Source: Candidatus Yanofskyibacteriota bacterium
GTDB taxonomy: Bacteria; Patescibacteriota; Minisyncoccia; 2-02-FULL-40-12; GWA2-44-9
Direction of reading: 5' to 3'
Length of the DNA: 33,144 bases
Assembly: GCA_016185505.1 (NCBI GenBank)
Contig: JACPNL010000008.1
Coordinates: 1 to 33,144 of the forward strand
Both the position numbers and the translations under genes were made by a program. The notes beneath the pieces were generated by a model that was given only the letters and a program-made list of their open reading frames with translations, was not told the origin of the DNA and did no database searches. Positions 1-33,144 of the stretch are shown in pieces. Each line of letters begins with the position of its first letter. Within the stretch, counting starts at the first letter, position 1.

Positions 1-60
1 ACGTTCCTTGAGTTCATCCTTGAGTTTTTCTAATCCCTCCGGGCTAAAATATTGATCCAC
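1..60 (-). CDS. greA: Transcription elongation factor GreA-like, N-terminal 20 aa only (runs off window)
   Basis: Minus-strand translation from GTG at 60: (V/M)DQYFSPEGLEKLKDELKER, matching the GreA/GreB N-terminal coiled-coil pattern. Confidence 0.6.
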   Translation of the reverse strand, partial: MDQYFSPEGLEKLKDELKER

Positions 61-181
61 AATAATAAAATTATTCTAATTATTCTAATTGCTCTAATTA
101 TTCTAAATAATAACTAATGTCTAATTTCTGAATGACCAAACCGGATTGGTCATTAGGTCATTGGGGTTTATTTAGGTCAAC

Positions 182-221
182 TCCGACGTTATTAGTCGGA
201 GAGCCGACTGATAACGTCGGC
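182..221. repeat. Double-hairpin element related to the one in proS
   Basis: TCCGACGTTATTAGTCGGA-GAGCCGACTGATAACGTCGGC. Confidence 0.85.
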
Positions 222-291
222 TTTAGGTTAATTAGTATAATTAGGTTAATTTAAGATACACTACTATACTACACACTTTAAACAAATGCAA

Positions 292-2316
292 TCACTGTGG
301 ATAAGAAACTGAATTACCATATTCTTCAAAGTACCATTTCATAAATCCGTATGTCGCTCTTATCGCCAAGCCCTCATTGGTTGAGGTCCCTCCTTCCACC
401 AAAACCGTGATATTTATCTCCGGATCATCAAAGGGGGCAAAAGCGGTCATTATAGAATTAACGGTTCTACCTTTGACGACCTCGGCGGTTCCTGTTTTTG
501 CTCCTGTTTTGACCGGCAAAGCGCCAAGTAATTTTGCCGTTCCCGATATGGTTGTCTCGAGCATCGCGTTCTTAACTTCACTTATTGTCCCTTCGCTGAA
601 ACTCAATTTTCCCAATAATTCCGACTCAAAACTCATCAGGACATTCTTATTACTATCCAGTATCTGCTTGGCCACAAATGGTTTATACAAAGTTCCACCG
701 TTAGCTATCGCCGAGATATATGAGTTAAGCCACAAGGGCGTAACGAGCAGGTCGCCTTGTCCGATGGATATATTGTACGTGTCGCCCTGATACCAGCTCT
801 CGCCTCTTGCTGTTAATTTCCAGTCGGGGGTGGGGACAAATCCCTCCGCTTCCCCCGGCAAATCAATGCCAAGTCGAGAATCAGCAAAGGCCGACTTCAA
901 ATAGTTGGCTATTCTCTCCACGCCGAGGCCCTTGATATTGTCATAGCCCGCCTGACCGGCAGGCAGGCCGCCGCCGGCTATATAGAAATAAACATTGCAC
1001 GAATTGGCAATGGCCCGTTTCAAATTAAAAAACCCATATTCAATCCGCCAGTTATTGAAGATATAAACATCATTTGGGTTGTAGGGATTTACAATAGTTA
1101 AACCGACACAGTCCCTTATAGTATCCGACGGACTGAAAATTTTCTCTTCAAGCGCCATCATGCCCATAAATGGCTTAATAGTAGAACCGGGATTATAAAG
1201 ACCGCTGATGGCTCGGTTGAACAAAGGACGGGATTTGTTCTCGAACAACCCTTTGAATTGGTTATCAGACAGACCCTCAACAAATAAATTATTGTCGTAA
1301 GCAGGAAAACTTGCCATTGCCAGAACGGCTCCCGTCCGCGGATCTTGTACGACTGCGGCGGCTTTGGAATAATTGGAATCCTTAAGAACGTTGAAAAGTT
1401 CGTTAAACAGACGCTTTTGCATATCATAATCAATATTCAAAACCACACTGTTCCCTATAGCAGGATCTTTATTCAATACCTTGCTTTCGCGCTGTCCGCC
1501 AGAAAGTTTCGCGCCGGTCAGAGGCTGGTCGGCCTCTAGCCGAGATCCGCCTCCGGTGGAAAAAGATATCCTGCCGTGTTCACCGCGAATATATTCTTCG
1601 TACCGCGCTTCAATACCCAGCCGACCGATAATGTCTGTTGGATAATAGTAGTCGTCCACGCCAAGTTCATTTTTGGAGATCTTACCCACATATCCCAGTA
1701 CAAGAGAGAATTGAGGCCCGTCCACATACCGCCTCTTTGTGTTCGGTACAACGTAAAAACCTTTGGGATTCAGGTTTTTTATCTCCAGAACTTGGTTCTT
1801 GTTTAAGCCGGACCGGGCAAAGAACACCGAATTGTTCTTTACGCCATCGGATAGAAATGTTCTGAATTCACTTTTATCCCGGCCCAATATGTCAGCCACT
1901 CTATCTATTTCTATGTTTTCACTTTTTTCCGATTTTTCTTTTTCCGCGTTTTCCATCCTTTCTGCGCTTCCGAGGTTTACTTCTTTGCTTATTACTAATA
2001 GGTCAAAGACCGGCTCATTGGTTACCAAAGGCCTGCCTAAGCGGTCAAATATGATGCCCCGCGGAGGCGGGACAGAAAAGTTAACTGATCTGTTCCGGAA
2101 TGCTATGCCGGCGAAATAACTGTACCGCCTGACGCTCAAGTCAAAGACAAAAATAACGATGGCGGCGCACAGAACGGCGGTAATAAAAAACGACGCCCTA
2201 AAAATAGAATTTGAAATAGGCACCTCAAGATCCTGGTGATCACTGCTTGAATCAAGAAGGGTTTCCTCCGGACTCACCCAATCCTCGTTTACGGAAATTT
2301 TGTACTCACGCCTCAT
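292..2316 (-). CDS. mrdA: Penicillin-binding protein 2 (peptidoglycan transpeptidase)
   Basis: 674 aa; N-terminal TM, PPPRGIIFDRLGRPL, STIKPF (SxxK), SCN, KTGTAE (KTG) motifs; upstream of mreD/mreC/mreB on the same strand. Confidence 0.93.
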   Translation of the reverse strand: MRREYKISVNEDWVSPEETLLDSSSDHQDLEVPISNSIFRASFFITAVLCAAIVIFVFDLSVRRYSYFAGIAFRNRSVNFSVPPPRGIIFDRLGRPLVTNEPVFDLLVISKEVNLGSAERMENAEKEKSEKSENIEIDRVADILGRDKSEFRTFLSDGVKNNSVFFARSGLNKNQVLEIKNLNPKGFYVVPNTKRRYVDGPQFSLVLGYVGKISKNELGVDDYYYPTDIIGRLGIEARYEEYIRGEHGRISFSTGGGSRLEADQPLTGAKLSGGQRESKVLNKDPAIGNSVVLNIDYDMQKRLFNELFNVLKDSNYSKAAAVVQDPRTGAVLAMASFPAYDNNLFVEGLSDNQFKGLFENKSRPLFNRAISGLYNPGSTIKPFMGMMALEEKIFSPSDTIRDCVGLTIVNPYNPNDVYIFNNWRIEYGFFNLKRAIANSCNVYFYIAGGGLPAGQAGYDNIKGLGVERIANYLKSAFADSRLGIDLPGEAEGFVPTPDWKLTARGESWYQGDTYNISIGQGDLLVTPLWLNSYISAIANGGTLYKPFVAKQILDSNKNVLMSFESELLGKLSFSEGTISEVKNAMLETTISGTAKLLGALPVKTGAKTGTAEVVKGRTVNSIMTAFAPFDDPEINITVLVEGGTSTNEGLAIRATYGFMKWYFEEYGNSVSYPQ
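946..970. repeat. Short GC-rich palindromic repeat inside mrdA
   Basis: GCCCGCCTGACCGGCAGGCAGGCCG; encodes LPAGQAG. Confidence 0.65.
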
Positions 2317-2432
2317 TTGCTTTTCCTGTTCGAGTTGTTGGATCGCTTCGCTTGTTGGAGATGTTGGAGTTGTTAATTGAAGTTATATACTTATCATTTC
2401 TAACAATTCCATCATTTCGAACATATCGAACA

Positions 2433-2948
2433 TTATAGATAGTCGCTTTTCTTATTGAACACACTGTTAAATACAAAAACCAGCGCCAGCGCTTCCAATA
2501 CCATAGTCAAAACACTCAAAATATCAAAATGTCGGAATGCCTGCCCGTCCGGCAGGCGGGTCGAAATATCGAAATATCTGTAAAAGAATGAGAACACATA
2601 AATAAACGCCACCGACATCAAGACAATAAGGCCCGACCTGCTTAAATTAAATCTGGTATCATAAGTATATTGTATGTCCAAGAATCTTTGGGTCAAATAT
2701 ATTACTGCCACGGTGAACAAAAAAGGCATTGCTAAAACACCAAAATTTAGCCCCCTGAACAACTCTAAAATCAACGAAAAAAACAACCCAAAAAAAACTA
2801 AATTTTTTGTCAAACCCAGATATAATACCGGCATAATTAAAACAAGCACGAACAAAAAACTCCCTCTGAAACCAAAAAACGCCGGCAACACGAGCCCGTC
2901 GAATAACAACACAGTAATAAAAATGGCTATAAGTTTTAAACTGGTCAT
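2433..2948 (-). CDS. mreD: Rod shape-determining protein MreD-like membrane protein
   Basis: 171 aa hydrophobic multi-TM protein between mreC and mrdA. Confidence 0.7.
   Translation of the reverse strand: MTSLKLIAIFITVLLFDGLVLPAFFGFRGSFLFVLVLIMPVLYLGLTKNLVFFGLFFSLILELFRGLNFGVLAMPFLFTVAVIYLTQRFLDIQYTYDTRFNLSRSGLIVLMSVAFIYVFSFFYRYFDISTRLPDGQAFRHFDILSVLTMVLEALALVFVFNSVFNKKSDYL
2539..2561. repeat. Short GC-rich palindromic repeat inside mreD
   Basis: GCCTGCCCGTCCGGCAGGCGGGT; encodes TRLPDGQA. Confidence 0.7.
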
Positions 2949-3091
2949 GCTAAATGGCTAAGATTTAATGTAAAATGTAAATATCAAAATGTAAAATGAC
3001 AGTTCAAAATGTTAAAATGGATGAAAGCCGAAAAGATATTTTGCCATTAGACAATTTTGAATTTTACATTGTCATTTTTAATTTTGATTTT

Positions 3092-3883
3092 TTAATTTTG
3101 AATTATTAGGACTCTCCCTATCCTTATCTCTCCCATCGCGGGTTTTATCTTAACTTTCTTAAAAATATCGGTATCTTTAGTTTCCACATGGCTCACGGTC
3201 CCGATCACAAGAGCCGGCGGGAGCAAATCCAACCCGCTTGAAACAACGACGTCGCCTTCTTTTATCAAGTCGCTCTGGATTATAAGGTCAAAATACATTC
3301 CCCGTTCCAAAGCTCCCCTCGCTATACCGGCAGTATTTGATTCCAAGACCCGGGCAGTCGCGCTAAAATCCGCATCACTTACAACCAACACTCTAGAGAA
3401 TTTCGTATAAGCATTTTCTATACGGCCGACCAAGATGCCCTCCTCGGTAATTACCACATCGCCTTCAGCCACGCCATCGTCAGTACCTTTATTTAGCAGA
3501 ACGTCGTATCCGCCTAATCCAAGCTGAAACTGATAAATACCGGCGTAAATAATATTGTTATCAGAACGCGGCGATATGTCCAAGGTTTTTCGCAGAAATT
3601 CATTCTCGCTCTTTAAATCCTCGTAGTCGGCAAGCCGCGAGAGCAGATTCAAGTTCTCTTTCCTAAGATTCTCGTTCTCCGTTATAGCGTTCTTAAGTCC
3701 GGCCAAACCTCGAAAAAAGAATCCGGCGGATTCTATTATTGAAAAAAGATACGAGGCCGGCCTTTGGATTGCCACCGTACCAAAGTTGTTAAGTTTTCGG
3801 TCAAAAAAATAACGATCAATGAAAATAAGCGAAGCAATGATGGCAAATAAAGCAAAGAAAAACTTCAAAGGTGAGTGAGACAT
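3092..3883 (-). CDS. mreC: Rod shape-determining protein MreC
   Basis: N-terminal TM, coiled coil, beta domain with VLLNKGTDDGVAEGDVVI and GIVRG-like segments. Confidence 0.88.
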   Translation of the reverse strand: MSHSPLKFFFALFAIIASLIFIDRYFFDRKLNNFGTVAIQRPASYLFSIIESAGFFFRGLAGLKNAITENENLRKENLNLLSRLADYEDLKSENEFLRKTLDISPRSDNNIIYAGIYQFQLGLGGYDVLLNKGTDDGVAEGDVVITEEGILVGRIENAYTKFSRVLVVSDADFSATARVLESNTAGIARGALERGMYFDLIIQSDLIKEGDVVVSSGLDLLPPALVIGTVSHVETKDTDIFKKVKIKPAMGEIRIGRVLIIQN

Positions 3884-3898
3884 AGTTGTTATAGAAAA

Positions 3899-3926
3899 TT
3901 ATTCTAATTGACCTAATTATTCTAAT
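3899..3926. repeat. Left arm of a 28-bp perfect inverted repeat flanking the S23 gene
   Basis: TTATTCTAATTGACCTAATTATTCTAAT. Confidence 0.88.
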
Positions 3927-3948
3927 TACTCTAAATAAACTCCAATTT

Positions 3949-4326
3949 CTAATGACTAATGTTTTTATTCTTAACTTTAATAGAAATAGAGTTGAATATT
4001 AAATGCAATTCTTTTGCTTCCTGCCACAGAGTACGGGCCTCTTCTTTTAGCTCAGGGACGGCTATAGCAATCATTCGTAACCAGTGCTTTGTTTCTCTTG
4101 CTTCTTTTTTACATATACCTATTTTGTGCCTAAAATCTTTGCTTGACTCCGCATCGTCAGCTTCGCAATAATTAGAACCAATAGATGTGCCAGCGGCAAC
4201 TAATTGAGGAGTTATCCTTTGAGTTATTGGGGTTAAAGGAATTTTCTTTGCAAATATTATTATGTTTTCACCGAACTTAGCCGTTCTATCCTCCAGATCA
4301 TATTTATAATTCTTGGAATTGGACAT
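3949..4326 (-). CDS. Four-helix-bundle protein, S23 / 23S rRNA intervening-sequence protein family
   Basis: 125 aa; AKKIPLTPITQRITPQLVAAGTSIGSNYCEADDAESSKDFRHKIGICKKEARETKHWLRMI is typical of this family. Confidence 0.88.
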   Translation of the reverse strand: MSNSKNYKYDLEDRTAKFGENIIIFAKKIPLTPITQRITPQLVAAGTSIGSNYCEADDAESSKDFRHKIGICKKEARETKHWLRMIAIAVPELKEEARTLWQEAKELHLIFNSISIKVKNKNISH

Positions 4327-4335
4327 TGGGATTTG

Positions 4336-4363
4336 ATTAGAATAATTAGGTCAATTAGAATAA
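4336..4363. repeat. Right arm of the 28-bp perfect inverted repeat flanking the S23 gene
   Basis: ATTAGAATAATTAGGTCAATTAGAATAA, exact reverse complement of 3899-3926. Confidence 0.88.
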
Positions 4364-4375
4364 TTAGAATAATTT

Positions 4376-5425
4376 CTAAAGGTAGCTTCCCTTATCCGAA
4401 GAAACTAAAATGGATTTTAACTGTTCCACGTTCTCCAACACGAAACCGCATCCTCTTGCCACCGCGGTAAGCGGATCATCAACAACCTTGACAAAGAGTT
4501 TCGTCTCGTGGGCGATTGCTCTGTCAAGACCGCGCAGCAACGCCCCTCCGCCGGCAAGAAATATGTGTCTGTTTATCAGGTCAGCAGTAAGTTCGGGCGG
4601 CGTTTCTTCTATCGTATCCTTCACGGCCATCACTATACTGCGAGTGGATTTATGCAAAGCTTCTCTGATTTCCTCGGAGGCGAGAATTATTTCTTTCGGA
4701 AGACCGGAAACTAAATCTCTCCCCCTTACTCTTCCCTCAATTTCTTCTTTCAGGGGGTAGGCCGAGCCAAGCTCTATTTTGAGATTTTCCGCGGATGATT
4801 CTCCAATGAGCAGATTCTTTTCTTCCCTTAAATATCGGACTATGTCCTCATTCAATTTGTCCCCAGCTATACGCAGTGATCTTGAGGCGATAACTCCGCC
4901 CATGGATATAACAGCAACTTCCGTCGTACCTCCGCCTATATCCACTATAACATTGGCTACGGCCTCCTGTACCGGCAGGCGAGAGCCAATAGCGGCCGCC
5001 ATTGGCTCTTCAATCAGATAGACTTCGCGAGCTCCGGCATTGTATGTCGCGTCCTCAACCGCTCTTTTTTCCACTTCGGTTACGCCCGACGGCACACCGA
5101 CAACGACGCGCGGCCTCGGTAGAATAGAGAAACTCTCCTGATGGACTTTGTCTACAAAATATTTGAGCATCTGTTCGGTCACTTCAAAATCGGAAACAAC
5201 GCCCGACACCAAAGGCCTTGATACTACAATGTATCCGGGAGTTCTGCCGGCCATTTTTTTTGCCTCACTGCCAATAGCGAGTATCTTGCCGGTCTTTTGG
5301 TTAACCGCGACTATTGAGGGCTCGTTGATGGTGATGCCTTTGCCGCGAACATAAACTAGAGTATTCGCCGTACCCAGATCAATGCCGATATCTTTACTCC
5401 AAAAACCGAAGATTCTATTTAGCAT
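4376..5425 (-). CDS. mreB: Rod shape-determining actin homolog MreB
   Basis: 349 aa; GIDLGTANTLVYVRGKGI, VVGVPSGVTEVEKRAV, IVDIGGGTTEVAVIS. Confidence 0.97.
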   Translation of the reverse strand: MLNRIFGFWSKDIGIDLGTANTLVYVRGKGITINEPSIVAVNQKTGKILAIGSEAKKMAGRTPGYIVVSRPLVSGVVSDFEVTEQMLKYFVDKVHQESFSILPRPRVVVGVPSGVTEVEKRAVEDATYNAGAREVYLIEEPMAAAIGSRLPVQEAVANVIVDIGGGTTEVAVISMGGVIASRSLRIAGDKLNEDIVRYLREEKNLLIGESSAENLKIELGSAYPLKEEIEGRVRGRDLVSGLPKEIILASEEIREALHKSTRSIVMAVKDTIEETPPELTADLINRHIFLAGGGALLRGLDRAIAHETKLFVKVVDDPLTAVARGCGFVLENVEQLKSILVSSDKGSYL

Positions 5426-5608
5426 GCTTATAGCTTATATTTGTGAGTGAGGAGCAAAATAACCGACTAGTCATTTCGTCCGAACGAACTAAATATATCG
5501 TTATGATATAGTTTATGACCGTTTTGTCAAAAATAGCTGAATATTGCTAAGTTATATTTTTTGGTGTACCTTTGTATCAATTCTATTATTTGAAAAAGGA
5601 GAAGATCC

Positions 5609-6778
5609 TTGAAAAACACACCAGTTGACCCCTTTCGCAGCATTGTTCCCCCGCTCTATCTTGGAATATCCTATGAATTTAATTCTGTAGAAGAAGGTGC
5701 TCAAATTTTTGAAAATCCTGCTTTGGGCTACGCTTACGGCCGAATGGGCAATCCTACTGTTACGGCTTTTGAAAAATGGCTGGCAAAAGTGGAGGGAGTC
5801 AAAGAGGGTTCGGTTTGGGCCACAAGTTCCGGACTGTCGGCCCTTTCTCTTCTTTTTTGGGGGCTTACCGCTAAATCATTAGGTAGACCCAAAAGAGTAG
5901 TAATATCGCCGTACATATACGGCGGCAGTTTCCATCAACTTCAGTTGTGGCGCAACGATCATGATTGCGAAGTGGTGTTTGTAGATAATCCGTTTTCTCT
6001 GTTCTCGTGGGAGAAAGCCATAAAACCCGGTGCGGCTTTTGTCTTTTTGGAAACACCGACTAATCCTACTCTCGATATTTTTGACATCAAAACCATCGCC
6101 AAAATTGCCCACACATACAACACGTTTTTGGTCGTAGACAATACCGTAACGCCGGTCCTGCAAAAACCCTTAGAATTAGGAGCGGATGCGATCTTGTATT
6201 CAGTCACCAAAGCGCTTAACCGACAGTCAACGGGTTTGGGAGGAGCACTAATCGGTTCTCCCCGCTTCTTGCAAGAAACAGAAAAAACTCTTAACGACTA
6301 TCATATTTCCACCGGAGCCATTATGCATCCTCTTTCTGCTTACTTTACTCTTTTGAATCGCACTACTTTACAAAGAGACATGGAACTGTTTTCAGCAAAT
6401 GCCCTACAAGTGGCTCAAGTTCTAGAAGGGCACACTAAAGTCAAAAAGGTCCATTATCCTTTTCTCCCCAGTAGCGCTAATTACGCTCTGGCTCGCCGGC
6501 AAATGACAAGTGGCGGCGGACTTTTATCTTTTGAGCTGGAAAGCTTCGAAGGCGCCCGCAGATTAGTTAAATCTTTACAGTCGGCTCGTCTGGCACCTCA
6601 CCTTGGAGATGAGAATGAAAACCTTATTATTCACCCCGCATCCACCACTCACAGTAAGCTTTCGCCTGAAGAATTATCAAAGGTCAGAATTTCCCCGGAA
6701 TTAGTCCGTCTTTCCGTAAGTCTGGGAGAAATGGATGAATTAATTTCTGAATTAGACGAAGTTCTCAAAACCCTTTAA
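5609..6778 (+). CDS. Cys/Met metabolism PLP-dependent enzyme (methionine gamma-lyase / cystathionine synthase family); TTG start
   Basis: 389 aa; YGRMGNPTVTAFE, SSGLSALSLL, ETPTNPTLDIFDI, VDNTVTPVLQKPLELGAD, SVTKALNRQSTGLGGALIG; SD AAGGAG upstream. Confidence 0.88.
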   Translation: MKNTPVDPFRSIVPPLYLGISYEFNSVEEGAQIFENPALGYAYGRMGNPTVTAFEKWLAKVEGVKEGSVWATSSGLSALSLLFWGLTAKSLGRPKRVVISPYIYGGSFHQLQLWRNDHDCEVVFVDNPFSLFSWEKAIKPGAAFVFLETPTNPTLDIFDIKTIAKIAHTYNTFLVVDNTVTPVLQKPLELGADAILYSVTKALNRQSTGLGGALIGSPRFLQETEKTLNDYHISTGAIMHPLSAYFTLLNRTTLQRDMELFSANALQVAQVLEGHTKVKKVHYPFLPSSANYALARRQMTSGGGLLSFELESFEGARRLVKSLQSARLAPHLGDENENLIIHPASTTHSKLSPEELSKVRISPELVRLSVSLGEMDELISELDEVLKTL

Positions 6779-6789
6779 TGGGTTTTTTC
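6767..6789 (+). terminator. Rho-independent terminator overlapping the stop of the PLP enzyme gene
   Basis: AAAACCC-TTTAAT-GGGTTTTTT. Confidence 0.7.
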
Positions 6790-6819
6790 TATAACAAAAA
6801 GGTCTTCAGAAGAAAGGTC

Positions 6820-6853
6820 ACAAAAAAGAAGAACCCCGCGCTGGTACGCGGGG
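6820..6853 (-). terminator. Rho-independent terminator downstream of proS
   Basis: Minus strand: CCCCGCG-TACCAG-CGCGGGG then TTCTTCTTTTTT. Confidence 0.8.
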
Positions 6854-6955
6854 GGAGGTCGAAAGACCAGATCATCAACGGGCCTCGGAGACCCGATAAT
6901 GCCCAGATATCTGGCCACCGGCTGCCTCCATTACCGGATTTCGATCCTAAAGCCA

Positions 6956-8227
6956 TTATATCATACTCGCCACCACCTTGTCAAGAGGCACTAATTTGGC
7001 TACTTTTTCGTTCCTTTTTTTTATCTCAACGCTATTTTTGTCCAGTGTCTTGTTGCTAACCACGACACGCCACGGACAGCCGATGAGGTCTGCGTCAGCG
7101 AATTTCTCGCCGGCGGTCTTGTCGCTCCTATCGTCATACAAAACTTCTATACCTTGATCGGTAAGTTCATTATAGAGCTTTTCAGCTTCCTCTTTCCGGT
7201 CATCCAGAACTATCAGATGAACCTTAAATGGAGAAACACTGTCTGGCCAGATAATGCCGTTCGCGTCATTTGAAATCTCTGCGATGGCTCCTATCAAGCG
7301 GCTGATACCGATACCGTAAGAACCCATCACTACCGGTTGTTTGACGCCCAACTCATCCACATACTCAAGACCAAGCGCCGCCGAGTATTTAGTCCCGAGC
7401 GGAAATATATTGCCAACCTCTATGGAATGTTTTTCTGCCACATTTCCGCCGCACTTTGGACATTTGTCTGCATCCTTAAGTTCCGATATCTCTCTATTCT
7501 CGGCGTAATTGCACTTCAGGCACATCAATATCATATCCTCTCCGACATCAGATAACACCTGGAATTCGTGGGTATTACCTGTAGTGAACATGCCTCCGGC
7601 CGCCGTGGTATATATCGCATCAAGCCCGCATCGTTTGAAAATTCTTAAATATGCTTCTTTGACTTCCCCGTAGTATCTTTGAAGATCTCTGTTGTCGGCA
7701 TGAAAACTGTACAGATCTTTCATCATAAATTCTTTACCGCGCAAAAGACCCGATTTTGCTCTGGGTTCGTTCCTAAACTTGGTCTGAATCTGATAAGCGG
7801 CGAACGGCAGGTCTTTATATGAACTGATGTACTCGGCCGCAATGGCTGTGAGAACCTCTTCATGAGTCCAGCCAAGAACAAAATTTGCTTCCTCCGACGC
7901 TTTGGTCGGAGCCCCGACCCCTTGGCGTCGGGGTTTGTCATCCAGAGCGAAGAATCCCACATCTAAATCCCACCTCGCCGTCGGCTCCATATATTTTTTG
8001 TCCACCATAGCCTGCATCAATATTTTTTGCGCTCCGAGCGCGTTCAACTCTTGCACTATTATTTTCTCTATCTTTTCCAAAACTCGCAGACCTAACGGAA
8101 GAAAAGTGTAAATTCCGGCGGAATTTTTGAAAATAAAACCGCCGCGCGTCAAAAGTCGGGCATTTACCGCCACTTCATCCTTGGGCGCCTCCCGCCGCGT
8201 TTTTGTAAATAGTTGTGATTGTCTCAT
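6956..8227 (-). CDS. proS: Prolyl-tRNA synthetase (short form)
   Basis: 423 aa; RGGFIFKNSAGIYTFLPLGLRVLEKI, VLGWTHEEVLT, QTKFRNEPRAKSGLLRGKEFMMKDLYSFH, GSYGIGISRLIGA. Confidence 0.96.
   Translation of the reverse strand: MRQSQLFTKTRREAPKDEVAVNARLLTRGGFIFKNSAGIYTFLPLGLRVLEKIEKIIVQELNALGAQKILMQAMVDKKYMEPTARWDLDVGFFALDDKPRRQGVGAPTKASEEANFVLGWTHEEVLTAIAAEYISSYKDLPFAAYQIQTKFRNEPRAKSGLLRGKEFMMKDLYSFHADNRDLQRYYGEVKEAYLRIFKRCGLDAIYTTAAGGMFTTGNTHEFQVLSDVGEDMILMCLKCNYAENREISELKDADKCPKCGGNVAEKHSIEVGNIFPLGTKYSAALGLEYVDELGVKQPVVMGSYGIGISRLIGAIAEISNDANGIIWPDSVSPFKVHLIVLDDRKEEAEKLYNELTDQGIEVLYDDRSDKTAGEKFADADLIGCPWRVVVSNKTLDKNSVEIKKRNEKVAKLVPLDKVVASMI
7892..7933. repeat. 42-bp double-hairpin element, in-frame inside proS
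   Basis: CTCCGACGCTTTGGTCGGAG-CCCCGACCCCTTGGCGTCGGGG. Confidence 0.85.
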
Positions 8228-8258
8228 TTTATAGATTGGGGGTTAGAAATTACGATTT

Positions 8259-9440
8259 TCATTCGGAAAAATCGACCGCTGTTATATCCTCCCCTTCGCC
8301 TAACTTTCTGAACGAACCTTTGCCGAAAGTTTCATCAATAAGTCTTGCTAAAGGCAAAAGTCGGCCTTCAAACGCAGCTCGAATAAAGAGTTGCGCAATT
8401 TCTGAAGGATTATTAAATTTCTCCTTATTTTTTTCAAAAATCTTATTTATTAACCTTTCTAGCAATATTCTTTGTGAGCCATACGCAAAATGAGAGATGA
8501 AACCGCTTGCCTCTTGGTCAGAATAAAAACTAATAGCCTGTTCTAATTCGATCCGATCATGGTTTTCGTTATATTTTTCTAAAAATCCACCGGCTTCAGG
8601 CAATAAAACAGCGCCCCAATTTAATACCATATACAAGATTCCTATCTCTAATAATTCCTCTTGACTCATATTACCCCCTCTTTCTTGAAACATTTTTTGA
8701 ATGTAATCAATTAATATTTTACGCAATTTTTCTGATTTTTGAAAATCATCTTTCAAGCCAAGAGAAATCTTGAGATCAAAATTTCTAATAATATCAAGGG
8801 TTAATTTTTCAATTATAGCTTCGTCTAAATCATTAAAGAACGTCCGTCCGGCGACTTTTTTACCTTTTTTACCTTTTTTTATTTTAATTTTAGTTTCCCT
8901 AATTCGTAAACCAGTTCTCCTCTCTGTAATCCCCACTCTATCTTCCATATCTAAAGCCATATCAACGGTTTGGAAAGAAATAAAACTGTTAATATGCAAC
9001 ATCTCGTGGATAATCCTGTCTAAAAATAAAAGTTCGTTATATTCTTCTTGTTTAATAAATATGGCCTGTTCTCCAATACTAGTCCATGCAGATATCGATT
9101 CGGATTTTATACCTTTCTTTTTTCTATATTTTTCAAAAACATCCGCCTTCAAAATATGGATATTTGGATATTTTATTTCTGTTTTCATTTTAATGCCTAT
9201 GCCACCAAGAGCTTTTGAAATAAGTCTGTTCGCTTCTATGATTAGTTCCTTCTGTCTTGGAGAAAGTTCTATCTCGCCTCCCTTAATTTCTTCTATGTCT
9301 TGCCTGTCAAATTTTTCAAGAAGTTCATCGACAAGTTTGTCCTTTTCTTTGTCAGATATTCTTTCAGAAATAATTCTGTCCAAAATTGGCGGACGCTCAA
9401 CTTTTCTAACTAACGATTGTGGTTTTTCTGCTTCAATCAT
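8259..9440 (-). CDS. Uncharacterised protein with an HExxH (HEMLH) motif, possible metallopeptidase-like
   Basis: 393 aa; FLDRIIHEMLHINSF followed by DLDEAIIEKLTLDIIR; no family recognised. Confidence 0.55.
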   Translation of the reverse strand: MIEAEKPQSLVRKVERPPILDRIISERISDKEKDKLVDELLEKFDRQDIEEIKGGEIELSPRQKELIIEANRLISKALGGIGIKMKTEIKYPNIHILKADVFEKYRKKKGIKSESISAWTSIGEQAIFIKQEEYNELLFLDRIIHEMLHINSFISFQTVDMALDMEDRVGITERRTGLRIRETKIKIKKGKKGKKVAGRTFFNDLDEAIIEKLTLDIIRNFDLKISLGLKDDFQKSEKLRKILIDYIQKMFQERGGNMSQEELLEIGILYMVLNWGAVLLPEAGGFLEKYNENHDRIELEQAISFYSDQEASGFISHFAYGSQRILLERLINKIFEKNKEKFNNPSEIAQLFIRAAFEGRLLPLARLIDETFGKGSFRKLGEGEDITAVDFSE

Positions 9441-9445
9441 GATTA

Positions 9446-10504
9446 TTAGAAAAATTTACCTATGTCATTAACCGTCGCATAAACCATGAGCAAAATCAAT
9501 AAAGCAAAGCCGACAGAATTTATCGCCGCTTCAACTTTTTGATTAACCGGTGAACCCTTTATTTTTTCAATTATAAGCATTAACGCCCGGCCACCATCAA
9601 GTGCCGGAAACGGAATGATGTTCAATATCGCCAGGTTGACCGATATCAATGCCACGAATTGGAGCAAGAATCTGAATCCCACCGCCGCCGCCTGCCCGGT
9701 CACATTGGCTATACCGATAGGCCCCGAAACATCGGCAAGCAATTGCCCTTTTAGTAATAACGTCTTGAAAAGCTGGAAATATCCGACAGCCGTCTGGCCT
9801 GTCAGAAACACCGCGTCAGTCGTCCCCCGCCATACCGACTCATACCAAGGATAAGACAAAAGCCCAGTCGTTACCGGCACAATTCCCAACAAGCCGTCAC
9901 CCTCATCCTTTGCGGGAAGCAATATTTCTTTAATTTCTGTCTGCGAGTCGCTCCTGATGGTCAGTTTAATTTCTTTTCCGGCGTTGGCGGTAATATAATC
10001 CCTCACCTCTTGAGCCGTTGAAAAACCGACTATCTCGTCAAACATCTTCAGGCCGGCTTGATCAGCGGGGCTATTCTGAACCACGCTAACCACTTGGACC
10101 ATTTTATCTTTAGCCGCGGCGGACACTTCGTCCATCTCATCGCCTATGCCGACTCTTATTCCAATATAGTTACCAAGCATCAAAAGAAATACCGCCAGGA
10201 GAAAATTCATCGTCACGCCGGCAACAATTACTTGCAACCGCGTTCCGATCGGCTTTGATCCAAAACTCCTTGGCGCGTTACGATCTTCACCGTCTTCTCC
10301 ATATATTTTCACAAACCCGCCGAAAGGTATCCAGTTGATAGAGTATGTCGTCTCGCCTTTCTTGACCCCAAATAATCTCGGAGGAAATCCAAAACCGAAC
10401 TCTTCAACCTTCATCCCCGCTCTTTTGGCGACAATAAAATGTCCCCACTCATGGACAAGCACCAATACGCCTATAACTGCAATAAAAATTAAAGCCGTTA
10501 TCAT
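9446..10504 (-). CDS. rseP: Site-2 protease family zinc metalloprotease RseP
   Basis: HEWGHFIVAKRAGMKVEEFGFGFPPRLFG, PDZ-like segment, NIIPFPALDGGRALM. Confidence 0.94.
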   Translation of the reverse strand: MITALIFIAVIGVLVLVHEWGHFIVAKRAGMKVEEFGFGFPPRLFGVKKGETTYSINWIPFGGFVKIYGEDGEDRNAPRSFGSKPIGTRLQVIVAGVTMNFLLAVFLLMLGNYIGIRVGIGDEMDEVSAAAKDKMVQVVSVVQNSPADQAGLKMFDEIVGFSTAQEVRDYITANAGKEIKLTIRSDSQTEIKEILLPAKDEGDGLLGIVPVTTGLLSYPWYESVWRGTTDAVFLTGQTAVGYFQLFKTLLLKGQLLADVSGPIGIANVTGQAAAVGFRFLLQFVALISVNLAILNIIPFPALDGGRALMLIIEKIKGSPVNQKVEAAINSVGFALLILLMVYATVNDIGKFF

Positions 10505-11298
10505 CTATATTTATTAATTTCGTCTCTTAATTTTTCCGCTTCTCTCGCGGGATTATCTGAAAAAATAATTCCCCGAGATGAATTTATAATCAATCCTTTC
10601 CTCTGATTATTCAAGCCGGCTTCTAAAACATCCTTAACACTGCCTCCCTGCGCGCCTATGCCGGGCACTAAAAATGTCATAGCGCCGGTTAACTTTCTTA
10701 TCGTTTTCATTTCTTGAGGATAGGTGGCGCCAACCACAAGCATACAATTATTATTCCTGTTCCAATCTTTTTTAACTTTTTGGGCAACAATTTGCCACAC
10801 GGACTTGCCGCTGCTTTTTAAATCCTGCAGTTCCCCCGCTCCAGGGTTGGAGGTCCGGCACAAAACAATACAGCCCTTATCCTTACGTTCAAGAAACGGT
10901 TTCAATGCTTCGCTCCCAAGATAAGGATGAAGCGTTATGGCATCAAACCCAAACCAATTAAAAAGCGATTCAACATAACCATTGTTGGTGTTGCCAATAT
11001 CCGCCCTTTTGCAATCGCAGATAGTGAAAATGTCAGAATATCTTTTTTGTAAATATTCCATTGTCATCTTCAACTCTCTTATCCCTTTGTCGCCACGAGC
11101 TTCGTAAAAAGCAATGTTGGGCTTATATACTGCCGCATATTTATGTGTTTGCTCAATAATCCGTTTATTGAATTCAAACTGCGGATTCTTTTTATTTTTA
11201 AACTTGACCGGGAGCTTTTCAAATTCTGAATCAAGACCGACACATAAAAGCGAATTAACCTTATCTGCCCGCTTGTTATACTTGTCAATAATCTTCAT
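10501..11298 (-). CDS. pyrF: Orotidine 5'-phosphate decarboxylase (type 2)
   Basis: VGLDSEFEKLP, CDCKRADIGNTNNGY, VPGIGAQGGSVKDVL. Confidence 0.93.
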   Translation of the reverse strand: MKIIDKYNKRADKVNSLLCVGLDSEFEKLPVKFKNKKNPQFEFNKRIIEQTHKYAAVYKPNIAFYEARGDKGIRELKMTMEYLQKRYSDIFTICDCKRADIGNTNNGYVESLFNWFGFDAITLHPYLGSEALKPFLERKDKGCIVLCRTSNPGAGELQDLKSSGKSVWQIVAQKVKKDWNRNNNCMLVVGATYPQEMKTIRKLTGAMTFLVPGIGAQGGSVKDVLEAGLNNQRKGLIINSSRGIIFSDNPAREAEKLRDEINKYR

Positions 11299-11963
11299 TT
11301 TTGTGATTCCAAGAATTTTTTTCCGTGTCCTAACTTAATGTTCACCGGCACTCCCGCTTTACACATTGGACAATCCTTGGGATCATACGAGGCCAAAGAT
11401 AAATTGCATAGCGAGGAGAAAGAGACACCGAGAAATTTCGAGTTAACTTGTTTCGGATCCCTGTTGGTAATAACTATAATTTTAGCAACTTTTCCTCCCG
11501 CTTGTTTTACGGCGTTTACGACTTTTATAGCAGATCCGCCGGTGGTAACCGTATCTTCAACCACAAGCAGTTTTTGGCCCTTAACCCTCTCGTCGTAACC
11601 GCGGGTGAATGCCTGGCCGGCATCGTTTGTTTTTTCAGTGTAAAAACTTAATATCTTTTTTCTTTGAATTCGGCTCAAATGATGTGCCACCCATTGCGAC
11701 AAAATAATCCCACCCAACGCCGGCCCGACAACAGCATCCACTTTCAAATTTTTGGCTTTTTCGGCAATCAGTTTAGCGATTTTAGAAACTTCAGCAGTAT
11801 GAGGCAACAACGCGTCCTTTGTTATATAAGTATCCAAATGCCGACCAGACACACCGACAAAGTGCCCATTCGGAATAAGCGCGCCGGTCTTTTTAAGAAT
11901 TTGTAAGACTTCTTTCATGGTAAAGGGTTGTTTTTGATATCTATCGCCAAAAGTGGATTCCAC
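11295..11963 (-). CDS. pyrE: Orotate phosphoribosyltransferase (true start probably ATG at 11918, ATGA overlap with pyrD)
   Basis: VVGPALGGIILSQWVAHHL, VVEDTVTTGGSAIKVV. Confidence 0.9.
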   Translation of the reverse strand: MESTFGDRYQKQPFTMKEVLQILKKTGALIPNGHFVGVSGRHLDTYITKDALLPHTAEVSKIAKLIAEKAKNLKVDAVVGPALGGIILSQWVAHHLSRIQRKKILSFYTEKTNDAGQAFTRGYDERVKGQKLLVVEDTVTTGGSAIKVVNAVKQAGGKVAKIIVITNRDPKQVNSKFLGVSFSSLCNLSLASYDPKDCPMCKAGVPVNIKLGHGKKFLESQK

Positions 11964-12991
11964 ATCGCGCCGGTAGCCGACATAATAATGTCCGCTCCGG
12001 CATCGCGATATTCTTTATAGTCCTTTGGCGTCATTACACCGCCGACACCAATTATAACGTATTTAGCGTCCAACTCGTCCCGCAATGATTTCAAGCGGCG
12101 AGCCATATCCAGACCGGCCCATTTAATGGCCGAACCGCAAACTCCGCTCCTTAACCGGCTCGGGCCGGGCAAGGCCTGATTCCCATTCTCGTCAACCACC
12201 TCCGCGGCAATCGTATTTATGGCTGAAAAAGCATCGACAGTCCCGCTTAGTTCTTTTACAAATTGCTGAAGATAGTTCTCGGACATATACGACATTTTAA
12301 CCGCCAAAGGAATTCCCTCAGTTTCCGGCTTGACTGCTTCGGCAATTTTTCGGCTCATTTCAAGATCATGACAAAGCAAGTTTGTTGTGCCCTTATTAGG
12401 ACAACTGAAGTTCATCTCCATCATCTCCACTCCGGTTTCTCTCAATAATCTGGCACCAAGTTTCCAATCCTCTATCAACGCCTTTTCTCCGGCATTATCC
12501 CAATCGGTTCCCTCCCAACTTGCGGTTACCATTTGACCCGGCTTAGCGTAAGAAACTGCATCTTTCAGATCTGTTTGCCAAAAATCGGGACTATAAGAAG
12601 GGTTGCCAAAAGAATTAGTAATGGAAAGCGGTTCTCTGTAGTCTTTATCCGCAATCAAACGCTCCTGGGCCTTTTCTAAAGTCAATTCCCCGTCAATCCG
12701 AACAGCCAAAACATTCGGCCACGGATGGCTTTTCTTTACGCGAGTACGAAGAGTTTTTTGCATTGGCACATCAAAGCCCTTATCCAAAGCGGCTTTGATG
12801 AATTTGCCATTAAGCAAGGGGCCGGCCGGAATACCAATGGGAGAGTTTAATTTTTTTCCGAATATATTGCATTCAAGACCACATGCTCCAACAAAAACTT
12901 CTCCATCGGCAAAGGGGCCAAAAGGCCCCTTTGCCCAATTTTCTTCATATGATTTGTCCGGATTAAAAAATGGTTCTGACATAATCTTCAA
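11915..12991 (-). CDS. pyrD: Dihydroorotate dehydrogenase
   Basis: GKKLNSPIGIPAGPLLNGKFI, MEMNFSCPNKGT, IIGVGGVMTPKDYKEYRDAGAD. Confidence 0.85.
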   Translation of the reverse strand: MKIMSEPFFNPDKSYEENWAKGPFGPFADGEVFVGACGLECNIFGKKLNSPIGIPAGPLLNGKFIKAALDKGFDVPMQKTLRTRVKKSHPWPNVLAVRIDGELTLEKAQERLIADKDYREPLSITNSFGNPSYSPDFWQTDLKDAVSYAKPGQMVTASWEGTDWDNAGEKALIEDWKLGARLLRETGVEMMEMNFSCPNKGTTNLLCHDLEMSRKIAEAVKPETEGIPLAVKMSYMSENYLQQFVKELSGTVDAFSAINTIAAEVVDENGNQALPGPSRLRSGVCGSAIKWAGLDMARRLKSLRDELDAKYVIIGVGGVMTPKDYKEYRDAGADIIMSATGAMWNPLLAIDIKNNPLP

Positions 12992-13542
12992 AGCGAGAGT
13001 TCTTTTTCTTTATTATCAACTAATTCTTCAATCTTTTTGTTGAAATCATTTATAATTTTCTGGACTTCCTCTTTAGCATTTTTTAAGTCGTCCTCCCGGG
13101 CGGTCTTTTCCCTCACGGCATTTTGGACTTTCTTCAAAATATCTTCTCTTACCTGCCGCGCTTTTATTCTTGCTTCTTCGGCTTTTTGATGAAGAAGTTT
13201 GGTGAACTCCTTGCGTCTTTCTTCGGTCAAAGACGGTATCGTAAGACGAACACCATTAGAATCCGACGTTGGATTGAGCCCCAGTGGGCTGTCTTTGATC
13301 GCCTTTTCTATCAAAGGGATTACGCCTTTGTCCCACGGCTGGATGAAAATAACTCTCGGTTCGGGAGTATTGATGGTAGCCAATTCTTTGATACGCAACT
13401 TAGAGCCCATATAATCCACGATTAAATCTTCAACCATAGACGAGTGAGCCCTTCCGGTCCTGATGCCGGCAACTTCATTCCTTGCCCATTCCAAGACCGA
13501 ATCAAAATCTTTTTTGCGTTGGCTAATTAATTCTTTATACAT
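12988..13542 (-). CDS. frr: Ribosome recycling factor
   Basis: VAGIRTGRAHSSMVEDLIVDYMGSKLRIKELATINTPEPRVIFIQPWDKGVIPLIEKAI. Confidence 0.97.
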   Translation of the reverse strand: MYKELISQRKKDFDSVLEWARNEVAGIRTGRAHSSMVEDLIVDYMGSKLRIKELATINTPEPRVIFIQPWDKGVIPLIEKAIKDSPLGLNPTSDSNGVRLTIPSLTEERRKEFTKLLHQKAEEARIKARQVREDILKKVQNAVREKTAREDDLKNAKEEVQKIINDFNKKIEELVDNKEKELSL

Positions 13543-13581
13543 AAGAAAAATTTTATCACAAAGTTAGTTATTTGAAAAATA

Positions 13582-13610
13582 TTGACAAATAATCAAACCA
13601 AGTTTACACT
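13582..13610 (+). promoter_or_regulatory. Candidate sigma70-type promoter for the 62-aa membrane protein
   Basis: TTGACA - 17 nt - TACACT. Confidence 0.55.
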
Positions 13611-13641
13611 TGCCATAGTTCGCTGACAACGGGATGATGAA

Positions 13642-13830
13642 ATGGAAATGGGCTTTGTGGTTTTTATTATGGCTATATTTATAATAGTTTTACTCGCAGC
13701 AATGTGGGATGTTGTATCTTTCAGCGTCAAATTACAAGTTGCAAATGCTCAACTTGAAACCGAGATACGAATGTTAAAAGAACAATTGGGATTGAATAAA
13801 GCTCCGGATAACTCTCGAGTCAAACAATGA
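13642..13830 (+). CDS. Small membrane protein with C-terminal coiled coil
   Basis: 62 aa; one hydrophobic segment then LQVANAQLETEIRMLKEQLG; has its own promoter and terminator-like hairpin. Confidence 0.6.
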   Translation: MEMGFVVFIMAIFIIVLLAAMWDVVSFSVKLQVANAQLETEIRMLKEQLGLNKAPDNSRVKQ

Positions 13831-13856
13831 TAGCCAAATAGAACTAATCGTAATCC

Positions 13857-13899
13857 GTCCCTTCTAGCTCTGAAAGCCGGCGGGGACTTTCGTTTTTTA
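13857..13899 (+). terminator. Candidate terminator of the small plus-strand gene
   Basis: GTCCC...GGGGAC followed by TTTCGTTTTTT. Confidence 0.55.
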
Positions 13900-14631
13900 C
13901 AATTGAACCAAGAAGTTCTCCAGCGCGAGGCGGTGATTGTATTGCGGTTGGGAGACGATGTATGAGAGGTTCAGAAGGCGTCTCAAGATAGGCGCTGATG
14001 CGGGCTTAGCTGAAAGCTGAAACCGCAGCGAGCGGAGCCAAAGACCTACCAATTCGGCATAGTTCTCTTTCTCATGGAGTGTTTTGGCGTATTTAATTCT
14101 CTCCGCCATTCCATATCTGGCTACTTTACGAAGCTCGGCTAACGCTTTGCTCATTTCTTCGGTCTGGGTTTCCGGCGCGGGAGAAAAAACAACCGTCTCA
14201 CACCTTGAAAGTATCGTACGAGGTAACAACTTAGGTTTGGAACTTATCAGCACAAGCACTGATTTTTGGGGCGGTTCTTCCAATATTTTCAGCATCGCGT
14301 TGGCCGCCGCGATACTTATCATCTCGGCATTTTCTATAACCGCCAATTTATACTCGCTTGAATGAGGTTTAAGATACATGAACGACTTTAATTCTCTAAT
14401 ACTTCCGACATCAATGCTGTATTTTTCTTCGTTCACGCCCGGATATATAAATTTAAGGTTCGGGTTATTCTCAAACCTTTTTCCGGTCAGCAAAACACAG
14501 ACATCTTCCGCGAAGAATTTCTTCCCCGCCGCATCCTGTCCGGTAAATAAATACGCATGGCCCAAATCGTCATGCTTTAACATATTCTCGAAATATCTTC
14601 TTTGTTTATGGTATCTTTCCGCAATCTGCAT
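13897..14631 (-). CDS. holB: DNA polymerase III delta' subunit-like
   Basis: GHAYLFTGQDAAGKK, AAANAMLKILEEPPQKSVLVLISSKPKLLPRTILSRCE. Confidence 0.85.
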   Translation of the reverse strand: MQIAERYHKQRRYFENMLKHDDLGHAYLFTGQDAAGKKFFAEDVCVLLTGKRFENNPNLKFIYPGVNEEKYSIDVGSIRELKSFMYLKPHSSEYKLAVIENAEMISIAAANAMLKILEEPPQKSVLVLISSKPKLLPRTILSRCETVVFSPAPETQTEEMSKALAELRKVARYGMAERIKYAKTLHEKENYAELVGLWLRSLRFQLSAKPASAPILRRLLNLSYIVSQPQYNHRLALENFLVQL

Positions 14632-14717
14632 ATATTAAATTAAACATCAAATATTAAAAATCAAAATGACAAATCAAAAGGCAAAAATTTCTAATTTTTA
14701 ATCTGTGTTTTTGATAT

Positions 14718-15860
14718 TTAATTTTTAATTTCAGACAATAATGTATCCGCTATTGTCTGTGCCGCATCCGGTGTAGCAAAACTTTTTATCTTTTGGCTGA
14801 CTTCCGCATGACGCTCCGGTTCGAGCAAGTGTTCTATTTGATCTATCACTATATGGGGGGTCAAATTCTCCTCTTCTATCATCACTGCGCCATATTTTGC
14901 TAATTCAATAGCATTGGCCACTTGCTCTCCCCGGCTTGCTTTGGCGGAAAGAGGTATAAATATGGCCGGCTTGCCCAGCATCGCTATCTCGGCTATTGAA
15001 CCCGCCCCGGCGCGGGAGACGATAACGTCGCACAAGGCATATGCTCCCGCAAGCTGTTTTGTATCCAAAAACGGGAAAAGTTTATAATTCCGCGCGATGG
15101 CATCAGCATAACCATCCTGGCCTTCTTTGAGGAGCTTGTCCACTTCCGATTGAACGGAATTGAGCTGGCTTGGGCCGCATTGATGGATTATCTGCAGATC
15201 TTTGCTGACCATCATCACCAATGACTCCAGGATCGTGTCGTTGATGACTTTCGCCCCCTGGCTTCCGCCGTAGACGAAGACGGTCTTTTTATCCGAGCTT
15301 AAATTAAAAATTTGAGCCGCCTCAACCTTGTCACCTTCAAGTAGAGCCCTTCTGACAGGGTTGCCTGTTAGAATTGTCCTCTCCGCGCCAAAGTATGCGG
15401 CGCTTATCTGAAATGATATGAATATTTTGTTTGCCAGCCGTCCCAAGAACTTGTTGGCAAGACCGGGCACCGAGTCGGATTCGTGGATATACAGCGGTAT
15501 CAAATATAGTTTGGCAACCAATGCCGGCAGTACCGACAAATAGCCGCCTTTAACGAACACCACGTCGGGCATAAACCAAAAAATATGCCACAGCGACTGG
15601 AGTAATCCGACCGGAAATTTGAAAACGTCCAGCAGTGTCAGCAAGCTGAAGTACCTCCTTAACTTGCCAGACACTATCGGCTTGAATGGAATGCCGTTCT
15701 CTTGAGCGGCCGGACGCATAAATTTATCGTCGCCCAAAAGTAATAATTCTAACTCCGCGCCTCCGGTCGCGGTTTTTTCTTTGAGAGCATTGGCGACGGC
15801 AATGACGGGGTAGACGTGCCCGCCAGAGCCACCACCAACAAGTAATACTCTGTAAATCAT
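14718..15860 (-). CDS. murG: UDP-GlcNAc:undecaprenyl-PP-MurNAc-pentapeptide GlcNAc transferase
   Basis: LVGGGSGGHVYPVIAVANAL, HESDSVPGLANKFL, VSRAGAGSIAEIAMLGKPAIFIPL. Confidence 0.95.
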   Translation of the reverse strand: MIYRVLLVGGGSGGHVYPVIAVANALKEKTATGGAELELLLLGDDKFMRPAAQENGIPFKPIVSGKLRRYFSLLTLLDVFKFPVGLLQSLWHIFWFMPDVVFVKGGYLSVLPALVAKLYLIPLYIHESDSVPGLANKFLGRLANKIFISFQISAAYFGAERTILTGNPVRRALLEGDKVEAAQIFNLSSDKKTVFVYGGSQGAKVINDTILESLVMMVSKDLQIIHQCGPSQLNSVQSEVDKLLKEGQDGYADAIARNYKLFPFLDTKQLAGAYALCDVIVSRAGAGSIAEIAMLGKPAIFIPLSAKASRGEQVANAIELAKYGAVMIEEENLTPHIVIDQIEHLLEPERHAEVSQKIKSFATPDAAQTIADTLLSEIKN

Positions 15861-15897
15861 AGGTTAATTTTAACGTGTTTATGGTCCAAGACGCAAA

Positions 15898-15928
15898 TTT
15901 TAAAAATAAAAGACCGACACTTGTCGGT
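15898..15928 (-). terminator. Rho-independent terminator
   Basis: Minus: ACCGACAAGTGTCGGT then CTTTTATTTTTA. Confidence 0.75.
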
Positions 15929-15931
15929 ATA

Positions 15932-16297
15932 TTACTTTTTCTTGGCCCAAGAAATGACTAGGGCCACAGTACCCCCGTCATCATCAGAAAAGTGAACTGT
16001 CCTCTTCGAGACAGACAGGCGGTTGCTCCAGCACCAGGATGAGATAATTCTTTCGACCCTGTTGGATAATTTATAGCTATCGGGCAGATAGATATGCAAA
16101 GAATCAGACCCTAGCCGGGCTTCTTTCTTGATATTCCCCGGAAGTGCGGCAATGTGCTGATCCGCAATCGTCTGTGCCTCTTTATCCAACGCTTCATTTT
16201 CTTTTCTTAATTGCTCTTGTTCTTTGGTTTCTAACCGCTTCTTCCCTCTATCGGTCATTCTCTGAACCCGGCTCAGGTCGAATGTTTTCTTGGCCAT
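15932..16297 (-). CDS. Hypothetical protein
   Basis: 121 aa ORF, coding-like composition, followed by a terminator; no family recognised. Confidence 0.6.
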   Translation of the reverse strand: MAKKTFDLSRVQRMTDRGKKRLETKEQEQLRKENEALDKEAQTIADQHIAALPGNIKKEARLGSDSLHIYLPDSYKLSNRVERIISSWCWSNRLSVSKRTVHFSDDDGGTVALVISWAKKK

Positions 16298-16364
16298 CTT
16301 TGCCTTTAATTATAAAGGAATTAACCAGAAGATACTCCAAGATATGGTATATGTCAAGTTAACT

Positions 16365-16703
16365 TTATTTTAGAGATTCCCTTTTTAGCAACTCGATTTT
16401 CTTACAAGTCCCCTCATTAAATCCTCCGACTTTTCCGTTAGAACAAATTACGCGGTGGCACGGCACTATCGGGGCAAAAGGATTTTTATTCAAAGCACTT
16501 CCCACCGCCCGATAAGCCATTGGACGACCAACAGCAACAGCGACTTCCTTATAAGTCACCGTTTCCCCTTTCGGGATAGTTCTTACGAAACTATAAACCC
16601 TGAAGCAGAATTCCGAAATTTCTCCTCTCGCTAAAAGCTCGCGGAGTTTACTATCAAGTTCGGAATTCGCTACAGGGCAGGCCTTTTGCTGGAATTCCGT
16701 CAT
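16365..16703 (-). CDS. ogt: Methylated-DNA--protein-cysteine methyltransferase (catalytic domain only)
   Basis: VYSFVRTIPKGETVTYKEVAVAVGRPMAYRAVGSALNKNPFAPIVPCHRVICSNGKVGGFNEG; PCHR active site. Confidence 0.93.
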   Translation of the reverse strand: MTEFQQKACPVANSELDSKLRELLARGEISEFCFRVYSFVRTIPKGETVTYKEVAVAVGRPMAYRAVGSALNKNPFAPIVPCHRVICSNGKVGGFNEGTCKKIELLKRESLK

Positions 16704-16731
16704 CGCTCTATTTTAACACAATTCCTTTCAC

Positions 16732-16765
16732 AACATTCTAACATTCTGCAGAATGTTAGAATGTT
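16732..16765. repeat. Perfect 34-bp palindrome
   Basis: AACATTCTAACATTCTG|CAGAATGTTAGAATGTT. Confidence 0.9.
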
Positions 16766-16795
16766 TAAAAAATTTAAAAAGCCCTGTTAAGGGCT
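16766..16795 (-). terminator. Rho-independent terminator of the small gene at 16812-17006
   Basis: Minus: AGCCCTTAACAGGGCT then TTTTAAATTTTTT. Confidence 0.75.
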
Positions 16796-16811
16796 TGCTA
16801 CCGCTGATGGA

Positions 16812-17006
16812 TCAAATATCTGACGCAACAATATCCACAATATCGTCTTCGGAAAAATAAACCTTGCCCAAAATATCCTGACAATTAATTACAATTAGGC
16901 CCCTTACCGTACTGCCATTCTTTAATATCACATCCACAGTTTGATACCCCATACCCGATTCAGGAAGATTAACTAACTTATCAACCCACTTTTGACTTAA
17001 TCTCAT
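16812..17006 (-). CDS. Small hypothetical protein
   Basis: 64 aa MRLSQKWVDKLVNLPESGMGYQTVDVILKNGSTVRGLIVINCQ; terminator downstream. Confidence 0.6.
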   Translation of the reverse strand: MRLSQKWVDKLVNLPESGMGYQTVDVILKNGSTVRGLIVINCQDILGKVYFSEDDIVDIVASDI

Positions 17007-17079
17007 TTACCCATCTTTTGTCAAAAAACATTAATACCAACATAAGCCAAATTGGAAGAATGTCAATTTTAATTAGGGT

Positions 17080-17109
17080 CAAAACCAAAACCGCCCAAGT
17101 GGGCGGTTT
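17080..17109 (-). terminator. Rho-independent terminator
   Basis: Minus: AAACCGCCCACTTGGGCGGTTT then TGGTTTTG. Confidence 0.7.
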
Positions 17110-17393
17110 CACAAAACCTCCACCACCTTCTGGCGGGAAGTATAACCGGAGACAATTCTAACCCTGACTTGGGCAATGCCTAAATGTTTAGAGAGTGCAT
17201 GGAGAATAGCGCGATTTGCTAAACCTTTTACAGGTGGTTCTTTGACAGAGACAATAAATTCCGTGTCAGAGATTTTAACAACTTTTTCCTCGTGAGAGCT
17301 TGGTTTGGCTTTAATTGATATCCTCATCCTTATTTTCTCAATCCGGACCAAGCGAGCCAGCCGATGAACACGACAGCAACCCAGCTGATCCAT
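17109..17393 (-). CDS. DUF167 / YggU (UPF0235) family protein; likely start at internal MRISIKAKP
   Basis: MRISIKAKPSSHEEKVVKISDTEFIVSVKEPPVKGLANRAILHALSKHLGIAQVRVRIVSGYTSRQKVVEV. Confidence 0.85.
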   Translation of the reverse strand: MDQLGCCRVHRLARLVRIEKIRMRISIKAKPSSHEEKVVKISDTEFIVSVKEPPVKGLANRAILHALSKHLGIAQVRVRIVSGYTSRQKVVEVL

Positions 17394-17512
17394 ATAGGCG
17401 CATGCCAGCTGCCAACTATGAAGTCCCAGCCATAGAGTGCCCTCAAAGCATGAACTACGGCTACAACCGTAAAGACCGACCCCGCTGTTTTACGATATGC
17501 GTTATTTGACAT
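17330..17512 (-). CDS. Small two-TM membrane protein
   Basis: 60 aa MSNNAYRKTAGSVFTVVAVVHALRALYGWDFIVGSWHAPIWISWVAVVFIGWLAWSGLRK. Confidence 0.6.
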   Translation of the reverse strand: MSNNAYRKTAGSVFTVVAVVHALRALYGWDFIVGSWHAPIWISWVAVVFIGWLAWSGLRK

Positions 17513-17582
17513 AACTTAATTATACAATATCCCTTAAATAGCTTATGCACAAAACACCGCGCACCAAGAGAATAAGGTCTGT

Positions 17583-18446
17583 TTAAATTTTTTCGCCATT
17601 TTCTAAATACATTGGAGAATTATTCTTTAGGATCTCGGGGTACTTTGATAATATTTTAGACAGTATCTTGGACTCTCCTATTAGTTTTAACGCTTCTTCT
17701 ATTTTGGCAAACTTAAATTCGCTTACCTCATCCGGATCAGTTTTTATGTTTTTGATCTGTTCGGGAGTGAGTTTGCCGCCGTAAAACAAAAAGAAAAGAT
17801 CTTCGTCCCCAACTTTTCGCGTATATTCCACACATAAAAATTTCAAATCTTCCAATTCAATGTTCACCTCTTCTTTGGTTTCTCTTGTACTTGCTTCTCG
17901 TGGCGATTCATTATTATCTACCACTCCGCCCGGTATTGACCAGTGATCTTTGTAGCTTGGTTTTACGAGAAGCAGTTCGTTACTATCATTAAACATCAAA
18001 ACGCCGGATGCCATTCTTTTCTTTGGTAGAGCTTTAAAATATTCGGGGTTTGGGTGTATTGTTGGTAAACGTTTTACTTCAGCAACCGCTTCGTGGGGAA
18101 ATAGATTTTTCAATTCGGCGGCTTTCATTAATTCCAGCCATTCGGGATAATACTGATCCTGTTCGTTCATTCTTTCTTTTTCGGGTCCGCCAAGTTGCAG
18201 CGTGCCACTAAATTCCATTATCAAATAATAGGCCTCCTTAACTCCCCTGTTCTCGATCTCAAAGACCTTTTCATAATTTCTAATATCCAAATTAAGCTCT
18301 TCTTTAATTTCTCTCTCAAGGGCTTCCTCCGGTGATTCTCCTCCTTCCACGCTTCCTCCCGGGAAAACATAATACTCCTCGCCGTTCTTAACACGACGCA
18401 TCAATAATATTCTTCCTTCTTTTATTATAATACCAGCTACTCGCAT
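17583..18446 (-). CDS. Protein with two tandem Nudix hydrolase domains
   Basis: Nudix boxes GGSVEGGESPEEALEREIKEEL and GGVVDNNESPREASTRETKEEV. Confidence 0.85.
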   Translation of the reverse strand: MRVAGIIIKEGRILLMRRVKNGEEYYVFPGGSVEGGESPEEALEREIKEELNLDIRNYEKVFEIENRGVKEAYYLIMEFSGTLQLGGPEKERMNEQDQYYPEWLELMKAAELKNLFPHEAVAEVKRLPTIHPNPEYFKALPKKRMASGVLMFNDSNELLLVKPSYKDHWSIPGGVVDNNESPREASTRETKEEVNIELEDLKFLCVEYTRKVGDEDLFFLFYGGKLTPEQIKNIKTDPDEVSEFKFAKIEEALKLIGESKILSKILSKYPEILKNNSPMYLENGEKI

Positions 18447-18449
18447 AAA

Positions 18450-20174
18450 TTATTTCAAAAGTTTTAACATTTCTTTCCATCCTCGAGTATTTATCACATC
18501 GTCCCTTGTTGCCCATCCCCGGCGGGCTTGGGCGATGCCGTATTCAAGATATTGGAAGTGGTGAATAGAGTGGGCGTCGGTGTCTATGGATAATTTCACG
18601 CCCATTTCAACGGCCTTTCTGATATATTCGTCCTTCAAATCCGACCTATCTGGATATGCATCTATTTCCATCACCGTCTTTGTTCGTTTAGCCGCTTTCA
18701 GAAGCGCGTCCATGTCTACTTTATATGCGTCCCGTCTTTGAATGATCCTTCCGGTCGGATGAAAGATTATGTCTACATTAGGATTTTCCATCGCTTTAAT
18801 TATTCTCTCTGTCTGTTCTTTTTCTGATAAATTGAAATGCGAGTGAACCGCAGCGCCCACGATATCCAGCTTCGTGAGCGTCTCGTCGTCAATATCAAGC
18901 GAACCATCTTTCATTATGTTCACCTCCGCGCCTTTGAGAATCTTGATGCCGGGAACTTGTTTTTGGACTTTGTCTATCTCGGCCATTTCTTTGAGCAGGC
19001 CCTTTTCGTCGTTCCCGCCAGTCATCGCAAGCGATTTGGTATGGTCAGTAATGCAGATATATTCCAAACCTAGCTTTTTAGCCGCCTCGGCCATTTCTTT
19101 AATTGAATGGTCGCCGTCGGTCCAATCGGTTTGGACTTGCAAGTCGCCCTTCAAGTCGTCGTAGCCTATAAGTTCTGGCAGTTTGTTTTTAAGGGCAGCA
19201 TTTATTTCATCGGTTCCATTGCGGATCTCTGGCGGTATCCACTCCATACCAAGTTTTTTATACACCTCTTCTTCTGTTTTTGACGCTAGTAATTTTTTGC
19301 CGTTCCACAGACCGTAGTCATTTAAAAGCCAACCCTTCTTTTCGGCCAAAGTTCGGATAGCAATATTGTGTTGTTTGCTTCCTGTCCAAGCTATTAGAGC
19401 CGAGCCGAGTGATTTAGGCGACACAACCGAAATATCCGCGTCAATATCCGAATTTAAACGAACCAAAGCCTTTTGTTCTCCCTTGGAATATATATGCTCA
19501 ATTTCCGGGAAATTTAAAAATTTTTTAATTATCTCGGCTGGCTTATCAGAAAAAACAATAAAATCCAGATCACCGATGGTTTCCCGTCTGCGACGAAGTG
19601 AACCAGCAAACTCCGCTGATTTAACTTCCGGAATTTTCTTAATTTTTTCGAGCAAATCCTTGGCTTGGGGCATTATAAAACCCAAGATCGACCGGCCGTG
19701 TTCTTTTTTGAGAAATTCTATAGAGCGAAGAATATTCTCCTCTGTTTTTTTGCCGAATCCTTCTATATTCTTAAGCTTGCCCGCCTTGGCGGCTTTTTCA
19801 AGCTGGGCCCGGGTCTTTATGCCGAGTTCCTTATATAGACGCAATATCATCTTCGATCCAACGCCTTCAACGGAAGACAGTTCATCTATTTTGACCGGGA
19901 TCTGTTTTTTGAGTTTGTCGTAGTCCTTGATATGATGCGTTTTCAGATACTCTTCAATGCGTTCGGCGATACCTTTGCCAACTCCGGGTATATCCTCAAG
20001 CGCTTTGATGCTGCCGTCTTTGTATATTTCCCGCACATCCCGTTCAAGCATTTCAACGGAATGAGCGGCCTTCTCGTAGGCTTGGGGTTTGAAATCCTCT
20101 CCTTTCATTTCAAGAAGAACCGATATTTCACGGAGGATTTTAGCTAGATTGTGATTGACCATAAACAAAAACAA
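18450..20174 (-). CDS. polX: DNA polymerase/3'-5' exonuclease PolX (PolX + PHP)
   Basis: LARILRE-like N-terminus, GSLRRRRETIGDLDFIVFS, PHP motifs TDHTKSLAM, AAVHSHFN, IDTDAHS. Confidence 0.94.
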   Translation of the reverse strand: MFLFMVNHNLAKILREISVLLEMKGEDFKPQAYEKAAHSVEMLERDVREIYKDGSIKALEDIPGVGKGIAERIEEYLKTHHIKDYDKLKKQIPVKIDELSSVEGVGSKMILRLYKELGIKTRAQLEKAAKAGKLKNIEGFGKKTEENILRSIEFLKKEHGRSILGFIMPQAKDLLEKIKKIPEVKSAEFAGSLRRRRETIGDLDFIVFSDKPAEIIKKFLNFPEIEHIYSKGEQKALVRLNSDIDADISVVSPKSLGSALIAWTGSKQHNIAIRTLAEKKGWLLNDYGLWNGKKLLASKTEEEVYKKLGMEWIPPEIRNGTDEINAALKNKLPELIGYDDLKGDLQVQTDWTDGDHSIKEMAEAAKKLGLEYICITDHTKSLAMTGGNDEKGLLKEMAEIDKVQKQVPGIKILKGAEVNIMKDGSLDIDDETLTKLDIVGAAVHSHFNLSEKEQTERIIKAMENPNVDIIFHPTGRIIQRRDAYKVDMDALLKAAKRTKTVMEIDAYPDRSDLKDEYIRKAVEMGVKLSIDTDAHSIHHFQYLEYGIAQARRGWATRDDVINTRGWKEMLKLLK

Positions 20175-20370
20175 TCTCTAAGCCCTAATTTCTAAACTCT
20201 AAACAATGTCAAAATTCAAATCTCGAAACTCAAAATAAATCAAATACTATTATCGAAGATTATGTATTTTTTGAGATTTCTTTAGTTTTGATATTTGAGA
20301 TTATTTAGAGATTAGGGTTTAGGATTTAGAGATTATTGTGTTCTGATTCTCGTGTTTTGTACTTTAACTT

Positions 20371-20991
20371 TTACGGGGTTTTTTCCGGTTGTGGCACAAC
20401 TTGGCCTTGAGCCACCTTTTCTTTAAGGTCTTTATAGATTTTAATCTGGTTTAATCCTCCGAAAATGGCAAGAATACCCCCGATAATAAATATGAAATTA
20501 AATCCGAACTTCTGGGCCAATATCCCTCCAACGGCAGCTGCGCCAGCACCCGAGATACCTATGGCCACCGAATCAAGCGACCACTCAAAACTTTCTTTCA
20601 ATTTGTCTGTGTGACGCGAAAAAATCGCGTACCAAGGCGGAACCGTAAAAGCAATCCCCGCGCCGTATAAGGCAGAAATAAAATAGACATGGTTCACTTC
20701 GGTAGCTATCAAATACATAAACGGCACCATTGCAATCAGTACACTACCTAGAATCATAGAGTAAAAATCGTCATACTCGCCGTGATTTTTGTCTAAAAAT
20801 TTAGCGATAGGTAATTCTAAAGATACTTTAACTATCTGGACAATAGCCGCGGCGAAACCCACAACCTGTAAAGAACCTCCCTGTATCTGCTGGGTAACGA
20901 AAATCGCAAAGATAGGAGCAAAAACACTAAAACCGGCATTCACAAAAAAATCCGATAAGACCAAAGTTTTGATGACATGGTTTACGCGCAT
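20371..20991 (-). CDS. MFS-type transporter, half-length (about 6 TM)
   Basis: 206 aa hydrophobic protein with MFS-like N-terminus and LDKNHGEYDD loop. Confidence 0.6.
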   Translation of the reverse strand: MRVNHVIKTLVLSDFFVNAGFSVFAPIFAIFVTQQIQGGSLQVVGFAAAIVQIVKVSLELPIAKFLDKNHGEYDDFYSMILGSVLIAMVPFMYLIATEVNHVYFISALYGAGIAFTVPPWYAIFSRHTDKLKESFEWSLDSVAIGISGAGAAAVGGILAQKFGFNFIFIIGGILAIFGGLNQIKIYKDLKEKVAQGQVVPQPEKTP

Positions 20992-21043
20992 ATACTAGTA
21001 TTAAGTATTAAGGAAAATTGAAACCAAATCTATTTTATCAAAT

Positions 21044-21077
21044 AATAAACCTGACGCAATATTGCGTCAAGTTTATT
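21044..21077. repeat. 34-bp near-perfect palindrome between the S8 protease and MFS genes
   Basis: AATAAAC[C]TGACGCAAT|ATTGCGTCA[A]GTTTATT, 16 of 17 pairs; flanked by inverted TAGTATTAAGTAT (about 20996) and ATACTTAATACTA (about 21099). Confidence 0.8.
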
Positions 21078-21107
21078 AACTTAATACATAATACGAGATA
21101 CTTAATA

Positions 21108-22364
21108 CTAAAGTGTCGGCAGTCCCCAGCCCGAGGCATCATCGTCGCCTAAAGGAAGGAGGTCCAGAGAAAATTGATGCAAAATATCTCTTGTTGCCGC
21201 AAGCGGATCAAGAGCATCTTTTTGCCAGAGCTTGGCGGCTAAACCGGAAACGTGAGGAGCGGCCATAGAAGTCCCCGAAAGAATGGCATAACCGCCGTCC
21301 TTCCAAGTGGACTCAACGCTCACGCCCGGAGCGGCGAATTCGATATCGCCATTCTCAACCACATACGCCATGGTTTGAGAATTAATGCCTCTCGAGCTCC
21401 AATCGGAAACGGCTTTGTTCACATCCAACGCGCCTACGCCAATCACTTCGTAATTCGCGGCCGGATAATCAATACTGCCGGCGTAAGGGCCGTCGTTGCC
21501 GGCGGCGGCAATCACTAGAACTTTCTTGCCGGAAGCATAGGCAACGGCGTCATCAACCAACGAACTTGGTGAGTCAGATCCTAGACTTAAATTAATAATA
21601 TTAACTCCGTTGTCAGCGGCCGTTCTGACGGCAAAAGCAACGTCATCGGCCCAACACGAACCACTCGCCGAACAAACTTGATATGCGTAAAGATTAACCG
21701 TCGGCGCAACGCCGAAAACGCCTAAACCGTCGCTCCCTCCGTCAGCAGCAATAATGCCGGACACATGAGTGCCATGACCGTTCTTGTCATCGCACTTACC
21801 GTCTACTAACGACGACTTCGGACTTGAGAAGTCCTTGCAGCCCTTAATTCTATTTTTTAAGTCAGGGTGGGTCTTGAGAACGCCGGTATCAAGCACAGCG
21901 ACATTCACTCCGTCCCCTCCGGAGGTCTTGGCCAAGAACGGGTCGTCATAAGTCATTTTGATACCCCAAGGCACTTGGTCTACGGGAGTTAATCTTTGGT
22001 TCTTGGCATTGTTTCTTGCCGAAGGAAAAGCAGCCTCCGCGGCAGGCAAAACATATAATTTCTTGACCGATTCTACTTCAAGGCCGAATATCTTGGTAAG
22101 CCGAAACTGAAAATCGGACAGATCGGTTGTAAAACCGCTATCAAAAGTATGCCTGACCCCGAAGTATTTCTTCCACACTCCAGATGTTGATTTGACTAAG
22201 TACCTATTGTCATCAGCTGCCTTAGCATCAAATACCACCCCGAAAAGCAGCACAAATGCGAGTAAATACGCTATGTTCTTTGTATTCATTATTATACCCT
22301 CAATGCTACCATATTCCCCGCAACCCAGCAATCCACAAGTCTTACTTCTCTTCCTCCGAGCCAT
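21108..22364 (-). CDS. Subtilisin-like S8 serine protease, secreted (likely start at internal MNTKNIAYLLAFVLLFGVVFDAKA signal peptide, about 22289)
   Basis: VAVLDTGVLKTHPDLK, NGHGTHVSGIIA, SGTSMAAPHVSGLAAKLWQ. Confidence 0.93.
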   Translation of the reverse strand: MARRKRSKTCGLLGCGEYGSIEGIIMNTKNIAYLLAFVLLFGVVFDAKAADDNRYLVKSTSGVWKKYFGVRHTFDSGFTTDLSDFQFRLTKIFGLEVESVKKLYVLPAAEAAFPSARNNAKNQRLTPVDQVPWGIKMTYDDPFLAKTSGGDGVNVAVLDTGVLKTHPDLKNRIKGCKDFSSPKSSLVDGKCDDKNGHGTHVSGIIAADGGSDGLGVFGVAPTVNLYAYQVCSASGSCWADDVAFAVRTAADNGVNIINLSLGSDSPSSLVDDAVAYASGKKVLVIAAAGNDGPYAGSIDYPAANYEVIGVGALDVNKAVSDWSSRGINSQTMAYVVENGDIEFAAPGVSVESTWKDGGYAILSGTSMAAPHVSGLAAKLWQKDALDPLAATRDILHQFSLDLLPLGDDDASGWGLPTL

Positions 22365-22948
22365 TCGACAAAAATTCCTCCAAACCGTTGCGGAGTTTAT
22401 AGCTTAGTTCTCTGATCTTGTCGGTGATAAACAAAGACTTAACGAAAGCCGAACCGAGTATCAACTTGATTATGTAAATAAGCGCGATGGCGCCACCCAG
22501 GAACACGAGGCCATAGGTAAAGTTCTTCAAGTAAACAAAGAATAATTTATAACTTTGGCCGAAGAAGTAGCCAACGGATAAGGTTACTATTACCCACCCG
22601 ACAGAACCAATGAAATTGTAAAAAGTGAATTTCCTGAGGTTATACTTCAGCGAACCGGCCATTATGAGCGTAGCGATGGTAAAAGAAAAAGTGAATTTAG
22701 TGATGATTATCGCCCGCCCGCTGTATTTATTGAAATAACTTTCAACTTTCTCAATTATCTTCCGCCCTTTATCGTCTTTGCGACCCCATTTATCTATCGG
22801 TTTAGCGCCGGCAAAGTATCCTACCGTATACCAGATATAACCGCATCGTATTTAACCCTTCTATCATCGCCCCCAAGAATAAAAAAAGATATTTATGAGC
22901 AATGAGAGTCGGGAAAGCCGTCTCAAAGAATTGCAATAATCCGTCCAA
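22342..22948 (-). pseudogene. DedA/VTT family membrane protein, disrupted by internal deletion and frameshift
   Basis: Frame A: LDGLLQFFETAFPTLIAHKYLFLFLGAMIEGLNTM... then stop; continuation in another frame: GYIWYTVGYFAGAKPIDKWGRKDDKGRKIIEKVESYFNKYSGRAIIITKFTFSFTIATLIMAGSLKYNLRKF... The conserved middle of the domain is missing. Confidence 0.65.
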
Positions 22949-23017
22949 TCTAGACCCACAACCTACGACCCACAACCCACAACTTTTTGTTGTTGGTAGT
23001 TGGTAGTTAGTTGTTGG

Positions 23018-23614
23018 TTACTTGAACTTCTCAAGAACCTTAAAGTCATCTATAAGCTCCTGCTTCCTGCTACTATCATACACCGCCACCGCAGGATGAT
23101 AAAGAGGGATTATTTTAATTGAGCCGTAGTTAGTTCGGGCATCGAATATCTCGCCATGCATTTTGTTTATAGCGGTTATTGCATTGTCTAGGCCAAATTT
23201 TCTCATCACATAATCCATTGAGAACCGACCAAGCGTGGCGATAACTTGCGGCTGAATTATATCTATCTGCCTGTCCAGAAAAGGAGAATAAATTGTAATT
23301 TCCTCCGGTAGAGGGTCCCTGTTGGCAGGGGGCCTGTCTTTGACAATATTTGTAACATAAACATCTTTTCTGTTTATTCCAACAGAGGCCAACAGTTCAT
23401 CAAGTATTCTGCCGGAAGCGCCGCAAAAAGGCCGGCCAGTTGCCGCCTCATTCCTTCCGGGCGCTTCGCCTATAAACATAATTTTAGCATAATGACTCCC
23501 CTCGCCGATAACCGGAAAGACGTTGTTCTTAATTCTTTCTTTATAGAGAGGCGAGGATTTAAGAGCTAGAACCTCCTCTTTTATCTTACGGAGTTGTTCA
23601 GTTCGATTATCCAT
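23018..23614 (-). CDS. Uracil-DNA glycosylase (family 4-like)
   Basis: IMFIGEAPGRNEAATGRPFCGASGRILDELL, YVTNIVKDRPPANRDP, LYHPAVAVY. Confidence 0.9.
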   Translation of the reverse strand: MDNRTEQLRKIKEEVLALKSSPLYKERIKNNVFPVIGEGSHYAKIMFIGEAPGRNEAATGRPFCGASGRILDELLASVGINRKDVYVTNIVKDRPPANRDPLPEEITIYSPFLDRQIDIIQPQVIATLGRFSMDYVMRKFGLDNAITAINKMHGEIFDARTNYGSIKIIPLYHPAVAVYDSSRKQELIDDFKVLEKFK

Positions 23615-23730
23615 CCCGTACGAAGTAGCTGCTGCGCAGTTATAGAACTACCGGTTGGATGCGCAGGACTACTGTTGTTATATATTGACACCCCGTTCGT
23701 ATAACCTGTTAGGGCTACTTCGTTCGGGAT
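23613..23730. repeat. 118-bp inverted-repeat element covering the 5' end/leader of the UDG gene
   Basis: ATCCCGTACGAAGTAGC ... GCTACTTCGTTCGGGAT, 16 of 17 bp paired. Confidence 0.75.
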
Positions 23731-23777
23731 CCACGAAAATAATTCTATAAAATAAAACCTACAGAATCAAATAACAA

Positions 23778-23823
23778 ACAGACCGACATAAAATAGGCAA
23801 TTGCCTATTTTATGTCGGTCTGT
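23778..23823. repeat. Perfect 46-bp palindrome
   Basis: ACAGACCGACATAAAATAGGCAA|TTGCCTATTTTATGTCGGTCTGT, no spacer. Confidence 0.93.
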
Positions 23824-23840
23824 GAAATATGAACTTAAGA

Positions 23841-23894
23841 TAAAAATTAAAAGAGGGGCGACCCATGTTGAGCTAAGCTCGATGGTGTCGCCCC
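23841..23894 (-). terminator. Strong Rho-independent terminator of the 53-aa gene
   Basis: Minus: GGGGCGACACCAT...ATGGGTCGCCCC then TCTTTTAATTTTTA. Confidence 0.85.
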
Positions 23895-23907
23895 ATGGCG
23901 TTGCGGT

Positions 23908-24069
23908 CTATCCGCGCGATGAACTGCGGTGAGTCACCACGCGGCTGTGGTAACACTTGCCACGGGCCGTGCACGCACCCGTGCGCGTGTGACCGATACG
24001 GCCACGGATACGCGCCTTGTCAGTCTTCTCAAACTTGACCGCTTGCTGTCTTTGTTTCTTCCCGGACAT
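23908..24069 (-). CDS. Unlisted 53-aa strongly basic protein
   Basis: MSGKKQRQQAVKFEKTDKARIRGRIGHTRTGACTARGKCYHSRVVTHRSSSRG*; AAGGAGGTGA SD at 24077-24086, consensus promoter, terminator. Confidence 0.85.
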   Translation of the reverse strand: MSGKKQRQQAVKFEKTDKARIRGRIGHTRTGACTARGKCYHSRVVTHRSSSRG

Positions 24070-24098
24070 GATTCCCTCACCTCCTTGATTGTGTTTGT

Positions 24099-24127
24099 AT
24101 TATATCACCTATCGCCAACAATGTCAA
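24099..24127 (-). promoter_or_regulatory. Consensus sigma70-type promoter for the 53-aa gene
   Basis: Minus: TTGACA - TTGTTGGCGATAGGTGA (17) - TATAAT. Confidence 0.88.
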
Positions 24128-24207
24128 CCCCGCACTATAACAAGCATATAACTCCCGGCCGATTGTCATTATCGGACATATTTAGTTCGCAACACAAAAA
24201 ACTAAAA

Positions 24208-25794
24208 CTAAGGAGTTTGTTCTAGGTCGTTTTCTGAAAAGCGCTTGTTGGGTGACGGGGCTAGGGCCCCAAGAAGCGCAAGCGCTATCCAGAATACAAA
24301 TCTCCCCTGCTGGAGAGTAAGCAGAAAATGATCAAAAAGACCGATGAGCAAAATACCAACAACCAACAACCAACAACCAACAACTTTTTTAGAAAAAGAG
24401 TTTGTTAAAATAAATATCAAAAACAACAAAAACAGCGCGAACCCGATGATACCTATCTCCTTGTGCACAAGCAGATAAATATTGTGAACCGGCTGATACA
24501 TATAACTTGGCAGGTTGGGATTCTGCTCCATCAGCCAGCCGGTAAAGTCCCCCAGCCCGATGCCGAATAAGTTGATGCCGCCTTTCAACGACTCTTCGTT
24601 ATAAAAAATTCGCAACTGTACTGCCTCTTCTTCCGAAGAGAGCGTCATTCTACTCTGAACTTCTGGCCAATATAGGAAAGAAAAAGCCCCGACAACAATA
24701 AAAGTAACCAAAACTAAAGCAACCACCCTGTGGATAAACGACTTGTCCCGATTCGTTTTCAACGAATCGAGGATCCTCGATTTTATAATCACCGCTTTGC
24801 GGTGAATAAAATCAGGACGAAGTCGTTTATCCACAGGTGACAGTGTTTTTGAGCCAGCCCAGATATTCATCGCGATAATTACCAAAAAACCGACTCCCCA
24901 AAGAAAAATAATTGTCCGCGAAAAGGTAAAAAATAATCCAAAAAGCAAAATTGGATAAACCCCCACCCACCAATATTTTAAAATTTTATGATATATCATA
25001 GTATCATAAAATTTCCGTTCACTATGATACACCATCGTATCATAGTGTTTGTGCCCGCCGCTCCTGATCTGATAAATAAAAATAAAATAGAAAGCGAAAA
25101 TGGAGAGGAACAAATACGCCGCCAGAACATTCGGGTGCGGGGTCGTGCCGTAAGCCCTGATTATTTTCAAGCCCGAATCAATAAACTCTTCGACGTTGCT
25201 CAGGGTAAAGAAAGACGCAACTCCCGTCATGTGTGGGCCAAAGACACTTTCACCAAGCCATCTTAAACCCAAATCGCCTTGCTTCAAGAATTGTCCGATA
25301 GCAATGGCCGCCTGGAATGCGCCGCCAATTATTAAAGCGTAAAACGCTCCGATAAAACCAAATCTCCGTATCGCGTACATCTTTAAATAAAAATAAAACA
25401 GCGCAAATTCAACCAACTTGAGCCACAAAAACGCGCCAACATAAAAATCCGATGAATTTTTGACAGAAATTGCCGCCACCGCTAAAAATCCCAGTAGAAA
25501 CCAGTCATACCTGTGGATAAACGACTTGTCCCGATTCGTTATCAACGAATCGAGGATCCTCGATTTTATAGTCACCGCTTTGCGGTGAATAAAATCGGGA
25601 CGAAGTCGTTTATCCACAGCCCAGAAGATAAACAGGGCTAACAAAACTAGGTCTGTCGCATAGACACTGATGCTTTGCCACTCATTGTAATACCACCCGG
25701 GGGAATATAAAATTTTACGCGTCTGGAGCGGAATCGCAAAAAAGAGTAAATAAAATAAAAATTGTTCGAGTTTAGACGACATCAATATTCCCAA
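24208..25794 (-). CDS. O-antigen ligase / polymerase (Wzy/WaaL-like) membrane protein
   Basis: 528 aa multi-TM; YGTTPHPNVLAAYLFLSI, GIGLGDFTGWL, YQPVHNIYLLVHKEIGIIGFALFL. Confidence 0.85.
   Translation of the reverse strand: MGILMSSKLEQFLFYLLFFAIPLQTRKILYSPGWYYNEWQSISVYATDLVLLALFIFWAVDKRLRPDFIHRKAVTIKSRILDSLITNRDKSFIHRYDWFLLGFLAVAAISVKNSSDFYVGAFLWLKLVEFALFYFYLKMYAIRRFGFIGAFYALIIGGAFQAAIAIGQFLKQGDLGLRWLGESVFGPHMTGVASFFTLSNVEEFIDSGLKIIRAYGTTPHPNVLAAYLFLSIFAFYFIFIYQIRSGGHKHYDTMVYHSERKFYDTMIYHKILKYWWVGVYPILLFGLFFTFSRTIIFLWGVGFLVIIAMNIWAGSKTLSPVDKRLRPDFIHRKAVIIKSRILDSLKTNRDKSFIHRVVALVLVTFIVVGAFSFLYWPEVQSRMTLSSEEEAVQLRIFYNEESLKGGINLFGIGLGDFTGWLMEQNPNLPSYMYQPVHNIYLLVHKEIGIIGFALFLLFLIFILTNSFSKKVVGCWLLVVGILLIGLFDHFLLTLQQGRFVFWIALALLGALAPSPNKRFSENDLEQTP
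24356..24384. repeat. Heptamer tandem repeat (CCAACAA)x4 inside the O-antigen ligase gene
   Basis: CCAACAACCAACAACCAACAACCAACAAC; encodes VVGCWLLVVG on minus. Confidence 0.85.
24727..24837. repeat. 111-bp palindromic (cloverleaf-like) element, copy 1, in-frame in O-antigen ligase
   Basis: CCTGTGGATAAACGACTT...AAGTCGTTTATCCACAGG; encodes PVDKRLRPDFIHRKAVIIKSRILDSLKTNRDKSFIHR. Confidence 0.95.
25510..25620. repeat. 111-bp palindromic element, copy 2, in-frame in the same gene
   Basis: Same sequence with about 4 differences; encodes (A)VDKRLRPDFIHRKAVTIKSRILDSLITNRDKSFIHR. Confidence 0.95.
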
Positions 25795-26345
25795 TAGACC
25801 CTGATGATATCTTCGCCGGTATGTTTAATCTCCAATTTACTGCCGCCAAATGAGGATTTGAGCTTCTTGCCTATTCTAACCGCGAGCTGATTTTCGGAAG
25901 TGAAAATGCGCAGACCGTCTTGCCTATTTTCCATCCACAATATCCTGTCCATCGGATCCAATTCTTGCCCCTGCTTGTCGGAATTTTTTATGGTATTCAA
26001 AACATCACTTTTTACTTTTTCATTTTTACTTTTTAATTTAATGATGATTTCACCCTCAAAGATCTTGTCTTTCTTCATCTTACAGGCCGGACATAGTTCA
26101 AAATTAACCCGCTTGCCGGGCTTAAAGTGTGCAACTTTTTCTTCTTCCAGCCGATTGTGCCAGGACTTATCAAAATAGACGCTCCCGCAATCGGAACACA
26201 AAATGAACTCCTTCCCCGCCAAGCCAAACTCGCTCTCTTCTTTGCGGGAACGCTGATGCCTCCGCCCGATCATACCGGTCTTAACGGCCATTTTTTTGTT
26301 TACCCCGTGACCTCTTGGTTTTACGGGGTTTGAGTTTTTCGCCAT
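25782..26345 (-). CDS. Zinc-ribbon protein resembling an NMD3-like N-terminal domain
   Basis: 187 aa; LCSDCGSVYF ... CPACKMKKDKIFEGEIIIKLK, two CxxC knuckles. Confidence 0.5.
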   Translation of the reverse strand: MAKNSNPVKPRGHGVNKKMAVKTGMIGRRHQRSRKEESEFGLAGKEFILCSDCGSVYFDKSWHNRLEEEKVAHFKPGKRVNFELCPACKMKKDKIFEGEIIIKLKSKNEKVKSDVLNTIKNSDKQGQELDPMDRILWMENRQDGLRIFTSENQLAVRIGKKLKSSFGGSKLEIKHTGEDIIRVYWEY

Positions 26346-26355
26346 AGTTACCGCA

Positions 26356-26446
26356 ACAACATTCCAACATTCTGTGGCTAGGCCCTTCGGGCCGCCATCC
26401 CGGTCGACTTTCAGTCGACCTAGGGACAGAATGTTGGAATGTTGTT
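26356..26446. repeat. About 91-bp inverted-repeat element with two internal hairpins
   Basis: AACAACATTCCAACATTCTGT ... ACAGAATGTTGGAATGTTGTT (21-bp IR); internal GGCCCTTCGGGCC and GGTCGACTTTCAGTCGACC. Confidence 0.9.
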
Positions 26447-26778
26447 TATGTTCTTGCCGCTAATGCAAAATGCATAAAATATCGCTCAAGGTCAGTTAGA
26501 TTACTATTGTACTCCTTGCCGCCCAAAATCGCGTCGCAGAAAACATCTCTGGCTCGTCCTATTTCTTTTAACCGCCCCCGCCAGCGAAGATCATTAAGAG
26601 TCAGGTCAAAAAGTTCCAGCGCCCTGTCAACCGCTTTCTGAAAACGCTCATCGTCACCTTTTTCTTTATAGATCCTGGCCCGCCCCACTTCACTGCCGAT
26701 ATTTCCCAGCTGTTCCATCAAGGACATTTGATACCATCGTCCTTCAGCAAGGTCTTTGTGTAAAATCGCGCCACTCAT
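26446..26778 (-). CDS. Conserved hypothetical protein, helical, coupled to a DUF5674 gene
   Basis: 110 aa; WYQMSLMEQLGNIGSEVGRA...ALELFDLTLNDLRWRGRLKEIGRARDVFCD; abuts the upstream stop codon. Confidence 0.7.
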   Translation of the reverse strand: MSGAILHKDLAEGRWYQMSLMEQLGNIGSEVGRARIYKEKGDDERFQKAVDRALELFDLTLNDLRWRGRLKEIGRARDVFCDAILGGKEYNSNLTDLERYFMHFALAART

Positions 26779-27125
26779 TATTTAACAAGTTTATTAACGA
26801 TATTTATAATTTTCTCTTTGGTCTCAAGATTATCAACTCCTCTGGTACGATTACCGAAATTCGGTTTAATATTTACCATTGAGTCAAATTCGATAAAATC
26901 ATCGCCTTCTTTGTCGGGATAAAGATTAATACCCCATACATTTTCACCTCTTGACTTCTCCTCTTCAATCAAAGCAACCTCCTCATCGACATGAAGCTCA
27001 CCTCCAATTGCCATAATTTCTTTCTCAATGTCAACGGCCGCCTTAACCAGATCGCCAAATCTTTCTTTGGCGATCTGCCGCAACTGAACTCTGGTTATGG
27101 GACTTTTGATAATTTGAATCGACAT
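26778..27125 (-). CDS. DUF5674 family protein
   Basis: IIKSPITRVQLRQIAKERFGDLVKAAVDIEKEIMAIGGELHVDEEVALIEE...WGINLYPD...FIEFDSMVNIKP. Confidence 0.75.
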   Translation of the reverse strand: MSIQIIKSPITRVQLRQIAKERFGDLVKAAVDIEKEIMAIGGELHVDEEVALIEEEKSRGENVWGINLYPDKEGDDFIEFDSMVNIKPNFGNRTRGVDNLETKEKIINIVNKLVK

Positions 27126-27162
27126 AGTCTTATTCTACTCCACGAAGTAGTTTGACAAAACA

Positions 27163-27190
27163 TTGACAAAAATAATTAAAATTTTATAAT
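27163..27190 (+). promoter_or_regulatory. Candidate sigma70-type promoter
   Basis: TTGACA - 16 nt - TATAAT upstream of 27223. Confidence 0.65.
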
Positions 27191-27222
27191 TACACAATCG
27201 TACCCTAACAAAGGAAAGCAGA

Positions 27223-27810
27223 ATGCAATGGTTTCGAAGCTGGTTCCTACGTAGAAAGACCTTGCTGCGGTTGCGAACTCTCACGGTCCAACCGATTTGG
27301 CTCCCTATCAATATCGATCAATATATTCAAAATTTCGCTAAAAACTCCACGAACTCAAAAAAGGTCGAGACACTCAAGCAATACTTATGTTTAAGGATGT
27401 CACATCGCACCAGAGGAGACCATCTTTCCGGGCCATATAGAGATGCTCTATATACCGTCTCATTGTATTACAGGTTTACTAACAACGATCCTGAATACTT
27501 GGCATGTATAGGATTTGATATTGACGATGACAAAATTATCGTCAAGCAAATCCAAGGAAACCAGGGCAAGGGAGAGTTGCTTGGTTTGTTCAAGTGGGAA
27601 CGTATGTTGCTATCTATACTGACTGATTGGGCAAATGAAAGTGGATTTAAACAAATTCGAGTAATTCAAGCCAAGAACCAGCGCTGGTGCCGCAATGGAG
27701 ACAGAATGAAGCGAATGTATATGCATTATGACGTAACGGCAAGGAGATCAGGATTTAACTTAGACCAAGACAGCGGCCAATACATAAAATACATAAAGGT
27801 TCTTGTTTAA
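27223..27810 (+). CDS. Hypothetical protein (orphan plus-strand gene)
   Basis: 195 aa; own promoter and strong terminator; no family recognised. Confidence 0.65.
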   Translation: MQWFRSWFLRRKTLLRLRTLTVQPIWLPINIDQYIQNFAKNSTNSKKVETLKQYLCLRMSHRTRGDHLSGPYRDALYTVSLYYRFTNNDPEYLACIGFDIDDDKIIVKQIQGNQGKGELLGLFKWERMLLSILTDWANESGFKQIRVIQAKNQRWCRNGDRMKRMYMHYDVTARRSGFNLDQDSGQYIKYIKVLV

Positions 27811-27860
27811 CTACTCCCGGAAGAGTGGACGATGTAAGAATCGGCTCACCGGCAACCCCG

Positions 27861-27890
27861 CCCCGCGCCAACGGCGCGGGGCTTTTTAAT
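27861..27890 (+). terminator. Strong Rho-independent terminator
   Basis: CCCCGCGCC-AAC-GGCGCGGGG-CTTTTT. Confidence 0.9.
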
Positions 27891-27935
27891 TTTCCTCAAA
27901 CATACGCACCGGCGTGTGTATTCATATTATCCTTA

Positions 27936-27975
27936 CATACTTATTTTTATATCGTACGATATAAAAATAAGTATG
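27936..27975. repeat. Perfect 40-bp palindrome
   Basis: CATACTTATTTTTATATCGT|ACGATATAAAAATAAGTATG. Confidence 0.93.
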
Positions 27976-27986
27976 CTTCATTTAAT

Positions 27987-29126
27987 TTATGGAACAAACA
28001 ACACGTAAATAACACCAGCTAAAAATAGAGCGGCCATTGAATACAAAAACCACTTCGGGATAGATAAATTATATTCCGGCTTCCTATCCCCTTTTGTTTT
28101 GGCCGCCATGTACATAAATATCAAAACAAGCAATATGAGGCCTATGGCCAAAGAACCGGCTAAACTTATCACATCTATGAACGCTCTCAAGCCGATAAAG
28201 AATAGGGCAAGCGGCGGCAATACCACCAACAGCCACGCCCAACCTTTTTTCAATCTGTAATCCCACCTGAAGACCTCTTTCAGCGCCTCGCCAAGCATAA
28301 GAAACGACGTCCCCACCGCGAGAACTCCGAATATTGAACCCAGAACCACTATTTTCCCTCCCAAAAAATCAAACAGTCCGGTTATGGCATCGGGAGAAGT
28401 GACATCGCCCGCAACACCGACAACCGTGAAAGCGAATATTGTATATAATATGCCGACCAGCAAAACCGCCCAAAGAATTGATTTTTTTAATTTGGACTCG
28501 GCTCCGCGCAGTATCTCTCTCTGAATAGGAATGGAAGACATTCCGGCAAACGCGAAAAGTAGAATACCGTAAGGCAGAAACCAAAATTCCGGATTGAAGT
28601 TCTTGAGATTATTAAAATCAACTTTATTGATACCGTACCCAAAGACAAGCAGGACGATAAATATAAATAAAAGCGTCAAAATAAATTCAACAGCCGACAC
28701 GCGCCTCAAACCCGTCAAAAGCAAAAAAGAAAGGATAAACGCGAAAAAATAACTGTAAGCGGTACTGGACAGATAAAAGAACGGCGACAGAACATTGCTT
28801 AAGAAGTCGCCGGAAATGATTATGTACGCCAGCATTGCCCCGTAAATACTCAAAACAGTCGCAAGAAACATAACTTTCTTCCAAGCCGGACCTAAATACA
28901 AATCGGTATAGCCGACGATCTGGTGCCGTTTTTCAGTTCGCAAGACGACCTCGCCGAACATTGTATTAACGACTAGAGTCAAAAAACCTGTCAGCAAGAG
29001 AAACAAAAAACCGACCAAAAAACCGGACTTCGCAAAAGAGAACGGAACGCCGAAAACACCGACGCCAACCATCGTCCCAACCATCGCGGCAGTCGCGTAA
29101 TAAAAACTTTTAGTTTCTTTGAACAA
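27987..29126 (-). CDS. Amino acid permease (aromatic amino acid / HAAAP-like)
   Basis: 379 aa, about 11 TM; ATAAMVGTMVGVGVFGVPFSFAKSGF. Confidence 0.8.
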   Translation of the reverse strand: MFKETKSFYYATAAMVGTMVGVGVFGVPFSFAKSGFLVGFLFLLLTGFLTLVVNTMFGEVVLRTEKRHQIVGYTDLYLGPAWKKVMFLATVLSIYGAMLAYIIISGDFLSNVLSPFFYLSSTAYSYFFAFILSFLLLTGLRRVSAVEFILTLLFIFIVLLVFGYGINKVDFNNLKNFNPEFWFLPYGILLFAFAGMSSIPIQREILRGAESKLKKSILWAVLLVGILYTIFAFTVVGVAGDVTSPDAITGLFDFLGGKIVVLGSIFGVLAVGTSFLMLGEALKEVFRWDYRLKKGWAWLLVVLPPLALFFIGLRAFIDVISLAGSLAIGLILLVLIFMYMAAKTKGDRKPEYNLSIPKWFLYSMAALFLAGVIYVLFVP

Positions 29127-29192
29127 CTTCTTAATTAATGACCTCGCAAGTCCGTTGGACTTGCGATGTCAATTTCTAAATTTCTTTATTTC

Positions 29193-29660
29193 TTAATTTC
29201 TAAACTCTTCTTCTTCCGATTTATATATCTTACCCCATTTTATTCTCATTTTCTTTTCTATGAACCAGACAATTTGAAGAATAGAATAAATTAGAGCCGT
29301 TATAACCGCCGCTTCTTTGAAAAGACCGACACCAACGGTAACACCGATAGCGGCTACGGCCCACAAACTGGCGGCAGTAGTGGTGCCCTCCACCCTTGAA
29401 CCATGTCTTAAAATCGCGCCGGCGCCAATGAAACCAATACCGACGACAATATTTGAAATTATCCTTGAAGGGTCATAACCCATCGTGCCGATATATCCTC
29501 TAAAGGCGTCTATGGATATTGCCGTGAACAAAGCCGAAGCAAGAGATACAAGGGCATGAGTTCTTATACCGGCAACTTTCCGGGCAAGTTCTCTTTCAAA
29601 ACCGACAATCGCTCCAAGCCCGGCCGCAACGGCAACTTTGATGATAATAATTAATTCCAT
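29193..29660 (-). CDS. MgtC/SapB family membrane protein
   Basis: GLGAIVGFERELARKVAGIRTHALVSLASALF, GIGFIGAGAILRHGSRVEGTTTAASLWAVAAIGVTVG. Confidence 0.92.
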   Translation of the reverse strand: MELIIIIKVAVAAGLGAIVGFERELARKVAGIRTHALVSLASALFTAISIDAFRGYIGTMGYDPSRIISNIVVGIGFIGAGAILRHGSRVEGTTTAASLWAVAAIGVTVGVGLFKEAAVITALIYSILQIVWFIEKKMRIKWGKIYKSEEEEFRN

Positions 29661-29721
29661 CGTATGGCATTAGATTAGAATATTTAATTTTTAAAGACAA
29701 TGTTCACAATTAAAAAATCCT

Positions 29722-29759
29722 ACGTCATACCAACAAATTCAAGTTTGTTGGTATGACGT
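29722..29759. repeat. Hairpin/palindrome, 16-bp stem, 6-nt loop
   Basis: ACGTCATACCAACAAA-TTCAAG-TTTGTTGGTATGACGT. Confidence 0.88.
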
Positions 29760-29790
29760 TTATGTGGCTTAATATGTGGTTGCGGCCGGG

Positions 29791-29822
29791 TCTGAATACG
29801 CAAGCCGACCTGCGTATTCAGA
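29791..29822. repeat. Hairpin repeat family B, copy 1
   Basis: TCTGAATACGCA-AGCCGACC-TGCGTATTCAGA. Confidence 0.85.
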
Positions 29823-29867
29823 AGCGTCAAATGAGCAACATCCGTTGTAATCCTAACGGCCTATTGA

Positions 29868-29897
29868 CCCCTCACCTTTTGCTCAAAAGGTGAGGGG
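29868..29897. repeat. 13-bp-stem hairpin immediately upstream of a -35 element
   Basis: CCCCTCACCTTTT-GCTC-AAAAGGTGAGGGG. Confidence 0.85.
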
Positions 29898-29927
29898 TTG
29901 ACAAAGCATAGTCTGATATGATATACT
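29898..29927 (+). promoter_or_regulatory. Candidate sigma70-type promoter of an intergenic RNA
   Basis: TTGACA - 18 nt - TATACT. Confidence 0.6.
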
Positions 29928-30212
29928 AGAAACAGTAGGGTAAATTTTAGATACTGTCTCGCGAAATTGGCTCAAAAACACAGGTTTTTGGCTCAATTTC
30001 GCGAGGCCGATAAAAGGTCCCCCCCTATGGGGACTGGCTGGCCAGTACATGGCCTTCGTTCGAGGTTCGTTGTCGTTGAGAGCCTCGGCCTCGCGGAGTT
30101 CTTTTCAGGCCATTTATGGCCATTGGGCGAGCAATGCTCGCCCCTCGAAATTGGTTTCTAAAACTTTTTGGAAGTCAATTTCGCGAGGACGGTCGTAGCA
30201 TAGAGAAATGCG

Positions 30213-30240
30213 CCGGCGGCTTAGTTAACTAAGCCGCCGG
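30213..30240. repeat. Perfect 28-bp palindrome
   Basis: CCGGCGGCTTAGTT|AACTAAGCCGCCGG. Confidence 0.92.
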
Positions 30241-30284
30241 AGAAGCCTGTTTGACTCAGGCGCCGACCTCTCGACCATCCCCAG

Positions 30285-30316
30285 CTCCGCTTGAGCACCG
30301 CTCGCGGAGTTTTTGT
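30285..30316 (+). terminator. Candidate Rho-independent terminator of the intergenic RNA
   Basis: CTCCGC...GCGGAG then TTTTTGTTTGT. Confidence 0.6.
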
Positions 30317-30354
30317 TTGTCTCAAAATTCTCCGTACGGAGAAAATTGAGACAA
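30317..30354. repeat. 38-nt palindrome with symmetric AA/AA internal loop
   Basis: TTGTCTCAA-AA-TTCTCCGTACGGAGAA-AA-TTGAGACAA. Confidence 0.88.
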
Positions 30355-30363
30355 GAGAAATTT

Positions 30364-30408
30364 AAACCCGCCAATCCCTCCAGAGGCGGGCAGGCGATTG
30401 GCGGGTTT
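30364..30408. repeat. 13-bp-stem hairpin carrying a GC-rich nested repeat
   Basis: AAACCCGCCAATC-CCTCCAGAGGCGGGCAGGC-GATTGGCGGGTTT. Confidence 0.88.
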
Positions 30409-30414
30409 AGGTCG

Positions 30415-30442
30415 TGAATACGTAAGTCGGTTTACGTATTCA
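30415..30442. repeat. Hairpin repeat family B, copy 2
   Basis: TGAATACGTA-AGTCGGTT-TACGTATTCA. Confidence 0.85.
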
Positions 30443-30457
30443 ATTTTTGACAAAAGA

Positions 30458-30486
30458 TTGACAGAAAGCAAACTGGGTGTTATAAA
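30458..30486 (+). promoter_or_regulatory. Candidate sigma70-type promoter for the gene at 30517
   Basis: TTGACA - 17 nt - TATAAA. Confidence 0.65.
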
Positions 30487-30516
30487 TAAAGAGCGGGTCA
30501 AAAGGAGGGATGCACC

Positions 30517-31128
30517 TTGAAAAAAGTAGTCAAAACTACCTATGCTTGTGAAATTTGCGACTACGAGTACGATACTGCCCAAAGAGCCCTGGAATGCGAA
30601 GAGGGAGGAATTGCCATCCCCGAATTCAAGCAATTTGAAGTAGTAGAGCTTGTCAACTTAAGGCCAGGCGAGATCCTAAGGGTGGAATCCGGATTCGAAT
30701 TTCCTTTTCAGCCGGGATTGAAAGCCGTAATACATGATAATGCTACCGAAAACGCCAATCCTCATCTGTTGCCCCAAAAATACAGCTTGTACTTCTCAAC
30801 GCCCAGAGGACGCCAACTTGGCTCGAGCGTGCCGCGAGAATTTTTGAAAAGAGTTAGGGTAAAGAGCGGATTGACCTGCCCTTTGTGCAAATCTACCGCT
30901 GGTCCCACTCAAACAAAAATTGCGTATGATTATCTTAACTATTCGCCCTTTCTTCCGTTTCTAAGCACGGTCTCAGCGCAAAAGTGCACAAAATGTAACG
31001 TAATGTTTTTCACAGACGCTCAATCCATGAAAACAGAATCACTATTGAGAGAAAAGCTTAGGTCAAATGGCCGATGGCCGATGGCCGATACCAGAAAACT
31101 CGTAAGAGAAGCCGCCTTTCAGTATTAA
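30517..31128 (+). CDS. Hypothetical zinc-ribbon protein (TTG start)
   Basis: 203 aa; YACEICDYEY, LTCPLCKSTAG, CTKCNVMFF; SD AAGGAGG. Confidence 0.7.
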   Translation: MKKVVKTTYACEICDYEYDTAQRALECEEGGIAIPEFKQFEVVELVNLRPGEILRVESGFEFPFQPGLKAVIHDNATENANPHLLPQKYSLYFSTPRGRQLGSSVPREFLKRVRVKSGLTCPLCKSTAGPTQTKIAYDYLNYSPFLPFLSTVSAQKCTKCNVMFFTDAQSMKTESLLREKLRSNGRWPMADTRKLVREAAFQY

Positions 31129-31140
31129 TTCGACCCAAAG

Positions 31141-31162
31141 CCCGCATCAGCGGGTCTTTTTT
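31141..31162 (+). terminator. Rho-independent terminator
   Basis: CCCGC-ATCA-GCGGG-TCTTTTTT. Confidence 0.75.
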
Positions 31163-31388
31163 AATCGCAGAAGCTAGGAAAAAACGGAAAGATAATTTCT
31201 ATATTCACCATATTATGATATATGGGAATGAAGCCAGAAACGGGACAGCCGGTTGTCCCGTTTATCGAAAAAGCAAAAGAAGCGAAAAAGGAAACGCCAA
31301 CGCCAAGGAGCAAAACATTTCTCTCGTTCCAATGGAGCGGAAGGCGTAAAAAATTAATTGACGGTCTCGTGACCACAGCACAAAGCTC

Positions 31389-33144
31389 CTATCGCAACGC
31401 CGCTTTCAATACCTCATCCATCGTCTTTACAAATTCAAATTTCATATCTTTCTTTACGCCTTTCGGTATATCTTCCATATCTTTTTTGTTCTCGAAAGGC
31501 AAAAGCGCTTTCTTCAAACCCGCCCTGTGAGCGGCAAGCACTTTTTCTTTAACGCCGCCTATTTCCAATACTTTTCCGCGCAACGTCACCTCGCCGGTCA
31601 TACAAACCTCTTTCCTGACATACTTTTGTAATAGCATAGACACCAATGCCGTCGTTATGGCGATACCGGCCGAAGGTCCGTCTTTCTTTATTGCTCCGGA
31701 CGGCACGTGAATGTGAATGTCTGTTTTGACCAAGTCCTCTTTGACATTATGTTTTGCCGCGTACGAGCGCGCGAAACTCAATGCCGCTTGCGCCGACTCT
31801 TTCATCACCGAACCCAACTGGCCGGTCAGAAGCAACCGACCCTTGCCCGGAACCCTAGCCACTTCAATAGAAAAAACCTCTCCCCCGACCGGCGTCCAAC
31901 CAAGACCCGTAACCACCCCGACTTCATCCTTTTTCTCGGCGACCTGATGAGTGTATTTGACCGGACCGAGATACTTATGAATATTTTCTTTACCCACAAC
32001 GATCTGTTTTTTGGTGGACGATTCCACTATGTTTTTAGTCACCTTTCTAATAATAGAAGCAAGCTGCCTCTCCAGATCCCTAACTCCGGCTTCGCGAGTG
32101 TGTTTTCTAATGACGTCGAAAAGGGCTGAATCAGTTATATTGAGCGCGCGATTCTTAAGTCCATGTTCTTCGTATAATCTTGGAATAAGGAAATTTTTAG
32201 CGATATGAAATTTCTCCTCTTCCGAGTAACCGGGAAATTCGATTATCTCGAGACGATCCCTTAAAGCGGGCGGAACGGTATCAAGAATATTCGCGGTCGC
32301 GATAAAAAAAACGTCCGACAAGTCAAACGGCACTTCCAGGTAATGGTCGGAAAATGTGTGATTCTGTTGAGGATCAAGCGCTTCAAGAAGCGCCGCCGAC
32401 GGGTCGCCCCTGAAATCCATGCCGATCTTATCTATTTCATCCAGCATAAAAACAGGATTCCTGACTTTAGTGGTATTAACCCCCTGGATTATCCTGCCCG
32501 GCATGGCGCCGACATAAGTCCTTCGGTGGCCGCGGATTTCGGCTTCATCTCTTAATCCACCCAACGACATACGAACGAATTTCCTGCCAAGAGCTCGGGC
32601 GATGGACTGTCCCACCGATGTTTTACCTGTTCCGGGAGGGCCAACTAGGCACAATATCGGTCCCTTGAGCTTGCCAACCTGTTTTTGAACCGCGAGATAC
32701 TCAATTATTCTTTCTTTGACTTTTTCCAAACCGTAGTGATCGGCGTTGAGAATTTTCTCCGCTTCTTTCAGGTCTATTTTTTCTTTCGTTTTCTTTGACC
32801 ACGGCAAGTCAACCATCAAGTCAAGATAGGTGCGAAGATATGAGACCTCGGGATTGAATGGCGGCATTTTGCCTAGACGATGAAGTTCTTTGCTTGCCTT
32901 TTCTTCAACTTCTTTGGGCATTCCCGCAGCGGCTATCTTGTGTTTTATCGTTTCCATTTCGCCTTTCTCGTCATCAACGCCCAATTCTTTCTCTATGCTT
33001 TTGAGCTGCTCCCGCAAAAACAATTCCTTCTGCATCTTGCCGAGTTGTTTTTTGGTTTCCTTGGCGACTTTTTTCTCGGCTTCCAATAATTCCGACTCTC
33101 TGGCCAGATACGTGTTTAGTTGGCGTAAAGCGTCTATCGCGCTC
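31389..33144 (-). CDS. lon: ATP-dependent protease Lon, C-terminal part (N-terminus outside window)
   Basis: CLVGPPGTGKTSVGQSIARALGRKFVRMSLGGLRDEAEIRGHRRTYVGAMPGRIIQ; HVPSGAIKKDGPSAGIAI active site; frame stays open to the window end (AIDALRQLNTYLARESELLEAEKK). Confidence 0.96.
   Translation of the reverse strand, partial: SAIDALRQLNTYLARESELLEAEKKVAKETKKQLGKMQKELFLREQLKSIEKELGVDDEKGEMETIKHKIAAAGMPKEVEEKASKELHRLGKMPPFNPEVSYLRTYLDLMVDLPWSKKTKEKIDLKEAEKILNADHYGLEKVKERIIEYLAVQKQVGKLKGPILCLVGPPGTGKTSVGQSIARALGRKFVRMSLGGLRDEAEIRGHRRTYVGAMPGRIIQGVNTTKVRNPVFMLDEIDKIGMDFRGDPSAALLEALDPQQNHTFSDHYLEVPFDLSDVFFIATANILDTVPPALRDRLEIIEFPGYSEEEKFHIAKNFLIPRLYEEHGLKNRALNITDSALFDVIRKHTREAGVRDLERQLASIIRKVTKNIVESSTKKQIVVGKENIHKYLGPVKYTHQVAEKKDEVGVVTGLGWTPVGGEVFSIEVARVPGKGRLLLTGQLGSVMKESAQAALSFARSYAAKHNVKEDLVKTDIHIHVPSGAIKKDGPSAGIAITTALVSMLLQKYVRKEVCMTGEVTLRGKVLEIGGVKEKVLAAHRAGLKKALLPFENKKDMEDIPKGVKKDMKFEFVKTMDEVLKAALR

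Follow-up and report, generated by a model that had tools for sequence, protein, structure and literature searches.

Phage morons carry their own promoter and terminator, occur patchily between genes that adjoin one another in relatives, and deviate in base composition from their surroundings. Moron insertions are often found after portal genes. Several other described systems also bear on the locus reported here. Integron cassette arrays place a promoter ahead of interchangeable small ORFs, lambda bar-type minigenes consist of a start, one or two sense codons, and a stop, and the zinc-type ribosomal proteins bL31, bL33, and bL36, which exist in Cys and Cys-less forms, are tiny and basic. Phages are known to carry ribosomal proteins such as bS21 (PMC9723584), and tRNA clusters have been proposed as anti-defense systems (PMC12803027).

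The gene analyzed here is a minus-strand ORF at positions 23908..24069 of the window (the whole stretch of DNA that was analyzed, 33,144 nucleotides). Its translation matches exactly the 53-residue product quoted in an initial annotation of the sequence. Recounting likewise bore out the basic composition (15 Lys or Arg against 2 Asp or Glu; predicted pI of 11.7) and the GC-rich character of the ORF (GC 0.60 versus 0.43 for the window). The reading frame is kept in homologs, with pN/pS values of 0.23 to 0.51 among the bacterial copies, and the ORF is thus conserved more than by chance, confirming that it is a real, conserved, very basic protein gene. Searches of Pfam, NCBIfam, PHROGs, PADLOC, the PDB, and Rfam with the gene or protein returned chance-level matches only, and INPHARED phages and PLSDB yielded no match to the family, in agreement with the annotation's statement that it recognized no family. 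Identity with a known ribosomal protein, which would have overturned that statement, was sought in Pfam and the PDB and was not found: the best matches were at chance level (uL23, E 0.6; L19e, E 0.12), and such a protein would be expected in essentially all relatives, yet the gene is patchy (carried by 4 of 45 genomes from its order). We also set aside a Planctomycetota match confined to a 22- to 24-residue stretch and judged spurious (L006), weak class-wide matches that were partial only (L011–L013), and three extra contigs from a broad N-terminal DNA pattern, which encode unrelated proteins (L145–L147).

Of the 27 other genomes in this GTDB family, three, one of them a Candidatus Yanofskybacteria, encode homologs of 45 to 46 residues that are 58 to 67% identical to the window protein, and 13 IMG/VR viral contigs encode 12 distinct related proteins. 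The bacterial homologs have their own promoters and Shine–Dalgarno sites, with terminator-like hairpins in at least two; strong Shine–Dalgarno sites precede both bacterial and phage copies. A general distribution across CPR bacteria was not upheld: the gene was found in 4 of 45 genomes of the order and in 1 of 389 phylum-wide (its own genome only). Sampling was partial, and a scan of a genome collection relied on narrow peptide patterns, so that prophages of other bacteria could carry copies that escaped notice. On these counts, the product cannot be a core ribosomal or nucleoid protein of CPR bacteria. The family, which we call HTRTGAC, is real, undescribed, and strongly conserved. An alignment of 16 members defines the core AxKFxxx[DN]KxxIxG[KR]VGHTRTGACTxxGxCYHG between a basic, variable N terminus and tail, with M1, F13, K18, T28, R29, G31, A32, and H41 invariant and pI values of 10.8 to 11.7. 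The initial annotation had suggested a metal site of the form C-x5-C-x-H-x5-H. Three of its residues, C33, C39, and H41, are indeed conserved, but conservation does not extend to H47 or to the C-terminal tail. H27, C33, and C39 are each present in 15 of the 16 sequences and H41 in all 16, so that four candidate Cys/His ligands are conserved, as in zinc-type small proteins; the likely metal set is H27-x5-C33-x5-C39-x-H41. The exception, L034, is missing H27, C33, and C39 together; it is possibly a diverged member or a spurious one. AlphaFold models from two alignments were of too low confidence (pLDDT 59 and 64) to bear out an RNA- or metal-binding fold; such low confidence is compatible with, and no proof of, a protein that folds on a partner.

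The signals around the gene bore out the initial annotation in nearly every respect. A σ70 promoter, TTGACA-17-TATAAT, matches consensus at 12 of 12 positions and has an extended −10 (TGA) (24099..24127, minus strand). Indeed, TTGACA-17-TGATATAAT is the sole exact extended-consensus match in the 681-kb genome (pattern TTGAC-N15-TGN-TATAAT), which supports this promoter being the strongest type in its genome. The full Shine–Dalgarno region that had been claimed, AAGGAGGTGA, was found ahead of the ATG (approximately 24076..24087, minus strand), the order being TATAAT, ACAAACACAATC, AAGGAGGTGA, GGGAATC, ATG. Downstream lies an intrinsic terminator, GGGGCGAC...GTCGCCCC followed by the T-rich tract TCTTTT (23855..23895, minus strand), the hairpin of which has a predicted energy of −27 kcal/mol (z −5.9). 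The promoter and Shine–Dalgarno site argue for strong transcription and initiation, and a high level of the protein may be inferred from them. One part of the argument for high expression failed. The Arg codons of the ORF are 4 CGT, 4 CGC, and 1 AGA, but in a comparison resting on the ribosomal-protein region of the same genome, the ribosomal-protein and elongation-factor genes use mostly AGA or AGG (181 of 281 Arg codons), the EF-Tu gene has CGT at 0 of 19 and CGC at 2 of 19, and a Shine–Dalgarno site is absent from most members of this set. In G000 the ORF deviates from the ribosomal-protein and EF-Tu genes in both GC and codons. The GC-rich codons and full Shine–Dalgarno site instead mark the gene as foreign-looking. 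Within a ribosomal-protein cluster of the same genome (L078), a repeated TGATATTTAATTTTTGAT-like sequence stands ahead of many genes.

The gene occupies an accessory slot (23615..24207, minus strand) that is filled in some relatives and empty in others. The slot is bounded on the left by a gene for an O-antigen-ligase-like membrane protein (24208..25794, minus strand; PF04932, E 4e-5, below the gathering score) and on the right by one for a member of the uracil-DNA glycosylase superfamily (23018..23614, minus strand; PF03167, 113.8 bits). These two genes are neighbors across the family, with a gap of less than 130 bp in most unfilled relatives; G003, also unfilled, has a 205-bp gap without such a promoter. 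The HTRTGAC gene lies between them in G000, G001, and G024, and in G016 it follows the ligase-like gene at the edge of a contig, with the glycosylase gene on another contig. Elsewhere the slot holds unrelated GC-rich ORFs: CPFRGDH in G002 and G020, both with a second ORF, RREGTK, and in G011; Lys/Arg/Ala-rich proteins in G007 and G019, between which BLASTP gave no alignment; and in G004 an acidic protein (pI 4.8). In all filled slots TTGACN-17-TA(T/C/G)AAT occupies almost the same position, and a GGGGCGAC-type terminator is present in most. Such a promoter was found in all but one of the large-gap genomes and in none of the small-gap ones. Different ORFs are thus served by a recurring promoter and terminator. 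Neither a recombinase nor an attachment site was identified at the slot. A search of the viral collection gave no relatives of the CPFRGDH or RREGTK cargoes, and the phage link is therefore limited to the HTRTGAC cargo.

Several further features were seen at this and other sites. Just downstream of the terminator, at window positions 23778-23823, is a 46-bp perfect palindrome (ACAGACCGACATAAAATAGGCAATTGCC...), the core of which occurs once in its own genome. G024 has this core three times, including once at its slot, and in G002 the corresponding place is taken by a different palindrome, whose core is GCAATTGC. Just upstream of the ligase-like gene, window positions 25782-26345 (minus strand) give an above-threshold match to NMD3 (PF04981), an archaeal and eukaryotic family of ribosome export factors. 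The other slot cargoes (L082, L085, L086, L089, L090, and L099), comprising the CPFRGDH, RREGTK, Lys/Arg/Ala-rich, and acidic proteins, are orphans with no Pfam family match. At other sites in these Paceibacteria genomes (L120, L132, L133, L134, L138, L140, L157, L168, and L175), strong promoters and Shine–Dalgarno sites precede GC-rich ORFs, several of which have no obvious relatives; such promoter-led ORFs may form a broader class of moron-like units.

The viral contigs carry phage-like genes, including those for portal, scaffold, primase, helicase, and RNA ligase. A tRNA or tmRNA gene is found within 500 bp of six of the 12 distinct phage copies, and five of these six copies are in tRNA clusters. 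Specifically, the gene is inside clusters of 16 to 28 tRNA genes in L025, L026, L027, and L029/L030, between two tRNA genes in L042, and ∼0.4 kb from a tmRNA gene in L028. When the gene was placed at random on the same contigs, an average of 1.9 of 12 copies fell this close to such a gene, against the six observed (p = 5e-5), a value to be read with the common tRNA order of L026, L027, and L029/L030, which are thus not fully independent cases. The phage-encoded tmRNA gene (L028:10482-10830) has a predicted tag of AEPEFARAA, and the gene that comes after it weakly matches a tRNA methyltransferase PHROG. The phage copies also have a distinctive leader. In eight of 12 (L024, L025, L026, L027, L028, L030, L036, and L042), a mini-ORF of ATG, one to three sense codons, and a stop lies 27 to 36 nt upstream, mostly with its own Shine–Dalgarno site, and in seven of these eight it is overlapped by a longer leader ORF of ∼8 to 14 codons with a Shine–Dalgarno site. 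No such mini-ORF preceded any of 192 control genes on these contigs, and the bacterial copies also lack it; the shuffle tail was 3e-8, with the distance and codon limits set after the pattern had been seen. The arrangement suggests control by ribosome loading or reinitiation.

Of the role first proposed, a nucleic-acid- or ribosome-binding protein, the phage relatives in tRNA clusters and near tmRNA back the general idea, and a core CPR role is not supported by the distribution. The remaining six phage copies lie away from RNA genes, and two adjoin portal genes: the gene follows the portal gene in L024 and L036 and in L036 precedes the scaffold gene. This placement, the very basic protein, and the Lys/Arg/Ala-rich, histone H1-like slot fillers of G007 and G019 would suit a chromatin-like DNA-binding, nucleoid, or packaging protein of phages and these bacteria. 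We consider that unlikely, given the enrichment in tRNA clusters and beside tmRNA, the invariant HTRTGAC core and Cys/His residues, which are unlike low-complexity H1-type tails, and, for a general nucleoid protein, the lack of the gene in most relatives.

A second alternative is a host-takeover or counter-defense factor that is only incidentally basic, directed for example at a tRNA-targeting nuclease or a host regulator, with the slot serving as a site for defense and anti-defense cassettes. A moron-like unit with swapped cargo would accord with this, as would the anti-defense role proposed for tRNA clusters (PMC12803027) and the RNA ligase genes ∼2 kb from the gene in L026 and L031. PADLOC gave no match for the window protein or four other cargo or homolog sequences, the G004 cargo is acidic and unrelated, and the slot mates point to no common function; we regard this explanation as quite unlikely.

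Transfer in the reverse direction, with phages capturing a ribosome-associated protein native to Paceibacteria, has precedent in the ribosomal proteins of phages (bS21; PMC9723584). The four bacterial copies, in three genera, adjoin the same gene, and a protein tree of bacterial and phage copies, which did not settle the direction of transfer, is compatible with such an origin. Against it, the gene is patchy in the family and unseen in other genomes of the phylum sample, and the bacterial copies are GC-rich in AT-rich genomes whereas the GC of the phage copies matches that of their own contigs, a contrast that favors transfer from the phage pool to a bacterium and leaves a native origin improbable. 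That the functional product is RNA is very improbable: the GC-richness, the strong promoter and terminator, and the strong folding of some slot ORFs are set against a reading frame kept in bacterial and phage copies alike (pN/pS below 1), folding near that of synonymous-codon shuffles (z −1.7 to 0.15 for four bacterial copies), and no Rfam match.

The reading that we prefer, at a probability of roughly 0.45, is that the gene is a moron-like unit for an RNA- or ribosome-binding, probably metal-stabilized mini-protein from the phage gene pool. The gene would be a self-contained transcription unit with a product of 45 to 53 residues that binds RNA or the ribosome, with a metal on H27, C33, C39, and H41 probably stabilizing it. 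The family would belong to the phage gene pool, in which phages often keep the gene in tRNA clusters and the multi-start leader would drive its production. Most simply, binding of rRNA, tRNA, or the ribosome would adapt or protect translation. Some related Paceibacteria, few in number, hold the gene in a strong-promoter accessory slot, where it would be transcribed alone and at a high level. A bolder version, possible but doubtful, makes the slot a Paceibacteria docking site, where a strong promoter serves unrelated small, mostly very basic genes exchanged between species, one cargo being a phage protein for taking over translation, which would bind the ribosome or tRNA and be controlled in phages via the conserved start-stop leader.

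The data thus describe a mini-protein family common to uncultured, tRNA-rich phages and ultra-small bacteria, with two unexpected results, the phage relatives in tRNA clusters and the interchangeable bacterial slot. If ribosome or tRNA binding is true, the protein would be a new and very small factor in phage control of translation. The slot is a concrete site for studying how Patescibacteria gain and swap accessory genes.

Compared with the systems described at the outset, the family is, like phage ribosomal proteins, small and basic, with phage and host versions and a translation-linked context (PMC9723584 and PMC13157829), but it has no ribosomal similarity in Pfam or the PDB and is not a core bacterial gene. 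It is as tiny and basic as bL31, bL33, and bL36, and the joint loss of the Cys/His set in L034 recalls their Cys-less forms; it differs from them in having no sequence match and a predicted ligand spacing of H-x5-C-x5-C-x-H. The leader mini-ORFs of the eight phage copies resemble lambda bar-type minigenes, but they sit at a fixed 27 to 36 nt before a small-protein start and are absent from the bacterial copies. The slot, in its promoter before interchangeable small ORFs, is similar to integron cassette arrays, from which it differs in that no integrase or attachment-site array was seen and each genome has one cargo unit. The closest likeness is to phage morons: the gene has its own promoter and terminator, is inserted patchily between genes adjacent in relatives, and deviates in base composition from its surroundings. 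Its window flanks are cellular genes, and a phage location is found only in the viral relatives; the unit is thus moron-like rather than a moron, housed in a chromosomal slot in which the same kind of promoter precedes unrelated cargo across species.

Follow-up and report, generated by a model that had tools for sequence, protein, structure and literature searches.

Most of the gap beside mgtC is predicted to encode, as a gene of its own, a modular folded RNA; hairpins of separate kinds, in part dispersed, flank it. The window, meaning the whole 33,144-nucleotide stretch that was analysed, is contig C5 of a 681-kb genome (G000) whose family has 'Candidatus Yanofskybacteria' among its members. 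We think it probable that positions 29898-30316 hold a stand-alone modular structured RNA gene with strand-exchange units, which is a lineage-specific second copy of a Paceibacteria RNA family. The computations yielded a repeated unit grammar, covariation, near-isoenergetic states and homologous arrays in relatives; transcription, switching and a trans-acting role are what we infer for the RNA. Large structured bacterial RNAs are few and are often markers of unusual biology, and this one combines a fixed unit grammar, exchanged modules, a predicted two-state helix, conserved places and, in some cases, a conserved microprotein of ~30 residues.

The gap and its predicted transcription unit

The inverted repeats listed in a preliminary description of the gap were all recovered from the sequence and by an inverted-repeat search, among them a repeat with 22 nt arms (86%) at 29958-30005, an 8-bp stem read directly from the sequence at 30125-30143, an imperfect repeat at 30144-30187 that scores 57 bits against model R1 of the scaffold hairpin, and a perfect 14/14 repeat at 30213-30240. 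Perfect hairpins (arms of at least 10 bp, loop of at most 20) were counted in 856-bp tiles of the window. The 856 bp of the gap hold 6, compared with 0-2 in each remaining tile when the two tiles overlapping the gap are left out, and with a mean of 0.01 and a maximum of 1 in 100 dinucleotide shuffles of the gap. Folding z-scores were -11.8 for 29935-30360 and -7.5 for 29661-29900. The gap had been placed correctly, upstream of mgtC (29193-29660, - strand, identified by a PF02308 match) and divergent from a zinc-ribbon gene whose zinc-ribbon matches are weak. It had also been said to contain no credible ORF, and our search agrees: the only ORFs of at least 60 aa that touch it encode 64 aa (29967-30161, + strand) and 103 aa (30322-30633, - strand), and both cross hairpins. 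The 203-aa Cys-rich protein has several CxxC pairs; none of its Pfam matches passes the cut-off, the best being PF12760 with an E of 0.18.

The stretch 29898-30316 looks like one transcription unit (Table 1). Promoters similar to the one at 29898-29927 stand ahead of arrays in relatives, and CCGCTTGAG of the terminator region is also present in the G019 array. The fold z of the window array itself is -9.4, and 12 homologous arrays lie between -4.6 and -18. Across the 13 arrays compared, folding favours the predicted sense strand over its antisense every time, as would be expected if G.U pairs matter and the elements act as RNA rather than as DNA palindromes. The locus has its own predicted promoter and terminator and a conserved structure with covariation, as a stand-alone structured ncRNA would.

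Table 1. Features predicted in and around the gap, in window coordinates
Feature	Position	Strand	Basis or remark
Stand-alone hairpin, 16/16 bp, upstream of mgtC	29722..29759	.	T-rich AGGATTTTTT follows on - strand
Stand-alone hairpin, 12/12	29791..29822	.	Loop resembles that of 30415 hairpin
Stand-alone hairpin, 15/15, abuts -35 box	29867..29898	.	Partial copy at G000:C7:6201
Predicted sigma-70 promoter, TTGACA-N18-TATACT, TG ahead of -10	29898..29927	+	11/12 consensus matches
Predicted RNA gene, two units, ~385 nt	29928..30316	+	Fold z; diverged copy at G000:C17; 5' end approximate
Unit 1 scaffold hairpin	29956..30010	+	Model R1, 70.8 bits; helix covaries among 15 sequences
Unit 1 variable module, GTCCCC..GGGGAC hairpin, CTGGCTGGCCAG	30006..30087	+	77% identical to unit 2 module of recA copy
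Unit 1 strand3 GCCTCGC, alternative arm2 partner	30088..30094	+	7/7 complement of GCGAGGC just before TTCTTT; covariation
GTTCTTTT motif after unit 1 strand3	30098..30105	+	Recurs at relatives' unit ends
Small hairpin GGGCGAGC-AAT-GCTCGCCC ahead of unit 2	30125..30143	+	Sequence
Unit 2 scaffold hairpin	30140..30192	+	Model R1, 57.1 bits
Unit 2 module, tRNA-like layout	30191..30268	+	Exact GAAGCCTGTNNNACTCAGGCGCCGACC match in G019 / JACOZW010000029
Intrinsic terminator CTCCGC..GCGGAG-TTTTTG	30286..30316	+	GCTCCGCTTGAG common to arrays of G000:C17, G001, G007
Dispersed palindrome TTGTCTCAAAATT..CGTACG..AATTGAGACAA, 19 nt, 89%	30317..30354	.	Six more G000 places
Hairpin of TCCAGAGGCGGGC type, 14/14	30363..30409	.	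21-23 nt exact matches in G044, G071, G080, G083
Hairpin GAATACGTAAG..TTACGTATTC, 11-12 bp, T-rich tail on +	30415..30442	.	Places in G000:C7, C24, C31
Likely separate zinc-ribbon gene promoter, TTGACA-N17-TATAAA	30458..30486	+	Sequence
203-aa Cys-rich (zinc-ribbon-like) gene	30517..31128	+	ORF list, homology search; outside predicted RNA

Homologous arrays in relatives

Searching the genome against itself gave a match of 77% over 104 bp and, collinear with it, a second block on contig C17 downstream of recA, and this recA-side locus is a diverged copy of the window RNA. Here and below, recA, rpsR, ssb, proS and mreB are gene names assigned by inspection of the sequences. Regions downstream of recA were fetched from 25 family genomes using the recA C-terminus. 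Arrays that comprise a promoter, structured modules and a terminator stand after recA in G000, G001, G002, G006, G007, G011, G016, G019 and G020, with a more diverged array in G015 and none in many others among the 25. The relatives' arrays are longer than the window copy. In one family they occupy the recA-rpsR interval; in another family of the same order they lie beside proS/mreB, with proS on one side and mreB on the other in G041 and G043, and after proS in G044. Among the genomes seen, G000 alone has two array loci.

A strict text pattern for the scaffold hairpin matched 3 of 45 genomes and was too narrow, and the covariance model R1 was used instead. Of the 384 class genomes searched, model R1 matches 12, which all belong to one order and carry the match inside arrays; in a 380-genome phylum sample it matched only the genome of the window. 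Viral contigs contained neither the scaffold pattern nor the exact T-like arm pattern, and comparison of the gap with phages and plasmids by blastn returned nothing. The open literature searched held no description of this RNA, nor of any large structured RNA from the Candidate Phyla Radiation. Judged by this distribution, the arrays appear to form an undescribed, lineage-specific RNA family of one Paceibacteria order. Its expression is directly checkable, since related Paceibacteria co-cultures with expression data exist (PMC10936435, PMC12281837).

The site of the window copy lies between a Trp/Tyr permease-mgtC pair and lon, and the gap there is hypervariable. In the sister genomes G001 and G002 the permease-mgtC-lon synteny is kept, and the gap DNA is unrelated and carries neither the array nor the zinc-ribbon gene. 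The comparison with close genomes that had been proposed earlier therefore gave a divided answer: the array is absent at this site in both sisters, and a homologous RNA stands after recA in both, so absence at mgtC-lon does not refute the RNA. Because the gap DNA is unrelated in both, the window copy represents a gain in its lineage (or a loss in both sisters).

Being absent at the same site in both sisters, the window copy could be a recent, decayed and non-functional duplicate of the recA-side RNA; it is also shorter than the recA copy and lacks both the 5' domain and the ORF. We regard such decay as unlikely given that promoter and terminator are intact, that folding is strong, and that both scaffold hairpins score high, unit 1 being the best match to model R1. 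The unit 1 hairpin is 92-96% identical to the hairpins of G001, G002 and G006, which argues against free drift.

Unit grammar, competing helices and modules

The aligned units share one order: arm1 (CUCGC), arm2 (GCGAG|GC), a variable module of 57-141 nt, strand3 (GCCUCGC), a few nt and GUUCUUU. In unit 1 of the window, arm1 CTCGC is at 29958-29962 and arm2 GCGAG at 30001-30005. Unit 2 has a poorer strand3 and no TTCTTT, so the full grammar is found in unit 1 only. In several relatives a hairpin also precedes the second scaffold, as the one at 30125-30143 does here.

Covariation was assessed over 15-18 units, taken from roughly twelve genomes, and, as the arms are strongly conserved, rests on few independent changes. 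The arm1/arm2 helix has 90% of cells paired and double changes in 5 of 8 pairs, with a covariation score of 0.390 against 0.140 shuffled (0/500 shuffles). The arm2/strand3 helix shows double changes in 3 pairs and a covariation score likewise at 0/500 shuffles; its 98% pairing is biased, because strand3 was chosen partly by complementarity in that test. A fit-independent test used the 13 units having TTCTTT downstream, and a 7/7 complement of arm2 lay within 15 nt before TTCTTT in 12 of them, where 0.32 were expected. All three strands are altered together in G044 (CUUGC / GCAAG / CUUGC; CCCACC / GGCGGG / CCCGCC). Upon forced folding, the two states were 1.2 kcal/mol apart in window unit 1, and across 15 units the difference averaged -1.7 kcal/mol with a range of -8.7 to +6.7. 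Certain relatives prefer one of the two states by 5-9 kcal/mol, unlike what a balanced switch would show.

The covariation of both arm2 pairings together with their near-equal energies suggests that arm2 may pair with either arm1 or strand3, which repeats the arm1 sequence, as a strand-exchange switch. In such a mechanism the arm1/arm2 helix would form first, as the RNA is being made, and strand3 together with the closing stem of the module would then displace arm1 through branch migration. Each unit would thereby be able to hold two nearly equal states, one of which might be selected by a binder of the module, be it a protein, a tRNA-like partner or another RNA.

Two mutually exclusive helices that share one strand and are followed by a U-rich tract recall riboswitches and attenuators. 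Unlike these, the RNA has no evident controlled downstream gene, its units are repeated, and its modules differ strongly between species. Lying on the strand opposite mgtC, it is not an mgtC leader. A cis-regulatory role as riboswitch or attenuator in the leader of the zinc-ribbon gene (30517) would fit the shared strand, the distance of ~200 bp and the riboswitch-like alternative pairing, yet we hold it to be highly improbable. The terminator at 30286-30316 and the promoter-like site at 30458-30486 stand in between, the 203-aa protein has a full-length relative in 0 of 28 family genomes, and the recA-side copies, convergent with the rpsR-ssb genes that they face, lead no gene. The stand-alone RNA gene that we favour carries different modules in its two units. 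The unit 1 module corresponds to the unit 2 module of the recA copy, one of its pairs being changed on both sides, and the window's unit 2 module is common to unit 2 of G019. Modules thus appear to have been exchanged between units while the unit grammar stays fixed.

The unit 2 module resembles tRNA-like domains such as those of tmRNA and the viral TLS, having an acceptor-like stem (GGTCG/CGACC), a D-like arm (GCAT-ATGC) and a T-like arm (GCCTG-TTTGACT-CAGGC, 30245-30261) in tRNA order. It differs from them in that a long hairpin (30213-30240) takes the place of the anticodon arm and that no tRNA model matches it, the window giving neither an RF00005 nor an ARAGORN match. Other arrays contain further domains. 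The recA copy in G000:C17 has a tRNA-shaped domain (L002:1633-1714; RF00005, 44 bits) with an extended hairpin replacing the anticodon arm, for which ARAGORN makes no tRNA call, and the proS-mreB array of G041 contains a tRNA (L014:1646-1718; RF00005, 51 bits) whose anticodon loop reads GCA. The arrays of G000:C17, G001, G002 and G006 share a module, CCGGCACAAGATGGTGGTAGCCGG..CAGTACTGTACTACTG..CCACC, that resembles a pseudoknot plus hairpin and shows paired changes in G002 (CGGCA..TGCCG).

In the arrays of G007, G011, G016, G019 and G020, a Shine-Dalgarno-like sequence stands ahead of a short ORF; the encoded peptides, 23-36 residues long, are related to one another and have no Pfam match. Between G007 and G011, 18 aligned codons carry 8 synonymous and 3 non-synonymous differences, suggesting that the microprotein may be under selection at the peptide level. 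The window copy, which is shorter and has no microprotein ORF, would act as RNA only. A broader reading, which we offer tentatively as possible rather than probable, is a new class of modular RNA with strand-exchange units and interchangeable modules, acting in trans in ultra-small, probably epibiotic bacteria, in which some members carry a microprotein and tRNA-like domains and the present copy is an RNA-only duplicate.

The GUUCUUU of the units resembles the Bacillus boxA; this identity was rejected, the readable 16S leader in G007 having no such motif. The G044 array (L096) contains AAGGAGGTGATCC, which is complementary to the 3' end that bacterial 16S rRNA usually has, with no start codon close by. 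Matches to 16S rRNA in G007:C17, G016:C17 and G001:C5 come in separate pieces, for which introns or assembly breaks are possible.

Known RNAs and the flanking hairpins

At the gathering threshold, Rfam (including OLE, GOLLD, ROOL and riboswitches) had 0 matches in the window and, in ten related loci, one tRNA and nothing else. The tRNA-like arms and the large ornate fold could be those of a known RNA missed by the models (tmRNA, RNase P RNA, GOLLD/ROOL/OLE, a tRNA array or a TIGR array), a prospect that the empty Rfam result leaves exceedingly slim. A tmRNA identity was rejected, as RF00023 does not match in the window and the genome has its own tmRNA at C32:8427-8787. TIGR arrays consist of short regular repeats, and the window sequence has no such array. 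OLE, GOLLD and ROOL are large, long and highly structured bacterial RNAs (PMC12286853). The window RNA is like them, by size and structure only, in being a long structured RNA with its own gene that is restricted to some lineages; it differs in its repeated short unit, variable module, conserved competing strand and, in some relatives, microprotein ORF.

The preliminary description had posed a landing zone for palindromic elements and a structured-RNA locus as alternatives. The evidence points to both, side by side: the core is like an RNA gene, and among the hairpins beside it one or more types are dispersed. Those at 29722, 29791, 29867, 30317, 30363 and 30415 lie outside the RNA gene and are separate elements, of which at least the 30317 type is dispersed. 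Further copies of this type occur at six places in G000 (contigs C6, C8, C25, C26, C27 and C32) and at one in G002, with stem letters varying in complementary fashion; fewer genome copies exist of the 29791/30415 and 29867 types. The 30317 hairpin therefore resembles REP/REPIN-like palindromes in having many solitary copies, whereas the core scaffold hairpin is not dispersed and in G000 is found in the two arrays only.

These dispersed copies, the hypervariability of the mgtC-lon gap and the presence of other hairpin elements in relatives' recA-rpsR intervals would also suit a gap in which mobile or dispersed palindromic DNA elements had landed throughout, the apparent RNA being a chance pile-up. 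We give this little credence, because the R1 scaffold hairpin is restricted to arrays of fixed architecture at conserved places and the core elements retain their order, promoter, terminator and sense-strand stability.

Downstream of recA in G007, G011 and G020 (L041, L043 and L040), another hairpin element has the conserved loops GGCTTGGTTCT and CGCTGGA; its stems vary complementarily, and long inverted arms, unrelated in sequence, enclose it. L037, L038 and L041 contain an element with conserved inner ends, AATCATAGGTCGA...ACCTGTGATT, whose outer inverted arms vary by place.
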